64,000 nucleotides of DNA, taken from NCBI RefSeq assembly GCF_014041935.1, contig NZ_CP059491.1, positions 1,240,001-1,304,000 on the forward strand. The letters are read 5' to 3'. The translations under genes and the position numbers were made by a program. The stretch comes from Gordonia jinghuaiqii. GTDB lineage: Bacteria; Actinomycetota; Actinomycetes; Mycobacteriales; Mycobacteriaceae. The notes beneath the pieces were generated by a model that made no database searches, was not told the DNA's origin, and saw only the letters and a list, made by a program, of their open reading frames with translations. Shown piece after piece: positions 1-64,000 of this stretch. Position 1 is the stretch's first letter; each line of letters begins with the position of its first letter.

Positions 1-599
1 CGGCGTCGAACGAACATCACGGCGAGCAGGACCGTGGTGAGCGCTGCAAGACCGCCAAGCACCGTGGTGCGCAGCAGTGCGTTCGGGAACGTGCGGTCCA
101 CCTCGACGGGCGCGAGCACGAGCGACTCGATCGGTGACGGCGCCTCGAGTTCGGCCAGCGCCGCGGTGAACTCCCGGCCGATGCCCAGGGCAGCGGCCTC
201 GACGACCCGTGAATCCTCGCCCCGCACCGTGAAGTCCATGATCGTAGTGTCCCGCGGCGAGGTGATCGACACCGCCGAACGCAGTTCACCGGTGGTCATC
301 GCGATGTCGTGGGTGTCGATGACCCGGCGCAGGAAGTTCTCACTGGTCACCAGCGACGAGTACGACTCGATGCTCTTGGTGAGCAACATCGTCGGCGTCG
401 GATCGAAGTCGCCGGGCTGGTCCAGGGCGTCACGTTCGTAGGTGAGCACCACACGCGACGTGGCCTGCACCATGCTGTTCTGAGCGGCGAACGTGGACAC
501 CGCGACCGCGACGATGAGACCCAGGCATCCGAGCACGCCGAAGACCAGCACAGGCGTCGGGACCCCGAAGCGTCGAGAAGTTCTCTGTACGAACATCAT
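1..599 (-). CDS. Wzz/YveK-like polysaccharide chain-length determinant (3' end beyond window)
   Basis: This reading frame runs off the left edge of the window, so about 199 residues are visible. Translation from the ATG at 599 gives a short basic N-terminus, a transmembrane segment (about residues 16-38), an extracytoplasmic region of roughly 130 residues, and a second hydrophobic segment (about 173-195). That is the layout of Wzz/YveK-type co-polymerases, which set chain length and work with a cytoplasmic tyrosine kinase. The start overlaps the flippase stop as ATGA. A second ATG follows directly at 596. A C-terminal kinase domain could lie outside the window, so the full architecture is unknown. 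Assignment rests on topology and operon context. Confidence 0.7.
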   Translation of the reverse strand, partial: MMFVQRTSRRFGVPTPVLVFGVLGCLGLIVAVAVSTFAAQNSMVQATSRVVLTYERDALDQPGDFDPTPTMLLTKSIESYSSLVTSENFLRRVIDTHDIAMTTGELRSAVSITSPRDTTIMDFTVRGEDSRVVEAAALGIGREFTAALAELEAPSPIESLVLAPVEVDRTFPNALLRTTVLGGLAALTTVLLAVMFVRR

Positions 600-2692
600 T
601 CGCACGTCCCCTGACGGCCCAGATTCTCCAGGATCGGGGTCATGCGGTCGGCGATGATCGCGTGCCCCTCGTCGGTGGGGTGGCGCAGGTCCGATCCGAC
701 GATCGAGTGATCATGAGATGCGGAGTACCAGCCTGCGGTGATCGGATCGACAAAGGTGGCGCCGTTGCGTTTCGCCGCGCCGGCCAGAACCGCGTTCGCG
801 TCGCGGTACTCACCGGCCACCGGCTGATCGTGAATCCAGGACAGCCCGACGATGACGACGGGGATTCGCGGGCGTGCCTTCTTGATGGCGCGGATGGTGC
901 CGTTCACCGCGGTGCGGTACTGACGCAACGGGTGCGACAGATCATTTCCGCTGCCGACCACCACGATCGCCGAGACGTCACGCGTCAGGAGACGTTCGGC
1001 CTCGGACACGAACGTGGTGTGCCGGACACCGGCGGTGAGGTAGCCGGCACCGCCGCGTCCGGACACCCGCAGCAGCACCGGGCACGCGTTGAGACGCTCG
1101 CCGGACAACCGGGACTGGGCGATCCGCGTCCAGTTGGAGCTGCCCTTGCCGCCGTACGCCGTTCCCTCGGTGAAGCTGTCGCCGACCACCAGGATCGTGA
1201 CCGACTCACCTGCGGTGTTGACGACAGGGGCGTCGGAGCCGGTGGCGGTGGGCACGACCGCGGCGGTCTCGGCGGCGACGGCCGGCTGGTCGCGCTCGCG
1301 ATGCCCTCCCAGGGTCAGTACGACGGTGACCGCCACCGCGACGACCGCGAGGAGCAGAAGAACCTTCTCCCCGTGCTTTCGGATGGCGTGCTGCCGGTTG
1401 GGGGGTGTCGGATCGGAGGGTGGCAGAGCGGTGGGTGTCAGAGCGGGGGGCGTCGGGTAGGAGCGTGTCACGGTTCCACGTGTGCGGCTGTCGGAGAGCA
1501 TGGTTGCGAGGACGAGCAACTGGCCGGCGATCGGGATCAGCCAGATGATGTCGAGACGGTCGAGGTGTCCGGCCAGGGCCAGCAGGGCGAGTGTCGCCGA
1601 CCCGCCGGCGACGATGGCGGTGGTCACGATGTTCGGGCGCCCCACGGCGATGTACTTCGCGCTGATCGCCTGCGAGATCGACGAGATCCCCGCGGCGACG
1701 ATCATGCCGACCAGCATCGGCTGCGCCGGAGCGTATTTGGTTCCGATGATCTGGAGGATCACCCATGAGATCGGCCACGCCGCGAGTACGACGAGGACGC
1801 AGTAGGCGATGATGCCGTTGCGGTAGCGACGGTAGATCCGGGAGAAGGTCGACCCGTCGTCGACGTTGTCGGACAGCTCGGGGACCACCACGGTGGACAT
1901 CGCCGCCGACAACAGCGTGAGCGGACCGGTGACCCGGGTGGCCATCGCGAAGTAGCCGACGGTCAGCGGGGGCGCGAACAAGGCCAGCGCCGAAACCTGC
2001 AGTTGCGACAGCACTCCGGACACCGACAGCGCCCAGAACGGTGCGGTGGGCCGCTCGGACCGGTCGTCGAACGCGGTGATCGCGTGGTGCAGGACGCGGA
2101 GTCCGGCGGAGACGGCGGGTACCAGGAGGGCGACGGCCGCGGTGACCCCGAAGATGCAGATGAGCGAGGAGGCGTCGATGCCGCGACCGTCGGCGACGAG
2201 GGCGCCCCACGCGATCAGCGGCAGAGCCCGTTGCGCGACGACGAGACAGCTTGCGGCGGTGTGCGCCCGGATGCCCGCCAGGAAGTTCTGGGCGAAGTTC
2301 CCGACGGTGTCGGAGTACGCGAACACCCCGCCGGCGACCACGATCGCGGGTGGCTCCCAGTACAGCAACCCTCCGGCGGCGATCAGGAACACGGCCGAGA
2401 CCGATACGGAATGAACCACATACAGCCGCGCGGCAGCCGCGGAACCGCCCGCCGCGCTGACCCGCATGACCTGGACCGGCGCGCCGAACCCGGCGGCGAG
2501 TCCGATGACCATCCCCACCGTGTAGGCGAGGATGTACTGGCCGAAGGAGTCGACGGTCAGCTGGCGCGCGAGGAGCAGCAGGAAGATCCCGAGCATGGCC
2601 GAGCTCGCCACCCTGGCGAGAATTCGCCGGGCGGCGTCACCGGCCAGTCCGGATCGGGTGCTGTCCCGACGCTGCTCAACGGTGGAGGACAC
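596..2692 (-). CDS. Polysaccharide flippase fused to a C-terminal SGNH hydrolase domain
   Basis: 698 residues, starting at a GTG. Residues about 15-400 are a series of hydrophobic helices typical of Wzx/MATE-like lipid-linked oligosaccharide flippases. A proline-rich cytoplasmic linker follows, then one more membrane segment near 445-465. Residues about 500-698 form an SGNH/GDSL hydrolase: GDSFTEG carries the nucleophile serine, GSGND is block III, and DLRHP near the C-terminus carries the Asp/His pair. Wzx proteins are usually 400-500 residues without a hydrolase. By topology the hydrolase should face outside, so I infer it edits acyl groups on the flipped repeat unit. Overlaps the upstream glycosyltransferase by 17 bp. 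The fusion is seen directly; its role is inference. Confidence 0.82.
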   Translation of the reverse strand: MSSTVEQRRDSTRSGLAGDAARRILARVASSAMLGIFLLLLARQLTVDSFGQYILAYTVGMVIGLAAGFGAPVQVMRVSAAGGSAAAARLYVVHSVSVSAVFLIAAGGLLYWEPPAIVVAGGVFAYSDTVGNFAQNFLAGIRAHTAASCLVVAQRALPLIAWGALVADGRGIDASSLICIFGVTAAVALLVPAVSAGLRVLHHAITAFDDRSERPTAPFWALSVSGVLSQLQVSALALFAPPLTVGYFAMATRVTGPLTLLSAAMSTVVVPELSDNVDDGSTFSRIYRRYRNGIIAYCVLVVLAAWPISWVILQIIGTKYAPAQPMLVGMIVAAGISSISQAISAKYIAVGRPNIVTTAIVAGGSATLALLALAGHLDRLDIIWLIPIAGQLLVLATMLSDSRTRGTVTRSYPTPPALTPTALPPSDPTPPNRQHAIRKHGEKVLLLLAVVAVAVTVVLTLGGHRERDQPAVAAETAAVVPTATGSDAPVVNTAGESVTILVVGDSFTEGTAYGGKGSSNWTRIAQSRLSGERLNACPVLLRVSGRGGAGYLTAGVRHTTFVSEAERLLTRDVSAIVVVGSGNDLSHPLRQYRTAVNGTIRAIKKARPRIPVVIVGLSWIHDQPVAGEYRDANAVLAGAAKRNGATFVDPITAGWYSASHDHSIVGSDLRHPTDEGHAIIADRMTPILENLGRQGTCE

Positions 2693-3500
2693 CGCGCAAC
2701 CTTCGATACGTGGGTGTCAGGCGAATACGGAAGACGAGGAACGACAACGCTTGTTCGGCGGTGCCGAAGACGCCCAGGGCGCGTTCGGTGACCGACCCGG
2801 CGTACCGCATCCGCAGCCGGAACGATTCGCTCAGAAACGTCCGCCACAGGTTCGCCGACTTCGACGCGTCGTGGAAGCGCAGCGCACCGATCGGCACCGG
2901 GATCGCGCTCTGCCGCGGCACAGCCTCGGCGATCCGGAACTGCAGCGAGTAGTCCATCGTGCAGTGCAGTTCGGTCTCGAAACCGCCGAGTTCGGTGAGG
3001 AAGTCGCGACGGAGGATCACCGAACCGGAGAACGACGCACAGGTGGAGCGCCGCAACAGGGTTCGCGTCTCGATGGGGCGTCCGCGTAACGTGCCCGCCA
3101 CGTCGCCGTCGGCGCGCAGCAGCTGATGATCACCGGTCAGGACCCACGCGTCGGTGTTCTCGCGCAACGCCGCACGGACGGCGGGCAGTGCGCCGTCGAG
3201 GAGGATGTCGTCGGCGTTGAGCCAGATGACCCACTGCCCCGTGGCCCGTGCGAGCGCACGGTTGAGGGCGTCGGACTGGCCGCCGTCCTCTTCGATCACG
3301 GCCGTGATCCGCGGGTCCTCGTTGACGAGCGCAGCCAGGACGTCCTGGGTGCCGTCGGTCGAGCACGCGTCCTGCACGATGATCTCGTCGCCGGCACCCA
3401 TCTGGTGAAGCGCCGACCGGATGGCGTGCTCGAAGTACCGGCCCGGATTGAACGACGGTACGAGGATCGAGAAGGTCACGGTGTCAAGAAGCTGTGGCAT
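2676..3500 (-). CDS. Family 2 glycosyltransferase
   Basis: 274 residues from the ATG at 3500, which has GGAG eight bases upstream; a longer reading frame to 3557 has no better signal. GT-A fold: the N-terminal beta strand FSILVPSFNPG, then the nucleotide-binding region QDACSTDGTQD, and a DxD-like LNADD near residue 100 for metal and sugar-nucleotide binding. No membrane segment is seen, so it should be a peripheral cytoplasmic enzyme adding one sugar to the lipid-linked repeat unit. It overlaps the glycosyltransferase gene upstream by 17 bp and the flippase gene downstream by 17 bp, so translation is probably coupled. Donor and acceptor cannot be told from sequence. Confidence 0.85.
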   Translation of the reverse strand: MPQLLDTVTFSILVPSFNPGRYFEHAIRSALHQMGAGDEIIVQDACSTDGTQDVLAALVNEDPRITAVIEEDGGQSDALNRALARATGQWVIWLNADDILLDGALPAVRAALRENTDAWVLTGDHQLLRADGDVAGTLRGRPIETRTLLRRSTCASFSGSVILRRDFLTELGGFETELHCTMDYSLQFRIAEAVPRQSAIPVPIGALRFHDASKSANLWRTFLSESFRLRMRYAGSVTERALGVFGTAEQALSFLVFRIRLTPTYRRLRGVLHR

Positions 3501-4620
3501 AACGCTTCTCCAGTTCTTCTGCGATCGACGCGATTCCCCAGTGCTGTTCGACGGCACGTCGTCCGCGTCGCCCCATGTCGCGTGCGCGCCGGGGATCGGC
3601 GAGAAGCGTGGTGAGTGCGGTGATCAGGCTCCCGACCGTGTCGTCGACGACGAGCCCCGCGTCGGCGTCTGCGACGAGCCCGGCGAATCCGCAGGTGTCG
3701 GTGACGATCACCGGCAGACCTGCGGCCATCGCCTCGAGGACCGACATGGGCAGCGGCTCGTGCACCGACGGAAGAACATAGACCGTGGCGCGGGCGAGCC
3801 TGCCGGGGACGTCGCTCGCCGGGATGGCGGGCATCCGGGTGATCCGGCCCGCGACGTCGGCGTCGACGGTGGTGCCGAAGTACCCGAGGATCTCGTCGAG
3901 TGCGGCACCGTCACCCTCGTCGGGTCCGATGATGGTGAACCGGGCGTCGAACAGCGGTGCAAGTGCGATGGCGGCGCGCGCGAAGGTGAGAGCTCGTTTC
4001 CGGGGATGCAGCCGGGCCAGGAACAGCACCTCGGGGAGATCGTCGCTCGCGGTGACCTGCCCGGTGCGTTCGGGTAGCGGTACCCCGTTCCCCAGGTGGG
4101 CATACTGGGCGCCGCGGCCGATCGCAGACCGGAGCTTGGTCAGCTCGGCGTCGTTGAGATAGAAGGCGGTGTGCGCGTTGCGGACCGCGGGAATGGTGAG
4201 GGTCCGGTCGATCGCCTGGTAGGGGAGGGCAGGTCGCGGGTTGATCATCCCGTGCGTCTGGACGTGTGTCGGTATGTCGCGCCGCGACAGCAACAGTGCG
4301 GCGGGCAGGGTCACGAAGTCACGGCTCAGGTGGATGTGGGCGACGTCGAACTCCGCGGCGTGCGACCAGATCCACCGGAACATGGTCGGTGAGACGATGC
4401 GCGAGAAGCTGGGTCCGGCGCCGAGGGTCCGGGTGGTGAAGGTCAGGATGCGAACACCGGACACGTTCGGCGCCATCGCCGGGCCGTCGAACGACCCGGC
4501 GATGAGCGTCACGTCGTGTCCGCGTTCGGCCAGCGCGCGACACTGGTTGACCGCGACGGTCGCCGGGCCGCCGAACTCCCCGGCCCGCGACAGAAGTGTC
4601 AGCACCTGCAGAATCCTCAC
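3484..4620 (-). CDS. Family 4 (group 1) glycosyltransferase
   Basis: 378 residues, GT-B fold. The N-terminus MRILQVLTLLSRAGEFGGP carries the glycine-rich acceptor-side loop. The C-terminal half has the donor-binding signature HEPLPMSVLEAMAAGLPVI, with the E(x7)E-type motif of GT4 retaining enzymes. It starts with GTG and overlaps the acetyltransferase stop by four bases (GTGA). In the repeat-unit operon it would transfer one sugar, possibly from GDP- or UDP-linked donors made by neighbouring genes. Specificity is not predictable here. Confidence 0.87.
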   Translation of the reverse strand: MRILQVLTLLSRAGEFGGPATVAVNQCRALAERGHDVTLIAGSFDGPAMAPNVSGVRILTFTTRTLGAGPSFSRIVSPTMFRWIWSHAAEFDVAHIHLSRDFVTLPAALLLSRRDIPTHVQTHGMINPRPALPYQAIDRTLTIPAVRNAHTAFYLNDAELTKLRSAIGRGAQYAHLGNGVPLPERTGQVTASDDLPEVLFLARLHPRKRALTFARAAIALAPLFDARFTIIGPDEGDGAALDEILGYFGTTVDADVAGRITRMPAIPASDVPGRLARATVYVLPSVHEPLPMSVLEAMAAGLPVIVTDTCGFAGLVADADAGLVVDDTVGSLITALTTLLADPRRARDMGRRGRRAVEQHWGIASIAEELEKRYATAS

Positions 4621-5183
4621 GCGGCACCACTCCGGGTGGCGCGGGTGGACGGGATGACCACAGCGCCCGACGGCACCTCGGAATCAGCTTTCAGCACCAC
4701 GCCTTTGAGCACGGTGACTCCCTCGCCGAGGCGGCACCGGTCTTCGACGACCACGGCCTGGCTGGTGCGGGTGAACGTCGGCGACTTGTGATCGTGCCCG
4801 CCCGAACAGATGACGGTGCGTGCGCCGAGCAGGCAATCGGCACCCACCGACACCGGCTCCGGGTTGACGATCCACACCCCGTCGGCGACGTGTACCCGCT
4901 CACCGAGGTCGAGTTTCCACGGGTAATGCACCCGGAACGAACGGTGGATGTCGCACCCGGCACCGACCCCGGCGCCGAACATCCGCAGCAGCGCGCTGCG
5001 GAAACGTTTGCCTCCCAGCCCACTACGGAAGATCGGGCCCATCCCCAGCCAGGTGATCAGCCAGATCCGGTTGCGTCCGCGGTCGGACTTGTCGACCACG
5101 TAGTCGCGCAGCCGCCGTGGCTCGACGTCGGAGGTGATCTCCGCGCGCGCCGTCGTGGTGGTCGGGATGTTCATGACGGTCAT
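4617..5183 (-). CDS. WcaF-like left-handed beta-helix O-acetyltransferase
   Basis: 188 residues from the ATG at 5183, which overlaps the upstream stop as ATGA; a longer frame to 5222 is less likely. The N-terminal 70 residues resemble the helical lead-in of colanic-acid acetyltransferase WcaF (RNRIWLITWLG, then LLRMFGAGVGAGCDI). They are followed by hexapeptide repeats of the beta helix (VHVADGVWIVN, VSVGADCLLGART). The active-site histidine is probably in SGGHDHKSPTF. Members transfer acetyl from acetyl-CoA to a sugar hydroxyl. The gene lies between two glycosyltransferases, so the acceptor is probably the repeat unit. Confidence 0.8.
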   Translation of the reverse strand: MTVMNIPTTTTARAEITSDVEPRRLRDYVVDKSDRGRNRIWLITWLGMGPIFRSGLGGKRFRSALLRMFGAGVGAGCDIHRSFRVHYPWKLDLGERVHVADGVWIVNPEPVSVGADCLLGARTVICSGGHDHKSPTFTRTSQAVVVEDRCRLGEGVTVLKGVVLKADSEVPSGAVVIPSTRATRSGAA

Positions 5184-6529
5184 GACGTCACCCGCGCATG
5201 CTGGGCCAGCTTGTGCAGCCACATCTCGAAGCGTTCGACGGCCGCGTCGGCGCCGAGGACCTCGTGCGAGTAGGCGACGCCCGCCGCTCCCATCGCGCGA
5301 GCGGCGGCGGTGTCGGTGGCGACGCGGGTGATGGCGGCGACCAGTGCCGACGGATCACCGGCGGGCACGACGACCCCGGCGCCGGACCGGCGGACCTCAC
5401 CGGCGGTGATGCCGTCGTCGGCGACCGCGGCCACCACCGGCAGGCCGTAGCTGAAGTAGGTGGTGAGCTTGCTCGGCAACGACATCTCCACCACGCCGGG
5501 CTTCTCGTTGACCACCAGCACATCCGCGGCCGACAGCATCAGGTGGAACTCGTGGTCGGGCAGTGAGTCGACAAAGGTGATGGCCGCACAGTCCCCGGCC
5601 CGCTCCTCCAGTTGCCGACGCTGATTTCCGTTGCCCAGCAGGTAGATGTGCAGCTTCTGCGCCGACGATCCACCCCGGGCGCCGGCGACTTTCGCGGCGT
5701 CGACGAGGTTCTCCAGACCCTGCTTGAGACCCATGTTGCCCGCGTGGACCGCCACGATCGCGTCGGCGGGGATGCCGAGCTGTTCGCGCGCGGAGTCGCG
5801 GTCGATCCGCGGCGGATGGACCACCTGCGTCCAGTTGCGCACATGCGTCACCACGTCGGGATTCACCCCGAGACGGTCGACGATGATCTCGCCGAAGCGC
5901 GGATGCACGACGGCGACCTCGTCGGCCGCACACAGCGCGAACCTCTCCAGCCTGCCGACCAGCGTGCGACTCACCGACCCGCCGGAGGCGGCTTCGCTGA
6001 CCGCCTGGCTGTACAGGTCGTGCACCCACACACCCATCGGCGACAGACGGCGGCGGCCCACCTTGCGGCGCATCATCACCATCGCCGACGCGATGAGCGG
6101 CGGGCTGGCCATGACGGTGACGGCCTCCGGCCGCAGGTGAGCGGCGATGGCCCGCATACCGAATTCGAGTTCCATCCGCGACCGCGGAATCATCGCCGCA
6201 CCTGCGGGAATGCTGTGCGGCACCCGCACGACGATCACACCGTGATCGACGACGGTCGAGGTGTAGTCCGACATCTCGCCGTCGAGATGCCACTGCGGAT
6301 AGTGCGGGTACCCGGTGATGACCCGGACGCTCCACCCACGGGCCGCGAGCCGGCGCGTGATGTCGGTGACGTAGGGCGCGATTCCGGTGACCTCGGGGGC
6401 GTAGTTGATGGCGATGAAGTCCACGCACCGGCGGCGGGACGGCCCGAGCCGGGGCCCGGCGACATCGCTCACCGGCCCGAGCGGCCGGACGGTTGGATAG
6501 GATGGCGAACGTGTTAGCTCAGTTGTCAT
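5180..6529 (-). CDS. WbuB/WcaI-like family 4 glycosyltransferase
   Basis: 449 residues from the ATG at 6529, with GAAAGG about a dozen bases upstream. The characteristic N-terminal motif NYAPEVTGIAPYVTDI of WbuB/WcaI-type fucosyl- or N-acetylfucosaminyl-transferases begins near residue 40, so the first ~35 residues are an unusual extension and an internal GTG start is possible. The C-terminal half has the GT-B donor site (VEMSLPSKLTTYFSYGLPVVA). A fucose-type donor fits the adjacent gmd/fcl pair. The 5' end overlaps the 5' end of the antisense acyltransferase by 28 bp. Stop overlaps the WcaF-like start. Confidence 0.83.
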   Translation of the reverse strand: MTTELTRSPSYPTVRPLGPVSDVAGPRLGPSRRRCVDFIAINYAPEVTGIAPYVTDITRRLAARGWSVRVITGYPHYPQWHLDGEMSDYTSTVVDHGVIVVRVPHSIPAGAAMIPRSRMELEFGMRAIAAHLRPEAVTVMASPPLIASAMVMMRRKVGRRRLSPMGVWVHDLYSQAVSEAASGGSVSRTLVGRLERFALCAADEVAVVHPRFGEIIVDRLGVNPDVVTHVRNWTQVVHPPRIDRDSAREQLGIPADAIVAVHAGNMGLKQGLENLVDAAKVAGARGGSSAQKLHIYLLGNGNQRRQLEERAGDCAAITFVDSLPDHEFHLMLSAADVLVVNEKPGVVEMSLPSKLTTYFSYGLPVVAAVADDGITAGEVRRSGAGVVVPAGDPSALVAAITRVATDTAAARAMGAAGVAYSHEVLGADAAVERFEMWLHKLAQHARVTS

Positions 6530-6981
6530 CGCTGGCTTGGCCTTTCGTGATGCGCGCGATCCGGCTGGTCTTTGTGCCGAATGCGGTGCGGCTGGCGGTA
6601 CTTCGAGCGTGGGGTGCACAGATCGAGCGGGGCGTTCTGATGAGGCCCCGGGTGACGGTGACCTGGCCCGGCCGGCTCGTGATCGGCGCGGACTCGTGGA
6701 TCGGTGAAGCGGTGACGCTCGACAACGCGGGGCCGATACGGATCGGTGCCGACGTCGTCGTGTCCCAGTCGGCGACACTGCGCTCGCCGGCCGGGACCGG
6801 TGAGCTCGTCGTCGACGACGGAGCGTGGATCACGTTGCGGGCCACAGTTACCGGTCCCGTCACCATCGGGCGAGGGGCGGTCGTCGGCGCCGCCGCGGAG
6901 GTTCGCGGCGACGTCGCCCCGCGCACGGTGGTGGTCAGTACGACGGTCATCCCGGACGCCTCAGACCCGGACAACATCTGA
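6502..6981 (+). CDS. Hexapeptide-repeat acyltransferase, antisense within the operon
   Basis: 159 residues from the ATG at 6502; a TTG at 6493 in the same frame is possible. An N-terminal amphipathic stretch (VMRAIRLVFVPNAVRLAVLRAWGA) is followed by imperfect hexapeptide repeats (IGADVVVSQSATL, VTIGRGAVVGAAAEV) of a left-handed beta helix. It looks like the acyltransferases that decorate surface polysaccharides, shorter than WcaF. It is the only rightward gene between fcl and the WbuB-like gene and overlaps both (28 bp at its 5' end, 21 bp at its 3' end). Transcription of the leftward operon must therefore run through it in antisense. No clear upstream promoter seen. Confidence 0.7.
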   Translation: MANVLAQLSSLAWPFVMRAIRLVFVPNAVRLAVLRAWGAQIERGVLMRPRVTVTWPGRLVIGADSWIGEAVTLDNAGPIRIGADVVVSQSATLRSPAGTGELVVDDGAWITLRATVTGPVTIGRGAVVGAAAEVRGDVAPRTVVVSTTVIPDASDPDNI

Positions 6982-7932
6982 CGCCTCCCGGTACCACTGG
7001 ACAACCTGCGCGACGCCCTCCTCGAGGGCGATGGTGGGTCGCCAGCCGAGTTCACGAATGGTGCTGACATCGAGCAGTTTCCGTGGCGTGCCGTCGGGTT
7101 TGCTGTGGTCCCAGTGCACCTCGCCGTCGTAGCCCACGGAGTCGGCGACGATGGCCGCGATCTCGGCGATCGTGTGGTCGACGCCGGTTCCGATGTTGAC
7201 CTGTTGCGGGCCGTCGTAGTGCTCGAGGAGGACCATGCAGGCCTCCGCCATGTCGTCGGCGTGCAGGAGTTCGCGTCGCGGAGTGCCGGTGCCCCAGTTG
7301 GTCACGCTCGGCGCGGCCCCCCGGCGCGCCGATTCGTAGCGTCGGATCATCGCCGGCAACAGGTGACCGGTGTCGTCGGAGAAGTTGTCGGCGGGCCCGT
7401 AGAGGTTGGTCGGCATCGCCGAGATCCACGGCAACCCGTGCTGCCGGCGCGTGGCCTGGACCTGCATGATGCCCGCGATCTTGGCGATGGCGTAGGCATC
7501 GTTGGTCGACTCCAGCGGGCCGGTGAGCAGCGAGTCTTCGCGGATCGGCTGTTCGGCGAACTTGGGGTAGATGCACGACGACCCGAGGAACAGCAGACGC
7601 TGGACGCCGTGCGCGGCAGCGGCGTCGAGCACGTTGACCTGAATCCGCAGGTTCTCCGACAGGAAGTCCAGCGGCCAGGTGTTGTTCGCGGCGATCCCGC
7701 CGACCTTCGCGGCGGCGAGGATCACGATGTCGGGCTGTGCCTCGGCGAAGAACGCGAAGGTGCTGTGCCGATCGCGGAGGTCGAGATGACGGCTCGTCCG
7801 GCCGACAACGTCGTGGATCCCGCGGCGTTGCAGCGCGCGTACCAGCGCGGAACCGGCGAGACCGCGATGCCCGGCGACGTACACGGTCGACGACCGCCCG
7901 AGTGTTCCCTGCCCCCAACGCGATTCGGTCAT
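6961..7932 (-). CDS. fcl: GDP-L-fucose synthase
   Basis: 323 residues from the ATG at 7932 (ATGA overlap with the gmd stop). Extended SDR: the Rossmann motif appears as [11 protein letters not shown] near residue 20, and LGSSCIYP and the YAIAKIAG catalytic Tyr-Lys motif follow. It catalyses epimerisation and NADPH reduction of GDP-4-keto-6-deoxy-D-mannose to GDP-L-fucose in the cytoplasm. The length is usual for the family (about 310-325). Coupling to gmd gives the complete two-step route from GDP-mannose. The last 21 bp overlap the antisense acyltransferase. Confidence 0.93.
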
Positions 7933-8960
7933 GACGCGCGGCTCCAGGTGACCAGGCGTGGTGTGTCGATCCATTCGGTGCCCTCGCACTGGAGGGCGGC
8001 GATGTCGGCGTCGACCATGATGCGGGCGAGTTCGGGTGCCCGGACCCCGGCCCGCCACCCCAGCTCCAGTTCGGCCTTCGACGCATCGCCGATCAGCGAG
8101 TCGACCTCGGTGGGGCGCAGGTAACGCTCGTCGAAGGAGACGTGATCGTGCCAGTCCAGACCGGCGTGATCGAAGGCGTGCTCGAGGAAGTCGCGGACGG
8201 TGAACGGCACGCCGGTGGCGAGCACATAGTCCTGCGGCTCGTCGGCCTGCAGCATCCGCCACATGCCTTCGACGTACTCGGGGGCGTAACCCCAGTCGCG
8301 CACGGCGTCGAGGTTGCCCATGTAGAGGTCCTTCTGGACCCCGGCCTTGATGCGAGCCACCGCACGAGTGATCTTGCGGGTCACGAATGTTTCACCGCGA
8401 CGGGGTGATTCGTGATTGAAGAGGATGCCGTTGACCGCGAACAGTCCGTAGGCCTCGCGGTAGTTGCGGGTCACCCAGTAGGAGTAGACCTTCGCCGCAC
8501 CGTAGGGCGAGCGCGGGTAGAACAGGGTGTCCTCGTTCTGCGGCGGCGGTGACGCGCCGAACATCTCCGAGCTCGACGCCTGGTAGAACCGGCAGTTGAG
8601 GCCGGCCTGACGCACGGCCTCCAGCAGGCGGACCGACCCGATGCCGGTGGTGTCACCGGTGTGTTCGGGCTCGTCGAAGCTGACCCGCACATGCGACTGG
8701 GCGGCCAGGTTGTAGACCTCGTCCGGGCCGATCGACGCCAGTAGCGTGACCAGGCGAGCGCCGTCGCTGAGGTCGCCGTAGTGCAGGAACAGCCGGGCGA
8801 ACGGGTCGTGCGGGTCCTGGTAGAGGTGATCGATCCGTCCGGTGTTGAACGACGACGACCGGCGGATCAGGCCGTGCACTTCATAACCCTTGGACAGCAG
8901 CAGTTCGGCGAGGTAGGAGCCGTCCTGACCGGTGATCCCGGTGATCAAAGCCTTCTTCAT
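7929..8960 (-). CDS. gmd: GDP-mannose 4,6-dehydratase
   Basis: 343 residues starting at ATG 8960 with GGAG upstream. It begins with the NADP-binding [16 protein letters not shown] motif of Gmd, has the [15 protein letters not shown] segment that binds NADP, and the catalytic [18 protein letters not shown] Tyr-Lys pair appears as [14 protein letters not shown]. It dehydrates GDP-D-mannose to GDP-4-keto-6-deoxy-D-mannose, the substrate of the next gene. Family length is about 340-375. It lies 75 bp downstream of the sugar transferase gene and is probably co-transcribed with it. Confidence 0.95.
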
Positions 8961-9035
8961 GTTCGTATCTCCGTTGATGTCAGAGCAGGTCCGGCGGTCT
9001 CGCCGGGAAGGTCGGGGACGTGCGCCGGTGGGGCT

Positions 9036-10556
9036 TCAATAGGCGCCCCGGCGGGAGGCCACGGCGCTGGCGGTGCGCCACAGAATTCCCAGATCGCCTG
9101 TCAAGGACCAGTTCTCGACGTAGGAGAGGTCGAGCCGGACCGAATCGTCCCAGGAGAGGTCGCTGCGTCCGGAAACCTGCCAGGGCCCGGTCATCCCGGG
9201 GCGGACCAGCATCCGGCGGCGGACGACGCGGTCGTAGGATTCCACCTCCGCGCGCAGTGGCGGCCTCGGACCGACCAGGCTCATCGTGCCGCCCAGGACG
9301 TTGAAGAGCTGGGGCAGTTCGTCGAGGCTGTAGCGCCGGATGACGCGTCCGACGCGGGTCACACGAGGGTCGGTGTGCAGCTTGAACAGGACGCCGTTGC
9401 CCTGGTCGAGATGGGTGAGGCCCGCGCGCAGGGTGTCCGCGTCGACCACCATGGAGCGGAACTTCCACATGGTGAACGGCTCGTTGTTGGGTCCCATGCG
9501 TTCGGCGCGGTAGAACACCGGCCCCCGGCTGTCGATCTTGATCGCCAGCGCGCACACCATCAGGACCGGTGAAAGCACCAGCAGTGCAATGGTGGTGGCG
9601 ATCTTGTCGAAGGTCAGCTTCAGGAACTTGTTGGCGCCCTTGTACTTGGGCTTGTCGATGTGCAGGAGGGGCAGACCCGCCTCCGGCCGCATGGTGATCC
9701 GCGGGCCGGCGACGTCGATGAGGCCCGGGGCCACCAGCATGTCGACGTCACAGCTCTCGAGTTCCCAGGAGAGTTCGCGCATCGCCCGGTGGCCGAGCGC
9801 GTCGGCGGAGGTGACCGCCACGGTGTTGGCGCCGCAGGTGCGCACGAGTTCGGGGGCGCGGTCATACCCGGCGAAGACCGGGACGTCGGCGGTTGAGCCG
9901 TCGGTGCTCTGGCCGCCGAAGGCCGGCAGCGGGGTGAGGGTCGGGGGATCGGTGAGGCACACCCCGACGACCCGATAACCCAGTGCCGGGTTCTTGTTCA
10001 GACGCTCGATGAGGGCTTTCGCCGATGCCCTCGAGCCCACGACCAGCACAGATCGCAGGAACAGGCCCCGCTCGCGGCCCGTGGTCAGGTGACGGCGCCA
10101 GGCCCAGCGGCCGGCGATGAGCATCAGTGTGCCGGCCGGCAGGATGATCGCGATGAATCCGCGGGCGATGGCGAGGTTGAGAACCAGATCGACCATCGCC
10201 CATGCGCCGAAGAAGCCGAAACAGGCGGTCAGCACGCGGTGATACTCGACCGGTCCGGCGCCGAGGATGCGCGGATCGGCAGCCTGCACGATCCGCAGCG
10301 CAGCCTGCCATCCGACGATGAGTGTGGCCGTGACCAGCAGCGCGGGAATGCCGTCGTGCCCGATGGGACGCATCAGATCTCCGCCGAACCGGATGAACTG
10401 TCCGGCGAGCACGGCGATCGAAATGACGGCGAAATCGGTCCAGGACACCTGCCTTGCATATTGCGTGAGCCACCCCTGCGACGTCGACGGCATCTGGGCC
10501 GGAACACTCTCCGCGCCGATGAAAGCGCGTGTGACCCGATCGATTGGAAAGCTCAT
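9036..10556 (-). CDS. Polyprenyl-phosphate glycosyl-1-phosphate transferase (priming sugar transferase)
   Basis: 506 residues from ATG 10556, preceded by a strong GGGGGAG site; the open frame continues upstream but without support. The N-terminal 300 residues hold about five membrane segments and a CoA-binding-like Rossmann region (VVGSRASAKALIERL). Residues about 310-506 are the bacterial sugar transferase domain: KFRSMVVDAD, then RYSLDELPQLFNVL and SLVGPRP. Enzymes of this type (WbaP/CpsE/EpsE) move hexose-1-phosphate onto undecaprenyl phosphate, the first step of repeat-unit assembly. It is the first gene of the leftward operon; its promoter should lie in the gap to the right. Confidence 0.92.
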   Translation of the reverse strand: MSFPIDRVTRAFIGAESVPAQMPSTSQGWLTQYARQVSWTDFAVISIAVLAGQFIRFGGDLMRPIGHDGIPALLVTATLIVGWQAALRIVQAADPRILGAGPVEYHRVLTACFGFFGAWAMVDLVLNLAIARGFIAIILPAGTLMLIAGRWAWRRHLTTGRERGLFLRSVLVVGSRASAKALIERLNKNPALGYRVVGVCLTDPPTLTPLPAFGGQSTDGSTADVPVFAGYDRAPELVRTCGANTVAVTSADALGHRAMRELSWELESCDVDMLVAPGLIDVAGPRITMRPEAGLPLLHIDKPKYKGANKFLKLTFDKIATTIALLVLSPVLMVCALAIKIDSRGPVFYRAERMGPNNEPFTMWKFRSMVVDADTLRAGLTHLDQGNGVLFKLHTDPRVTRVGRVIRRYSLDELPQLFNVLGGTMSLVGPRPPLRAEVESYDRVVRRRMLVRPGMTGPWQVSGRSDLSWDDSVRLDLSYVENWSLTGDLGILWRTASAVASRRGAY

Positions 10557-11381
10557 GTACTCCCCCCTGAGTAGATCCAAGAGGGACGGTTCCGCGAGTG
10601 TCTTTGGTTCCTGCCCCCTTGGCAATTGGGACAGTACAGATGATTTCGCCGCATTTACACACACGTATAGACCTGTTGGATCGGCGGGACTACAGGCGAT
10701 TGTTGGTGGCGGCGGCCTCCTACTCATGAATGGCTCGGTTGAACACCTGAGTGTTTTCCTGCCAGATCGGTCAAATGCCATTGAGGGCCGAAAAGCGCTG
10801 TATCCGACGATTGTTGTGAGTTCTTCCGTAAAGCCGGACGGTCGTGTAAGTCGCCTGAATTAGACAACGTGCGATGTCATGCATACCCGCTGGTGGCAGC
10901 CCTTTTCGCTGTGAGCTGCGGCGATGGTGGGCGAATGTGGCCCGGGGGTGCGATCAGGTCGGCGTGGCCAGGTCGTAATCCTCGCTTAGGGGTTGCGGGT
11001 TGACAATCTCTGCTTGTTGATGGCCGTTTTGTCTACTGACCACTTTATGTTGTCGGTCGATGAAACACGGTTCGACGACTCCGCTTCTGTGCCTTGGGTA
11101 TGCGCTCCAAAAGGCGAACAATTGGCGTGAAGTGGTTCGTCGGACCGTCGTGAATGATGCGTTCGAGCCCGGCGTCGACCGGCCGCGGATATGTCTCAGA
11201 TTTGCACCCTGTTCGCGTGTCTAAGTAGGGGCCGCACCGTGTTGGGCGTGACTTCGGGGCCGCCCTGGGTGCGAGGCACGCCGATTCCCGCCGTGAGGGG
11301 CGATGAACGAGAATTTGTCATCGTTTCAGTGTCTAATGACTCCCGAAGGGGTTGGGACGACATTTTGAAGGCGGTAGTCAA
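10557..11381. other. 825-bp gene-free divergent regulatory region
   Basis: No convincing gene between the leftward exopolysaccharide operon and the rightward SQD1-BcsB-GT2 operon. The sequence is visibly richer in A and T than the flanking genes. A TTGACA hexamer stands at 11000-11005 without a clear -10 partner. Short open frames (such as 11191-11385) lack actinobacterial codon bias and homology I can recognise. The region probably carries both divergent promoters and long leaders. I see no riboswitch fold I can name. Confidence 0.5.
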
Positions 11382-12575
11382 GTGAAGATTGTGGTTGTCG
11401 GTGGCGATGGGTTCTGCGGATGGCCGAGTGCTCTGCACCTCTCCAGTTCAGGACACGAGGTGGTGATCGTCGACAGCCTGGTCCGTCGACAGATCGACGA
11501 CGAGCTCGGTGTCCAGTCGCTCACCCCGATCGCGGATATCGCTCAGCGACTGGACTGCTGGCGCGAGGTCACCGGGCAGTCCATCGACTTCATCCAGCTC
11601 GACGTGGCGCACGACTATGACGGGCTCCTCGCAGTCCTGCGTCACCATGATCCCGAAGCGATCGTGCACTTCGGCGAGCAACGGGCCGCCCCGTACTCCA
11701 TGAAAGACAGTGCGCACAAGCGGTACACCGTCGACAACAACGTCAACGCGACCCACAACATCCTGGCCGCGATCGTCGAATGCGAGTCCGATGCGCATCT
11801 GGTGCACCTGGGCACCATGGGTGTGTACGGATACGACACCGCCCCGTTCAATCTTCCGGAGGGATATCTGACGGTCAGCTTTCCCGACCGCCACGGTGAA
11901 CCCGTCGTCCGCGAGATCCTCTACCCGACACGCCCGGGCAGCGTCTACCACCTGACGAAGTCGATGGATCAGCTGCTCTTCCAGTTCTATGCGCGCAACG
12001 ACGGCGTTCGCATCACCGATCTGCATCAGGGGATCGTGTGGGGCACCCAGACCGAGGAGACCAGACTCGACGACCGGCTGGTGAATCGATTCGACTACGA
12101 CGGCGACTTCGGGACGGTGCTCAACCGCTTCCTGATGCAGGCAGCGATCGGTTATCCGTTGACGGTGCACGGCACCGGCGGCCAGACGCGTGCGTTCATC
12201 AATCTCCAGGACACGGTCCGATGTATCCGGCTAGCCGTGGAGTCCGTCGACCAGGTCCGAGACGGGCGGGTCCGCATCATGAACCAGATCGCCGAGACCC
12301 ACCGCGTGCGTGACCTTGCGCAGCTGCTGCAGCGGTTGGTCGGTGCCGAGGTCGAGTACGTGGGCAACCCCCGCGCCGAGAGCGACGAGAACGACCTGGC
12401 CGCGGACAACGACCAGCTCGTCGCGCTGGGATTCGCACCGATCCTGCTGGAAGAGGGGCTGTTACAGGAGTCGGTGGAGGTCGCCACGAAGTACGCCGAG
12501 CGCTGCGACCTCTTTCGGATTCCGTCCGTGTCGTTCTGGAACCGTGATCGCCGGATCGCGGTCACCCGTTCATGA
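11382..12575 (+). CDS. SQD1-family NAD-dependent epimerase (UDP-sulfoquinovose synthase-like)
   Basis: 397 residues from GTG 11382 with GAAGG about ten bases upstream. Extended SDR: VVVGGDGFCGWPSALHL is the dinucleotide-binding loop, typical of SQD1. The catalytic YHLTK follows, and RFDYDGDFGTVLNRF near residue 250 is a hallmark of SQD1/Agl3 proteins. Family members add sulfite to UDP-glucose to give UDP-sulfoquinovose, using bound NAD. The start of a BcsB-like gene overlaps its stop as ATGA. Since a processive glycosyltransferase follows, I infer the product feeds a polymer rather than sulfolipid. Other nucleotide-sugar epimerase roles remain possible. Confidence 0.82.
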   Translation: MKIVVVGGDGFCGWPSALHLSSSGHEVVIVDSLVRRQIDDELGVQSLTPIADIAQRLDCWREVTGQSIDFIQLDVAHDYDGLLAVLRHHDPEAIVHFGEQRAAPYSMKDSAHKRYTVDNNVNATHNILAAIVECESDAHLVHLGTMGVYGYDTAPFNLPEGYLTVSFPDRHGEPVVREILYPTRPGSVYHLTKSMDQLLFQFYARNDGVRITDLHQGIVWGTQTEETRLDDRLVNRFDYDGDFGTVLNRFLMQAAIGYPLTVHGTGGQTRAFINLQDTVRCIRLAVESVDQVRDGRVRIMNQIAETHRVRDLAQLLQRLVGAEVEYVGNPRAESDENDLAADNDQLVALGFAPILLEEGLLQESVEVATKYAERCDLFRIPSVSFWNRDRRIAVTRS

Positions 12576-14446
12576 CACACGAGGACCCCGAATCCACACG
12601 CGCCACGTGGCTGCCGCGTCGGGCACTGCTGTTCTTCGCGCTCGTCGCCGTACTGGTACTGGTGTTCGTGTGGCTGCGGCCGAACTGGTTCATCCCGGCG
12701 AGCGGCGGCGACGGTCCGACGGCCACCGCAGGAACCGACTTCGTGCAGACGCTGTCGACCGCGGGGTCGGGCGATGATGTGGTCCTCAGCGACGACAACA
12801 CGACCTCGTCGTCGTTCACCTTCACCCGCCCGCAGGATGCGCGGGTGACGGACACCAGACTGATTCTCTCCGGTCGCTCACAGGCCGAGGTGTCCCGGCC
12901 GGTCTTTCTCAAGGTGTTCATCGACGGCGCCATGCGACACGTCGAGCGCCTCGGTGACGGCAAACGCGAGCTCGATATCGAGGTCGCGATTCCGCAGCGC
13001 GCCGTCGAGGACAATGCGATCGACGTCCAGGTGCGTCTGAGTGGGGCAAGCGGTGACGAGCAGTGTGTGCCCGACCGGGAACTGGGCGCGCTGGTGGTCC
13101 TCGACGCCCGCGGCACCCGCGTGACGGGGGATCTCGACTCGCCGCTGGAGAGTGTTCGGGACGTCGTGACCGGTCTCGGTCAGCGAGTGACGCTGAGAAT
13201 CGTCCCACCAGAAGGAGACTCGTCCGGTGAGCTCGCCCGTGGATGGATCGAGACCGCCACCCGGGTCGGGGTCGCGTTGACCCGCGAGGGTTACGAGGTC
13301 CGGGTCGTCGACGCCTCCGGTGACGTGCGGGACGGCAACAGCACGATCCTGATCGGTCCGGTCACCGCGCTGGCGGGGCTGGGATGGGAGCCCACCGATG
13401 GCGCCACCGGGAGCATCCTGACCGGACGCCTCGGCGATCGCAGCGTACTCGCCGTGGTCGGGACGTCGGGCGACGTCACCGTGCCGTTCCGGGCCGGAGG
13501 TGCCGACGTCATCGCCGACGCGGCGTTCTCCACCCCGCGCACCCAGGAGACGGAACCGCGGCGTGGCTCGGTGATGTCGCTCGCTGAGCTGGGACTCGAC
13601 ACCTCGGCGGTCCAGGTGACGCGGTCGCGCGCGTGGCGGGTGGCGTACTCGTTGGCCGACCTGCCCGGCGGGCGGGCACCGCAATCGGCACGCCTGGGTT
13701 TCCAGGTGCCGCCGGCACCGCCCGGCTCCCGCTGGCTGACCCAGATCCAACTCAACGGACAGCTCGTGGCGTCTCGGGTCCTGACGGCCCCGGGCACCAC
13801 CGACTGGGTGGACGCGCCGCTGCCCGCCGCCGCGACACAGGTGCGCAATCAGCTGACCATCACGGTGTCGCGGGACCGGGACATCGCGGGATGTCAGGTC
13901 CGCGAGGCGCCGTACTCCGTTGCACTGTCGCCCGATTCGGCACTGGTGGGCCGCGCGGAGGGCGCGGGATTCACCGCTCTCCCGGCGGCATTCGCGTCGG
14001 GTTTCGAGACAGCCCTGCCGGCGGTGGCGGCGCGTAACCCGGCGCAGACCGTGTCGGCGCTGGTTCCTGCGCTGGCGGAATTCTCCGGGCTCTACGGATC
14101 GCTCGAGTTCGTGTGGGAGCGTACGCCGGACGGGCGGCCGTTCGTGCTCCTGGGGGCGATGCCGATCGCCGGTATCGCGGCGCCGGTGGCACTTTCGGGT
14201 GATCGCCTGGAGGCGGCCGGCGTCGACGTCACGTCGATGAGCAACGGACTGGTCCTGCAGACGGCTGCGACGCAAAGCGGTGCAACGGGTTTGTTGATCA
14301 CCCCGGTGGGGGATCCCGCAGATGTGTTGCTCCCGCCACTGGGACGTGAGGCGGCGCTGATCGTCCCCACCGGTGGCCGGGCACTGGTGGTCGACGAGGC
14401 CGGGCGTGTGGTTCCGCACCCGCCCGAGCGAACACCACCGCCGTGA
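12572..14446 (+). CDS. BcsB-like membrane-anchored polysaccharide synthase partner
   Basis: 624 residues. One transmembrane helix near residues 17-35 places the rest outside the membrane. The large ectodomain alternates beta-sandwich-like segments: a first with CVPDRELGALVVLD (the family's conserved Cys and aromatic/Asp region), and a later one with CQVREAPYSV. These resemble the carbohydrate-binding and ferredoxin-like domains of BcsB, the periplasmic subunit that receives the glucan from BcsA. Similarity is at the level of layout and short motifs, so the call is tentative. Coupled by four-base overlaps to the epimerase before and the glycosyltransferase after. Confidence 0.6.
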   Translation: MTHEDPESTRATWLPRRALLFFALVAVLVLVFVWLRPNWFIPASGGDGPTATAGTDFVQTLSTAGSGDDVVLSDDNTTSSSFTFTRPQDARVTDTRLILSGRSQAEVSRPVFLKVFIDGAMRHVERLGDGKRELDIEVAIPQRAVEDNAIDVQVRLSGASGDEQCVPDRELGALVVLDARGTRVTGDLDSPLESVRDVVTGLGQRVTLRIVPPEGDSSGELARGWIETATRVGVALTREGYEVRVVDASGDVRDGNSTILIGPVTALAGLGWEPTDGATGSILTGRLGDRSVLAVVGTSGDVTVPFRAGGADVIADAAFSTPRTQETEPRRGSVMSLAELGLDTSAVQVTRSRAWRVAYSLADLPGGRAPQSARLGFQVPPAPPGSRWLTQIQLNGQLVASRVLTAPGTTDWVDAPLPAAATQVRNQLTITVSRDRDIAGCQVREAPYSVALSPDSALVGRAEGAGFTALPAAFASGFETALPAVAARNPAQTVSALVPALAEFSGLYGSLEFVWERTPDGRPFVLLGAMPIAGIAAPVALSGDRLEAAGVDVTSMSNGLVLQTAATQSGATGLLITPVGDPADVLLPPLGREAALIVPTGGRALVVDEAGRVVPHPPERTPPP

Positions 14447-16308
14447 CCGCTGAACCGGCCCGCATCCCGGAGGTCGAGGCGGCCAAGGAACATTTCCGGT
14501 CGGTCGACAGCACGCCGGTACGCTACGCCCGGCCGGAACCGGCCGCGCGGGTCAACGGTTTCCTGCTGGCCTTCGCGGGGTGCTCGTTGATCGTGCAGCT
14601 CACGTTCACCGTGCTCGCCAACACGAGAGTGGGCAACGGGAACAGGGATCTGGTCTTCTTCACCGGCGACGGGCTCTACTCGCTGATGCCGGTCCGGTTG
14701 TTCCTGCTCACGTTCTTCATCGTCTTCGCGTTCTGGATCCACTCGAACCTGTGGCGTCGCCTGCTGATCGCCGTCGAACTCGTCGCAGGTGTGCTGATCA
14801 GTTCCCTGCTCATCGATTTCGCCGCGCTGATGGTGGGCAGGTTCACCTCGGTCACCATCGAGGTGTTCGCCCAGCAGGTCCTGACGGCGCTGCTGGCATT
14901 GGTGCTGTTCCCGATCGTGTTGTGCACCAATGCGGTTCTGCCGCCGGCTGGTCCGCTCCCGAAAGCCGCTCGGCAGAAACGAATTCGTTGGCACAGCTGG
15001 GTGCGGCTGGTGATACCGCTCGGGGTCGCCTTCGCCGTGGCGACGTGGGTGGAAGTGCACTGGGTGGACCAGATCGGCTGGATGCGTTCGGCGGCGTTGC
15101 TCGGCGGCGTCGGGCCGGGAGTGTTCCTGGCGCAGCAGGCGTTCATCATCCAGGTGGCGCTCATCGGCCTGGTGCTGGTCACCCGCTCCCGCCGGCGCGG
15201 CATGGATTTCGCTCCCGATCTCGCGATCCTGGTGCCCGCCCACAACGAGGCACACTCGATCGCCGACACCATCGCCGCCGCGGGGGAGGCTGCGCGCCGG
15301 TACGCCGGGAAGGTGCGCATCTACGTGGTCGACAACCTGTCGACCGACGACACGATCGCCGTGGCGCGCGCGGCCATCGCCGCCAATACCGACCTCGTCG
15401 GCGAGGTCCTCGAATGCCGCGAGCCGGGCAAGGCGATCGCCCTCAACAGCGGAATCGCGCAGATCACCGAGGACTTCCTCGTCCGGATCGACGCGGACAC
15501 GATCATCGGCCCGAGCTGTCTGGCCGTCTCCATGCGGCACCTCGCCGATCCCGACGTCGGAGCCGTCGGTGGACTACCGCTGCCGACCGAGCGCCGGACC
15601 TACATCGATCGGGTGCGCCTCATCGAGGTGTTGCTGCGTCACGCGTTCTATCAGGTCGGGCTCAACGGCTTCGACGGCGTCATGGGTGTGCCGGGCATGC
15701 TGACGGTCTATCGCCGTGCTGCGCTGGACGCCGCGGGTCCGATCGTGCAGGGCATGAACGGTGAGGACACCGACATCTGTCTGCGCATCAGCGCGGCGGG
15801 GTACCGCGTGATCGCCGACCCGGCGGTCGTCTACTGGAGCGAGACCCCGCAGAGCTGGGCCCACCTGCGCGAGCAACGCACGCGCTGGTTCCGCAGCATC
15901 TACCACGTCGCCGGTCACAACCGGAAGATGCTGCTCAACACCCATTCGATGGCCGGCGCGGTCACCCTTCCGTTCCAGCTCGCCAGTGCCGCGCGACGTG
16001 CGATGTTCGCGCCGCTGCTCGTGGCCGCCACGATCGCGCTCCTCGTCTTCGGCCCGACATTCCCGGGTCTGCGCTGGGTGCCGGTCATCGCCACGATTCT
16101 CGGTCTGCCGTTACTGGTCGCGATCCTGGTGTGCATGCTGGCGAGACAATGGCGCGCCCTGCTCTACATCCCGGAGTACCTGACATTCCGGATCATCCGG
16201 AGTTGGTTCACGCTCGGCGCCGCGATGACACTCGTGTTCCCGCCGCTGGAACCGCGGTTTCGGTGGGGGCGGGCTGAAAGTGTGTCGGCGGGGGAGAAAA
16301 GGCCGTAG
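14443..16308 (+). CDS. BcsA-like processive family 2 glycosyltransferase
   Basis: 621 residues from GTG 14443 (GTGA overlap). Four or more membrane segments precede the GT-A domain, which starts near residue 255 (LAILVPAHNEAHSI). The processive-synthase residues are present: Asp in DNLSTDDT, RIDADT, NGEDTD and finally QRTRW, equivalent to QxxRW of cellulose, chitin and hyaluronan synthases. Three to four membrane segments follow. It should polymerise a beta-linked sugar on the inner face and export it. No PilZ domain is seen. The polymer is unknown; the upstream SQD1-like gene hints at a sulfo-sugar or modified hexose. Confidence 0.85.
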   Translation: MTAEPARIPEVEAAKEHFRSVDSTPVRYARPEPAARVNGFLLAFAGCSLIVQLTFTVLANTRVGNGNRDLVFFTGDGLYSLMPVRLFLLTFFIVFAFWIHSNLWRRLLIAVELVAGVLISSLLIDFAALMVGRFTSVTIEVFAQQVLTALLALVLFPIVLCTNAVLPPAGPLPKAARQKRIRWHSWVRLVIPLGVAFAVATWVEVHWVDQIGWMRSAALLGGVGPGVFLAQQAFIIQVALIGLVLVTRSRRRGMDFAPDLAILVPAHNEAHSIADTIAAAGEAARRYAGKVRIYVVDNLSTDDTIAVARAAIAANTDLVGEVLECREPGKAIALNSGIAQITEDFLVRIDADTIIGPSCLAVSMRHLADPDVGAVGGLPLPTERRTYIDRVRLIEVLLRHAFYQVGLNGFDGVMGVPGMLTVYRRAALDAAGPIVQGMNGEDTDICLRISAAGYRVIADPAVVYWSETPQSWAHLREQRTRWFRSIYHVAGHNRKMLLNTHSMAGAVTLPFQLASAARRAMFAPLLVAATIALLVFGPTFPGLRWVPVIATILGLPLLVAILVCMLARQWRALLYIPEYLTFRIIRSWFTLGAAMTLVFPPLEPRFRWGRAESVSAGEKRP

Positions 16309-16348
16309 TGCCCCACCAGGGTCGAACCTGGGACCTGCGGATCAAAAG
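16309..16348. repeat. attR-like partial copy of the tRNA-Lys 3' end
   Basis: Begins TGCCCCACCAGG and continues through the T-arm to the anticodon side. Against the intact tRNA-Lys at 20502-20543 it lacks one C in the acceptor stem and one C in the T-loop region and has one T-to-C change near the anticodon. It cannot fold into a complete tRNA. It directly follows the TAG of the glycosyltransferase. Confidence 0.7.
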
Positions 16349-16362
16349 ACAGAATCCGCCCA

Positions 16363-17196
16363 CTACCGCCGTGACCCGCGCCGCGACGACGCCGATTGTG
16401 GCTGTTCAAGCCGATGCAGCGTAATGGTTCTGGCGGCCGCGCGAGCGACGTAGTCCTCGATCGGTTCGAGACGGGACGGCACGATGGCGGGGGCGCGGCT
16501 TTTGTCTCCCAGGATGTCATCGTCGGTGCGGCGGTTTTCGGCGCCCGTCCATCGGAAGTAGACCAACCCGTCGCTGCGATCGACGACGATCGTGCCGGTG
16601 ATGCCGGACGTGTTGCTGTTGTGGAGCGAGGAGACCGAACAGATCGACTGAGCGATGTAGTACGCGGTGAACTCGAGCGAATCGCTGCGATCCGACCAGA
16701 AGACGGCCTTGCTGCGGAGGCGTTTCTCGGCGTTCCGGGGCGGCTTGATCTCGCGGGAGAACGGGCGCTCGATCCGGCCGACGTCGTTCATCCCGCCGTC
16801 GCCGTGCACGCCCGGCCGGCGGAACTCGATCACCTCGGTCCAGAAGAAGTCGCCGTCGGAGTTGATCGAGTTGATCAAGCGGTGAAACGGGCCGTACTGC
16901 TCGTTCGTGAACCCGGCATCGATCCTGCCGCCGATCCAGATGAGTTGTTCATGCGTGGTGCGCAGAAAACTCTTGCTGCTCAGCTTGCTCTTCTTGGGTG
17001 TGATGCCTTCCGACAACAGCCTCGCGTACACCACCTGCAGAGGCGCGCGGATGGCCTCGATGAAGTGGAGGGTGAGTTCGCGTCGCTCCTCCCAGTCCGC
17101 GGCCGCCGAGCGTTCTACCGCCGCCGCCTGCTGGTCCCGCTCCGTCCGGAAGCGGTCGGCGGCGCCGCCGGCAACGTCGTCGAATCCGAAAGTCAT
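16363..17196 (-). CDS. Island paralogue 5 of 5 (unknown family, 277 aa)
   Basis: I do not recognise this protein. It starts at ATG 17196 with GGAGG just upstream, overlapping the end of the previous gene's signals. The N-terminal 65 residues are predicted helical and charged, ending in PLQVVYARLLSEGI. The middle is the most divergent of the five and lacks the WYDE block. It keeps the strand-like motif IVVDRSDGLVYFRW at residues 203-216 and the C-terminal helix DYVARAAARTI at 248-258. The tail is basic (SRRGSRR). No signal peptide or membrane segment. Last gene of the coupled operon. Role unknown. Confidence 0.8.
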   Translation of the reverse strand: MTFGFDDVAGGAADRFRTERDQQAAAVERSAAADWEERRELTLHFIEAIRAPLQVVYARLLSEGITPKKSKLSSKSFLRTTHEQLIWIGGRIDAGFTNEQYGPFHRLINSINSDGDFFWTEVIEFRRPGVHGDGGMNDVGRIERPFSREIKPPRNAEKRLRSKAVFWSDRSDSLEFTAYYIAQSICSVSSLHNSNTSGITGTIVVDRSDGLVYFRWTGAENRRTDDDILGDKSRAPAIVPSRLEPIEDYVARAAARTITLHRLEQPQSASSRRGSRR

Positions 17197-17200
17197 TGCC

Positions 17201-18004
17201 CTACCTCCGATATCGTGACCGGCGGACGTCATCGATCGCCAACTCGCAGGCGATGATCCGGGCCACGTAGTCGTCGGTCGACTCGATCCAGGTGTGCGGA
17301 GCGATCTGCGTACCCACTTGCGGGACCTCCTCGAAGTGGACGCCCGGGACGCTCACGAGGACGCCGCGAAGACGGTCGTAGCTCCACGCGATGTACGTCT
17401 GACCGGTGTCGGTGTCGAGGAAGAGGTTTGCCGCGTCGGTGGATGTACAGGGAAGGTCGCGCCCCCTGGACCGGACGGCGGCGAGCGAGTCCGCCGTAGA
17501 CCCGTACGCCCAGTCGGTGATCGTCAGCTCCCGCAACTCCGACTCGTCGTACCACCGGAACATGCCCGACGCGTCCGGTTTCGCGGTCGGCGGCGGCATC
17601 AGGGGAGTGTCGACACTTCCGTTTCTGCGCAGCTCCTCGGCTCGTCCCTGCCAGTAGGTGAGTTCGATCGTCGACGACAGCAGACCGAACCGGTGGAGGT
17701 ACTGGTGTCGGCGGGTGAAGGGGCCGAATGTGAACGGCTGCACGGTGCCAGGCACTCCGGTGGTGTCACGCAGCGCGAGGACGTTGCGGCGATCACCGAT
17801 CCGCCCGATCTTCTCGGCAGACAGCTGAGAGTATGCCTGCCGCCCCAGCGGCTCCACCTGCTGGACGAATGCCCGCGCCGTGACCGTGGCCTCGTCACTC
17901 GCTCGACGAAGGGCCTTCGCCTTGGCATTCGTGCCCTGAGCGACCTCGGTGAGGAACCCGTCGATCTTGCGGTTGATCGCCATCGCCAGGCGCTCGTCGA
18001 TCAC
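17201..18004 (-). CDS. Island paralogue 4 of 5 (unknown family, 267 aa)
   Basis: No family recognised. GTG start at 18004 overlaps the preceding stop as GTGA. Layout: helical N-terminus to about residue 66 (VEPLGRQAYSQLSAEKI), a variable centre, then the shared block MFRWYDESELREL at 148-160, the LFLDTDTGQTYIAW motif at 194-207 and the terminal helix YVARIIACEL at 246-255. With the next gene upstream it defines the signature used to relate all five. No secretion signal or membrane helix. The Asp-Thr-Gly-x-x-Tyr strand might be a sheet core rather than an active site; I see no catalytic signature. Confidence 0.82.
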   Translation of the reverse strand: MIDERLAMAINRKIDGFLTEVAQGTNAKAKALRRASDEATVTARAFVQQVEPLGRQAYSQLSAEKIGRIGDRRNVLALRDTTGVPGTVQPFTFGPFTRRHQYLHRFGLLSSTIELTYWQGRAEELRRNGSVDTPLMPPPTAKPDASGMFRWYDESELRELTITDWAYGSTADSLAAVRSRGRDLPCTSTDAANLFLDTDTGQTYIAWSYDRLRGVLVSVPGVHFEEVPQVGTQIAPHTWIESTDDYVARIIACELAIDDVRRSRYRR

Positions 18005-18726
18005 CGTTTCGCCCTTTCGGCCGCAATGACCTCGCGGGCGAGAATACGCCCGTAGTACGAGGGCAGAGATTCGAAATGGTAGTCCGACGAACCGATCTGG
18101 CGGCCGACGCGGAACTCATCGGACCGGCGGAAGTTCCAGACGTACCCGGTCCGGCCGATGTCGGTGGCCACGACGACGTTGGCCAAGTTCACGAACCGGC
18201 TGACTTCGCCGTCGCCGGCTGTGTGGCGGGCGACCAGATCGGGGAGTCCGATGTTGAGCGGCGGGATCGAGGGCCGGGCGAATTCGATGATGGCGTCGGG
18301 GTCGTACCACGAGGCTCTGTAGTTGCTCGTGATCGCCTTCTTCGGAACCACCAGCCGTGGGTTCCGGTCCCACCGGCGATTGCGGTCCAGAGAAGCAACC
18401 TCCACGATCACTTTCCGGTGTGCGCAGATGAACCCGTTGGGGTGCACCAGCATCTCGCTACTCGTGTGCTCCAACGGGCCCAACCTGGGGTTGTCGGTCA
18501 TCTCACCCCACTTCCAGGCAGTCGAATTCCGGTTGAGTGGTAGAACGGCCTGGGCAAGCCGACGACCTTTGAGGTTCGGGTCGGTCGGGTACGCCAGGTT
18601 GAGGTCGAAGAGGTGCTTGCGCAGGTGAAGACCGATGGCGCAGATCTCGGCGACGTACGACGCGTAGGCGGCGTCGGTCCACGTCAGGTGCTGCGGCGTC
18701 CCGGCCTTCGGGCCGAACGTGCTCAT
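18001..18726 (-). CDS. Island paralogue 3 of 5 (unknown family, 241 aa)
   Basis: The shortest of the five and the most shifted: the N-terminal helix is brief (TDAAYASYVAEICAIGLHLRKHLFDL) and lacks the E/Q-rich first helix of the others. The rest keeps the family order: SWYDPDAI at residues 139-146, VVVATDIGRTGYVW at 184-197 and YYGRILAREVI at 224-234. ATG at 18726 shares one base with the upstream stop (TGATG). The open frame extends much further upstream, but that part overlaps paralogue 2 and has arginine/proline-rich shadow composition. Function unknown. Confidence 0.8.
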   Translation of the reverse strand: MSTFGPKAGTPQHLTWTDAAYASYVAEICAIGLHLRKHLFDLNLAYPTDPNLKGRRLAQAVLPLNRNSTAWKWGEMTDNPRLGPLEHTSSEMLVHPNGFICAHRKVIVEVASLDRNRRWDRNPRLVVPKKAITSNYRASWYDPDAIIEFARPSIPPLNIGLPDLVARHTAGDGEVSRFVNLANVVVATDIGRTGYVWNFRRSDEFRVGRQIGSSDYHFESLPSYYGRILAREVIAAERAKR

Positions 18727-19514
18727 CAGCGACTCCCTCTGCCGGACAACACGATCTTGCGGGCAACGAGCCGTTGCACATAGGCCTCGAGCGATTCGAT
18801 GTGGCGCCCTTGGAAAGGAATCCCCGGCCGGATCGGCTCCATACGCTCGTTCCCGACCCCGGGGACCACGTCGAGTTTGGGCATGTCGTAGTCGGTCCAG
18901 AGGACGTGGACGTCGCCGGTCGACTCGTCGACCAGAATCTTCTTTGCCAAGTGACGTTCGGTGGCCTGGCCCAGGCTGGGGACAGTGCAGGCTTGGAAGG
19001 CGATCTCGCGAGCCTGGACTTCGACGGCATCCTCCAGCCGGTACCAGCGCATCCCACCGCGAACATTGGGGTCGCTCTGCGCGTACTTGGGTGGAACAAG
19101 ACTGTTGAAGACCGGGACGACGTCCTTGTCCTCCTGCTTCATGGTGCGCACATCGGGAGTGATGAAGAATCGGCCGCTCGAGGTGATGTACATCCCGATC
19201 TGGAGGAACGGGCCGAACATCTTGGCCTGCTGTCCCCATGACTTCGTGTCGTCGATGGTGCTGATCACCGGTTCGGTGGCCGTGTTGAACATCCCTTTGT
19301 TTCCGGTGGGAAGGCGACGGGCCGGGAAACCCTCTGACTGCAAGCGGGCGAACGCCGCGGCGAACAACGGCGTGGCCACTGTCACCACATGTCTGGCAGC
19401 CTCGGCGCCCAACGTGCGGCTCTCTCTCACGCGGGTGGAGTGCTCGGCGGCGGCACCGCGGAGACGGGCAACCCCGGCGTGAAAGGCGTCGTCGAACTCT
19501 CGCGTGATACTCAC
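18726..19514 (-). CDS. Island paralogue 2 of 5 (unknown family, 262 aa)
   Basis: GTG start at 19514 overlapping the upstream stop (GTGA). Helical N-terminus, FDDAFHAGVARLRGAAAEHS, then ATPLFAAAFARLQSEGFPARRL, closely matching the layout of paralogues 1 and 5. The central block reads GMRWYRLEDA at 154-163, so the usual WYDE Asp-Glu is replaced. ILVDESTGDVHVLW stands at 193-206 and AYVQRLVARKIV near 244-255. Soluble, no signal peptide. Divergence is high but the motif order and spacing are the same, so I read it as an ancient tandem duplicate. Role not known. Confidence 0.82.
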   Translation of the reverse strand: MSITREFDDAFHAGVARLRGAAAEHSTRVRESRTLGAEAARHVVTVATPLFAAAFARLQSEGFPARRLPTGNKGMFNTATEPVISTIDDTKSWGQQAKMFGPFLQIGMYITSSGRFFITPDVRTMKQEDKDVVPVFNSLVPPKYAQSDPNVRGGMRWYRLEDAVEVQAREIAFQACTVPSLGQATERHLAKKILVDESTGDVHVLWTDYDMPKLDVVPGVGNERMEPIRPGIPFQGRHIESLEAYVQRLVARKIVLSGRGSR

Positions 19515-20272
19515 GGGCCGACCCGCCGTTCCTGCAACACAACCTCGTGCGCGACAAGGCGCGTCAGATACGCGTGCAGGGTTTCCACGCGGAGATCGTC
19601 GGCAAGGTAGTCGCCGATGGCCCCTTTCGACGCCCCGCCGTCCAGGAACTGCCACGCCACATACGTTGTGTCGGAATCGAAATCGACGTGAACGAACCCA
19701 TCGTTGTCGGTGGCGGGGCGTCGCTCGGGGGCGAGGATGTCGCTGAGCGGGCCGCCGGACAGTGCGCGGTAGGTCCGCGTGAACTCGTGTCGCAGACCCG
19801 CCTCGTCATACCAGGTGAACAGGCCGTCGCTGGACGGCTGCACACCACGTGGGGGCTGGGGCGGCGGTTCTCCGATACCCCCGCCGCGCCGGTACCTCTC
19901 TGCTTCGCCGGAGCGGTAACGCAGGCAATCGCGGTGGATCAGCAACCCGCTGGCATGGAGGAATCTGAGATCGGTCAGAAAGAACGTTCCGCGGGCCCAC
20001 GCGCCGGGATCCTTGACCGTGCCCGACGGTGACAGTCTGATGTAGCGGGCCCGAGGGTCGTGCCCGCTCGGGTCGCCCGAGCGCACCGGCAATCCCCGCC
20101 GAGCCAGCACCGAGAAGGCCTCGGCTCCCATCGGCACGACGTGCCGGAAATACTCGGTCGCCACGGCCGCAGATGTCCTGCGCCGGCTACCGATCGCATC
20201 GGCCTGCTGCGCGCGATGCTGCGACGCCGCCCGGAGCATCGCGTCGACGCCTGCATTGAAATCGGCGCTCAT
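19511..20272 (-). CDS. Island paralogue 1 of 5 (unknown family, 253 aa)
   Basis: First gene of the island operon, from ATG 20272. Helical first 60 residues (RHVVPMGAEAFSVLARRGLP), a proline-rich hinge near 135-145 (EPPPQPPRG), then LFTWYDEAGLR at 151-161, VDFDSDTTYVAW at 196-207 and YLTRLVAHEVV at 235-245. No match to a family I can name, and no membrane or export signal. The ribosome site is weak, but a 12-codon open frame ends on its start codon (see 20269-20307). All four following genes overlap by one to four bases or abut, which suggests fixed stoichiometry. Confidence 0.82.
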   Translation of the reverse strand: MSADFNAGVDAMLRAASQHRAQQADAIGSRRRTSAAVATEYFRHVVPMGAEAFSVLARRGLPVRSGDPSGHDPRARYIRLSPSGTVKDPGAWARGTFFLTDLRFLHASGLLIHRDCLRYRSGEAERYRRGGGIGEPPPQPPRGVQPSSDGLFTWYDEAGLRHEFTRTYRALSGGPLSDILAPERRPATDNDGFVHVDFDSDTTYVAWQFLDGGASKGAIGDYLADDLRVETLHAYLTRLVAHEVVLQERRVGP

Positions 20273-20307
20273 GCGGGTCTCGCTACGCTCGAGGAGAAGA
20301 CGGTCAT
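20269..20307 (-). other. Possible 12-codon leader peptide upstream of the island operon
   Basis: ATG at 20307, preceded by GCGGGA, encodes MTVFSSSVARPA and its TGA overlaps the ATG of paralogue 1. The same junction style is used throughout the operon, so this could be a translated leader that couples initiation. Too short to judge by composition. Confidence 0.25.
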
Positions 20308-20501
20308 GAGGTCCCGCTGAACAGTTGCGCCACGCCGAATTCCCCCGCCCGTGCGAAGTCCGGCAGATCAGCCGGACAGCGGAACTATAGTGCGCAAACC
20401 GGTCATGCGGGGGTGGTTCACGGAGCAGGTTCGCCTTGACGGCGCGGTGCTCGTGGCGGGGAAGAGGCGGGCGGCTCTGTGATCACGAGCCGCCGTGCTG
20501 G

Positions 20502-20574
20502 TGCCCCCACCAGGGCTCGAACCTGGGACCTGCGGATTAAAAGTCCGTAGCTCTACCAACTGAGCTATAGGGGC
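20502..20574 (-). tRNA. tRNA-Lys (anticodon TTT)
   Basis: 73 bases, full cloverleaf: acceptor GCCCCTA pairs with TGGGGGC with discriminator A, D-arm GCTCAGTTGGTAGAGC, anticodon loop with TTT, T-arm CCAGGTTCGAGCCCTGG. CCA is not encoded. The 3' half is repeated in direct orientation at 16309-16348, marking this gene as the integration site of the neighbouring island. The element leaves the tRNA intact. Confidence 0.97.
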
Positions 20575-20756
20575 AGGACCCCGGCGAGCCGGGGCGTCGA
20601 TGAGTTTACAGCCTGCTGCGGCGGTCCGAACGGGGCCCTCCAGGCGTGTCGCCTGCTGGTACCCAAAACGGGCGTTTTATACCCCTGACCACGCGATTTG
20701 TGGTTTGCTCGAGACCTGTCATAAGCTATGCGAGCTCCCAACGGAGAACACGACCG

Positions 20757-20829
20757 GCCCCCTTCGTCTAGCGGCCTAGGACGCCGCCCTTTCAAGGCGG
20801 TAGCGCGGGTTCGAATCCCGTAGGGGGTA
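20757..20829 (+). tRNA. tRNA-Glu (anticodon TTC)
   Basis: 73 bases. Acceptor GCCCCCT against AGGGGGT, anticodon stem CCGCC/GGCGG around loop CTTTCAA (TTC), T-arm GCGGGTTCGAATCCCGT. First of three rightward tRNAs separated by short spacers and probably co-transcribed. Confidence 0.97.
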
Positions 20830-20876
20830 CGCCTGTGCGGAACTCGGCAACGAGGACCGTGCAGATAATTTAACAA

Positions 20877-20950
20877 GGCCCTGTGGCGCAGTTGGTTAGC
20901 GCGCCGCCCTGTCACGGCGGAGGTCGCGGGTTCGAGTCCCGTCAGGGTCG
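20877..20950 (+). tRNA. tRNA-Asp (anticodon GTC)
   Basis: 74 bases. Acceptor GGCCCTG against CAGGGTC, discriminator G, anticodon loop CTGTCAC (GTC), T-arm GCGGGTTCGAGTCCCGT. The spacers to the tRNA-Glu and tRNA-Phe genes are under 50 bases. Confidence 0.97.
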
Positions 20951-20985
20951 CCAAAAGGTTTCGGTTCATTGAACCGGCACCTTCC

Positions 20986-21062
20986 GGCCAGGTAGCTCAG
21001 TTGGTACGAGCGTCCGCCTGAAAAGCGGAAGGTCGTCGGTTCGATCCCGACTCTGGCCACCA
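20986..21062 (+). tRNA. tRNA-Phe (anticodon GAA)
   Basis: 74 bases plus an encoded CCA. Acceptor GGCCAGG against TCTGGCC, anticodon loop CTGAAAA (GAA), T-arm GTCGGTTCGATCCCGAC. Last gene of the tRNA cluster, followed at once by a terminator. Confidence 0.97.
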
Positions 21063-21067
21063 CAACA

Positions 21068-21102
21068 AATCCCCAGCAGCTTTCGCTGTTGGGGATTTTT
21101 TG
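21068..21102 (+). terminator. Rho-independent terminator of the tRNA cluster
   Basis: Stem AATCCCCAGCAGC / GCTGTTGGGGATT around a TTTC loop, followed by a T-run. The only textbook intrinsic terminator with a clear U-tract in the window. Confidence 0.9.
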
Positions 21103-21264
21103 TGCCCAAAGCATCTTGCCGCATGTGAACCGTCTCACTGGCCGGCTGTCCAACTGGCAACTGCGACATCAGAATCACCCGAACAGACGACCGTCGGGTA
21201 GCTGCGCCATCCATGTCGACCGTCAAAGATCGATCTGTACACAACACAACGTCCGGGGGGACCG

Positions 21265-21486
21265 ATGCGACACACTTCCAGCAATTCTGATCCGACGACG
21301 ACACCCAGGGGAGCCGAGCCGCGACACTCGGCAGCCGAGTTCGACGTCGAAGCACCGACGTACCGGTATGAATACAAGGACCCGTACGCACCCATGTCCA
21401 CCGGCAAACAGGTGCTGTTGGGCTGCGCCATCTCCCTGGTGCTGATCGCCTTCGCAGTTGCAGCGTTCCTCCTCGGGCAGCCGTAG
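21265..21486 (+). CDS. Small single-span membrane protein (unknown)
   Basis: 73 residues from ATG 21265 with a strong GGGGGGA upstream. The first 45 residues are hydrophilic and rich in Thr, Pro and Tyr (YRYEYKDPYAP); residues about 48-70 form one transmembrane helix ending GQP. Orientation is probably N-in. No family recognised. It stands alone between the tRNA terminator and a rightward membrane protein gene. Codon use and ribosome site support a real gene. Confidence 0.65.
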   Translation: MRHTSSNSDPTTTPRGAEPRHSAAEFDVEAPTYRYEYKDPYAPMSTGKQVLLGCAISLVLIAFAVAAFLLGQP

Positions 21487-21566
21487 CCGGGGGCGTTTCG
21501 GGGCTTTTGTGTCCGATTCTGCGTCGATGACGCCTGCGTGGCCGGAAACCGGACATAATCCCTCGC

Positions 21567-22634
21567 ATGAGAACTCGCACCACCTCGGTGGTCGTTCGGA
21601 GTGTGTACGGCACCGCGGCGGTCGAGTGGTTCCTGATCATCGCGATCGCCACGATCCTCATCACCCGGCTCTATCTTCAGCTGACGGGGTACCCGCAGAT
21701 CGGCAGCGGCACCCTGCACATCGCGCATGCGCTGTGGGGCGGCGCGGCGATGATGCTGGCGCTGGTCACCGGATGGCTCTTCCTCGGGGCGACGGCACGG
21801 GTGGTCGCGATTGTGCTGGGCGGCATCGGGTTCGGGTTGTTCCTCGACGAGGTCGGCAAGTTCGTCACCCGCGACAACGACTATTTCTACGGCCCGTCGG
21901 CCGAGATCATGTACGTGCTCGTCGTCCTGGTGCTGCTGATCAGCCGGATCGTCCGAGATGTCAAGCGCCCGACCGGCGTCGAAGCTCTCGCCAACGCCGC
22001 GGTGATCGCCGCCGACGGTGTGGCGCACGGCCTGCCGGAGCGTCGTCGACGCCAGGCCGAGGAGTTCCTCGAACTCGCCGGCGTCAAAGGGCTCGACGCG
22101 GAGACGATCGGCCACGTCCGGGCCCTCCTCGAATCGAGTGAGGGCACACCCGACCGCCTGATGAGGCTGCGCGACCGGGCGGTCGCGCTGATCCCGGGCT
22201 TCTTCCGCAGCCCGCGCTGGGTCTCGATCGTCGGCTGGGGACTGGTCGTGGCGTCGGTGGGCACGGTCGTCGTCGGGGCGCTCAGCTTCTACTTCACCGC
22301 CGAGCGCAGCGACGAACTCGACATCTACATCGAACTGTCCAGCAACCACACCGCGACGTGGATTCTGTTCCTCAGCGGCATCGTCACCGTCGCGCTGGCG
22401 TTTCCGGCGATGGTCGCCCGGCACCGCGGCATCGCCGACGTGGGGCCCCTGCGGGGCCTGCGCATCGCCGCGCTGGTGTTCATGCTGTCCAACGCGCTCG
22501 TCGACTTCGCCATCGAGGGCTTCGGTGCGATCGTCAACCTCGCGATCGGACTTTTCGCCCTCAGCGTCGTGAGCTACCACCTCGGACGGGCGGTCACGGT
22601 GTCGGACGGAACGCGTGATCAACTGAGGGTGTGA
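21567..22634 (+). CDS. Polytopic membrane protein of unknown function
   Basis: 355 residues. Four hydrophobic helices lie in the first 125 residues, then a cytoplasmic charged segment (about 130-205, with [15 protein letters not shown]), then four more helices to the C-terminus. The second helix pair contains [25 protein letters not shown], a conserved-looking acidic loop. No transporter signature. The NUDIX gene begins within its last codons (GTGA overlap), so the two are probably co-expressed. I cannot assign a function. Confidence 0.8.
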
Positions 22635-23233
22635 CTCACCTGGAACGGGAAGTGGCGGCGGCACGTGTCGACAAGTTTGAGCGCCGAACGGTCGACGTCC
22701 CCGGTGCCCGGGCCGCGTCGGTGGTGCTGACCGTCGCGGAGAAGGACGGCCGGCAGGGGATCTGGCTGTGCAAACGTCCCTCGACGATGCGTCGTCATGC
22801 CGCGCAGTTCGCGCTGCCGGGTGGGCGACTCGACCCGGGTGAGGACTACATCACCGCAGGTCTACGCGAACTCGACGAGGAACTCGGCGTGCAGTTGCCG
22901 GAGAGCTCTGTCCTCGGTGCGCTCGACGACTATCCGACGCGCTCGGGTTTCGTCATCACCCCGATCGTGTGCTGGGCCGAGGAGTACCAGGAGCCGACCC
23001 CCAACCCTGACGAGGTGGCGCTGCTGTTCTTCGTGACCTTCGAGGAGCTGATGGTGGAACCCCGGTTCCTGACCATCCCGCAATCGGACAAGCCGGTGAT
23101 CCAGCTGCCGATCGTCGGCTCGCTGGTGCATGCGCCGACCGCCGCGGTGATCTACCAGTTCGCCGAGGTGGTCCTGCAGGACCGCGCCACCCGCGTCGAC
23201 GGGTTCGAGCAGCCGGTCTTCGCCTGGAAGTAG
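22631..23233 (+). CDS. NUDIX hydrolase (CoA pyrophosphatase-like)
   Basis: 200 residues from GTG 22631. The NUDIX box, GRLDPGED followed seven residues on by [11 protein letters not shown], matches G-x5-E-x7-R-E-U-x-E-E-x-G-U with all metal-binding glutamates. Upstream, [11 protein letters not shown] resembles NudL-type CoA diphosphatases, but the UPF0035 signature is not fully evident, so the substrate (CoA, ADP-ribose or dinucleotide) is open. Cytoplasmic. Translation is coupled to the preceding membrane protein. Confidence 0.85.
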
Positions 23234-23417
23234 ATCGCGCTCGTCGGCTAGGGGCCTCACCTGCGAAAATGTCAGCTGTGTCGCGTATCACACCCAATTT
23301 CGGCGACTGCGGGGATGAAATCGGACCGGGGTCCGGTTAGCTTCTGGTGATGGGTCACGACGGCCCGCGAGCTCACCCGAGACCCACTCTCCGACATTCT
23401 TTGGAAGGACGCACAAC

Positions 23418-23969
23418 ATGACTGCTGCAACCACCGTCAAGGCCCCGATCCCCGCCGGCACCTGGACCATCGACACCGTGCACTCGACCGTCGGCTTCTC
23501 CGTGAAGCACCTGATGGTCAGCAAGGCGCGCGGCACCTTCGACAACTTCTCCGGCACCATCACCGTCGATGAGAACGGCACCCCGGCCGTGCAGGCCGAG
23601 ATCGACGTGACCTCGATCAACACCAAGAACCAGCAGCGCGACGGCCACATCAAGTCCGCGGACTTCTTCGACGCCGAGAAGTACCCGACGGCCACCTTCG
23701 TCTCCACCGGTGTCCGCGCCGACGGCGACGACTACAAGCTCGACGGTGACTTCACCCTCAAGGGCGTCACCAAGCCGGTCACCCTCGACCTCGAGTTCGA
23801 GGGCACCAACCCGGGCATGGGCCAGGGCACGGTCGCCGGCTTCGAGGCCAAGACCGTCATCAGCCGCAAGGAATTCGGCATCGACATCGACATGCCGCTC
23901 GAGGGTGGCGGCGTCGTCCTCGGCGACAAGATCACCATCACACTCGAGATCGAGGCTCTCCAGGCCTGA
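23418..23969 (+). CDS. YceI-family lipocalin-like protein
   Basis: 183 residues, GGAAGGA upstream of ATG. YceI fold: W-x-I-D-x-x-H-S near the start (TWTIDTVHSTVGFSVKHLMVSK), then the strand GTFDNFSGTI, FFDAEKYPTATF and the closing GDKITITLEIEA. Family members bind polyprenoid or other amphiphilic chains in a beta-barrel. No signal peptide, as is common for actinobacterial members. Monocistronic. High expression is likely from its codon bias (very regular GC-ending codons). Confidence 0.93.
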   Translation: MTAATTVKAPIPAGTWTIDTVHSTVGFSVKHLMVSKARGTFDNFSGTITVDENGTPAVQAEIDVTSINTKNQQRDGHIKSADFFDAEKYPTATFVSTGVRADGDDYKLDGDFTLKGVTKPVTLDLEFEGTNPGMGQGTVAGFEAKTVISRKEFGIDIDMPLEGGGVVLGDKITITLEIEALQA

Positions 23970-24021
23970 TTCACCTCAGACCCCGGCCCTGACTCGCCAC
24001 CCCCGGAGTCATGGTCGGCCG

Positions 24022-24064
24022 ATGGACCGGCACCAGCGCCCACCCGGCGCAGGTGCCGGTCCAT
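24022..24064. terminator. Inverted repeat downstream of the YceI gene
   Basis: ATGGACCGGCACC and GGTGCCGGTCCAT form a perfect 13-bp stem with a 17-base loop. No T-run follows, so termination is probable but not proven. Confidence 0.55.
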
Positions 24065-24205
24065 TGTCGTGTCCGGGGAGGCGGTGGGGGGCGACTCGAC
24101 CAGCGGTGAGGGCGTGCGCTGTTCGCTGAACGGTTCGTTGGACTCACTTGGGGGAACAGGCTCTTCGGTACGCTTCCAAAGAACGCCGGTAGGCAGGAGA
24201 TGCTG

Positions 24206-25930
24206 ATGGGACCACGCCGCACCAGCCGTGGTGTGCCGTGGACGCGACTGCGTCGGCGCACCGCGGGTTTGTTGTGGGGCATCTCGTCGGTTCCGAGCCC
24301 GCGCGGGTGGGCCCGCATCGGGCCGGAGGTGCGCAGCCGGATCGCTCGGCACGCCGCCATCACCGCGATGACGGCGGTCGTCGTCAGTAACGCCCTGATC
24401 GGCGTCGAGACCTTCCTGCTCGTCCAACTCGCGTTCAACGGTGGGCAACTCACCTTCGCCGAGACGCTCGGCGCACCGAACTTCCCGGTCGTCGTCGGGG
24501 CCATCGTGGTCGGAATCCTCACCAACGTGATCCTCGGGCTCATCGCCGTGCGACCACAGTTGCGCTGGTTCATCAGCTGCCGGCCCGCCGACCACGCTCG
24601 TCGGCGTGCTGTTCAGCGCATCCCGCTCGTGCAGCTCTTCGTCACGGTCATCGCCTGGTACGCGGCAGTGTTGTTCTACGTGCTGATCGCCTCGGAACTG
24701 ACGCTGTCGACCGTCGTCGGGGTGGGAGTGGCGTTCACGCTCGCCGGGTTGTCGAGTGCCTGTCTGACCTACCTTTTCGCCGAGCGGGCCGCGCGACCGC
24801 TGTCCGTCGTCGTGCTGGAGGATTTCCCCACCAATCACGTCATGAACGGTGTGCGCGTCCGGATGCTCGCGGTGTGGGCGGTGAGTTCGGCGGTGCCGAT
24901 GGTGGGTCTGTTGATCGTCAACGCAGGCCGGTGGACCGGCATGCTCCCCGACGTGCACGGCGCGGTCGACTGGACGACGGTGGTGTTGACCATCGTCGGA
25001 CTGGTCTCCGGCGCGCGAGTCATCGCCCTTGTCGGACAAGCCATCACCGACCCACTGACCGAGATGCGGCGCGCGGTGCACCGCGTCGACAGCGGCGACT
25101 ACAACGCCCGCGTGCCCGTCTACGACTCGTCGGAACTCGGTGTGCTGCAACACGGTTTCAACCAGATGGTCGAGGGCCTTGCCGAACGCGACCGGATGCG
25201 CGAGATCTTCGCCCGGCACGTCGGTGACACCGTCGCCGAGCTCGCGATCTCCGACGGCGTCGGCATGCACGGCACCAACGCCCACGTCGGGGTGCTGTTC
25301 GTCGACATCGTCGGCTCGACGCGGCTCGCCCAACAGCAGAGTCCCGACGACACCGCGGCCCTGCTCAACGCGTTCTTCAGCATCGTGGCCGACGTCGTCG
25401 ACCAGCATGCCGGCTTCGTCAACAAATTCGAGGGCGATGCCGCGCTCGCGGTCTTCGGTGCGCCCGTGGAGATCGATGACCCCGCCGGAGCCGTGCTGGC
25501 CGCCGCCCGGGATCTCGCCGACCGTCTGGCGCAGAGCCTCGACATCCGATGGGGGATCGGGGTGTCCTACGGAGAGGCGTTCGCCGGCAACATCGGTGCC
25601 GAGCGTCGCTACGAGTACACCGTCATCGGCGACCCGGTCAACGAGTGCGCCCGCTTGTCCGACATGGCCAAGACCGGCCGCATCCCCGCGCTGGCGAGCG
25701 GGGCGGCCATCGAGGCGGCCATCGAGGCCGCCGGCGACGAAGCCGAGCACTGGGAACTGCTCGGCAGCCGCATCATGCGCGGCCGGTCGGAACCCACCGA
25801 CTTCTACGCGCCCTCCGAACTGGTCCAGCGGTTGGGGTCGTCGAGCAATCTGTTCGCCGACCTGCTGCGTCCGGCTCGACGCATCGTCGGCGTCAACCCG
25901 CTGCGGCTGTCGACCTTCTTCGGGGGATGA
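24206..25930 (+). CDS. Membrane class III adenylate cyclase with HAMP domain
   Basis: 574 residues. I use ATG 24206 since AGGAG then has normal spacing; ATG 24200 abuts that site. About six membrane helices (residues 45-280), a HAMP domain (TDPLTEMRRAVHRVDSGDYNARV), then the cyclase domain from about 365. Catalytic residues are complete: metal Asp in LFVDIVGST, Lys/Asp in KFEGDAALAVFG, substrate Asp in VIGDPVNECAR and the Asn/Arg transition-state pair. This is the Rv1318c-Rv1320c type of Mycobacterium. It makes cAMP at the membrane in response to an unknown signal. Monocistronic. Confidence 0.93.
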   Translation: MGPRRTSRGVPWTRLRRRTAGLLWGISSVPSPRGWARIGPEVRSRIARHAAITAMTAVVVSNALIGVETFLLVQLAFNGGQLTFAETLGAPNFPVVVGAIVVGILTNVILGLIAVRPQLRWFISCRPADHARRRAVQRIPLVQLFVTVIAWYAAVLFYVLIASELTLSTVVGVGVAFTLAGLSSACLTYLFAERAARPLSVVVLEDFPTNHVMNGVRVRMLAVWAVSSAVPMVGLLIVNAGRWTGMLPDVHGAVDWTTVVLTIVGLVSGARVIALVGQAITDPLTEMRRAVHRVDSGDYNARVPVYDSSELGVLQHGFNQMVEGLAERDRMREIFARHVGDTVAELAISDGVGMHGTNAHVGVLFVDIVGSTRLAQQQSPDDTAALLNAFFSIVADVVDQHAGFVNKFEGDAALAVFGAPVEIDDPAGAVLAAARDLADRLAQSLDIRWGIGVSYGEAFAGNIGAERRYEYTVIGDPVNECARLSDMAKTGRIPALASGAAIEAAIEAAGDEAEHWELLGSRIMRGRSEPTDFYAPSELVQRLGSSSNLFADLLRPARRIVGVNPLRLSTFFGG

Positions 25931-26036
25931 CACCTCCGGGCGTGATCGAAGCGTTGACGTGCTCCGGGCACGTCAATAGCGTGGGCCGAACGACCCGGCG
26001 TCGACGCCGGGCGACACAACATCCAAGGGGGACACG

Positions 26037-26927
26037 ATGAGTGGCTGGACTACAGCAGACATCCCGGACCAGACGGGCCGCACGTTCGTGGTGACGGGCG
26101 CCAACAGCGGCCTGGGCGCGGAGACGGCCAAGGCGCTCGTCGGCGCCGGTGCCGACGTGGTACTCGCATGCCGCAACACCGCGAAGGCCGACGCCGTGGC
26201 GTCGAAGCTGGGGCCCAAGGCGACGGTGGCGCAACTCGACCTCGCCGACCTCGAATCGGTGCGGACCTTCGCGGCCGGGCTGACCGGGGCCGACGTGCTG
26301 GTCAACAATGCGGGGCTCATGGCCGTGCCGCTTCGACGCACCACCGACGGCTTCGAGATGCAGATCGGCACCAACCATCTCGGACATTTCGCGCTCACCG
26401 CGCTGCTGCTGCCCAAGATCTCCGACCGCGTGGTGACCGTGTCGTCGGGCGTCCACCAGATCGGACGGATCCAGCTCGACGACCTCAACTGGCAACAACG
26501 CCGGTACCGACGCTGGCAGGCCTACGGCGACTCCAAGATGGCCAACCTCATGTTCGGCAAGGAATTGGCTGCGCGGCTGACCGAGACCGGATCGTCGAAG
26601 AAGTCGTTGATCGCCCATCCGGGTTATGCCGCAACGGAATTGCAGGGGCGTAGCGAGAACTTCACCGACTTCGTGGCGAAGCTGGGCAACAAGCTGCCGA
26701 TCGCGCAGTCCGCGGCCGGCGGTGCACTCCCGCAGATCTACGCCGCGACGATGCCGGATGTGGAGTCGGGAACGTACTTCGGGCCCACGGAGTTCTTCGG
26801 ACTGCGCGGCGCCCCCGGACGCAACAGCTACCGGAAGTCGGCCGACGACACCGCATTCCGCGCAGCGCTCTGGGCCGAATCCGAACGCCTCACCGCGGAG
26901 AAGTTCGACGTCACGACCGCAGGCTGA
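26037..26927 (+). CDS. Short-chain dehydrogenase/reductase (retinol dehydrogenase-like)
   Basis: 296 residues with AAGGGGG before ATG. Classical SDR: TGANSGLG cofactor loop, CRN at the end of beta-2 pointing to NADP, NNAG motif as VNNAGLM, catalytic Ser in VSSGVHQ and the YGDSK Tyr-Lys pair. Longer C-terminal half with a substrate lid, as in retinol dehydrogenase or WW-domain oxidoreductase-like actinobacterial SDRs. Substrate unknown. Single gene, convergent with a secreted-protein gene. Confidence 0.9.
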   Translation: MSGWTTADIPDQTGRTFVVTGANSGLGAETAKALVGAGADVVLACRNTAKADAVASKLGPKATVAQLDLADLESVRTFAAGLTGADVLVNNAGLMAVPLRRTTDGFEMQIGTNHLGHFALTALLLPKISDRVVTVSSGVHQIGRIQLDDLNWQQRRYRRWQAYGDSKMANLMFGKELAARLTETGSSKKSLIAHPGYAATELQGRSENFTDFVAKLGNKLPIAQSAAGGALPQIYAATMPDVESGTYFGPTEFFGLRGAPGRNSYRKSADDTAFRAALWAESERLTAEKFDVTTAG

Positions 26928-26944
26928 ATCGGCGTGCTCACCGG

Positions 26945-26971
26945 CTGACCCGTCCCGGTGGGGCGGGTCAG
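26945..26971. terminator. Bidirectional terminator hairpin
   Basis: CTGACCCG and CGGGTCAG arms around an 11-base loop, in the 48-bp gap between two convergent genes. Confidence 0.7.
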
Positions 26972-26975
26972 TCCG

Positions 26976-27491
26976 TCACTGGACGCTGAAGTTGATGCTG
27001 TTCGACGCGCCGGAGATGGTGTCGGTGACGCGGATGGTGAAATCGCCGCCGCCCTTGAAGAAGTAGGACTTCACCGCGGTGCAGTCCCGGGTCTTGAACA
27101 GCGACGCCGCCTTGGGCACCTTGGGTCCGGACAGGCGGACCTCCATACGGCATTCGTTGCCGTCGACGATGGGGCCGGAGTTGATGATCGAGTTCCAGCG
27201 CACCCCGAGACGCGAGTTCTTCGGGTAGGTGCCGGGCGTGATGGCCGCGGTCTTGTTGGGCGTGTAGACCCAGACGTTGATGGACTTCACGCCGTTCGGT
27301 GCACCCGGCCGGCCGAGCTTGCCGTAGTGGGTCACCTTGTCGCCGGACGATCCCAGAGCGGCGCTGCCGGAGTCGAGACTTCCGCTGGCGCTGCCGAACA
27401 GGTCCCCCAGCGGGTCGGCGGTGGCCGGGGCCACGGGCAGAGCCAGGGCGGTGGCGGCGAGCAGGGTGGCGGCGATACGGGTGCGCTTCAT
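26976..27491 (-). CDS. Secreted protein of unknown function
   Basis: 171 residues from ATG 27491 with GAGAGAG upstream. Signal peptide: MKRTRIAATLLAATALALPVAPATA with an AxA cleavage site before DPLGDLFG. The mature protein has a Ser/Gly-rich start, then a beta-rich domain (about 75-171) with two Cys (ECRMEV, RDCTAV) that may form a disulfide. It ends ISGASNSINFSVQ. It resembles small exported actinobacterial proteins without a named family. It sits alone and faces the SDR gene. Confidence 0.82.
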   Translation of the reverse strand: MKRTRIAATLLAATALALPVAPATADPLGDLFGSASGSLDSGSAALGSSGDKVTHYGKLGRPGAPNGVKSINVWVYTPNKTAAITPGTYPKNSRLGVRWNSIINSGPIVDGNECRMEVRLSGPKVPKAASLFKTRDCTAVKSYFFKGGGDFTIRVTDTISGASNSINFSVQ

Positions 27492-27744
27492 CAAACTCTC
27501 TCGGTCATCGCGGTCTTATAACGAATTGATTAAAGCATGGAGACGGGGTGGTGCCGAGGGTCACCTCACCACAGTCGGGTACGCGTCGCAACGCGTGTGA
27601 TGTGGCCTAGGTCACGGGAGCGCGTCGACGACGCATCGCGACCTGCGTCGACGAGCCGAGGGCCCGTCGGCGCCGATGTGAGTGCCCGTTAGGTTGCGCG
27701 TAGAGTTTCGCGGGTTCACGACCCTGACGCGAAGGAGCTCGGCG

Positions 27745-29244
27745 ATGGCCGCCACCGACACGGTCTCGCCCGCCGACCGCCAATCCGTCTGGCTCACTCT
27801 GCGTTCCTCGAGTCGGCTGCGCACCGAGGTGTTGGCCGGTCTGGTCGTCGCGCTGGCGCTGATCCCCGAGGCGATCTCGTTCTCGATCATCGCCGGCGTC
27901 GACCCGCGTGTCGGTCTCTTCGCGTCGTTCACCATGGCGGTGACCATTGCGATCGTCGGCGGCCGGCCGGCGATGATCTCCGCGGCCACGGGAGCCGTGG
28001 CGCTGGTCATCGCGCCGTTGGTGGCCAGCCACGGGCTCGACCACCTGATCGCGGCGGTGCTGCTGGGCGGCGTCTTCCAGATCGTCCTCGGCGCGCTCGG
28101 CATCGCACGCCTGATGCGCTTCATCCCGCGCAGCGTGATGGTCGGCTTCGTCAACGCGCTGGCCATCCTCATCTTCGCCGCCCAGCTGCCGCACCTACTC
28201 GGTGTGCCGTGGCTGGTGTATCCGATGGTGGCCGTCGGCATCGCGATCATCGTCGGGCTGCCGAAACTGACGACGGTGGTACCCGCGCCACTGGTGGCCA
28301 TCGTGCTGCTGACCGCGATCACCGTCGTCGCGAGCCTGTCGGTGCCCGACGTCGGGGATGAGGGCGAGCTGCCCGACAGCCTGCCGACCCTGTTGTTCCC
28401 CGATGTCCCGCTGACATGGGACACCCTGCGCGTCATCGCTCCCTACGCGCTGGCCATCGCGATCGTCGGACTGCTCGAATCGCTGATGACCGCCAAACTC
28501 GTCGACGACATCACCGACACCCACTCCGACAAGTCCCGCGAGGCCGTCGGCCAGGGCGTTGCCAACATCGTCACCGGATTCTTCGGCGGCATGGGCGGTT
28601 GCGCGATGATCGGCCAGACGATGATCAACGTCAAGGAATCCCGTGCACGCACCCGGATCTCGACGTTCCTCGCTGGACTGTTCCTGCTGATTCTGTGTGT
28701 GGGACTGGGGGACATCGTCGCGCTCATCCCGATGGCCGCGCTGGTGGCGGTGATGATCATGGTGTCGGTCGGCACGTTCGACTGGCACAGCATCAACCCG
28801 AAGACGTTGCGCCGCATGCCCAAATCAGAAACCGCGGTGATGCTGGCGACGGTGGCGGTCACGGTCGCGACATCGAATCTGGCGTACGGCGTCATCGTCG
28901 GTGTGCTGACGGCGATGGTGTTGTTCGCCCGACGCGTCGCGCACCTGACCGAAGTGGTCGAGGTGAAGAGTCCCGACGCCGACACCCGGGTCTACAAGGT
29001 GACGGGCGAGCTGTTCTTCGCGTCGAGCAACGACCTCATCTACCAATTCGACTACGCCGGCGACCCGGACAACGTCGTCATCGATCTGAGCGAGGCGCAC
29101 GTGTGGGATGCGTCGACGGTCGCGACGCTCGACGCGGTGACCACGAAGTACCAGGCCAAGGGTAAGAAGGTCACCGTCGTCGGGCTCGACGATTCCAGTG
29201 CCGACCGGTATGGCCGCCTGAGTGGGCATCTGGGTGGGGGGTAG
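27745..29244 (+). CDS. SulP-family anion transporter with STAS domain
   Basis: 499 residues from ATG 27745 with AAGGAG; the frame is open further upstream but without a start signal. The SulP core of 12-14 membrane segments begins VLAGLVVALALIPEAISFSIIAGVDPRVGL. The C-terminal STAS domain (about 400-499) includes VIDLSEAHVWDASTVATLD, where STAS proteins often carry a phosphorylatable Ser or Thr. Members carry sulfate, bicarbonate or dicarboxylates. The closest-sounding motif is the short SulP without CNMP or carbonic anhydrase fusion. No adjacent carbonic anhydrase or sulfate gene to fix the substrate. Confidence 0.9.
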   Translation: MAATDTVSPADRQSVWLTLRSSSRLRTEVLAGLVVALALIPEAISFSIIAGVDPRVGLFASFTMAVTIAIVGGRPAMISAATGAVALVIAPLVASHGLDHLIAAVLLGGVFQIVLGALGIARLMRFIPRSVMVGFVNALAILIFAAQLPHLLGVPWLVYPMVAVGIAIIVGLPKLTTVVPAPLVAIVLLTAITVVASLSVPDVGDEGELPDSLPTLLFPDVPLTWDTLRVIAPYALAIAIVGLLESLMTAKLVDDITDTHSDKSREAVGQGVANIVTGFFGGMGGCAMIGQTMINVKESRARTRISTFLAGLFLLILCVGLGDIVALIPMAALVAVMIMVSVGTFDWHSINPKTLRRMPKSETAVMLATVAVTVATSNLAYGVIVGVLTAMVLFARRVAHLTEVVEVKSPDADTRVYKVTGELFFASSNDLIYQFDYAGDPDNVVIDLSEAHVWDASTVATLDAVTTKYQAKGKKVTVVGLDDSSADRYGRLSGHLGGG

Positions 29245-29264
29245 CCCGGGGTTTCGCTCATCCA

Positions 29265-29305
29265 TTCCGTTCCCGCTCACTCTTGAACGGTGAGCGGAAA
29301 CGGAA
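29265..29305. terminator. Terminator hairpin after the SulP gene
   Basis: 16-bp arms starting TTCCGTT and ending ACGGAA, with one mismatch and a 9-base loop, 20 bp after the stop. Confidence 0.65.
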
Positions 29306-29367
29306 CTTGTGAGCGCGAAATTCGCGGACTATCGAATGGGTGTTCGATGACGGTGTAGGCTCGGCCC

Positions 29368-29997
29368 ATGTCCATCGGCATCCAGGGCTCGTTGTTCGCC
29401 GAACAGTCGGTTGAGCCGACGCTAGGTGACCTGAGGTCCTCGACGACGCGCCGACCGCTCACCGACGGCGCGTGGGTGGACCTGTGCCCCGGCTGGGTCA
29501 ACGGGCCCGACGAACTCTTCGACCGGCTCCGCGAGAACGTCCCGTGGCGAGCAGAACGCCGCCAGATGTACGACCGGGTCGTCGAGGTGCCGCGGCTGGT
29601 CTCCATCTATCAGGCACACCAACGCTTTCCCGACGAACTGATCACCGGCATGCGCGCGGAGTTGAGCGATCACTACCGCGAGGAGCTGCCCGACGGTTTC
29701 GCGACCGCCGGAATCAGTCTCTACCGCGACGGCAACGACTCGGTCGCCTGGCACGGCGACCGCATCGGCCGGGCGTCGACACACGACACGATGGTCGCGA
29801 TCGTCTCCCTCGGCGCCCCACGGCCATTGATGCTGCGGCCGCGGGGCGGTGGCCGATCACTGAAGTTCACCCTCTCCTCCGGCGACCTGCTCGTCATGGG
29901 CGGCAGCTGCCAACGCACCTGGGAGCATGCCGTTCCAAAGGTGCGTGGCGTCGGAGCGCGGATCAGCATCCAGCTGCGGCCGCCCGGGGTGTGGTGA
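29368..29997 (+). CDS. AlkB-like 2-oxoglutarate/Fe(II) dioxygenase
   Basis: 209 residues. AlkB family: Fe ligands His and Asp in WHGDRIGR (about 130), the distal His in WEHAVPK (about 186) and the 2-oxoglutarate Arg in RISIQLRP. VSLGAPRPLMLRPRGGG matches the family's nucleotide-recognition strand. It should oxidatively remove alkyl groups from 1-methyladenine/3-methylcytosine in DNA or RNA. No Ada box nearby. The downstream hairpin has been split by the IS element. Confidence 0.9.
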   Translation: MSIGIQGSLFAEQSVEPTLGDLRSSTTRRPLTDGAWVDLCPGWVNGPDELFDRLRENVPWRAERRQMYDRVVEVPRLVSIYQAHQRFPDELITGMRAELSDHYREELPDGFATAGISLYRDGNDSVAWHGDRIGRASTHDTMVAIVSLGAPRPLMLRPRGGGRSLKFTLSSGDLLVMGGSCQRTWEHAVPKVRGVGARISIQLRPPGVW

Positions 29998-30021
29998 CCC
30001 ACGGGATTTCGTAGCGATCAT

Positions 30022-30036
30022 GCGCGCTATGAGCAC
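30022..30036 (+). repeat. Left target-site duplication
   Basis: GCGCGCTATGAGCAC, identical to 31364-31378. Its 15-bp length is within the range known for IS481 elements. Confidence 0.85.
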
Positions 30037-31363
30037 TGTTCTGATCCGGGACATCGCTGACAGGTGATGTCTCGGGACATCGCTGACACCTGAGCAGGGC
30101 GTGGCCAGCATGGTTCATGGCCCAGAAGGTGACGGTGATGGACGTTCGTGCAGCTACGGCGTTGGCGGGTGGAATCGAGAACGTGGCCGAGTTCTGTCGG
30201 GAGCAGAACATCAGCCGGCAGACGTTCTACAAGTGGCGGCGCCGCTTCGTCGCTGATGGGCTGGCCGGGCTCGAACCACGGTCGCGCCGACCGCACACAG
30301 AGCCGGGGCGTGTGGGTGGCGACGTCGAGGCGCTGGTGATCGCCACGCGGACGCGTTTGCAGTCCGCGGGCCTGGATCACGGGCCGCAGTCGATTGTGTG
30401 GACGTTGCAGCGTGAGGGTGCCGATTCGGTGCCCTCACGCTCAACCGTATGGCGAATTCTGCACCGGCACGGGCTAATTGTTGCCGAGCCGGCCAAACGG
30501 CCGAAGTCGTCGATGCGGCGGTTCTGCTACGAGCGCCCCAACGAGTTGTGGCAGTCGGACTGGACCGAGTGGCACCTCAGCGACGGCACCTCGGTAGCGA
30601 TCGCGGGCACAATCGATGACCACTCCCGGTATCTGTGCGCGCTGGCCCCCGACACCGGTGACGCCACCACCACACTGGTGTGGCAGGTGATGCTCGCCGG
30701 CATCACCGAATGTGGTGTTCCGTCGATGTCGTTGACTGACAACGGATTTGTGTACACCGGTAAGCATCGTGGATTCGAAACACCGCTGGAGAAGAATCTG
30801 CGTGCGCTGGGTACCCGGACCATCAACTCCCGCCCGTATCACCCACAGACCTGCGGCAAGATCGAGCGGTTCTGGCACACTCAAACGCTGGCTGAACACC
30901 CAACCGGCACCGGCGACCGTCGGCGACCTCAACGAGATGCTCGACCGATTCCGCGGCTATTACAACCACAGTCGACCCCATCGTGCGCTACGTGGTGCGA
31001 CTCCGGCCGAGGCGTTCCATGCCACCGAACACGCCCGGCCGGTCGACCGGCCGTTACCAGCACCAGTGTTCACCACCCGCCAACAGGTCAACCCCAAGCA
31101 AGGCAAAATCACTGTGGGCCCCTACTTCGTCCAGGTCGGCAACCGGTGGGGTGGACACACCCTCGACGCCATCTGCGACGACAACCACATCGTCATCTTC
31201 AGCGGCACCACCATTGTGCGTGAGTTCGACGCCGACCCCACTCGCCGCTACCAAGGCCAGCGTCGAACCCCCGGCACCCATGGCAAACGACAACCACTTC
31301 CGGCAGCATGACTGTCAGCGATGTCCCGAGACAAAAGTGTCAGCGATGACCCGAGACACCACA
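30037..31363 (+). mobile_element. IS481-family insertion sequence (1327 bp)
   Basis: Ends are TGT...ACA with an imperfect 26-bp terminal inverted repeat (20 matches) that includes CATCGCTGACA. A second subterminal copy of TCGGGACATCGCTGACA lies just inside each end, giving doubled transposase sites. Bounded by a 15-bp direct repeat. It carries one transposase, interrupted by a frameshift. The clean duplication suggests recent insertion; the frameshift suggests this copy cannot move unless complemented. Confidence 0.88.
30117..31311 (+). pseudogene. IS481-type transposase, frameshifted
   Basis: ATG 30117. N-terminal helix-turn-helix (AEFCREQNISRQTFYKWRRRF), then a second HTH and the DDE core: Asp in WQSDWTEWHL, Asp in SLTDNGFVYTG and the glutamate in GKIERFW. 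The frame breaks at about 30888, directly after that glutamate motif, and resumes one frame over with TLKRWLNTQP and the usual C-terminus YYNHSRPHRALRG. Compared with the usual ERFWQTLKRW, the break looks like a 2-base deletion. Both halves are otherwise intact. A sequencing error at this point cannot be excluded. Confidence 0.85.
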
Positions 31364-31378
31364 GCGCGCTATGAGCAC
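31364..31378 (+). repeat. Right target-site duplication
   Basis: GCGCGCTATGAGCAC, identical to 30022-30036. Confidence 0.85.
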
Positions 31379-31385
31379 ATTATTG

Positions 31386-33101
31386 CTACGAAATCCTCAG
31401 CACCGGCGTGATCGGCAACCGCAGTGCGCCGGGGGCATGAGCGGGAACCGTCGGATGGGCCGGCTCCACCGGGCGGACCGGACGGTACGACGCCCCGAGT
31501 TCGGGCCGCGGGTCGGCCTCACCGGCGTTCGGCCACATCGCCAGTGCCCGTTCGGCCTGCGCGGTGATCGTCAGTGACGGGTTCACGCCCAGGTTGGCCG
31601 AGACCGTCGAACCGTCGACGACGTGCAGCCCCGGGTGGTTGAACACGCGGTGATACGGGTCGACGACCCCGTCGTCGGCGGAGCGGCCGATCGAGCAACC
31701 GCCCAGGAAGTGGGCGGTCATCGGGATGTTCAGCAGATCGACGATCGAACCGCCTGCGTCGCCGTCGATCTCGCGGGCCATCTTGCGCACCGCGTCGTGA
31801 CCGACCGGAATCCACGTCGGCGGCGGGTCGCCCGCACCCTGCTTGCTGCGCAGCATCGGGCCGAAACGGCCTCGGCGTGAGAACAACTCGAGTGAGTTGT
31901 CGTCGGTCTGCATGACCAGCGCGATGATCGTCCGCTCGGACCAGCGTCGAACCGACAGGCTGCGCAGGGTGACCAGCGGATGCCGCACCATCTCGAGCAG
32001 GGCTCGCAGGGGACGCGGAATCCGGCCGTCGCCGTCGACGAGGAGTGCCTGCAGCAACCCGATGAGGTTGCTGCCCTTGCCGTATCGCACCGGCTCGATG
32101 TGGGTGTGCGCATCGGGATGGAACGACGAGGTGATCGCCACGCCCTGGGTGTAGTCGGTCTCGAGATCGCGGGCGGTGGCGGCCAGCACGGCCTCAGAGT
32201 TGGTGCGGACCACCTTGCCCAGGCGCGACGACAGCCCGGGCAGGCGGCCGCTGCGCTGCATGTCCAGCAGCAGCTTGTTGGTGCCGTAGGTGCCGGCGGC
32301 GAACACCACGTGATCGGCGGTGAACGACCGGCGCCCGCGACGCGACCAGCGTCGGCCGGTGCGATGGGCGCCGACGACGTAGCCGCCGCCCGCGCGCGGA
32401 CGAACGGTGTCCACGGTGGTCATCGGGATGACATCGGCACCGGCCTGTTCGGCGAGGTAGAGGTAGTTCTTGACCAGCGTGTTCTTCGCTCCCACCGGAC
32501 AGCCCGTCATGCAGGCGCCACATTCTGTACAGCCCGTGCGCGAGGGGCCGGCGCCGCCGAAGAACGGATCCTCGACGGTCTTGCCCGACTCGCCGAAGAA
32601 CACGCCGACGGGAGTGTGCACGAAGGTGTCGCCGGCGCCCATCTCCTCGGCGACCTTGCGCATCACGCGATCGGCGGGGGTGACCTTGGGATAGGTGGTC
32701 ACGCCGAGCATGCGCGAGGCCTGGTCGTAATACGGGTCGAGTTCGGCGGCCCAGTCGGTGATCGAGCCCCAATGCGGGTCGTCGAAGAAGGCCGGCAGCG
32801 GGCGATACAGCGTGTTGGCGTAGTTCAGCGATCCGCCGCCCACCCCGGCCCCGGCCATCACCAGCACGTCCCGCAACAGGTGCATGCGCTGCACGCCGAA
32901 CATTCCCAGCGCCGGTGCCCAGACGTAATCCTTGACGCGCCAGCTGGTCTTGGGCAGGTCGCCGTCGGTGAAGCGACGCCCGGATTCGACGACGGCGACG
33001 CGGTAACCCTTCTCGGTCAACCGAAGCGCCGCCACCGACCCGCCGAAACCGGAGCCGATGACGATGGCGTCGTAGTGATCGGAAGAATGGGTGGCGGTCA
33101 C
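31386..33101 (-). CDS. GMC oxidoreductase, ChoD (cholesterol oxidase)-like
   Basis: 571 residues. FAD-binding GSGFGGSVAALRL at the N-terminus, the GMC motif GAGVGGGSLNYANTLYRP, and a four-cysteine stretch CTECGACMTGCPVGAKNTLVKNYL typical of the ChoD/Rv3409c branch. The C-terminal HFLGGCSIG and GVNPSLTITAQAERA complete the active-site region. ChoD-like proteins are often not true cholesterol oxidases, so the substrate is an open hydroxylated lipid. No Tat signal. Translationally coupled to the flavin monooxygenase (ATGA). Confidence 0.87.
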   Translation of the reverse strand: MTATHSSDHYDAIVIGSGFGGSVAALRLTEKGYRVAVVESGRRFTDGDLPKTSWRVKDYVWAPALGMFGVQRMHLLRDVLVMAGAGVGGGSLNYANTLYRPLPAFFDDPHWGSITDWAAELDPYYDQASRMLGVTTYPKVTPADRVMRKVAEEMGAGDTFVHTPVGVFFGESGKTVEDPFFGGAGPSRTGCTECGACMTGCPVGAKNTLVKNYLYLAEQAGADVIPMTTVDTVRPRAGGGYVVGAHRTGRRWSRRGRRSFTADHVVFAAGTYGTNKLLLDMQRSGRLPGLSSRLGKVVRTNSEAVLAATARDLETDYTQGVAITSSFHPDAHTHIEPVRYGKGSNLIGLLQALLVDGDGRIPRPLRALLEMVRHPLVTLRSLSVRRWSERTIIALVMQTDDNSLELFSRRGRFGPMLRSKQGAGDPPPTWIPVGHDAVRKMAREIDGDAGGSIVDLLNIPMTAHFLGGCSIGRSADDGVVDPYHRVFNHPGLHVVDGSTVSANLGVNPSLTITAQAERALAMWPNAGEADPRPELGASYRPVRPVEPAHPTVPAHAPGALRLPITPVLRIS

Positions 33102-34663
33102 TGTGCGACTGTCCTCTCGGGTTCGGTGGCGGGGCCGGCGGGTTCGGCGGGCTGGGCGGGGATCGCGTCGTCGAAGCGGTGATCAGCGGCGTCGAAGGTG
33201 GCCATCATCGCTCGGAAGTCGCTGGTGAACTTGGGCCACATCACGGAGTTGCGGCCGGTGGAGTCGAGATACCAGCTCGAACAACCACCCGAGTTCCACA
33301 CCGTGCGTTCCAGTTCGGGATCGAGTTCGGCGTTGTAGCGGTCCTGAGCGGCCTGGGTGACCTCGAAGGTCGTGCGTCCCGAACGTGAGAGTTCGGCGAT
33401 GACCTTGCTCATGTAATAGGCCTGCGGCTCGAGCATCAGCACGATCGAGCTGTGACCCAGGTTGGTGTTGGGGCCGTACAGGAAGAACAGGTTGGGGAAG
33501 TTGTGGATCTCCACACCGCGGTAGGCGCGCGGCGAGCCGTCCCACGTCTGCGCCAGCGTGTTGCCGTCACGACCGGTGATCGCATGTGCGATGGGCGGTT
33601 CGGTGGGAGTGAAGCCCGTGGCGAACACGACGGTGTCGACCTCGTGTTCGCGGCCCTGATCGTCGACGGCGCCGCGCTCGGTGAGGCGGGTGATCGCGCC
33701 GGTGACGGTGGCGTTGTCGCGCTGGAGAGCCGGGAACCACTTGTTGGTCAACAACATCCGCTTGCATCCGATGGTGTAGTCGGGGGTGAGTCGACGACGC
33801 ATCGCACGGTCGCGGACCTGAACCCGAAGTTGCGCCAGAGCAAGGGTTTTGGCGATGGGCAGGAGCTTGGGATTGCGGGCCATCATCAGCACGTAGGCCT
33901 CACGGTAGGCCCACACCATGCGCCGGACCAGCCGGTGTACGCCGGGCACGCGGCGGTAGATCGACCGCTCCAACGATCCGATGGTGCGATCCATGCGCGG
34001 CACCACCCAGGCGGGTGTGCGCTGGAAGACGGTGAGATGTTCGACGGTGTCCACGATCTCGGGCACGATCTGGATCGCCGACGCGCCGGTCCCGACGATC
34101 GCCACCCGGCGGCCGCGCAGGTCGTGGGAGTGGTCCCACTGCGCGGAGTGGAACATCGTGCCGGTGAACTCCTCCGCGCCGGGGACAGCGGGCAGCCCGG
34201 GCTCGGACAAGGCTCCGGGCGCGGCCACGAGATAGCGGCATCGGATCTCGCCGGATGTGGTGTCCACGACCCATTCCTGCGCCTCGCCATCCCACCGGGC
34301 CGACGTCAGCGCACAGTTGTAACGGATCTGGTCGTCGAAATCGGCTGCGACCGAACGCAGGTACTGATGGATCTCGTGGCGTCGCCCGTAGGTGTGCGAC
34401 CAGTCCGGGTTGGGTGCGAACGAGAGCGAGTACAGCGAGGTCGGTACGTCGCAGGCGGCACCGGGGTAGTCGTTCTCACGCCACACGCCGCCGGCGCCGT
34501 CGCCACGTTCGATGGCCAGGGTCTGCAGCGCCGGATGGTCGGTGCGCAGGCGGTGCAACGCGGCGAGACCGCCGAAGCCGACCCCGACGACCAGGACGTC
34601 GACGCGCTCGGACGGTTGGTGCTCCGGTATCTGATGCTGCGGGGCGGAACTGATGTCAGTCAT
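33098..34663 (-). CDS. Flavin-containing / Baeyer-Villiger monooxygenase
   Basis: 521 residues. Two Rossmann motifs: GVGFGGLAALHRL for FAD and GTGASAIQ for NADPH. Between them is FTGTMFHSAQWDHS, matching the F-x-G-x3-H-x3-W fingerprint of type I BVMOs, and the late ATGFTPTE motif. Would insert one oxygen next to a ketone or oxidise a soft nucleophile. Its start overlaps the TetR gene and its end overlaps the GMC oxidase gene, so TetR, BVMO and GMC oxidase form one operon. An alcohol-to-ketone-to-ester sequence is plausible but unproven. Confidence 0.88.
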   Translation of the reverse strand: MTDISSAPQHQIPEHQPSERVDVLVVGVGFGGLAALHRLRTDHPALQTLAIERGDGAGGVWRENDYPGAACDVPTSLYSLSFAPNPDWSHTYGRRHEIHQYLRSVAADFDDQIRYNCALTSARWDGEAQEWVVDTTSGEIRCRYLVAAPGALSEPGLPAVPGAEEFTGTMFHSAQWDHSHDLRGRRVAIVGTGASAIQIVPEIVDTVEHLTVFQRTPAWVVPRMDRTIGSLERSIYRRVPGVHRLVRRMVWAYREAYVLMMARNPKLLPIAKTLALAQLRVQVRDRAMRRRLTPDYTIGCKRMLLTNKWFPALQRDNATVTGAITRLTERGAVDDQGREHEVDTVVFATGFTPTEPPIAHAITGRDGNTLAQTWDGSPRAYRGVEIHNFPNLFFLYGPNTNLGHSSIVLMLEPQAYYMSKVIAELSRSGRTTFEVTQAAQDRYNAELDPELERTVWNSGGCSSWYLDSTGRNSVMWPKFTSDFRAMMATFDAADHRFDDAIPAQPAEPAGPATEPERTVAQ

Positions 34664-35237
34664 GGTTGAGGAGGTCCTTCCAGACGGGCAGAAGACGGTC
34701 GATCAAGGCTCGGTCGGCGTCGGGGGAGCGCAGGATGCGCGAGACCGCGAGGCCGCGGGCGAGTTCGATGGAGAGCTCGAGTTCGGCGGAGGTGTATCGG
34801 TCGCCGAACAGTTCGGCGCATCCGACGGCCAGGGCGTCGGAGACCTGCTGCTCGAGCGGGATGATCGCGGTGCGCAGTCCGACATCGCAGCGGGCGGCCA
34901 CCCACAGTTCGAGCGCGGCGTCGAACAACGGTCCGCTGAACGCCTCGATGAGGACTTCCAGGCCCTCGTCACCGGTGCGCGGACGCGACAGCATCTCGGC
35001 CAGCCGCCGCTCGACGAGGTGTCCGACCGCGGCGACCACAAGCGATTCCCGCGTCGGGAAGTGGTGCAGCAGGGCGCCCCGCGAGACGCCTGCGCGGCGG
35101 TTGACCTCCTGGGTGGTGGTGGCCGCGTAACCGACCTCGACCAGTGCCTGCACGGCGGCGTCGAGGATCAGGGTGCGCGTCGCCGCGGTGCGTTCGGCCT
35201 GCGTACGCCGTCGCGGAGTGGTGGTGTCCTCGGTCAC
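34656..35237 (-). CDS. TetR-family transcriptional regulator
   Basis: 193 residues from GTG 35237 (an in-frame start at 35255 is also possible). The N-terminal HTH reads ILDAAVQALVEVGYAATTTQEVNRRAGVSRGALLHHFPTRESL. The ligand domain is helical and unassigned. First gene of the TetR-BVMO-GMC operon. A near-perfect 22-bp palindrome stands 15 bp upstream, so autorepression is likely with the BVMO or GMC substrate as inducer (inference). Confidence 0.9.
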   Translation of the reverse strand: MTEDTTTPRRRTQAERTAATRTLILDAAVQALVEVGYAATTTQEVNRRAGVSRGALLHHFPTRESLVVAAVGHLVERRLAEMLSRPRTGDEGLEVLIEAFSGPLFDAALELWVAARCDVGLRTAIIPLEQQVSDALAVGCAELFGDRYTSAELELSIELARGLAVSRILRSPDADRALIDRLLPVWKDLLNHD

Positions 35238-35251
35238 AGCGACACCGTAAC

Positions 35252-35273
35252 ACAAACAGTCCGGACTGCTTGT
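35252..35273. promoter_or_regulatory. Likely TetR operator
   Basis: 22-bp palindrome with one mismatched pair, core CAGTCCGGACTG, immediately upstream of the TetR gene. The size and symmetry fit a TetR dimer site. Confidence 0.7.
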
Positions 35274-35390
35274 AAGTTTCCCTTGCTGCGACCGAAGTGT
35301 GAGACTCGACGGCGAGGTGCTCTAGAGATGAATAATTGATCATCGGATATAGTTGGGGCGGAAAGGGACGGTCTCCGGCCCTCCAGAACT

Positions 35391-35428
35391 CGGGCCGGGA
35401 GTCGGTTGTGTGCCCGACTCCCGGCCCG
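35391..35428. terminator. Terminator hairpin of the phosphatase gene
   Basis: 15-bp perfect arms starting CGGGCCGGGAGTCGG, loop of about eight bases, 30 bp past the phosphatase stop. Confidence 0.75.
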
Positions 35429-35457
35429 ATACCACCGGCCTCACTCCCGCGGGGAGC

Positions 35458-36243
35458 TCACTGCACGAGGCGGACGCGAATCGCTTCGAGGTCGGCGTCC
35501 TCGAGCCCGAGTCCCTGCGACAGGTAACCGTCGATACTGCCGTACGTGGCGTCGGCGGCGGCATAGGAGACATCGAGGTACCTGCTGTCGCAACCGAAGG
35601 CGGGCTCGTAGGCCGGGACACGTTCGGAACCCAGGTGTTCGAGGATGGAATCGAGCGTGGCCTGACGGCTGTTGACCGCATAGGTGTCGGTCAGCAGGTA
35701 ATCCTCCAGCGACACCGCGCGGTCGACGCCGGCGATGTGATGGAGCAGGACCGCGGCCCAGCCGGTCCGGTCTTTGCCTGCGGCGCAGTGGAACAACTGT
35801 GGGCCCGGCGTTCGGGCGATGGTGCGCAGCAGGCTGGAGAGCCCGGCCCGGCACTCGGGGTCGGTGACGAAGGTCTGATAGTTCACCACCATGGCGTCGT
35901 AGGTCTGGGCCGCGGTCATCAGCGACTCGACCTCGGCCTGCGGGATGCCGGGGACCGGATGGTGATGCCAGCGGGCCCCGGGGACCTCGACGTTCGGGTG
36001 TTTGGTGACCTCACCGGGTTCACGTAGATCGTGGATGGCGGTCAGGCCGAACGTGGACATGGTGGCGAGGTCGTCGGCGTTCAGCTCGAGGCGGTTGGAG
36101 CGGAACAGGACTCCTCGACGCAGGTTGCCGCCGGCGGCGGGATAGCCGCGTCCGGTCCCGGCGAGGTCACGGAAATTGTCGGCCGACCAGAGTCGGGGAA
36201 GGGCGTCGGCAGAGGCTTGGGTGGGAGGCGTGGATGGGGTCAT
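35458..36243 (-). CDS. PtpB-like tyrosine/dual-specificity phosphatase
   Basis: 261 residues. NFRDLAG at the N-terminus is the family marker, and FHCAAGKDRTGW is the P-loop with nucleophile Cys, Arg and the Lys-Asp typical of PtpB (HCxAGKDRTG). Mycobacterial PtpB proteins dephosphorylate phosphotyrosine and phosphoinositides; no signal peptide is present here. The gene is 16 bp from the LLM oxidoreductase gene, in the same direction, and probably co-transcribed from the promoter at 37136. Confidence 0.9.
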   Translation of the reverse strand: MTPSTPPTQASADALPRLWSADNFRDLAGTGRGYPAAGGNLRRGVLFRSNRLELNADDLATMSTFGLTAIHDLREPGEVTKHPNVEVPGARWHHHPVPGIPQAEVESLMTAAQTYDAMVVNYQTFVTDPECRAGLSSLLRTIARTPGPQLFHCAAGKDRTGWAAVLLHHIAGVDRAVSLEDYLLTDTYAVNSRQATLDSILEHLGSERVPAYEPAFGCDSRYLDVSYAAADATYGSIDGYLSQGLGLEDADLEAIRVRLVQ

Positions 36244-36259
36244 GGATTCGGAATGTCCT

Positions 36260-37132
36260 TCAGTTGGGGTCTGTGGCGGCGGGGGTGTCGGTGACCACGG
36301 GGAGTTCGAGGGCGAGGCCGGTCCACAGCGACACGGGCGCAGCGTCGGAGTCGCTGAGGACGTGGAGGGCGAGGTGATCGGCGCCGGCGTCGCGTTGTTG
36401 CGTCATGCGCTCGGTGATCTGGTCGGGATCAGGCCCAGCGACCAGTGCGTCGACGAGCCGGTCGCTGCCGCCGTCGGCGAAGTCGCGGTCGTCGAAACCC
36501 ATTGCCCGGAGGTTCTTCTGGTAGCCGGGTAGGGAGAGGTAGTTCGCGAGGTTGGCGCGACCGAGGCGGCGGCGATCGGCGGCGTCACCGGTGGTGACCA
36601 CCTTGACCTCGGTGGCCAGGAATGCGGTGGGTCCGAGCCAGGCGCGTTGACGTGCAGTACGTTCCGGGGTCACGAGCTGGGTGATGGCCCCGGCGGCGCG
36701 CCGGCCCGCGAGTTCGAGCATCTTGGGGCCGTTGGCGCCGACGACGCAGGGGATCGGTTGCGGGGAGCTCTGTTCGAGGATCTCGAGGTAATTCTCGAGC
36801 AGTGCGAGGGGATTCCGGTACCGGCCTGCGGGCGCCATCGACGGATGACTGACGCCCACGCCCAGCATCATCCGGCCGTGCGGATCGTTCCACGTCCGGG
36901 CGAGGTCGGCGGCCGCCAGGTCCCAGATGCTCAGGACCGCGGTTGCGGCGACGAGTTCCGTTGTCGCCGTGGTGACCTCGGTCAGGGAAGCGGTGTCACC
37001 GCGGACGTCGGCGAGCCACAGTGTCCGGAATGAGGCGGCTTCGGCAGCGCGGGCGGTGTCGGCCAGCCCGCTGCGCCTCGCGCGGGCGAGACTGGTGAAT
37101 ACTCCGACGGAACCAGGCAGGGCAGGAGGCAT
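36260..37132 (-). CDS. LLM-class (probably F420-dependent) oxidoreductase
   Basis: 290 residues. Luciferase-like TIM barrel: GVFTSLARARRSGLADTARAAEAASFRTLWLAD at the start, MMLGVGVSHP in the middle, PIPCVVGANGPKMLELAGRRAAG near 155. Actinobacterial members of this layout mostly use F420. Substrate unknown. The ATG lies only four bases from a perfect 22-bp palindrome containing TAGAGT at -10-like spacing, so the mRNA is probably leaderless. It is the left-most gene under the motif shared across the catabolic locus. Confidence 0.85.
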   Translation of the reverse strand: MPPALPGSVGVFTSLARARRSGLADTARAAEAASFRTLWLADVRGDTASLTEVTTATTELVAATAVLSIWDLAAADLARTWNDPHGRMMLGVGVSHPSMAPAGRYRNPLALLENYLEILEQSSPQPIPCVVGANGPKMLELAGRRAAGAITQLVTPERTARQRAWLGPTAFLATEVKVVTTGDAADRRRLGRANLANYLSLPGYQKNLRAMGFDDRDFADGGSDRLVDALVAGPDPDQITERMTQQRDAGADHLALHVLSDSDAAPVSLWTGLALELPVVTDTPAATDPN

Positions 37133-37135
37133 GCC

Positions 37136-37157
37136 ATTACTCTAGTACTAGAGTAAT
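37136..37157. promoter_or_regulatory. CTAG-type operator/promoter A (perfect palindrome)
   Basis: ATTACTCTAGT followed by its exact reverse complement. On the minus strand TAGAGT stands six bases before the LLM ATG, a leaderless -10 position. Most symmetric copy of the motif repeated through the locus. Confidence 0.75.
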
Positions 37158-37173
37158 GGCTTTACCAGAGATT

Positions 37174-37686
37174 CTAGGCGTCTCCGGCCGAGTGTCGCAT
37201 CGCGGTCAAGGCGGCGCGAAGCTGCTGCACGTCCTTGATGGTGCTGCCCTTCATGCCGAAGTCGACGGCGGTGAGCGCGCGAGTGGCGTCGTCGACCTTG
37301 GCGCGGCCGGCCTTGGTGATCGTGACACAGGTCGCACGGCGATCTGTCGGGTGCGGACTGCGTTCGAGTAGCTTGCGCGCTTCGAGGCGATCGGTGGCGA
37401 GGGTGGCGGTGGTCGCGTGCACGAGCAGATTGCGTGCCAGGCTCGAGATCAGCCGAGTGCCGGTCTCCGACAGCTGCAACGTCATCAGGAGAAGGTAGTC
37501 GGTCATGTTCAGGCCGTGCGCCTTGAGCTCGGATTCGACCGAATCGGCGACAATGCGCTGGTAACGCAACAAAGACGTCAACGCGAGGAAGCGTTGCTCG
37601 TCGCCGTCCAGGCCTTGTTGCTCCCAGTAGTGCCCTGCCCAATCCACCGGATCGGTGATGTCGGGCATCCTCTTCGAGCGCGCCAC
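37174..37686 (-). CDS. MarR-family transcriptional regulator
   Basis: 170 residues from GTG 37686 with GAGGGG seven bases upstream. Winged helix: LNMTDYLLLMTLQLSETGTRLISSLARNLLVHATTATLATDRLEARKLLERSPHPTDRRATCVTITKAG, i.e. recognition helix followed by the wing DRR-type motif of MarR. The N- and C-terminal helices are for dimerisation. Lies between the CoA-ligase operon and the LLM gene. Its own upstream palindrome (37718) differs from the CTAG motif, so it may not be the regulator of that motif. Confidence 0.9.
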   Translation of the reverse strand: MARSKRMPDITDPVDWAGHYWEQQGLDGDEQRFLALTSLLRYQRIVADSVESELKAHGLNMTDYLLLMTLQLSETGTRLISSLARNLLVHATTATLATDRLEARKLLERSPHPTDRRATCVTITKAGRAKVDDATRALTAVDFGMKGSTIKDVQQLRAALTAMRHSAGDA

Positions 37687-37717
37687 GTGTGTTCCCCTCA
37701 ACCCATTGCGATCATCT

Positions 37718-37736
37718 GATCAATACGCCATTGATC
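37718..37736. promoter_or_regulatory. Likely MarR autoregulatory operator
   Basis: GATCAAT, five-base spacer, ATTGATC: a perfect dyad 32 bp upstream of the MarR start, next to the A/T-rich stretch CTATATATAA that may hold its promoter. Confidence 0.65.
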
Positions 37737-37778
37737 GACTATATATAACTCATGGTGCGTCCGGGCGATACCTGAACC

Positions 37779-39305
37779 CTACAGCGCGGCGGCCACCGAG
37801 TTGTGGCGTGTGCGCATCGTCTTCTTGTCCAGCTTGCCCACCGCGGTACGCGGCAGTGAGTCGGTCAGGTGGATCTCCTTGGGGATCTTGTAACCGGCCA
37901 GCAGGGTACGGCTGTGAGCGACGATGTCGGTGGGTGTCGGCGGATTCTCGCTGTCGACCGGCACGACGAGCGCGACGAGGCGCTCACCCATTGCCTCATC
38001 CGGAATCCCGAAACAGGCGACGTCGGCGACCTCGGGGAGGCTGCTCAGTGCCTGCTCGACCTCGGCGGGATAGATGTTCACCCCGCCCGACACCACCATG
38101 TCCGACAGCCGGTCGGTGATCCAGACGTAACCGTCGTCGTCCATCCGGCCGATCTCGCCGAGGGTGAACTCGCTTCCGGTGCGGACTCCCGACGTGTAGT
38201 TGATCCCGTGTCCGGATGTGTCCCGAAACCACAGGGGGCCTTCGGTTCCGGCCGGAGCGGGGTTGCCGTCGGCGTCGGCGATGTAGGCCTCGAACGGTGG
38301 GACGGCCCGTCCCACCGACCCGGGTCGATCGAGCCACTCCTGCGCGCTGATCATGCACGTGGTGCCGACTTCGCTGGCGCCGTAGCTCTCCCACACGATC
38401 GTGCCGAGCCAGTCGATCATCGCCCGCTTCACCGGGGACGGGCATTTGGCGCCGACCTGCAGGACGTAGCGCAGGCTCGAGACGTCGGCGCGGGCGCGGC
38501 GCTCCGCGGGCAGGGCGAGCAGGCGCTGGAAATGTGTGGGCACCATGATCGACGACCCGATGCGGTCGCGCTCGATGGCGGTCAGGGTGGCCTCGGCGTC
38601 GAACTTGCCGAGTACGGTCACCGGGACGCCGCCGGCGAACAGGCGGGTGGAGGTGAGTGGGCCCGAGTGGTACAGCGGCCCGACGGCGAGATGCCGCCCG
38701 AAGGCCACCATCCGGTTGGCGGCGAGCCCGGCCAGATGTTCGGTGATGTCGGCGCCCCCGGCCCACGAGGTGAACGGCAGCTCGACGCCCTTGGGGCGTC
38801 CGGTGGTTCCGGAGGTGTAGACCAGCGTGCGCATCGGCTCGACATCCGTGCGCGGTTCGGAGTCGTCGGCGCACCAGTCGGCCAGGCGCACCACACCGTC
38901 GGGGAGTTGGGCGTCGGCGGTGCCGGGAGCGTCCCATGCCACGACGGTCGCCACCCCGGCAAGTTGGGCGGCCTCCGCCGCGACCTGGACGGTCGTGGTG
39001 TCGCACAACACGAGTCGCGCCTCGGAGTCCTCGAGGATGTAGGCGGTCTCCGGTGCGGTGAGGTGAGAGTTCACGGCGACCGCCGACGAGCCGGACAGGG
39101 TGGCGGCCACATAACCGAGCAGGGTGGCGGCCGAGTTGGACGCCAGGATCGCCACGCGGCGGAGCGGTCCGAGATCCTGTGCGAGCAGAGCGTTGACAGT
39201 CGGGCGAAGCCGATCGTCGACCTGCTGCCAGGACAGCTCCTCGTCGGCGTCGCGCAGCGCCACCTCGGCGGGACGCTGCGCGGCGATCTGGGCTGCGAAC
39301 GTCAC
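37779..39305 (-). CDS. Acyl-CoA synthetase (AMP-forming)
   Basis: 508 residues from GTG 39305, overlapping the upstream stop as GTGA. ANL superfamily: P-loop YTSGTTGRPKGVEL, adenylate motif YGASEVGTTC, hinge Asp region DRLSDMVVSGGVNIYPAEVE, and the catalytic Lys in AVGKLDKKTM. It should activate a carboxylic acid to its CoA thioester through an acyl-AMP. Size (about 500-510) fits medium- or cyclic-acid ligases. It ends the leftward operon of the wHTH protein, the PPDK-like protein and this ligase. The substrate is probably the acid formed by the oxygenases nearby. Confidence 0.92.
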   Translation of the reverse strand: MTFAAQIAAQRPAEVALRDADEELSWQQVDDRLRPTVNALLAQDLGPLRRVAILASNSAATLLGYVAATLSGSSAVAVNSHLTAPETAYILEDSEARLVLCDTTTVQVAAEAAQLAGVATVVAWDAPGTADAQLPDGVVRLADWCADDSEPRTDVEPMRTLVYTSGTTGRPKGVELPFTSWAGGADITEHLAGLAANRMVAFGRHLAVGPLYHSGPLTSTRLFAGGVPVTVLGKFDAEATLTAIERDRIGSSIMVPTHFQRLLALPAERRARADVSSLRYVLQVGAKCPSPVKRAMIDWLGTIVWESYGASEVGTTCMISAQEWLDRPGSVGRAVPPFEAYIADADGNPAPAGTEGPLWFRDTSGHGINYTSGVRTGSEFTLGEIGRMDDDGYVWITDRLSDMVVSGGVNIYPAEVEQALSSLPEVADVACFGIPDEAMGERLVALVVPVDSENPPTPTDIVAHSRTLLAGYKIPKEIHLTDSLPRTAVGKLDKKTMRTRHNSVAAAL

Positions 39306-40735
39306 TGCGCGACCTTCAGTGCCGACTCGGCGGCCCACTTGCGCAGCAGGTCGGCGGCCTCGCGCTCGACGCCGTCGGTCCGTGCGAGCGGGACCTCGCC
39401 GGCGAAGACCTCGCCATTGGTGCCGTCGACGGTGACCACCTGGCCGATGAGTGCGTCGAGGGTGCCCTTGCCGCAACCCACGACGCAGGGGGTCCCGAGT
39501 TCGCGACTGACCACAGCGGCATGGCTGGTGGAGCCGCCGATCTCGGTGACGATGGCGGCCGAGACGACCATGCCGGCGACGTCGTCGGGATCGGTGGTGG
39601 GTCGGGCGAGGACCACGGGGACGCCGTCGTCGGAAAGATCCTCGGCCGCTTCGCAATCGGCGACCACCCGGCCGGTGGCCACGCCGGGGCAGGCCGGGAG
39701 TCCACTGGCGATCAGGGTTGCCGATCGGCGTGCGACCGGGTCCACATGCGGTGCGGTGGCGGCGGCGATCTGGGCGTCGGTGACCATCGCCGCGGCCTCG
39801 CCGCGGCTGATGATGCCTTCCTCGGCCAGGGTGACCGCGATGCGCACTGCCGCCTGCGGTGACCGCTTGGCCGAACGGGTCTGCAGGATGAACAGTGTGC
39901 CGCTCTCGACCGTGAACTCGATGTCCTGGGCGTCGGCGCCGATCTTCTCGAGCCGAGCCGACACCTCGAGGAGTTCATCGTGGACCGCGGGTAGCTGCTG
40001 CTTGAGTTCATCCAGGTGCAGTGCGTCGAAGCGGCCCGACACGACGTCTTCACCCTGACCCCGAGGTAGCCATTCGCCGTAGGGGGCCGGGTCTCCGGTG
40101 AGGGGGTTGCGGCTGAACAGCACACCCGTGCCGGACTTGTCGTCGAGGTTGCCGAAGACCATGGCCTGCACGGTGACCGCCGTCCCGCCGTCGTGACCGA
40201 TGCCGTGATGGTTGCGGTAGGAGCGCGCGCGGGGCGAGTTCCAGGATGCGAAGACGGCCTCGGCCGCCAGAACCAGATCCGACCACGGATCGCCCGTGGA
40301 CGGCGCCCCGACGACCCGCTCGAACTGTTCGAGGAAGCGACGGTGGGTGTCGGCGGCGAAGGCCGAGTCGCCGGTGATCTGGGCGATCCGCGACTGCACG
40401 GCGTCGTTCATCCCGAGGTTGAGGATGGTGTCCATCATGCCGGGCATGCTCTTGGCTCCGCCGGAGCGGACCGAGATGAGCAGCGGCGCCTCGTCGCAGC
40501 CGAGCCGTTTGGCCGCAGCCTTCTCGAGCTCGTCGAGACCGGCGCGGAGGTGGTCCTTGATCTCCTCGGTGAGGCGACCGTCGTTGGCATTGACCTCGGC
40601 ACAGAGGGCGGTGGAGAGAACGAATGCCGGTGGCACGGGCAGGCCGAGGGCGCGCATGCGGTTGATGCTGCGTGCCTTGCCGCCCACAAGAGCCGGATCG
40701 AGGTCGGGGGTGTCCCCCAGCCAGATGAAAGTCAT
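39302..40735 (-). CDS. PPDK-like protein: ATP-grasp plus phosphohistidine domain, no PEP barrel
   Basis: 477 residues; GAAAGG upstream of ATG. Residues 1-330 match the ATP-binding half of pyruvate phosphate dikinase (LVGGKARSINRMRALGLPVP, AKSMPGMMDTILNLGMND, ILQTRSAKRS). Residues about 370-450 are the swivelling domain with its phosphorylatable His in STSHAAVVSRELGTPCVVGC. The C-terminal PEP/pyruvate TIM barrel of real PPDK (about 870 residues) is absent, so it cannot be a normal PPDK. Proteins built this way phosphorylate other alcohols (phenylphosphate synthase, rifampin phosphotransferase). A second partial protein at 53531 may supply the substrate domain. Confidence 0.85.
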   Translation of the reverse strand: MTFIWLGDTPDLDPALVGGKARSINRMRALGLPVPPAFVLSTALCAEVNANDGRLTEEIKDHLRAGLDELEKAAAKRLGCDEAPLLISVRSGGAKSMPGMMDTILNLGMNDAVQSRIAQITGDSAFAADTHRRFLEQFERVVGAPSTGDPWSDLVLAAEAVFASWNSPRARSYRNHHGIGHDGGTAVTVQAMVFGNLDDKSGTGVLFSRNPLTGDPAPYGEWLPRGQGEDVVSGRFDALHLDELKQQLPAVHDELLEVSARLEKIGADAQDIEFTVESGTLFILQTRSAKRSPQAAVRIAVTLAEEGIISRGEAAAMVTDAQIAAATAPHVDPVARRSATLIASGLPACPGVATGRVVADCEAAEDLSDDGVPVVLARPTTDPDDVAGMVVSAAIVTEIGGSTSHAAVVSRELGTPCVVGCGKGTLDALIGQVVTVDGTNGEVFAGEVPLARTDGVEREAADLLRKWAAESALKVAQ

Positions 40736-40751
40736 GACGTACGAACCTTTC

Positions 40752-41360
40752 TCAGACGGCGCGGCCGGCTGCGGCCTCTTCGGCCCGGCTCAGACCCAGG
40801 AGGCCGATCAATTCTTCGTGGAACTCGAACCAGACGGTGTGGTAGCTGTCGGCGATCGGGCGGGCGACATAGCTCGTGTCGCCACCCCGGAGCTGCTCGA
40901 TCGCATTGGTGAAGCGCCGCGCGAACGTGAGCAGACGCGGGGCCTGTCCGGTGATGCGGGCGACCAGCGGCTGGAAGGCGGCGTCGAGCGCGACGAGACG
41001 ATCGATGACGCCCCCGTCGTAGGCCGCGTCGGTGTGATCGTTCGGCGCGCCGTCGCGGATCTGCCAGTCGGTGATGATCTGCTTGAGGGCGGTGTTGTGG
41101 TCGTCGAACTCCTCGTAGAGCGCGGCGAGGGCCTCGTGATCGACGGTGGTGCGCTCGGCGTCGACGAGCTCGGCCAGTGCGATCTTGCCCTCGGGCGTCA
41201 GTCGGACCGACGGTTCGCCTTTCAGGTTGCCGGCGTCGCGGAGGTCGGCGATCACGCCCTGGGCGGTGTCGATGTCGATACCTGCCGAGGTGGCGGCGAG
41301 TTCGGGTGACAGTCGTCCCTTGAGTCGGGCGGCTTGCAGGATGGCGAGCTCGTGGGCCAC
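40752..41360 (-). CDS. Winged-helix-like protein of unknown function, PPDK partner
   Basis: 202 residues from GTG 41360 (GAGGG upstream). Residues 1-65 look like a winged helix (ILQAARLKGRLSPELAATSAG, VRLTPEGKIALAEL). The rest is helical with conserved-looking aromatic and acidic positions and ends with FEFHEELIGLLGLSRAEEA. Sixteen bp from the PPDK-like gene and in one operon with it and the CoA ligase. I do not recognise a family. It may be a regulator of the operon or a third subunit of a phosphotransferase, as PpsC is for phenylphosphate synthase; this is inference from position only. Confidence 0.7.
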   Translation of the reverse strand: MAHELAILQAARLKGRLSPELAATSAGIDIDTAQGVIADLRDAGNLKGEPSVRLTPEGKIALAELVDAERTTVDHEALAALYEEFDDHNTALKQIITDWQIRDGAPNDHTDAAYDGGVIDRLVALDAAFQPLVARITGQAPRLLTFARRFTNAIEQLRGGDTSYVARPIADSYHTVWFEFHEELIGLLGLSRAEEAAAGRAV

Positions 41361-41420
41361 GAAATCCCTCTTTCGAATCGGGCGGCGATGTGTCGTCCGC
41401 AGACGGTGTCGATCACAGAC

Positions 41421-41458
41421 AGTTGTCTAATGACCGATCATCTAGATGTAGAGTATTT
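41421..41458. promoter_or_regulatory. Regulatory region C upstream of the wHTH/PPDK/ligase operon
   Basis: On the minus strand it contains CATTAGACAAC (plus-strand 41422-41432), identical to the copy before the 53531 gene. Next to it lies ATCTAGAT with TAGAGTATT on the plus strand, a degenerate CTAG-type site. Confidence 0.55.
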
Positions 41459-41481
41459 GGGGAGTCTAACTGAGACTGCGA

Positions 41482-42846
41482 TCACATGTCCACTTCCGTG
41501 GGTGCGGGCCCATCGCTCTGGGAGGCTGTGGTCTTGCGGAACCGTATCGGCAGGGTTGCCAGGCCTCGCAGGATGAAGCTCGGCTGGTACTCGACGTCGT
41601 CGTCGGGCACCGCGAGTTCCAGATCGGTGAGCCGGGTGATCAGCGTCTTGACCGCGATGAATGCCTCGCGGCGGGCGATGTTGGCACCGAGGCAGACGTG
41701 CTCGCCGCGGCCGAACGCCAGGTGCTGGGTGCTCGGGTTGTCCAGGTCGAGGGTGTCGGGATCGGAGAATGCCTCCTCGTCCCGGTTGGCCGAGGCGTAG
41801 AGCAGGAAGACCATCGTGCCCGCGGGCATGTCGACGCCTCCGATGCTGGTGTCGGTGGTGGCGGTGCGGAACAGACCCTGCGTCGGGGACTGCAGACGGA
41901 GGCACTCCTCGACGAAGGGGGCGATGAGCTCCTCGTCGTCCCGTAGCCGGGCGAGCAGGTCGGGGTCGCCGAGGAGGTGGTAGACCATGCTGGAGATCAG
42001 GTTGGTCGTGGTCTCGTTCCCTGCGACCAGGAAGAGCACGAGCATCTGCAGGAGCTCTTCGTCGCTCAGCGGTGTCTCGCCGTCGAGGCGGGCGTTGAGC
42101 AGGGTTCCGATCAGGTCGTCCTTCGGCTTTTCCCGGCGGCGCTCGATCTCGGCGGCGAAGTAGCTGTAGAACTCGTTGGTCGACCGGAAGAGATCGGCGA
42201 TCTCCTCGTGGGTCAGATCCATCGCCCCCACGCCCTTGGTGAACGCGCCGGTCCAGTCCTTGAATGTGTGCATCATGTCCGACGGCACGCCGAGGAGGCC
42301 GGCGATGACGATCATCGGGAGCGGCAGGGCGAAGTCCGCGACGATGTCTGTCTCGCCTTCCGGTGCCATCGCGTCGATGAGCTCGTCGGCGATGGACTGG
42401 ATGTGCGGCTCCATCTCCTTGATCCGTCGCGGCGTGAAGGCCGCGGCGACCAGCGACCGCTGCCGGCGGTGCTCGGGCGGATCGGAGTTGATCAGGACCG
42501 GGTACTCGGCGAGTTCGAGGCGCCGGCGAGCGGCGGCACGGGTGGCCTCGGAGAACGAGTCGTCGGTCGCCACCCGGCGGGCGAGCGGGGTCACCGAAGT
42601 CGGGCCCGAGGCCTGCAGGCTGGAGTAGGTCATCGGGTCGCGCAGGACCTCGCGGATGTCCTCGTAGCGGCTGATGATGTAGGCGTTGAGGCGGTCGTTC
42701 CACATCACCGGCGCCTCCTCGCGCATGCCTGCGTATACGGGGAAGGGGCATCGCACGAGGTCCCGGTCGCGCATGGTGAGTTGTGCGAACTGCTCCTGTG
42801 GATGGACGGGGCAGCGTCCGGCGGAGGTGTCCGGTGCGGTCGTCAT
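41482..42846 (-). CDS. Cytochrome P450
   Basis: 454 residues, soluble class I type. I-helix oxygen motif AGNETT, K-helix E-x-x-R as EECLR, and the heme loop FGRGEHVCLGANIAR with the axial Cys. N-terminus has no membrane anchor. The extension before the first helices (about 20 residues, with RCPVH) is common in CYP125/CYP142-like and CYP123-like actinobacterial enzymes, but I do not assign a CYP family. Electrons could come from the 3Fe-4S-type ferredoxin at 53208. Divergent from the histidine phosphatase gene, across a shared motif region. Confidence 0.93.
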   Translation of the reverse strand: MTTAPDTSAGRCPVHPQEQFAQLTMRDRDLVRCPFPVYAGMREEAPVMWNDRLNAYIISRYEDIREVLRDPMTYSSLQASGPTSVTPLARRVATDDSFSEATRAAARRRLELAEYPVLINSDPPEHRRQRSLVAAAFTPRRIKEMEPHIQSIADELIDAMAPEGETDIVADFALPLPMIVIAGLLGVPSDMMHTFKDWTGAFTKGVGAMDLTHEEIADLFRSTNEFYSYFAAEIERRREKPKDDLIGTLLNARLDGETPLSDEELLQMLVLFLVAGNETTTNLISSMVYHLLGDPDLLARLRDDEELIAPFVEECLRLQSPTQGLFRTATTDTSIGGVDMPAGTMVFLLYASANRDEEAFSDPDTLDLDNPSTQHLAFGRGEHVCLGANIARREAFIAVKTLITRLTDLELAVPDDDVEYQPSFILRGLATLPIRFRKTTASQSDGPAPTEVDM

Positions 42847-42867
42847 GGCGGATTCGCCCTTTCGTTG

Positions 42868-42911
42868 ATTACTCTAGAACTGAAAGATCTAGTGATAGAG
42901 TATGACTCTAG
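42868..42911. promoter_or_regulatory. CTAG-type divergent promoter region B (two sites)
   Basis: ATTACTCTAGA at 42868-42878 gives TAGAGT about 24 bases before the P450 ATG on the minus strand. At 42896-42910, TAGAGT and ACTCTA flank ATG as a perfect dyad; TAGAGT there could be the -10 for the phosphatase operon. Confidence 0.7.
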
Positions 42912-42951
42912 TTGCGACTCACGTCACAAGTAAAGGGAAAGGGCGTGCCAG

Positions 42952-43545
42952 GTGATCCTCTCGCTTGTCAGACACGGTGAGCCCGTACGTGCGGCTTCCG
43001 GTGATGCCGGGATCGACCCTCCGCTGAGCGCGGCAGGTGCCGACCACGCTCGCGGCGTCGGGAAACTGATCACCGCCGACGGGTACTCGGCGGTGTACTC
43101 GTCGCCGTTGCGGCGGGCACGCGAGACCGCGCAGATCGCCGCCGGGCCGGATGTGCCGGTGGGCGAACGCGAGGGACTCAGCGAATTCGACCGCGGCAGT
43201 GCCTATCTGCACTACGAGGACGGTGCCGAGATCTGGAAGCGTTACCTGGCCGGTGATCTCACACCGTGGGGGACGACGCTGGACGACTTCCGCACCCGCG
43301 TACTCGACACCATCGAATCGCTGCGTGCCGACCACGACGGCGAGAATGTCGTGGCGGTGTGCCACGGCGGAGTCATCAACGTGTTCACCGCGTGGATCCT
43401 GGGGGTGTCATCCGTGCGGATCTTTGCCCCGGAATACGGTTCGGTGCACCGGTTCTGGCATCGACCGGGTGAGGGATGGTCGATCCGCGAGCTCAACGTC
43501 AGACCATGGTCGCCGTCTCAGGCGGCAGTGGAGGCGCAGGCCTGA
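42952..43545 (+). CDS. Histidine phosphatase superfamily protein 1
   Basis: 197 residues from GTG 42952. Phosphoglycerate-mutase-like fold: LVRHGEP with the phospho-accepting His, SSPLRRARET with the second Arg, and VCHGGVIN with the second His. The acidic proton donor is probably in the LSEFDRG region. Not long enough for cofactor-dependent PGM proper, so probably a phosphatase for a small phosphorylated metabolite. Shares its stop with the start of a second phosphatase gene (TGATG). The pair opens the KstD-like operon. Confidence 0.87.
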   Translation: MILSLVRHGEPVRAASGDAGIDPPLSAAGADHARGVGKLITADGYSAVYSSPLRRARETAQIAAGPDVPVGEREGLSEFDRGSAYLHYEDGAEIWKRYLAGDLTPWGTTLDDFRTRVLDTIESLRADHDGENVVAVCHGGVINVFTAWILGVSSVRIFAPEYGSVHRFWHRPGEGWSIRELNVRPWSPSQAAVEAQA

Positions 43546-44162
43546 TGGAGCTGATGCTGATCCGCCACGCGTTGCCGATGCCCGCCGCCGACAGCCGCGA
43601 TCCCGGCGACCCGGGGCTGGGGGAGGAGGGGCGACGCCAGGCCGAACTGGTCGCGATGCGTCTCGCCGAGATGGGGCCCTGGGATGCGCTCTACTGCTCG
43701 CCGCAGGCGCGTGCGCTCGAGACGGCCGCGCCCATCGCGCAACGGGCCGGACTCGACGTGACCGTTCGTGATGGACTCGCCGAATTCGACTGGGGCAAGG
43801 CCGACTACATCCACTTCGAGGAACTCGCGAAACCCGGCAACACGATGATGGCCAAGTTCGCCCGAGAGGACTTCTCGGACTACGGCACCACTGCTGAGGA
43901 GATCCGCGCCAAGGCGATCGATGCGGTGGAGCAGATCGTGGCCCACCACGCGGGCGGCCGGGTCATGGTGGTCACCCACGGCACCGTCGTCAACGGTTTC
44001 GTCGGCGGGTTCCTCGGCGCCCGCAAGCTGGTGTTCCATCACCCGCACTACACCGGGTTGACCCTGGTGCAGGCAAGCCGTAAGGGTCACCGGGAAGTGG
44101 TGTGCCTCAATGAATCAGCGCATCTGCGTCTGCTGCAGACCGCGACCGTGAACGGAGAGTGA
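43545..44162 (+). CDS. Histidine phosphatase superfamily protein 2
   Basis: 205 residues from ATG 43545. Same fold as its neighbour: LIRHALP (RHA rather than RHG), CSPQARALET, LAEFDWGKADYIHFEEL, VTHGTVVN. The two share the unusual EFD(R/W)G(S/K)AxYxH segment, so they are tandem paralogues that may form a heterodimer or act on related phosphoesters. A role in removing a phosphate placed by the PPDK-like system is attractive but is inference. Confidence 0.86.
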   Translation: MELMLIRHALPMPAADSRDPGDPGLGEEGRRQAELVAMRLAEMGPWDALYCSPQARALETAAPIAQRAGLDVTVRDGLAEFDWGKADYIHFEELAKPGNTMMAKFAREDFSDYGTTAEEIRAKAIDAVEQIVAHHAGGRVMVVTHGTVVNGFVGGFLGARKLVFHHPHYTGLTLVQASRKGHREVVCLNESAHLRLLQTATVNGE

Positions 44163-44167
44163 GAACA

Positions 44168-45601
44168 ATGGGTTCGGAGCGAGATTTCGACGTCATCGTC
44201 GTCGGTTCGGGAGCGGCGGGTCTGTCCGCCGCCCTCTCGGCGACCGAGGCCGGTGCCTCGGTGCTGGTCGTCGAGTCCGAAGGTGTCATCGGCGGATCCT
44301 CGCGGCTGGCCGGTGGCGTCGTCATGGCGAGCCGGAGCAAGCTGCAGAAGGCCGCGGGCATCGACGACGAGGAGGGCGCACTCTTCCGTGAGTACATGTC
44401 GATCAACGGCTGGGATCTGTCCGCCGGTCCGGTGCGCACCTGGACGGCCTCCCTCGGCGAGACCGTGGATTGGTTGAGTGCCAACGGTGTCCCGTTCTAC
44501 GAGCAGATGATCTTCGGCGGCGACGAGAGTCGTGCCCGCGGCCATTGCGTGGAGGGCGGCGGGCAGGCGCTGGTGACCGCGCTCGCCGCGGCGTGCAAGA
44601 AGGCCGGGGTCGACATCGCACTGGGCCGCCGTGTCGAGCGGCTCGTCGTCGAGGACGGGGTGGTCGTCGGGATCGAGTCCGGCGGGGAAACCCTCACGTC
44701 GGGATCGGTGGTCCTGGCGACCGGTGGGTTCGGCGCGAACCCGGCTCTGCTGGAACAGTTCTACCCGTCGTCCTATGTCAAGGACGAGACGTTCTACATC
44801 GGCGCCGACGGCGCCCGCGGTGACCATGTGGAGTTCGCCGGGCAACTCGGGGCGCAGCTGACCGGTGTCGACCGCGGCCTGCGGATGCTCAATCCCGGTG
44901 TGGACAAAGTCCACGAGGCCTTCCTGCCGGGATGGACGATCCTGGTCGACCGCGACGGCCGCCGGTTCACCGACGAGACGGCACCGTACGGCATCCTCGA
45001 TGCCCTCATGCGCAACCGCGGCAATGTCGGCTTCGTGATCTTCGACGACGCGTGTGTGCGCCCGCCCGCGGACAAGGCCGACCGCTACCGCGACGCCTAC
45101 AAGCAGGTGTGGCCCAACCACGCGCCGTTCCGTCCCAAGCACTACACCGCCGAGGTCATGGAGCTGTTCGCCGATCACGAACGGGTCCACATCGCCGCCA
45201 CCGTCGAAGAACTCGCCGACGCCATCAGGGTTGCGCCCGCGGAGCTGGCCGGTGAGATGGAACGCTACAACCAGCTCGTCGCCGACGGTGCGGACACCGA
45301 CTACAACAAGCCCGCCAAGTTCCTCAATCCGTTGACCACCGGGCCCTTCTACGCCGTCGAGGTGCGTCCGACCGCGGTGGCCCACACCGGTTACGGACTC
45401 AAGATCGACGAGTCCGGCGCGGTTGTCTCCCTCACCGGTGAGGCGATCGACGGCCTGTACGCGGCCGGCGAGTGCACCGGTGGCATCTCCGGACGCGTCT
45501 ACATGGGCTCGGGGAGCTCGCTGTCGAGCGCCGCCGGGTTCGGCCGCATCTCCGGTGCGGCCGCGGCGAAGCGGGCCGCGCGGGTGGAAGTCCCGGTCTG
45601 A
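44168..45601 (+). CDS. KstD/fumarate-reductase-type FAD dehydrogenase
   Basis: 477 residues from ATG 44168 with GGAGAG upstream; a GTG at 44159 overlapping the previous stop is the alternative. FAD loop VVVGSGAAGLSAALSATEAGASVLVVES, SSRLAGGVV, the GGFGANPALL segment and the C-terminal GLYAAGECTGGISGRVYMGSGSSLSSAAGFGRI typical of 3-ketosteroid dehydrogenases and flavocytochrome c-type enzymes. It likely desaturates a cyclic ketone or reduces an enone. Exact ring substrate unknown; not obviously a canonical KstD, because the active-site Tyr set cannot be confirmed by eye. Confidence 0.85.
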   Translation: MGSERDFDVIVVGSGAAGLSAALSATEAGASVLVVESEGVIGGSSRLAGGVVMASRSKLQKAAGIDDEEGALFREYMSINGWDLSAGPVRTWTASLGETVDWLSANGVPFYEQMIFGGDESRARGHCVEGGGQALVTALAAACKKAGVDIALGRRVERLVVEDGVVVGIESGGETLTSGSVVLATGGFGANPALLEQFYPSSYVKDETFYIGADGARGDHVEFAGQLGAQLTGVDRGLRMLNPGVDKVHEAFLPGWTILVDRDGRRFTDETAPYGILDALMRNRGNVGFVIFDDACVRPPADKADRYRDAYKQVWPNHAPFRPKHYTAEVMELFADHERVHIAATVEELADAIRVAPAELAGEMERYNQLVADGADTDYNKPAKFLNPLTTGPFYAVEVRPTAVAHTGYGLKIDESGAVVSLTGEAIDGLYAAGECTGGISGRVYMGSGSSLSSAAGFGRISGAAAAKRAARVEVPV

Positions 45602-45667
45602 GTCATCCGGTCAACCAGTCGCAACATCAGAGTTCTCAAGAACAAACACAAGAAGGAGGCGGGTCAT

Positions 45668-46681
45668 ATGTCGGCATCGACCGATCTGACGGCCGGACTC
45701 GGCACCGATGACCTCGAGGCGATGTATCACCTCATGCTCGTGACCACACTCGCCGATGTGCGATCGGCGAAGGAGGCCAAGGCCGGTCGGCTCGCGGCAG
45801 CGTTCTATCCGGTCCGCGGGATGGAGGCGGTCTGTGCGGCGCTCGGTGCCGTCCTCGACAAGGAGGATCGGATGGTGTCGACCTACCGGAACCTCGGGGA
45901 CGCGCTCGCCAAGGGCGCCACGCTCCGGTCGATCATGGCCGAGTTGTACGGACGTGCCAACGGCATGTCCAAGGGCAAGGGCGGCCCGATGCACCTGCAG
46001 GATCAGGAAGTCGGCTTCACCGCGACCACGGGCATCGTCGGGGAGAGTCTGCCGCTGGCCGTCGGGCTGGCGATGGCGACCCAGCTCGACGGTGGCGGGC
46101 GTGCCACGGTCGCGACGTTCGGTGACGGCGCGACCTCGATCGGCAGCTACCACGAATCGATGAACTTCGCGGCGCTCTGGAAGCTGCCGGTGGTCTTCGT
46201 GTGCCAGAACAACCAGTGGGGTGAGCACACCGCGATCGCCGACTACGCGCCCGACACCGACCTGGCCAAACGTGCTGCGTCGTATGCGATGCCGACCGAA
46301 CGCGTCGACGGCTTCGACCCGATCGCGAGCACTCGCGCATTGCGGGTCGCGGTGGAACGCGCACGGCGCGGTGAGGGTCCGTCGTTCATCGAGTTCGTGC
46401 ACTACCGGCTGACCGGACACACCGGCACCGCCGACTTCAGTTACGTCCCCAAGGACGAACTGGCGGCGGCGATGAAGCGCGACCCGGCGCCCAGCTTCCG
46501 GACATGGTTGAAGGACAACGGCATCTTCGACGATGCGGCATTGACGGCCGTGGAGAAGCGGGCCCAGGACTACGTCGACGACGCCTTCTCCTACGCCGAG
46601 TCCAGCCCGTTCCCCGACCCCGACACGCTCGAGACCGATGTGTTCGCCGATGACGAGTTCGTGAGGAGTCTGAACCGATGA
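45668..46681 (+). CDS. 2-oxoacid dehydrogenase E1 component, alpha subunit
   Basis: 337 residues. TPP-binding motif GDGATSIG followed 27 residues on by QNNQWG; the central KGKGGPMHL and RNLGD segments fit acetoin- or pyruvate-dehydrogenase type E1 alpha. E1 alpha carries out decarboxylation of a 2-oxo acid (or splitting of acetoin) with the beta subunit. Coupled to the beta gene (ATGA). No E2 or E3 in the window, so it must use partners from elsewhere or act in another way. AGGAGG upstream is a strong ribosome site. Confidence 0.9.
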   Translation: MSASTDLTAGLGTDDLEAMYHLMLVTTLADVRSAKEAKAGRLAAAFYPVRGMEAVCAALGAVLDKEDRMVSTYRNLGDALAKGATLRSIMAELYGRANGMSKGKGGPMHLQDQEVGFTATTGIVGESLPLAVGLAMATQLDGGGRATVATFGDGATSIGSYHESMNFAALWKLPVVFVCQNNQWGEHTAIADYAPDTDLAKRAASYAMPTERVDGFDPIASTRALRVAVERARRGEGPSFIEFVHYRLTGHTGTADFSYVPKDELAAAMKRDPAPSFRTWLKDNGIFDDAALTAVEKRAQDYVDDAFSYAESSPFPDPDTLETDVFADDEFVRSLNR

Positions 46682-47655
46682 GCGAGAAGAAGACGATGAC
46701 GATGGCAGCGGCCATCAACACGGGTTTCCACGAGGCGATGGCCGCGGATCCGAAGATCGTGGTTCTCGGCGAGGACGTGGAGGATCCGATCGGCGGTCCG
46801 TTCAAGACCAGCAAGGGCCTCTCGACCGAGTTCGGCCGCGACCGGGTGCGGTCGACGCCGATCGCCGAGGGGACGTTCGCGGGTACCGCGGTGGGTCTGG
46901 CACTCGGCGGTTACCGTCCGGTGGCCGAGATCATGTTCTTCGATTTCATCACCCTCGCCCTGGACCAGGTGATCAACCACGCCGCCAAGCTGCGTTACAT
47001 GACCGGTGGTGCGACGCCGACGCCGATCCTGGTGACCACCGTCATCGGCAGCAGCCACTTCGGCGCCCAGCATGCGCAATCGCTCGAGGCGTGGTTCATG
47101 CACACGCCCGGCATCAACGTGATCATGCCGTCGAACCCGGTGGACGCCAAGGGGCTCCTGCAGTCATGCCTGGAATCGCCCGACCCGTGTCTGTTCATCC
47201 AGCACTCGGGACTCCTGTACTCGGTCAAGGAGCCGGTCGAAGAGGGCCGGTACACCATTCCGCTCGGCCGGGCCGCGACCCTGCGGACCGGCTCCGACAT
47301 CACCCTGGTCACCTACGGGACCGGCGTGGCGATCTGCTCCGACGCCGCGAATGCGCTGTCGGCGGCCGGGATCGAGGCCGAGGTGATCGACCTGCGCAGT
47401 CTGGTGCCGCTGGATCTGCCCACGGTCATGGAGTCGGTGGAACGCACCCGCCGGTGCGTCATCGTCCATGAGGCCACGGAGTTCTGCGGGCCGGGCGCCG
47501 AGATCAGCTCGCGAATCCACGAGAAGTTGTTCAACGAACTGCTCGCACCCGTCGGGCGCGTCGGCTCCATGTACACGCCGGTGCCGTTCTCCAAGGCACT
47601 CAACGGATTCCCGACCGTGGACCGGGTGGTCGCGAAGGTGCGCGAGCTGTTCTGA
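46678..47655 (+). CDS. 2-oxoacid dehydrogenase E1 component, beta subunit
   Basis: 325 residues. LGEDVEDPIGGPFKTSKGL at the N-terminus and RVRSTPIAEGTFAGTAVGLALGGYRPVAEIMFFDF are the standard E1 beta active-site and dimer regions, and QSLEAWFMHTPGINVIMPSNP follows. Forms an alpha2beta2 TPP enzyme with the preceding gene. Similar pairs occur in acetoin and branched-chain oxidation. It ends the rightward operon that begins with the two phosphatases; a hairpin follows. Confidence 0.9.
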   Translation: MSEKKTMTMAAAINTGFHEAMAADPKIVVLGEDVEDPIGGPFKTSKGLSTEFGRDRVRSTPIAEGTFAGTAVGLALGGYRPVAEIMFFDFITLALDQVINHAAKLRYMTGGATPTPILVTTVIGSSHFGAQHAQSLEAWFMHTPGINVIMPSNPVDAKGLLQSCLESPDPCLFIQHSGLLYSVKEPVEEGRYTIPLGRAATLRTGSDITLVTYGTGVAICSDAANALSAAGIEAEVIDLRSLVPLDLPTVMESVERTRRCVIVHEATEFCGPGAEISSRIHEKLFNELLAPVGRVGSMYTPVPFSKALNGFPTVDRVVAKVRELF

Positions 47656-47704
47656 GCGCGCGCCGCGTCGTGAGCGGCCGCGGCAGGGGACAGGCAGACA
47701 ACGG

Positions 47705-47743
47705 CAGGGGTCGGCACACTCGAGGAGAGCGTGCCGACCCCTG
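47705..47743. terminator. Bidirectional terminator hairpin
   Basis: CAGGGGTCGGCAC and its perfect complement around a 13-base loop, between the convergent E1 beta and VOC genes. Confidence 0.8.
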
Positions 47744-47769
47744 TCGGCGCTGTGCGGCAGCGGGTTCGG

Positions 47770-48183
47770 TCAGAGAGTCCCGCCGCGCTGCACGAACTCG
47801 ATCACGTTGCCGTCGGGATCGGTGCCGAAGGCGATCCAGGCGCCGGGGCGCACCTCGACGGGCTCCTCGAGAACGGACGCGGTGGTGGACGCTCGGCACG
47901 CGGCGAGGGCATCGGCGATCTTCTCCACCGACACGGTGATGTAGCGGATGCCGGTGCCGGCGCCGATGCCGCCGGTCGCAGCCGGGGTCCCGGGCTTCTC
48001 GTCGTATTCGAGGACCTTGAGCACCACGTCGCCGAGCTCGAACCGGATGATGGTGAATCCCGGCATCCGGATGTCGTCGAGGCGGGGCAACCCGAGGAGC
48101 TCGCCGTAGAACTCCACCATCGGTGCCGGGTCGGTGGTCACGATCCCGACGTCGAGGGTGGGTTTGGTGAGGACGATGGGCAT
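47770..48183 (-). CDS. Glyoxalase/VOC-family protein
   Basis: 137 residues, GGAG before ATG. Two beta-alpha-beta-beta-beta repeats: the first from DVGIVTTDPAPMVEFYGELLGLP, the second from IRYITVSVEKIADALAACR to DPDGNVIEFVQRG. The Glu ligand is present (VIEFVQ), but the usual first-strand His is replaced (DVGIV) and the second-module His also (IRYITV), so metal binding is doubtful. Single gene, divergent from the SDR across motif region D. Function unknown. Confidence 0.82.
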   Translation of the reverse strand: MPIVLTKPTLDVGIVTTDPAPMVEFYGELLGLPRLDDIRMPGFTIIRFELGDVVLKVLEYDEKPGTPAATGGIGAGTGIRYITVSVEKIADALAACRASTTASVLEEPVEVRPGAWIAFGTDPDGNVIEFVQRGGTL

Positions 48184-48220
48184 GAGGTCTCCGTTTCGTA
48201 GGACGGTGAGGATTCCTAAT

Positions 48221-48248
48221 GTACTCTAGTAACAAATAATCTAGAGCT
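48221..48248. promoter_or_regulatory. CTAG-type divergent promoter region D
   Basis: TACTCTAGTA at 48222-48231 places TAGAGT 40 bases before the VOC start on the minus strand. ATCTAGAG follows at 48239-48246 facing the SDR gene. Confidence 0.65.
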
Positions 48249-48290
48249 GAACGAATTCGTTCTGGGTGCTTCTTGCGAAAGGGAATCGAC

Positions 48291-49055
48291 GTGGATCTCA
48301 ACCTGACCGGCAAGCGCGCCGTCATCACCGGGGCGAGCAGGGGCATCGGACTGCGTATCGCCGAGACGCTCGTCGACGAGGGTGTCCGGGTGGTGATCGG
48401 TGCACGCGATGTCGCGCGGCTCGACGCCGCTGCCGAGGCGTTGCGGGGGCGGGGTGGCGACGTGCACCCCATCACCGTGGACGTGTCGCAGGCCGACTCC
48501 GCCCGCGAGTTCATCGCCTCGGCTACTGCGGCACTCGGCGGGCTCGACATCCTGGTCTCGAACGCGTCGCCGGGCAGCGTCAAAGGTGACGACGCGTGGG
48601 TGGCCAGTGCGCGCGGCGACCTGCAGGCCTTCGCGATCCTTGCCGAGGCCGCACGCGGGGAACTCGCCGCGTCCGGCTCGGGCGCGGTGGTGGCGATCAG
48701 CTCGACCAGTGCCCTCGACGTGGACTTTCCCTCCGGGCCCAACTCCTTCGGGGCGATCAAGGCGGCCGTGCTCCATCACGCATCGGCGCTCGCGCGAGCC
48801 TGGGCGGGCGAGGGCATCCGGGTCAACACCGTGTCCCCGGGGCCGATCGAGTTCCCCGATGGAGCGTGGGATCACGTGCGCCAGTCGCGTCCGGAGGTCT
48901 ACGAGAACCTCAAGACGAGGATTCCGCTGGGGCGTCTGGGCTCGGTCGACGATGTCGCCGACGCGATCGCCTTCCTGGTGAGTCCGCGCGCCGGTTTCAT
49001 CACCGGCGCCAACACGGTAGTCGACGGCGGAATGTTGTCCCGGGTTCAGCACTGA
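48291..49055 (+). CDS. SDR-family protein lacking the catalytic tyrosine
   Basis: 254 residues from GTG 48291 with GAAAGGGA upstream. SDR fold: TGASRGIG cofactor loop, SNAS in place of NNAG, the catalytic Ser in ISSTSALD, and the C-terminal VSPGPIEFP and GGMLS. At the Y-x-x-x-K site the sequence reads SFGAIKAA, so Tyr is replaced by Phe while Lys remains. This should abolish classical dehydrogenase chemistry. It could be a binding or isomerase-type protein, or use another residue. Upstream motif region D. Confidence 0.85.
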   Translation: MDLNLTGKRAVITGASRGIGLRIAETLVDEGVRVVIGARDVARLDAAAEALRGRGGDVHPITVDVSQADSAREFIASATAALGGLDILVSNASPGSVKGDDAWVASARGDLQAFAILAEAARGELAASGSGAVVAISSTSALDVDFPSGPNSFGAIKAAVLHHASALARAWAGEGIRVNTVSPGPIEFPDGAWDHVRQSRPEVYENLKTRIPLGRLGSVDDVADAIAFLVSPRAGFITGANTVVDGGMLSRVQH

Positions 49056-49074
49056 GGCCCCGGGCGGCGAACCT

Positions 49075-49094
49075 ATACTCTATTAATAGACTAT
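49075..49094. promoter_or_regulatory. CTAG-type operator/promoter E
   Basis: ACTCTATTAATAGACT at 49077-49092, a dyad with one mismatch; lacks the central CTAG but keeps both outer arms. TAGACT could be the -10 of the Rieske operon. Confidence 0.6.
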
Positions 49095-49128
49095 TCATCA
49101 TTCGATCTCAGTGAGCTTGGAGGACCAG

Positions 49129-50478
49129 ATGGGTGAGCGTCTCGATGTCGGCGATCGTCTGCTGACGTACAAAGACGTGCTCGATCTCGACACCCGCGAG
49201 GTGCCGGCACACATCCGTGAGGAGCGTCGCGGTGATTTCGATTTCACCGAGGCCTCCATCGAGCGGTATATCAGTCGTGACTGGCACCTGCGGGAGAAGG
49301 AGCTGGTGTGGAAGCGCACCTGGCACTTCGCCTGTCGTGAGGAGAACCTGCCCGAGGTGGGTGATCATGTCGTCTACTCCATCGCCGACATGTCCTATCT
49401 CATCGTGCGTTCGGCGCCCGACGAGATCCGCGCGTATCCGAACGCGTGCCTGCACCGTGGCCGCCAGCTCAAGGACCACGACGGCTGGTGTGCGGAGATC
49501 CGTTGCGCGTTCCACGGATTGGCGTGGAACCTCGACGGTTCGTTCAAGCAGAATCCGGCGCCATGGGAGTTCCCGCACGTCGACGAGGCGAAGTTCGGCC
49601 TGCCATCGATCAGCGTCGGCACCTGGGGCGGGTTCGTCTTCATCAACCCCGATCCCGATGCGGCACCGCTCGAGGACTACCTCGGGGAGCTGCCCGAACA
49701 CTTCGCGAAGTGGGGCCACGAGGACCGCTGCATCGAGGCTCATGTGTCAAAGGTCCTGCGCTGCAACTGGAAAGTGGCGCAGGAGGCCTACATGGAGTGC
49801 TGGCATGCCGCTGCCACACATCCGCAGACCGTGCCCTATGCGGCGTTCGGGATCTGCCAGGTCGACTGCTATGACAAGTTCTCCCGCTTCATCACCCCGT
49901 CGGAGGTCGTCGGCCCGATGATGAAGGGCGACCCCACCACCGAGGAGATGCTGCGCGCGACGATGGATGTCCGCGTCGACGAGAAGCTCCCGGTGACACC
50001 GCAGGACGGGCAGACCGCGCGTGAGTTCATCGTGGCCTCCACCCGCGAGAAGTGGCGCGGGTTCCTCGGTGACGCGATCGAGGAGTGGGCCGACTGCGAG
50101 CTCGTGGACAACTTCACCTACACGATCTTCCCCAACATGATGCCCTGGGGTGGCGTGCACAAACTGTGCTACCGGTTCCGGCCCAACGGCGACGATCACC
50201 GCACCTGCATCATGGATGTCTTCCTGATCAGCCCGTTCACCGGCGAACGGCCCGCACCCTCACCCGAGGTGCGACTGGATGCCGACACGCCTTTCGGCAC
50301 ACGCTCGGAGCTGGGCATCGTGGGCAACATCCTGGATCAGGACGTCTTCAACATGGAGAAGGTGCAGTACGGCCTCGAGACCACGGTGAAGCCCACGGTC
50401 ACCTTCGCCACCTACCAAGAGGACAACATCCGCTGGATGCACCAGTTGATGGACCAGTACATGACAGGGGAGAAGTAG
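49129..50478 (+). CDS. Rieske non-heme iron oxygenase, large subunit
   Basis: 449 residues from ATG 49129 (GGAGG at ideal spacing). Rieske 2Fe-2S site: C-x-H as CLHRGRQL and C-x2-H as CAFHG, 16 residues between. The mononuclear iron site is in NWKVAQEAYMECWHAAATHP (two His) with the Asp in ILDQDVFNME. Typical length of alpha subunits; no beta subunit is adjacent, so probably a homotrimer. It would hydroxylate a ring or side chain using the reductase and ferredoxin at 52006-53393. First gene of a rightward operon. Confidence 0.93.
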   Translation: MGERLDVGDRLLTYKDVLDLDTREVPAHIREERRGDFDFTEASIERYISRDWHLREKELVWKRTWHFACREENLPEVGDHVVYSIADMSYLIVRSAPDEIRAYPNACLHRGRQLKDHDGWCAEIRCAFHGLAWNLDGSFKQNPAPWEFPHVDEAKFGLPSISVGTWGGFVFINPDPDAAPLEDYLGELPEHFAKWGHEDRCIEAHVSKVLRCNWKVAQEAYMECWHAAATHPQTVPYAAFGICQVDCYDKFSRFITPSEVVGPMMKGDPTTEEMLRATMDVRVDEKLPVTPQDGQTAREFIVASTREKWRGFLGDAIEEWADCELVDNFTYTIFPNMMPWGGVHKLCYRFRPNGDDHRTCIMDVFLISPFTGERPAPSPEVRLDADTPFGTRSELGIVGNILDQDVFNMEKVQYGLETTVKPTVTFATYQEDNIRWMHQLMDQYMTGEK

Positions 50479-50480
50479 CG

Positions 50481-50693
50481 ATGCACGGGCTTCGACATCC
50501 GTTCAGCGGCGCGCTCTACGAACCCGAGGAGAACGAGCTGGTGCGTGTCACCACCAGAGCCGGCCAGATCGGGATCTACAGCAAGGACGGCCGGCGGGTC
50601 TCGGGGGACAAGATCGACGTCGATCCGCAGATGACCGGCTGGATCGCGTCCAAGCGCGGCGTCCACCGCATGGTCAACACGGCGTCCCACTGA
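50481..50693 (+). CDS. Small conserved-looking protein of unknown function (70 aa)
   Basis: ATG two bases after the oxygenase stop, with GGGGAG just upstream. The sequence is beta-rich (ALYEPEENELVRVTTRAGQIGIYSKDGRRVSGDKI) and ends MVNTASH. No cysteine or His cluster, so not a ferredoxin. Tight spacing between the oxygenase and the ThuA-like gene argues it is real and possibly an accessory or beta-like subunit. No family recognised. Confidence 0.7.
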   Translation: MHGLRHPFSGALYEPEENELVRVTTRAGQIGIYSKDGRRVSGDKIDVDPQMTGWIASKRGVHRMVNTASH

Positions 50694-50697
50694 CCCG

Positions 50698-51486
50698 ATG
50701 ACGACTCCACTACGTGTGCTCGCTGTGACCCGCGGGCACAACTTCGAACGCAATGCCTTCACCGCGATGCTCGACGCGCTCCCCGGCGTCGAGGTCAGCC
50801 AGGTGGAACAACCCGCGGCGCAGACCTTCTTCCGACCGGAGAATGCACCCGAATGGGACGCATTCCTGATGTACGACATGCCCGGTTACACCTTCCATCG
50901 CGATCATTCACCGGTCGATCTCCACGAGCCGCCGACGCGGTTCCGCGAGGACTTCGAGGCTTTGGTCGCCGCCGGGCACGGATTCGTGTTCCTTCATCAC
51001 GCCCTGGCGTCGTGGCCGACCTGGCCGCGGTACGCGTCGCTGATCGGCGGCCGGTTCCGGTTCGTTCCCGGTGACGGGCAACCCGATTCGGGCTACCGGC
51101 ACGAGGTCGACCAGCGGATCAGGGTTCTCGACCAGGGCCATCCGATCACCGCGGGTGTCGACCCGGAGTTCGCTCTGCGTGACGAAACATACCTGTGCGC
51201 GGTCGACAACGACGTGCACCCGCTCCTGGCGACCGACGTCCCGCTGGACACCACCACGCACTACTCGACCTACAACGCCGTCCGGGGCCGGCGCGACACC
51301 AGCGACGGCTGGGAGCACGAGCCCGGCAGTGGGGTCGTGGGGTGGGTGAAGCCACACGACGCCAGTCGGATCGCGTATCTGCAGTTCGGTGACGGACCGT
51401 CCGCATACGGCAACTCGAATTTCCGCCGGCTGGTGACCAACGCCCTCACCTGGGCGGCCGGCTCATCCACGGAGGTCTCCTCATGA
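50698..51486 (+). CDS. ThuA-domain protein
   Basis: 262 residues. ThuA-like fold, related to class I glutamine amidotransferases: VLAVTRGHNFERNAFTAML, then WDAFLMYDMPGYTFH, the GHGFVFLHHALASWPTWPRYASLIGGRF core and the C-terminal IAYLQFGDGPSAYGNSNFRRL. The usual amidotransferase Cys is absent (LHHALA). Family members act in sugar and 3-keto-glycoside metabolism; several modify hydroxylated rings. Coupled to the oxygenase and VOC genes, so a post-hydroxylation step is likely but unspecified. Confidence 0.82.
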   Translation: MTTPLRVLAVTRGHNFERNAFTAMLDALPGVEVSQVEQPAAQTFFRPENAPEWDAFLMYDMPGYTFHRDHSPVDLHEPPTRFREDFEALVAAGHGFVFLHHALASWPTWPRYASLIGGRFRFVPGDGQPDSGYRHEVDQRIRVLDQGHPITAGVDPEFALRDETYLCAVDNDVHPLLATDVPLDTTTHYSTYNAVRGRRDTSDGWEHEPGSGVVGWVKPHDASRIAYLQFGDGPSAYGNSNFRRLVTNALTWAAGSSTEVSS

Positions 51487-51953
51487 CAGCTCAGATCCCC
51501 TACCACTCAGGTATTCTCGTCGCCGACATCGGCGAGGCGGCCGCCCGGTTCACCGCCGAGCTCGGCTATGAGTTCAACGAGCCGACGTCGATCACGGTGC
51601 CGCGCTTCGACGACCGGCTCGCGGGTACCGAAGGCGAGGTCACGCTGAGCGCGGTCTACAGCCGGTCCGGACCGCATCGCCTGGAACTGATCGCCGCCCA
51701 GGGTGAGGGAATCTACTCGGCGTCCCGTGCAGGCCTCCACCACCTCGGCATCTGGGAGTCGGCGATGCCGGCACGCCTCGCCACGCTCGAGGCGACGCAC
51801 GACACGGTCGTCGAAGCGGTGTTGTGGCGCAGGGACGGTGGGCTCTCGGCCATCTATGCGAGGTCGGCATCCACCGGGACCCGACTCGAGTACGTCAACG
51901 ACGATCGTCGTGAGGCCCTCGAGCGTTGGTTCGACACGGGCGTCTTCTCCTGA
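51483..51953 (+). CDS. Glyoxalase/VOC-family enzyme
   Basis: 156 residues, ATGA overlap with the ThuA gene. Metal ligands typical of VOC enzymes: His in IPYHSGILVADI, His in AGLHHLGIW and Glu in TRLEYVND. Possible chemistry includes isomerisation, epimerisation or ring cleavage; the short single-module length is more like an epimerase or lactoylglutathione-lyase-type enzyme than an extradiol dioxygenase. Last gene of the Rieske operon, convergent with the reductase. Confidence 0.82.
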   Translation: MTAQIPYHSGILVADIGEAAARFTAELGYEFNEPTSITVPRFDDRLAGTEGEVTLSAVYSRSGPHRLELIAAQGEGIYSASRAGLHHLGIWESAMPARLATLEATHDTVVEAVLWRRDGGLSAIYARSASTGTRLEYVNDDRREALERWFDTGVFS

Positions 51954-52005
51954 TACTCCTGCGAGGAGTCCACTCAGCAGTAGGTGTCGCCGAGCCGGGC
52001 AGGTG

Positions 52006-53211
52006 TCAGCCCAGTTCTTGTGCCAGGGTCACGGCCTCGTCCCAGGAAGCTCTGTCGGTCAACAGCTTCCGGAACTTCTGGGTGGCCGCCGGGCGGCCGA
52101 CGGTGAGGGCACCCCGCAGCTGCGCACCCTTGCGGTACAGCGCGACGAAGCTCTCGCCCTCGACATCGCCGACAAGTAGCTCCTCGTCGGCGTCGGTCTG
52201 ACCGATCACCTGGATCTTCACGCCGTACCACTCGGTCCACACGTAGGGGATCGAGCTGAAAGGTGTGGTGCCGTCTGGGTCGAGTGCCGTGGCAGCCGCG
52301 TGCTTGCCCTGTTCGGCTGCGTTGGTGCGGTGTTCGACGCGGCGCCGGACGCCCCACCGGGGATCCACCCAGCTCGCGACGTCGCCGGCGGCACTGACAC
52401 CGCTCTCGACCGACAGGTCGGGCTCGCAGAGGACACCGTTGTCGACCGGAACCCCGGAGCCGGCAAGCCATTCGGTGTTGGGGACCGTGCCGACGGCGAC
52501 CACCAGACAGCCGGCCGACATCACCTTCTCGCCGACCCGGACCTCGATGTGGTCGTCGAACGGGGAGACCGAATCGAGGGTGCGGCCGCACCTCAGGGTG
52601 ACGCCGCGGCGGCGATGCAGATCCATCAGGGCGGCACCGGCCTGGATGCCGACCACATGAGACAACGGGTGTTGCGCCGCTTCGATGATGGTGACCGACC
52701 GGCCGGATGCCACTGCAGCGCTGGCAACTTCGGAACCGATGAACCCCGCGCCCACGATGAGCACGGGTTGGTTCTCGGCGAGTGACTCGCGCAAGGCGTC
52801 TGCCGAGTCCAGGGTGCGTATCGCGTGGATGCGGGGATGGGTGACGTCGACGCCGTCGAGCAGTCGCGGCCGCACGCCGGTGGCGATCACGAGTGCGTCG
52901 TAGGACAGGACCTCATCGGAATCGAGAGTGACTGTACGCGAGTCGATGTCCAGAGAAGCGGCGCTCTGGCCGAGTCGGAGTTCGACGTCGAGCTCGGCGA
53001 GACCCTCGGCGCTCTTGAGTGGTTTCGACGGTTGGCGTCCGTCGAGCTTCAGCCGCTCTTTGGTCAGCGGCGGCCGGTCGTAGGGCAGTTCGCTTTCGGC
53101 GCCGATGAGGGTGATCGCACCGGCGAACCCGGACTTGCGGGCGGCCTCCACGGCGCGCAGGCCCGCGAGCGATGCCCCGACGATGAGCAGTCGCGGCGTC
53201 CCGGGGATCAC
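52006..53211 (-). CDS. Ferredoxin reductase-type NAD(P)H:FAD oxidoreductase
   Basis: 401 residues from GTG 53211, overlapping the ferredoxin stop (GTGA). Two Rossmann folds: LLIVGASLAGLRAVEAARKSGF for FAD and VLIVGAGFIGSEVASAAVASG for NAD(P)H. YDRPPLTKE and the SVESGVSAAGDVASW FAD motif, with the C-terminal dimer domain, match the putidaredoxin-reductase family. It passes electrons from NAD(P)H to the adjacent ferredoxin and on to the Rieske oxygenase or P450. Confidence 0.92.
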   Translation of the reverse strand: MIPGTPRLLIVGASLAGLRAVEAARKSGFAGAITLIGAESELPYDRPPLTKERLKLDGRQPSKPLKSAEGLAELDVELRLGQSAASLDIDSRTVTLDSDEVLSYDALVIATGVRPRLLDGVDVTHPRIHAIRTLDSADALRESLAENQPVLIVGAGFIGSEVASAAVASGRSVTIIEAAQHPLSHVVGIQAGAALMDLHRRRGVTLRCGRTLDSVSPFDDHIEVRVGEKVMSAGCLVVAVGTVPNTEWLAGSGVPVDNGVLCEPDLSVESGVSAAGDVASWVDPRWGVRRRVEHRTNAAEQGKHAAATALDPDGTTPFSSIPYVWTEWYGVKIQVIGQTDADEELLVGDVEGESFVALYRKGAQLRGALTVGRPAATQKFRKLLTDRASWDEAVTLAQELG

Positions 53212-53393
53212 ACGACCTCGATGGCTTCGGTCGGGCACTCCTCCATGGCCTCTTTGACTGCCGCCTCGAGCTCGGCGGGGATGTCCTCGAGGAGCACCTG
53301 TGCCACCCCGTCGTCACTGACTGCGAAGACACCGGGGGCCGTCGCTTCGCAGATGCCACAGCCCTGGCAATTGTCGTTGACCGTTACCTTCAT
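53208..53393 (-). CDS. Small ferredoxin (3Fe-4S / 4Fe-4S type)
   Basis: 61 residues from ATG 53393 (AAAGG upstream); a longer frame is open but not needed. Cluster ligands: CQGCGIC then CPTEAIEV. In the usual P450 ferredoxins the pattern is C-x2-x-x2-C...C-P, giving 3Fe-4S. Here the central residue is also Cys, so a fourth ligand is available and a 4Fe-4S cluster is possible. Acts between the coupled reductase and oxygenase/P450 partners. Divergent from the 53531 gene. Confidence 0.92.
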   Translation of the reverse strand: MKVTVNDNCQGCGICEATAPGVFAVSDDGVAQVLLEDIPAELEAAVKEAMEECPTEAIEVV

Positions 53394-53447
53394 GGGGCAC
53401 AGTGCCTTTCGCGGTCCTTGCCCGCGACCAGCCCGGCCCGGGTCTAG

Positions 53448-53490
53448 ATTGTTTAGGTCTAGACAATGTACCATTAGACAACCTAGTGTG
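53448..53490. promoter_or_regulatory. Divergent regulatory region H (TAGACAA repeats)
   Basis: TAGACAA occurs at 53460-53466 and 53475-53481 in direct repeat; the second is inside CATTAGACAAC (53472-53482), the 11-mer also found before the 41360 gene. An imperfect palindrome ATTGT...ACAAT spans 53448-53467. No clear TACTAGAGTA. Confidence 0.6.
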
Positions 53491-53530
53491 GCACACATCA
53501 TAGGTTCACAGCTTCACGAAAGGCGCCGCA

Positions 53531-55270
53531 ATGGTCGACATCACCCAACCCTTCGTCATCGACACACCACTGAGTACACGCTTCCCCATCTACACCCGAG
53601 CCAACACTGGTGAGGTCGCAGGCGGCACCACGAGTCCACTCATGTGGTCCTTCGGCGGGGGCATGGGCAACGAGATCCAGTGGCGCAAGGCGCTTGCCGA
53701 GTTCGGCGCCTTCGACGAGGACGAGTTCCGCGAGGACTTCATCGACATCCAGGGGATGGTGCACGGATACATCTACCTCAACCTGTCGCAGTCCCGGGTG
53801 TTCGGCGTCCGCATGCCCGGCGCGACACCGGATCTCATGGACCGCACCTACCTCGGAGACGTCACCGCACCGCCCTATGTGCCGCACCCGGACGACGCGA
53901 AACCCGAATACACCGACCGAATCCTCGCCTCCGTGCAGCGGGTGATGACCGAAACCCATCGCAACGACATCGAGATCGAGGACCGCGAGGCCGCCGCACA
54001 ACTGCGCGCCGTTCGTCCGGACATGTCCGCGATGAGCGATCGGGAGCTCCTCGAACACGCCAAGGCGATCATGGCCGATCGCTACCCGCACTTTCTGCGC
54101 AAGCACTTGAAGATGGTCTACGAGTCCTCGGTGGTCACCGGAGCGCTCGACGAACTGGCCGGCAAGCTGGGCGATGCGACCCTGACCATCCGCCTCACCG
54201 GCGGTCAGGGAAATGTGGCCTCCGCGGTGCCGAGTCAGGCGATGTGGGACCTCTCGCGCCTGGTGGCCGCCAGTCCCGCACTCACCGCCGCCTTCGACGC
54301 CGGGGTCGACGGTCTCGAGGGACGTCTGCGCGCGTCGGGGGATTCCGACGTCGTCGCCTTCGTCGCGAAGTTCGACGAGTTCCTCTACGAACACGGCTCG
54401 CGATCGACCGACGAGTGGGCGCCGATGCCCAAGACCTGGGAAACGCATCGCACGATCCCGCTCGGCATGATCGATCGTCTGCGATTCCAGGACGAGGCCA
54501 AGAACCCCCGGCTGCAGTCGCAGCGGGTGCGCCGCGAACGTGACGAGGTGACGTCGGCGATCCGCGCGAAGCTCGCCGACGACCCCGAGGCGCTCGCCGG
54601 CTTCGATGCCGTGCTCGCCACCGTCGACGTCTACATGCCGGCCCGTGAGCGGTCCAAGACCAACACCATCCGGGTGCTCCAGGAATGCCGGATGCCGCTG
54701 TTCGAGCTCGGCCGGCGTTTCGTCGAACGCGGAGTCCTCAGTCGCGCAGACGACCTCACGATGCTCCTGGTGGATGAGCTGGACAAGTTCATCGACGACC
54801 CGGCTGCCTATGCCGCCACCATCGACGAGCGTCGTGAGTGGTCCGAGCAGCTCTCCGAACTGGAACCGCCCTTCATCATCGACGGTGAGATCCCGCCGGT
54901 GACCACGTGGTCCAAGAAGAAGGCGCCCGCGGTGAACGTCGCCGTCTCGGGCGACGTGCTCACCGGGATCGGTGCGTGCCCCGGTGTCGCCGAGGGCATC
55001 GCCAGGGTCATCTTCGACCCCGAGGACGCCCCCGACCTCGAACCCGGGGAGATCCTGGTCGCCCCGGTGACCGACCCGGGGTGGACGCCCATCTTCACCT
55101 CTGCCGAGGCGGTGGTGGTGAACGTGGGCTCGCCGCTCAGTCACGCTGCCATCGTCAGCCGTGAACTGGGCATGCCCTGTGTGCTGGCCGTCAAGGATGC
55201 GACCAAACGAATCGTCAACGGCACCAAGATCGCCGTCGACGGAACCAACGGGACGGTCACGATCCTGTAG
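53531..55270 (+). CDS. PEP-utilising-type protein: large substrate-like domain plus phosphohistidine domain
   Basis: 579 residues; GAAAGG before ATG. The C-terminal 100 residues are the swivelling domain, with the phosphorylatable His in SPLSHAAIVSRELGMPCVLAV. The first 470 residues are helical and contain no ATP-grasp; they resemble the central substrate-binding part of rifampin phosphotransferase and of PpsA of phenylphosphate synthase. So it cannot load its own His from ATP and needs a partner. The PPDK-like protein at 39302 supplies the missing ATP-grasp. Both lie under a shared 11-mer. The substrate alcohol or phenol is unknown. Confidence 0.82.
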   Translation: MVDITQPFVIDTPLSTRFPIYTRANTGEVAGGTTSPLMWSFGGGMGNEIQWRKALAEFGAFDEDEFREDFIDIQGMVHGYIYLNLSQSRVFGVRMPGATPDLMDRTYLGDVTAPPYVPHPDDAKPEYTDRILASVQRVMTETHRNDIEIEDREAAAQLRAVRPDMSAMSDRELLEHAKAIMADRYPHFLRKHLKMVYESSVVTGALDELAGKLGDATLTIRLTGGQGNVASAVPSQAMWDLSRLVAASPALTAAFDAGVDGLEGRLRASGDSDVVAFVAKFDEFLYEHGSRSTDEWAPMPKTWETHRTIPLGMIDRLRFQDEAKNPRLQSQRVRRERDEVTSAIRAKLADDPEALAGFDAVLATVDVYMPARERSKTNTIRVLQECRMPLFELGRRFVERGVLSRADDLTMLLVDELDKFIDDPAAYAATIDERREWSEQLSELEPPFIIDGEIPPVTTWSKKKAPAVNVAVSGDVLTGIGACPGVAEGIARVIFDPEDAPDLEPGEILVAPVTDPGWTPIFTSAEAVVVNVGSPLSHAAIVSRELGMPCVLAVKDATKRIVNGTKIAVDGTNGTVTIL

Positions 55271-55293
55271 CGGGAACGAGACCCACATCTGAG

Positions 55294-55327
55294 GCGGTCC
55301 GGCGATGGTCATCCATTGCCGGACCGC
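55294..55327. terminator. Intercistronic hairpin
   Basis: GCGGTCCGGC and its complement around a 14-base loop, between the 53531 gene and the nitronate monooxygenase-like gene. May be a terminator or attenuator. Confidence 0.5.
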
Positions 55328-55338
55328 TTCGATACTGA

Positions 55339-56328
<990 letters not shown>

Positions 56329-56355
56329 CGCCCACGGGCAGGACAGCAGTGAGGA

Positions 56356-56390
56356 GTCAGCCCCCGAGATCGATGATCTCGGGGGCTGAC
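56356..56390. terminator. Bidirectional terminator hairpin
   Basis: Perfect 16-bp arms beginning GTCAGCCCCCGAGATC, three-base loop, between two convergent genes. Confidence 0.85.
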
Positions 56391-56405
56391 ACTCGTCCGG
56401 GAGGG

Positions 56406-56957
56406 CTACGGAGTGGCCCGCGATGGGGGACCGAGATGTGGGAGTTCCCCGGGCGCGAGGTGGCGGAGCACCCGGTGGCGCTCGCCGGCGTAGATGTGTT
56501 CGCCTTCGATGAGACCCTCGTCGTCGATCGGCCACAGCACGGTGGTGCGGTGGCCGACCAGGTAGAACTCGTCGGCCGAGATGGTCTCGCCCGCTTCGGT
56601 TTCGGCTACGCCGAGCTCACTGCCACGGATCGCGTAGTGGAAGTCGCCCTCGGTGACGACGCATGCCTCGTCGACGACGACCCGGTGGATGACGTAGTCG
56701 AGCCGGTTGCGATCGGCGGCCTGCAACCGGTGGTACCAGTCGACGACCTCGTCGTATCCGGTCGGACCGACGCTGTCGGATGCGCCCCACACGACATACT
56801 CGGGGTCGGCGACGAGTGTGGCCATCAGCGCGGGCATGTTGCCGGCGACCTCCTCGACCACATGTCGCGCCACCACCTCGAGGTTGCGCCGCCGGATCGG
56901 ATCGGCTTCGGCGTCGATCCGATCCAGCAGCAGTTGCCATCCCGGGGTGCTCATCAT
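56406..56957 (-). CDS. SnoaL-like polyketide-cyclase/ketosteroid-isomerase fold protein 1
   Basis: 183 residues from ATG 56957 (ATGA overlap with the MaoC stop). Alpha+beta cone: helical start LLLDRIDAEADPIRRRNLEVVARHVVEEV, then YDEVVDWYHRLQAADRN and DFHYAIRGSELG. The pocket Asp/His of KSI-type enzymes could lie in DEACVVTEGDFHY, but catalytic residues are uncertain. Coupled to the MaoC gene in a two-gene leftward operon under motif F. May be a hydratase or isomerase accessory. Confidence 0.8.
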   Translation of the reverse strand: MMSTPGWQLLLDRIDAEADPIRRRNLEVVARHVVEEVAGNMPALMATLVADPEYVVWGASDSVGPTGYDEVVDWYHRLQAADRNRLDYVIHRVVVDEACVVTEGDFHYAIRGSELGVAETEAGETISADEFYLVGHRTTVLWPIDDEGLIEGEHIYAGERHRVLRHLAPGELPHLGPPSRATP

Positions 56958-57820
56958 CGCTTCACGGTAGCGCTGCCCCCGGTGAGGACCTCGTTGTCGT
57001 CGCGCCCGCGGACGGCGAAACCGACCGTCGAGTCCTCGTGCTGCCACACGTCGACATCCAGGGTGTCGCCGGGCCAGACCGGTCCGGCGAAGCGGGCCGA
57101 CATCGACGACAGTGTCGCGTCCTTGCCGACGACCTCGAGCACCGCGCGTCCGGCGAAGCCGAAGGTGCACAGCCCGTGCAGGATCGGCTGGGACATCCCG
57201 GCGCGGGCGGCGAAGGCCGGATCGGAGTGCAGCGGGTTGTAGTCGCCGGACAGTCGATAGATCAGGGCCTGGTCCGGCCGGGTCTGGTAGCTGATCGTCT
57301 TGACCGGCTCGGTGTTGCGCTGCGCCGGTGCGTCCGTGCCGGCGGGTCCGCGATCGCCGCCCCAGCCGCCGACGCCGCGGATGAACAGTCCGGCGGAGCT
57401 GCGCCACAGGGGCCTTCCGTCGGTGGAGGTGCCCGTGGTCTGCGCGACGATCAGCGCAGCCTTGCCCTTGTCCCACATCTCGGTGATCTCGGTGACGGCC
57501 TCGGCCTCGCCGTCGACGGGGATGTCACCCAGGATGTCCACGCGCTGTTCGGCGTGGAGCAGTTTGGCCCAGTCGAACCGGCCGGCCGATTTCAGCACAC
57601 TGAAATCGACGCCGAGGGTGACCGGCATGGTCGGCACCATCCGCTGCTCGACGCCCTTGGTGTTGTTGGTGGTGAAGGCCAGGTCGTCGGTGCCGGCGCC
57701 GACGCCGAGTGCGTAGAGCATGCAGTCTCGCGAGGTCCACGAGACCTTCTTGGGTGCCGACCGGGCGCCGATGGCAGCGGGGTCGAAGGGGCTGAGTTCT
57801 CGACTCGAGGTTTCGGACAC
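56954..57820 (-). CDS. MaoC-family enoyl-CoA hydratase (double hot-dog)
   Basis: 288 residues from GTG 57820 (AGAGGGA upstream); an ATG at 57838 is the alternative. N-terminal hot-dog domain without catalytic residues, and a C-terminal hydratase-2 motif YRLSGDYNPLHSDPAFAARAG with the Asp/His pair. Matches the MFE-2 hydratase / ChsH-type double hot-dog layout of actinobacterial steroid and fatty-acid degradation. It hydrates a 2-enoyl-CoA to the 3R-hydroxyacyl-CoA. It is first in its operon. Confidence 0.9.
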   Translation of the reverse strand: MSETSSRELSPFDPAAIGARSAPKKVSWTSRDCMLYALGVGAGTDDLAFTTNNTKGVEQRMVPTMPVTLGVDFSVLKSAGRFDWAKLLHAEQRVDILGDIPVDGEAEAVTEITEMWDKGKAALIVAQTTGTSTDGRPLWRSSAGLFIRGVGGWGGDRGPAGTDAPAQRNTEPVKTISYQTRPDQALIYRLSGDYNPLHSDPAFAARAGMSQPILHGLCTFGFAGRAVLEVVGKDATLSSMSARFAGPVWPGDTLDVDVWQHEDSTVGFAVRGRDDNEVLTGGSATVKR

Positions 57821-57868
57821 GGTGATTCCCTCTCGCATACGCGTTCTCGCGTAGAAAGTCGCGGTCTA

Positions 57869-57886
57869 AATACTCTAGTAGTATAG
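57869..57886. promoter_or_regulatory. CTAG-type divergent promoter region F
   Basis: AATACTCTAGTAGTAT. On the minus strand TACTAGAGTA precedes the MaoC gene; rightward, GTATAGCAT may be the -10 of the SDR gene. Confidence 0.7.
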
Positions 57887-57930
57887 CATCGGGGGTGTTG
57901 ACAAAGCCGTCACTGTGACCAGGGAGCGCG

Positions 57931-58794
57931 ATGACCATCGATCCGCAAATACCGCAAGTACCAGCTGCGCCGGTCCCTTCCGGACCGGTCGCCCGGCGAC
58001 ACGTGGGCAAGGTCGTCCTGATCACCGGCGCGGCCCGGGGCATCGGGCGTGCCCAGGCGGTGCGCTTCGCCGCCGAGGGCGCCGACATCATCGCCATGGA
58101 CATCTGCCGTGACCTGCCGACGACGGGATATCCGGGGTCGACTCCGGAGGACCTCGCCGAGACAGCCTGGCTGGTGGAGGCCCAGGGCCGGCGCGCGGTC
58201 GCGATCGAGGTCGACGTCACCGACTTCGACGCGCTGGCGGCGGCGGTGAACCGCGGGGTCGGTGAACTCGGCCGCCTCGACGTGGTGAGCGCCAATGCGG
58301 GCATGACCACCGCGGCCCCCGCCTGGGAGATCGACGTGGCGACATGGCGAGCCACAATCGACAACAATCTCAACGGCGCGTTCTACACCGCGAAGGCAAC
58401 CATCCCGACGATGCTCGAGCAGGGGACCGGCGGGGCGATCGTCTTCACCAGTTCGGTCGCCGGGCTGACCGCCCTGCCGATGATCGCCGACTACGTGGCG
58501 GCCAAGCACGGGGTCACCGGCCTGGCCAAGGCGCTGGCGAACGAGCTCGGCGCCAGGCGCATCCGGGTCAACTCGGTGCATCCGTACGGCGTCAACACCG
58601 CACTCAACCCGCCGGACCTGAGGGAGGCGATGCTCACGCGGCCCGACCTCGATCCGCTGCTCTACCCCACGCTTCCGGACGGACGTAGCGAGCCCGAGGA
58701 CATCGCCGCCGCGGTGGTGTGGATCTGCTCCGACGAAGCGCGTCACATCACCGGGATTCAGCTGCCCGTGGATCTCGGCCGCACCAACCGCTGA
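57931..58794 (+). CDS. Mycofactocin-coupled-type SDR oxidoreductase
   Basis: 287 residues. NAD loop TGAARGIG, then the insert typical of mycofactocin-dependent SDRs: MDICRDLPTTGYPGSTPEDLAETAWLVEAQGRR. NANAG-type motif as SANAGM, catalytic Ser in TSSVAG and the Tyr-Lys pair in YVAAKHGV. Family members keep NAD bound and pass hydride to mycofactocin, oxidising alcohols. It is expected to oxidise a secondary alcohol in the pathway. Mycofactocin genes would be elsewhere in the genome. Confidence 0.88.
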   Translation: MTIDPQIPQVPAAPVPSGPVARRHVGKVVLITGAARGIGRAQAVRFAAEGADIIAMDICRDLPTTGYPGSTPEDLAETAWLVEAQGRRAVAIEVDVTDFDALAAAVNRGVGELGRLDVVSANAGMTTAAPAWEIDVATWRATIDNNLNGAFYTAKATIPTMLEQGTGGAIVFTSSVAGLTALPMIADYVAAKHGVTGLAKALANELGARRIRVNSVHPYGVNTALNPPDLREAMLTRPDLDPLLYPTLPDGRSEPEDIAAAVVWICSDEARHITGIQLPVDLGRTNR

Positions 58795-58809
58795 CACCAG
58801 GCAATCCCG

Positions 58810-58848
58810 GACGATCCCGACCCACGCGTGGCGTGGGTCGGGATCGTC
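58810..58848. terminator. Bidirectional terminator hairpin
   Basis: Perfect 18-bp arms beginning GACGATCCCGACCCACGC with a GTG loop, between two convergent genes. Confidence 0.85.
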
Positions 58849-58871
58849 TGTCCTTCAACGCTGCCGGGCGA

Positions 58872-59504
58872 TCAACCGATGTCCTCGGCGAAGTTGTCGA
58901 AGGACAACCGGTAGCTGAGGTCGCCGGCGTCGCGCGCCCCCGGGATGTCGTAGGCGGCACGACCGCCGGTGAGAAGCATCGACGACGGTCGGCACTGGTT
59001 CCACTCCACCGTGATCTGCCGGCGCCAGATACGCCAGATGCCGTCGCGCCGGGTCAGCTTGTCGAGGTAGCGGCCGCCGGTCAGGTACTCGTGCTCGCCG
59101 TCGAGGTCGCCGGTGGCCCGGGACTTCTCGGCATACTCCTCGCCGAAGAACGTGCTGACCGAGTCCCAGCCCCCCGGCACTCGGTGGTAGCCGAACAGCA
59201 GCGACTCGGAGTATGCACGGTCGCCGTCGATCGACACCAACTCGTTTGTCACATAGTGGATTCCGTAGGTGGTCTGGGCTTTCAGGCGGGGCACCATGAA
59301 GGCGGCGAACTCGTGGGCGTTGCCGTCGAAGGAGCCGTGCGCGTCGGTGGCGTCCTCGTGGTAGACCGATTTCAGGAGCTCGACGTCGCAACGGTCGATC
59401 GCGCGAGCATAGCGGTGCAGGACCTCGATGATCTGCTGACGGTCGTAGACCAGTTGTGCGGTGGCCTCCGGTGTCGATGGCTGAGGCTGGGGTTCGAACA
59501 GCAT
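58872..59504 (-). CDS. SnoaL-like protein 2 (bile-acid 7-dehydratase-type fold)
   Basis: 210 residues from ATG 59504 (GGGAAAGG upstream). SnoaL_4 layout: VYDRQQIIEVLHRYARAIDRCDVELLKSVYHEDATDAHGSF, where the Tyr, Asp and His of the pocket are in RYARAIDRCD and EDATDAHG, then HYVTNELVSIDGDRAY and RYLDKLTRRDGIWRIWRRQ. Members include dehydratases and isomerases of hydroxylated rings. Single gene, divergent from the thiolase operon across motif G. Confidence 0.85.
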   Translation of the reverse strand: MLFEPQPQPSTPEATAQLVYDRQQIIEVLHRYARAIDRCDVELLKSVYHEDATDAHGSFDGNAHEFAAFMVPRLKAQTTYGIHYVTNELVSIDGDRAYSESLLFGYHRVPGGWDSVSTFFGEEYAEKSRATGDLDGEHEYLTGGRYLDKLTRRDGIWRIWRRQITVEWNQCRPSSMLLTGGRAAYDIPGARDAGDLSYRLSFDNFAEDIG

Positions 59505-59565
59505 GTGATGCCTTTCCCGGGGTGTCGCGGCGGCGGCGTGGCCGACGCGGATATTGTCGCGTGAT

Positions 59566-59588
59566 AAATACTCTAGTACTCTAGTAAT
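59566..59588. promoter_or_regulatory. CTAG-type divergent promoter region G (tandem sites)
   Basis: Two overlapping copies, AATACTCTAGTA and TACTCTAGTAAT. On the minus strand TAGAGT occurs twice, nine bases apart, before the SnoaL gene. Confidence 0.72.
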
Positions 59589-59630
59589 AACCGACGGTCC
59601 GTATGGCCGACAAACGTGAGCGAGGCTTCG

Positions 59631-60023
59631 ATGACCCAGACCATCCCGGCGGTCGACTACCTGGTGGTAGGCGACGATCCGCACCTTGTGTCGCAGGAGT
59701 GCGCGGACTGCGGCGCGCTGTACTTCGATCGGCGTAACGCCTGCGCGAAGTGCTTCGGAACCACCTTCGGCACACGCCGGCTCGCCTCCGAGGGTGTGGT
59801 ACGCGGCTTCACGATCGTTCAGCGCGGCTCGAAGTCGGGTCCCTACACCTCGGTGGTCGTCGAGCTCACCGGGGGCGGCGTCGTGAAGTCCAACCTGATC
59901 GGGATCACCGATCCGGCCCTCATCCAGCCGGAGATGAAGGTGTCGCTGGTGACCTTCGAGGTGGGCGTCGACGACGACGGGACCAAGGCTGTGGCATTCG
60001 GATTCGAACCGATCGGAGCATGA
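59631..60023 (+). CDS. OB-fold / zinc-ribbon (DUF35) acyl-CoA-associated protein
   Basis: 130 residues from ATG 59631 (GCGAGG upstream). Rubredoxin-like zinc ribbon C-x2-C (CADCGALYF) and C-x2-C (CAKCFG), then the OB-fold (VVRGFTIVQRGSKSGPYTSVVVEL). Such proteins bind the CoA substrate for a thiolase or retro-aldolase partner, as ChsH2-DUF35 does for Ltp2. Its stop overlaps the thiolase start. It opens a rightward operon that includes AMACR-like and acyl-CoA dehydrogenase genes. Confidence 0.9.
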   Translation: MTQTIPAVDYLVVGDDPHLVSQECADCGALYFDRRNACAKCFGTTFGTRRLASEGVVRGFTIVQRGSKSGPYTSVVVELTGGGVVKSNLIGITDPALIQPEMKVSLVTFEVGVDDDGTKAVAFGFEPIGA

Positions 60024-61228
60024 ACATGACTGACGACATCTGGATCATCGGGACCTCGATGACCAAGTTCGGCCGTTTCGCCGACCTCGACCTCCTCGAC
60101 CTGGCCTCGCGCGCATCGCTCGACGCGATCGCCGACTCCGGGCAGTCCATGGCCGACATGGGGATGCTCGCCCTCGGCAACGTCTACGAGGCCAACTCCC
60201 ACAACGGGCAACGCCTGCAGAAGCAGATCGGCCAGACCGGCATCCCCGTGTACAACGTCGTGAACGCCTGCGCGACCGGGGCCACCGCGGTGCGTGTCGC
60301 GATGATGGGGATCAAGGCCGGCGAATGTGACATGGCCCTTGCCGTCGGTGTGGAGAAGATGGGCAAGATGGGCATGCTCGGCAGTGCCGCGCGCAAGTCC
60401 GGGGAGAAGAAGGTCTTCACTCCCAAGGGTCGCTATGGCTCGGTGGTCAAGACCGAGGGGCTCCTCGGTACCGGGCTCATGCCCGGCGTGTTCGCCCAGG
60501 CCGGAACGGAATACGCGCTCGCGCACGGTGTGACCGCCGAACAGTTCGCGAAGGTCGCGGTGAAGAACCACCTGCACTCGACGCTGAATCCGCTGGCCCA
60601 GTACCGCAAGGAGTTCTCCCTCGAGGAGGTCCTCGGGGCGGAGGTGATCAGCTACCCCAACACCCTGCCCATGTGTTGTCCCACCGGAGACGGTGCGGCC
60701 GCGGTCGTGCTGGTGTCCGGGGCCAAGCTCAAGACCCTCGACCCCGACGTGCGCAAGCGCGCGGTCAAGGTCTCCGCGTCGGTGATGACCTCCGATCCGT
60801 GGGCGGAGGGCGGCCAGGTCCAGCCCGACGTCAACACCCTCACGCGCCTGGCGGTCGATCAGGCCTATGAGGCGGCCGGCATCGGCCCGGAGGACCTCGA
60901 TCTCGTCGAACTCCACGACTGTTTCGCCACCGCCGAGCTCATCCACTACGACAACCTGCGGTTGTGTGAGCCGGGAGGCGCCGGTGACTTCATCGACTCG
61001 GGTGCCCCGATGCGCGACGGCAAGACCCCGGTGAACGTCTCCGGCGGACTCCTGTCGAAGGGCCACCCGATCGGCGCGACCGGCATCGCCAACCTCTACG
61101 AGGTCGCCACCCACCTCCGTGGCGAGGCCGGCGACCGCCAGATCGAGGGTGCCAAGGTCGGTCTCACCCACGTGATCGGGCTCGCGTCGGCCTGTGCGGT
61201 TCACGTGCTCGAGAAGCCCGCGGTCTGA
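60020..61228 (+). CDS. SCP2-type thiolase (lipid-transfer/thiolase family)
   Basis: 402 residues from ATG 60020 (ATGA overlap). NACATGATAV carries the nucleophile Cys, VELHDCFATAELI the HDCF motif, and GGLLSKGHPIGATG the C-terminal GHP. The intact Cys favours true thiolysis over the retro-aldol reaction of Ltp2-like proteins, which lack it. With the DUF35 partner it should cleave a 3-ketoacyl-CoA or remove a side-chain unit. Confidence 0.92.
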   Translation: MNMTDDIWIIGTSMTKFGRFADLDLLDLASRASLDAIADSGQSMADMGMLALGNVYEANSHNGQRLQKQIGQTGIPVYNVVNACATGATAVRVAMMGIKAGECDMALAVGVEKMGKMGMLGSAARKSGEKKVFTPKGRYGSVVKTEGLLGTGLMPGVFAQAGTEYALAHGVTAEQFAKVAVKNHLHSTLNPLAQYRKEFSLEEVLGAEVISYPNTLPMCCPTGDGAAAVVLVSGAKLKTLDPDVRKRAVKVSASVMTSDPWAEGGQVQPDVNTLTRLAVDQAYEAAGIGPEDLDLVELHDCFATAELIHYDNLRLCEPGGAGDFIDSGAPMRDGKTPVNVSGGLLSKGHPIGATGIANLYEVATHLRGEAGDRQIEGAKVGLTHVIGLASACAVHVLEKPAV

Positions 61229-61258
61229 GATCAAGCGAAAACCCAAGAGGGAGTAGTG

Positions 61259-62401
61259 ATGTCAGGACCGCTTGACGGTGTGCGCGTGCTGGAGATCGCC
61301 AGCGCGGCACCCGCGCCATTCGCCTGCATGATGATGTCGGACCTCGGAGCCGACGTCGTCACCGTGGATCGGGCGACCAAACCCGGTCGCACCCCGCGCC
61401 GGCCGAGGGACCCGCTGGTCCGTGGTCGCCGCTCGGTGACCGCCGACCTCAAGTCGCCGGAGGGGATCGCCCTGGTGCGCCGGCTCGCAGCCTCCGCCGA
61501 CGTGCTCGTCGAAGGATTCCGTCCCGGCGTCATGGAGCGCCTCGGCCTGGGCCCGGCCGACCTCGAGTCGATCAATCCGGGGCTGGTGTACGCGCGCATG
61601 ACCGGTTACGGCCAGGACGGGCCGTTCGCGTCGCTGGCGGGACACGACATCAACTACATCGCGGTCGCCGGCGCGCTCGACCCCATCGGTCGCGCCGGTG
61701 AACGCCCGCTCGCGCCGCTCAACCTCGTCGGCGACTTCGGCGGCGGCGGCATGCTGCTCGCCGTGGGAATCCTGGCGGCGCTGCACGAACGGTCCACCTC
61801 CGGTCGGGGGCAGGTCGTCGACGCCGCCATGGTCGACGGTGCGGCGCTGCTCACCGCCTTCGTCCACGGCGTGAACGCCGACGGGAACTGGTCGCACGAG
61901 CGGGGTACCAACCTGCTCGACGGAGGTGCCCCGTTCTACGACACCTACCCGACCGCCGACGGCGGTCACATGGCCGTCGGTGCGCTGGAACGCCGCTTCT
62001 ACGCCGAACTGCTCGTCGGGCTCGGCCTGTCCGGCGAGGACCTCCCCGCGCAGCTCGATCGCGAGGGCTGGCCGACGCTGCGGGCTCGTTTCGGCGAGAT
62101 CTTCGCCTCCCGCACGCGGGCCGAGTGGACCGCGGTGTTCGCCGGACTTGATGCGTGTGTGTCCCCGGTGCTCTCGCCCTGGGAGGTCGCACAGGCCGAA
62201 CATGTCACGGCGCGAGACGCATTCGTCCAGATCGACGGGATCGACCAGCCGGCACCGGCACCGCGCTTCTCCCGGACCCCCGCCGCGGTCCCGACCGGTC
62301 CCCGGCTGCCGGGTGAGGACACCGACGCGGTGCTGGCCGAGTGGGCGCCGCGGGCGGCGGCCGGCGGAATGGTGAGTGAGGGAGAGGTGGCCGCCCCATG
62401 A
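61259..62401 (+). CDS. Alpha-methylacyl-CoA racemase-like (family III CoA-transferase fold)
   Basis: 380 residues from ATG 61259 (AGAGGGAG upstream). LDGVRVLEIASAAPAPFACMMMSDLGADVV at the start; GHDINYIAVAGAL holds the active-site His and Asp of AMACR (MCR); NLVGDFGGGGM holds the second Asp region. It converts 2R-methylacyl-CoA to 2S so that acyl-CoA dehydrogenase can act. That implies a methyl-branched side chain or carboxylated methyl centre in the substrate. Coupled to the acyl-CoA dehydrogenase. Confidence 0.9.
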   Translation: MSGPLDGVRVLEIASAAPAPFACMMMSDLGADVVTVDRATKPGRTPRRPRDPLVRGRRSVTADLKSPEGIALVRRLAASADVLVEGFRPGVMERLGLGPADLESINPGLVYARMTGYGQDGPFASLAGHDINYIAVAGALDPIGRAGERPLAPLNLVGDFGGGGMLLAVGILAALHERSTSGRGQVVDAAMVDGAALLTAFVHGVNADGNWSHERGTNLLDGGAPFYDTYPTADGGHMAVGALERRFYAELLVGLGLSGEDLPAQLDREGWPTLRARFGEIFASRTRAEWTAVFAGLDACVSPVLSPWEVAQAEHVTARDAFVQIDGIDQPAPAPRFSRTPAAVPTGPRLPGEDTDAVLAEWAPRAAAGGMVSEGEVAAP

Positions 62402-63600
62402 CCGGTGCAGCAATGACCGAAACACAGACGACCACTGCCGCGGTCGATCTCGCCGTTCCCGACACCGTGGAGCAGGCGCGCGCAGACTTCCGCCGGTGGA
62501 TGGCCGACCACCGCGTCGATCTCGAGCAGTTCCGGGAGACAGGCGGCGAGGTCACCGAGATCTTCGGACGGCTTCGTCAGTTGCAGCGAATGTTGTTCGA
62601 CTCCGGGTGGATCCGCCTGGGATGGCCGCCGGAGATGGGTGGTCTCGGCGGAGCACCGATGCTGCGCAGCATCATCAGCGAGGAGCTCGCCGCGGCGGGG
62701 TACCCGCCGCCGTTCTCCTTCGCGACGCAGGAGGTGCTCGGGCCCGCAGTTGCCGAATTCGCCCGGCCAGAACTCGCCGCGCATGTGCTGCCCCGGCTGC
62801 TCAGCGGTCAGGAGACCTGGTGTCAGGGCTTCTCCGAGCCCGGTGCCGGGAGTGACCTGGCCTCTTTGCGACTCAAAGCCGTTGCCGTCGAAGGCGGTTG
62901 GCGGGTCTCCGGCGAGAAGATCTGGACCAGCTGGGCACAGCTGGCCGACCGCTGTGTCCTCCTGGCCCGGACCGGTGACCTCGACTCGGGACATCGCGGC
63001 ATCTCGGCCTTCCTGCTCGACATGGACACCCCCGGCATCACGGTGAGCCTGTTGCGCAGCATGAACGGGGACGACGAGTTCTGCTCGTTGTTCTTCGACA
63101 ACGTGTTCATCCCCGAGGACCGACTGCTCGGCAAGCCCGACGGTGGGTGGGCGGTCACGATGCATGTCCTCGCCGGTGAGCGGGGTGCGGCCGCATGGCA
63201 ACGCCAGATCTGGTTGCGGTCGCGACTCGACGAGCTGGCCGCGGCGGGCGGCGTCGACGACACCGTCCTCGGTGAGAGTTTGGAGCTGCTCATGGCCCTG
63301 CGGGTGCTGTCACGTCGCACCGTGCGGGCACTGTCCGCCGGCGAGCCGGTCGGATCGACCACCTCACTGGACAAGCTCGCGATGTCCACGGCCGAGAAAT
63401 TCCTCTTCGACGCCGCGATGTCGGGTGCGTCCGACGAGATCGTCCTGGGGGGTTCGTTCGACAGCGGTTCGGGCCCCGGAGGGGGCGACGGCGCCTGGCG
63501 CAACGACTACCTCTACAGCCGCGCGTCGTCGATCTACGGCGGCGCGGCCGAGATCCAACGAAACATCATCGCCGAACGCCTGCTCGGCCTACCCCGCTGA
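62398..63600 (+). CDS. Acyl-CoA dehydrogenase, large-type subunit
   Basis: 400 residues; ATGA overlap with the racemase-like gene. FAD and substrate motifs: CQGFSEPGAGSDLASLR, WTSWAQLADRCVLLAR and the C-terminal SIYGGAAEIQRNIIAERLLG. Catalytic base: the family Glu position falls in YGGAAEIQ, which has Glu. A gene for a second, acyl-CoA dehydrogenase-like chain follows 17 bp on, suggesting an alpha2beta2 enzyme like ChsE1-E2/FadE pairs used for steroid side chains. Confidence 0.9.
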   Translation: MTGAAMTETQTTTAAVDLAVPDTVEQARADFRRWMADHRVDLEQFRETGGEVTEIFGRLRQLQRMLFDSGWIRLGWPPEMGGLGGAPMLRSIISEELAAAGYPPPFSFATQEVLGPAVAEFARPELAAHVLPRLLSGQETWCQGFSEPGAGSDLASLRLKAVAVEGGWRVSGEKIWTSWAQLADRCVLLARTGDLDSGHRGISAFLLDMDTPGITVSLLRSMNGDDEFCSLFFDNVFIPEDRLLGKPDGGWAVTMHVLAGERGAAAWQRQIWLRSRLDELAAAGGVDDTVLGESLELLMALRVLSRRTVRALSAGEPVGSTTSLDKLAMSTAEKFLFDAAMSGASDEIVLGGSFDSGSGPGGGDGAWRNDYLYSRASSIYGGAAEIQRNIIAERLLGLPR

Positions 63601-63617
63601 GAGCGAAGGGATTGCGA

Positions 63618-64000
63618 ATGGATGCCGACGACGTCACCCAGGTGACCGAGAGCCTGCGCCGGGCTCTCCAGACAGATCCGGACAACGCACGGGACGCGGT
63701 CGGGGAGTTCGGTTGGACCGAACTCCTCGACGACGAACCCATGGTCGCGGTGAGGACACTGTTCCCGCTCTGGGGCGAGCTCCTCGCCCATGGGTCCATG
63801 CTCGACGAGGTGATGGCGCACGCGACCGGCATCGCCGATCTCGACCCGACCACCCGGGTGGCACTCCCCGCACTGGGCGGAAGTGATGTGCCCGGCACCC
63901 GCCGCGGCGATTCGGTGATCCTCGACGGACTCATCGCCCCCGGCTCCGGTCCGGTGCTGGTCGCGGCCACGTCGGAGAGCGGCGCGGTCGCCCTGGTCGT
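63618..64000 (+). CDS. Acyl-CoA dehydrogenase-like partner chain (cut by window edge)
   Basis: 127 residues are visible, starting at ATG 63618 with GAAGGG upstream. The N-terminal helical domain (LRRALQTDPDNARDAVGEFGWTEL, FPLWGELLAHGSMLDEVM) matches the start of the small subunit of heteromeric acyl-CoA dehydrogenases. The FAD and catalytic regions are beyond the window, so whether it keeps the base cannot be judged. Confidence 0.75.
   Translation, partial: MDADDVTQVTESLRRALQTDPDNARDAVGEFGWTELLDDEPMVAVRTLFPLWGELLAHGSMLDEVMAHATGIADLDPTTRVALPALGGSDVPGTRRGDSVILDGLIAPGSGPVLVAATSESGAVALV

Follow-up and report, generated by a model that had tools for sequence, protein, structure and literature searches.

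Five ancient paralogues of a tRNA-Lys island in Gordonia form a conserved operon under selection that may encode a conflict-related module

The window analysed here, a stretch of 64,000 nucleotides from Gordonia jinghuaiqii, contains a 4.2 kb island that extends from tRNA-Lys(TTT) to a decayed copy of the 3' half of that tRNA, and that is filled by five leftward, coupled genes. The genes are ancient paralogues of an unrecognised family; each is under purifying selection, and the same five are present, in the same order, in a second species. Our best reading, offered tentatively and with clearly less than even confidence, is that they encode a heteromeric cytosolic module, probably one involved in conflict with phages or plasmids. 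The features of the locus are listed below, with orthologue positions given for L012, the 19.9 kb stretch compared from the second species.

16311..16348, no strand: decayed att-like copy of the tRNA-Lys 3' half, the far end of the island
16363..17196, minus: gene A, 277 aa, paralogue partner D (orthologue L012:12285-13118)
17201..18004, minus: gene B, 267 aa, paralogue partner E (orthologue L012:11480-12280)
18001..18726, minus: gene C, 241 aa, short N terminus, most divergent paralogue (orthologue L012:10755-11483)
18726..19514, minus: gene D, 262 aa, paralogue partner A (orthologue L012:9988-10758)
19511..20272, minus: gene E, 253 aa, first gene of the operon, paralogue partner B (orthologue L012:9230-9991)
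20358..20377, no strand: inverted repeat GTCCGGC-tgatct-GCCGGAC (minus-strand reading), a possible operator or 5' hairpin
20360..20406, minus: conserved block resembling a promoter, 88-134 nt upstream of E, including TATAGT (20384-20389)
20499..20574, minus: tRNA-Lys (ttt), the insertion site

Strand, lengths and coordinates of the five genes agree with an earlier note on this DNA. The overlapping starts that it described are present at three of the four junctions (4 bp each at E/D and C/B, 1 bp at D/C) but not at B/A, where there is a 4-nt gap. In the second species the same three junctions overlap, D/C by 4 bp, and the B/A gap is again 4 nt.

The far copy aligns with the tRNA-Lys end (about 20505-20543) over 39 alignment columns at 94.9% identity (E 3e-11), and was also picked up as a direct repeat, D2, with a spacing of 4195. 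The locus is therefore bounded by a whole tRNA and, on the far side, by a duplicated 3' tRNA segment, as in a tRNA island. The other ORFs of at least 80 aa between the repeats overlap the five genes in other frames, and no further gene among them looks convincing, which bears out the proposal that the five are the whole content of the island. No integrase was found inside it, either in the ORF list between the repeats or in family searches, which covered the five proteins. In a sibling species, this tRNA is occupied by a prophage-like element that has a 44-bp att repeat as well as integrase, repressor, primase-like and tape-measure genes. No trace of the five genes was detected by tblastn (E 1e-3) in 12 sibling stretches at this tRNA, of which G005 is only 3.5 kb long and G030 only 7.8 kb.

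In PMC10865867, tRNA-Lys(TTT) is described as attB-4, an integration site of Mycobacterium smegmatis phages with tyrosine integrases; several of these phages have 38-45 bp in common with attB and leave the tRNA whole, and others have only 9-17 bp in common. The island resembles the attB-4 phages in its use of the same tRNA isotype, and differs from them in its size of 4.2 kb without an integrase or recognised phage gene, and in the decay of its far att copy.

The complete five-gene set occurs in two of 59 genomes of the genus, the window's own and that of the second species, where it also lies beside tRNA-Lys. The fixed set at which the earlier note had only guessed is thus found twice. No credible third set was seen in the wider family, order, class and phylum samples, and none outside the genus in any sample searched; among the results listed, six candidates per genome were scored for family, order and class (a depth at which G056 was recovered in the family search) and eight for phylum, and two further genome searches used samples without any genome known to match. 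Pattern searches of contig collections detect just close relatives and can miss near records, and the plasmid searches covered proteins A, B and E. The genomes sampled held no solitary member or homologue, and no profile search placed the five in unrelated families, these being the two outcomes that the earlier note had named as contrary to its proposal.

DNA homology between the two species at this locus runs the length of the operon (window 16363-20273, 79.4% identity) and breaks off there, apart from the block at 20360-20406, a 47-bp match of 83% identity (E 9e-11) that is the only significant non-genic match in the flanking stretches compared. The overlapping dyad is the genome's only site fitting the pattern, and a shorter dyad is found at the corresponding place in the second species. 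Judged by these alignments, the immediately conserved unit is the five genes together with the promoter-like block.

Orthologues of A, B, C, D and E are 79.8, 75.6, 75.0, 66.5 and 68.0% identical, with dN/dS values of 0.32, 0.40, 0.23, 0.50 and 0.41 respectively; for every gene, dN/dS reached 1 or more in 0 of 100 bootstraps. All five have been retained together under selection, in what is one independent comparison because only two genomes carry the set. Operon dN is 0.12-0.25, compared with 0.06-0.15 in 14 flanking ORF rows. These rows were chosen for a dN/dS below 0.5 in one genome or more, a selection biased towards low dN, and some of them overlap on opposite strands. The operon proteins have diverged faster than the majority of the flanking ORFs compared, although one flanking gene (22631-23233; dN 0.235) lies inside their range. 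The dS values are similar, those of the operon (0.37-0.70) falling inside the range of the flanking ORFs for the same species pair (0.19-0.76), and GC3 is host-like (0.80-0.86 vs 0.81-0.89).

The old duplication suggested earlier is supported by profile comparison. When orthologue-pair profiles were aligned with hhalign, E-B and D-A matched strongly (probability 98.8, E 6e-17, and 98.7, E 2.4e-16), D-B clearly (87.7, 3.4e-6) and C more weakly (E-C 69.6, 4.2e-5; C-B 63.1, 7e-5); the other five pairs gave probabilities of 0.1-17.4, and the best of 40 column-shuffled controls gave 0.6. On these profiles the five are paralogues at a level above chance, with C joining the family weakly, at a best probability of 69.6. 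A split of D+A from E+B+C is supported (100/99), and the other four proteins are 16-29% identical to A. The shared motifs are looser than first described: the W-Y block is present in four of the five proteins but reads W-S in A; D-x-D-T-G-x-T-Y-x-A-W is exact in B only, and the other four retain its last W and some of the remainder; the Y-x-x-R of the C-terminal helix is found in all five but its final E in just three; and most of the N-terminal helix is missing from C. The maximum Kyte-Doolittle value over 19 residues is 1.13, with no long hydrophobic stretch, and a rough propensity prediction suggests soluble, possibly alpha+beta proteins.

As far as sequence searches reach, the family is unrecognised, as the earlier note held: Pfam, NCBIfam, PHROGs, PADLOC (a library dating from 2023) and PDB sequences gave no useful match. 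None of the five matched a known toxin, nuclease, NTPase or defence family, and these searches identified no catalytic motif or known fold.

Several weaker matches were judged to be chance. A ten-sequence profile matched a TRIM16 SPRY-type PDB entry (E 0.003 and 0.0039; 84 positions), which we set aside because sub-profiles fail to reproduce it and because a rough propensity script predicts helix in part of the stretch, whereas the SPRY fold is beta. CBD_PlyG, GST_N_2, DUF7096, acylphosphatase and LysX were each matched by one member (E 0.02-0.3), apaG was matched at E 0.074, and two genome matches from the class search (E 0.0037 and 0.009) covered 53-55 positions with internal stops. A SUKH-like fold, considered in view of the strand-W-helix C terminus, found no support in the sequences. 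Two genes of the second species, a nitrilase (L012 6605-8233) and a PadR-like gene (8268-8876), were rejected as parts of the system. The nitrilase occurs in one of 59 genus genomes at E 1e-10 and is absent from the window's own; 15 plasmid records have a relative (10 listed), and the three neighbourhoods inspected share nothing with the operon. The PadR-like gene scores 23.4 in Pfam, under the cut-off of 27.

We lean slightly towards the view that the five proteins form one complex. A defence function, considered separately, is a reasonable suspicion that falls a little short of even. A conflict function appears the most likely because the island cargo is patchy and fast-evolving, yet has been kept intact. 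The strongest competitor, unlikely but to be taken seriously, is a homogeneous polyimmunity locus, in which each protein alone would neutralise a different incoming toxin and no toxin of the locus' own lies nearby. According to PMC3482391, such loci include SUKH, Imm11 and others, and the number and kind of their genes differ considerably even among strains of one species. The operon resembles such loci in being a single-operon tandem array of distant paralogues with no recognised toxin gene, in lying near a recombination site and in being the genome's only locus of this sort; the low identities to A and the soluble, possibly alpha+beta character also fit. It differs from them in its coupled, mostly overlapping starts and in that ten members gave no match to SUKH or another immunity family in NCBIfam or, with E allowed up to 10, in Pfam, where filters remove most matches above about 0.1. 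The two species agree fully in gene number, gene order and orthology, and solitary members are absent from the genomes sampled. This constancy of the set across species leads us to disfavour polyimmunity.

Somewhat less probable still is an accessory complex of metabolism, the envelope or regulation with no part in conflict, which most species would have lost after vertical descent. Such a history is possible since operon dS is comparable with that of the flanking ORFs, and the host-like GC3 agrees with it. The far-side genes look polysaccharide-related in both species (an epimerase and a glycosyltransferase in the window; L012 13350-17505, polysaccharide-type by eye), so that an envelope role would also fit. 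However, this explanation demands loss across most of the genus, and the att-like repeat marks an insertion. The neighbouring genes also differ between the species, since tblastn (E 1e-3) found nothing in L012 to match the epimerase, 624-aa and glycosyltransferase proteins of the window. It is improbable that the five are left over from the structural or assembly genes of a phage or satellite formerly in tRNA-Lys. A sibling's prophage-like element does occupy the site, but there was no meaningful PHROG match for any of the five (one, at E 0.027 over 33 residues, was judged chance). Nor did tblastn against 50,697 phage records give a match below E 0.5 for any of them; a search of viral contigs that reaches close relatives only yielded no relative; and selection persists on all five without other phage genes.

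On the preferred reading, that of a conflict-related module, the starting point would be an ancient insertion of an integrative element into tRNA-Lys(TTT). What remained would be a self-contained operon driven by a promoter of its own, the element's integrase having since been lost in the window. An ancestral two-gene unit would have been duplicated, with E-D copied to B-A. Coupled translation would then yield five cytosolic paralogous proteins, most likely assembling as one hetero-oligomer with positions of the E/B type, the D/A type and C. This assembly would presumably protect the host against phages or rival elements, for instance by attaching to a component of the phage or plasmid. The boldest form of this proposal, an obligate five-part hetero-oligomer derived from the two-gene duplication and acting as a compact (4 kb) machine against phages or other elements without known effector domains, is speculative and rather unlikely.

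Anti-phage defence cargo occurs in tRNA hotspots. The island resembles such cargo in being a patchy operon with its own promoter-like block at a mobile-element hotspot, and differs from it in having no recognised effector or sensor domain and in consisting of five paralogues alone. Many new defence and conflict modules have been found through a recognisable enzyme; a selected mobile-island operon of five ancient paralogues without recognised domains is a candidate for the type that enzyme-led searches can miss, and is small enough to be cloned and tested whole. If the five proteins do form one complex, the operon would be a natural case in which duplication built a machine of many parts from a simple pair.

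The tandem set of five genes, A to E, and the tRNA-Lys sequences on either side of it are arranged in the window as follows.

20499–20574, minus strand: tRNA-Lys(ttt), upstream of gene E
within 16363–20272, minus strand: gene E, first transcribed, 253 aa
within 16363–20272, minus strand: gene D, second transcribed, 262 aa
within 16363–20272, minus strand: gene C, third transcribed, 241 aa
within 16363–20272, minus strand: gene B, fourth transcribed, 267 aa
within 16363–20272, minus strand: gene A, last transcribed, 277 aa
16311–16348: copy of the tRNA-Lys 3' half, just past the stop codon of gene A

The E/D and C/B junctions are 4-bp overlaps, D/C overlaps by 1 bp, and a 4-nt gap separates B from A; further ORFs between the tRNA and its copy overlap A–E in other frames. 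A long hydrophobic stretch is absent from all five products, which are predicted to be soluble proteins.

The earlier note's proposal of five tandem paralogues in a tRNA island is borne out by the gene order and by comparison of profiles, each made from an orthologue pair (the window and G056, a second genome with the set). The strongest comparisons were E–B (98.8%, E-value 6e-17) and D–A (98.7%, 2.4e-16), followed by D–B (87.7%), E–C (69.6%) and C–B (63.1%); the remaining five pairs gave 0.1–17.4%, and column-shuffle controls reached 0.6% at best (n = 40). On this basis A–E belong to one family, the case being weakest for C. A tree of the ten proteins separates D+A from E+B+C with support 100/99, with a program warning that long branches meet. 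Given the order E-D-C-B-A and the pairs E–B and D–A, the simplest history would be that a two-gene block, E-D, was duplicated to give B-A and that C was added.

The earlier note also took the set to be fixed, and here the evidence is stronger than first claimed, as the same five genes occur in the same order in G056 (locus L012, 9230–13118). There, E/D, D/C and C/B each overlap by 4 bp, B/A has the same 4-nt gap as in the window, and the operon lies downstream of the same tRNA-Lys (6157–6230). DNA homology between the loci coincides exactly with the operon (window 16363–20273, 79.4%) and picks up again at the tRNA cluster. Next to the operon, the sole shared sequence is a 47-bp block upstream of E (83%, E-value 9e-11), which contains TATAGT followed by an inverted repeat; the downstream flanks gave no significant match (best E-value 0.14). 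The conserved unit is thus made up of this promoter-like block and the five genes. In the window a 20-bp dyad (20358–20377) lies just downstream of the hexamer (20384–20389, minus strand), and its pattern occurs once in the genome.

The neighbours of the operon differ between the species. In L012 a nitrilase-family gene and a PadR-like gene (PadR score below cut-off) occupy 6605–8876, between the tRNA-Lys hotspot and the operon. The nitrilase, which only one of the 59 genus genomes carries, has a long N-terminal region without Pfam match, and the 10 relatives listed from plasmids bear NUDIX-domain protein annotations. A second variable module in the window, between conserved genes and the island (10655–16308), holds an NAD-dependent epimerase, a 624-aa protein without Pfam match at E-value 1e-5, and a family 2 glycosyltransferase with relatives (about 50% identical) in 6 of 58 other genomes of the genus; none of the three has a match in L012. 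Four siblings carry 1.3–4.5 kb of other content between the conserved genes and tRNA-Lys. Far-side genes look polysaccharide-related at both loci, in L012 as judged by eye.

The 16311–16348 copy matches the tRNA-Lys 3' half over 39 columns (94.9%, E-value 3e-11), the two forming repeat D2 with a spacing of 4195 bases; the small differences suggest that the copy is old. No integrase was seen between them, where family searches covered genes A–E, and a second att copy was not found in L012. In the sibling genome G015 the same tRNA-Lys is occupied by a 13-kb prophage-like element (L057:2520–15692), bounded by a 44-bp copy (97.7%) and encoding a repressor, a primase-like gene product, a 1501-aa tape-measure protein and, close to the far att copy, a tyrosine integrase; it is possibly a defective prophage or satellite. 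Among M. smegmatis phages that integrate at tRNA-Lys(TTT), some have cores of 38–45 bp and others of 9–17 bp (PMC10865867). Together with the G015 element, this makes it plausible that tRNA-Lys(TTT) is a working integration site; the window island is plausibly a survivor without an integrase.

Two of the 59 genus genomes contained the complete set, and a sample of 401 genomes of the family gave these two again. The set was confined to the window's own genome in the order (397 genomes), class (394, besides two short hits judged spurious) and phylum (296) samples, which overlap one another. These four wider searches scored 6 or 8 candidates per genome in the rows displayed, a depth at which G056 was recovered in the family search; its presence in the order, class and phylum draws is not displayed. 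Two other genera, searched without a positive control, gave 0/138 and 0/133.

Orthologue identities are 68.0% (E), 66.5% (D), 75.0% (C), 75.6% (B) and 79.8% (A), with dN/dS of 0.41, 0.50, 0.23, 0.40 and 0.32, respectively, and in 100 codon bootstraps per gene the ratio never reached 1, so all five proteins are kept. Operon dN (0.12–0.25) is mostly above the 0.06–0.15 of 14 flanking ORF rows from the same species pair, which are limited to ORFs whose dN/dS fell below 0.5 in one or more genomes and, as some overlap on opposite strands, cannot all be genes; one flanking gene, 22631–23233, has dN 0.235. The A–E proteins are thus probably evolving faster than most of what surrounds them. As dS is similar (0.37–0.70 against 0.19–0.76 in the flanking rows), vertical inheritance with many losses is also allowed.

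No useful match was obtained for window A–E in Pfam, PHROGs or PADLOC, for their G056 orthologues in Pfam or PADLOC, or for all ten proteins in NCBIfam or Pfam. tblastn found nothing better than E-value 0.5 in phages (A–E) or 0.7 in plasmids (A, B and E), and relatives were not found in scans of viral contigs (all five genes) or genome contigs (A and C). TRIM16-type PDB matches to the full profile (E-values 0.003 and 0.0039) and an apaG match to one sub-profile (0.074) were judged chance; the other two sub-profiles had no PDB match. The fold might link the family to a known superfamily. A limited literature search found no description of such a tRNA-island system in Gordonia, although one may exist.

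The main rival is a polyimmunity array, in which tandem immunity genes each act against a different toxin. Such arrays, as described in PMC3482391, have several traits in common with the operon but differ in number and type even from strain to strain, unlike a set identical in two species; moreover, no immunity family matches A–E by sequence. We favour a different reading, in which A–E would be made by coupled translation as five soluble proteins and would assemble together: solubility, coupled translation and the individual retention of all five suggest a hetero-oligomer. A conflict role, which the operon may serve in these Gordonia species, is suggested by its patchy distribution, its place at a mobile-element site and the fast change of its proteins.
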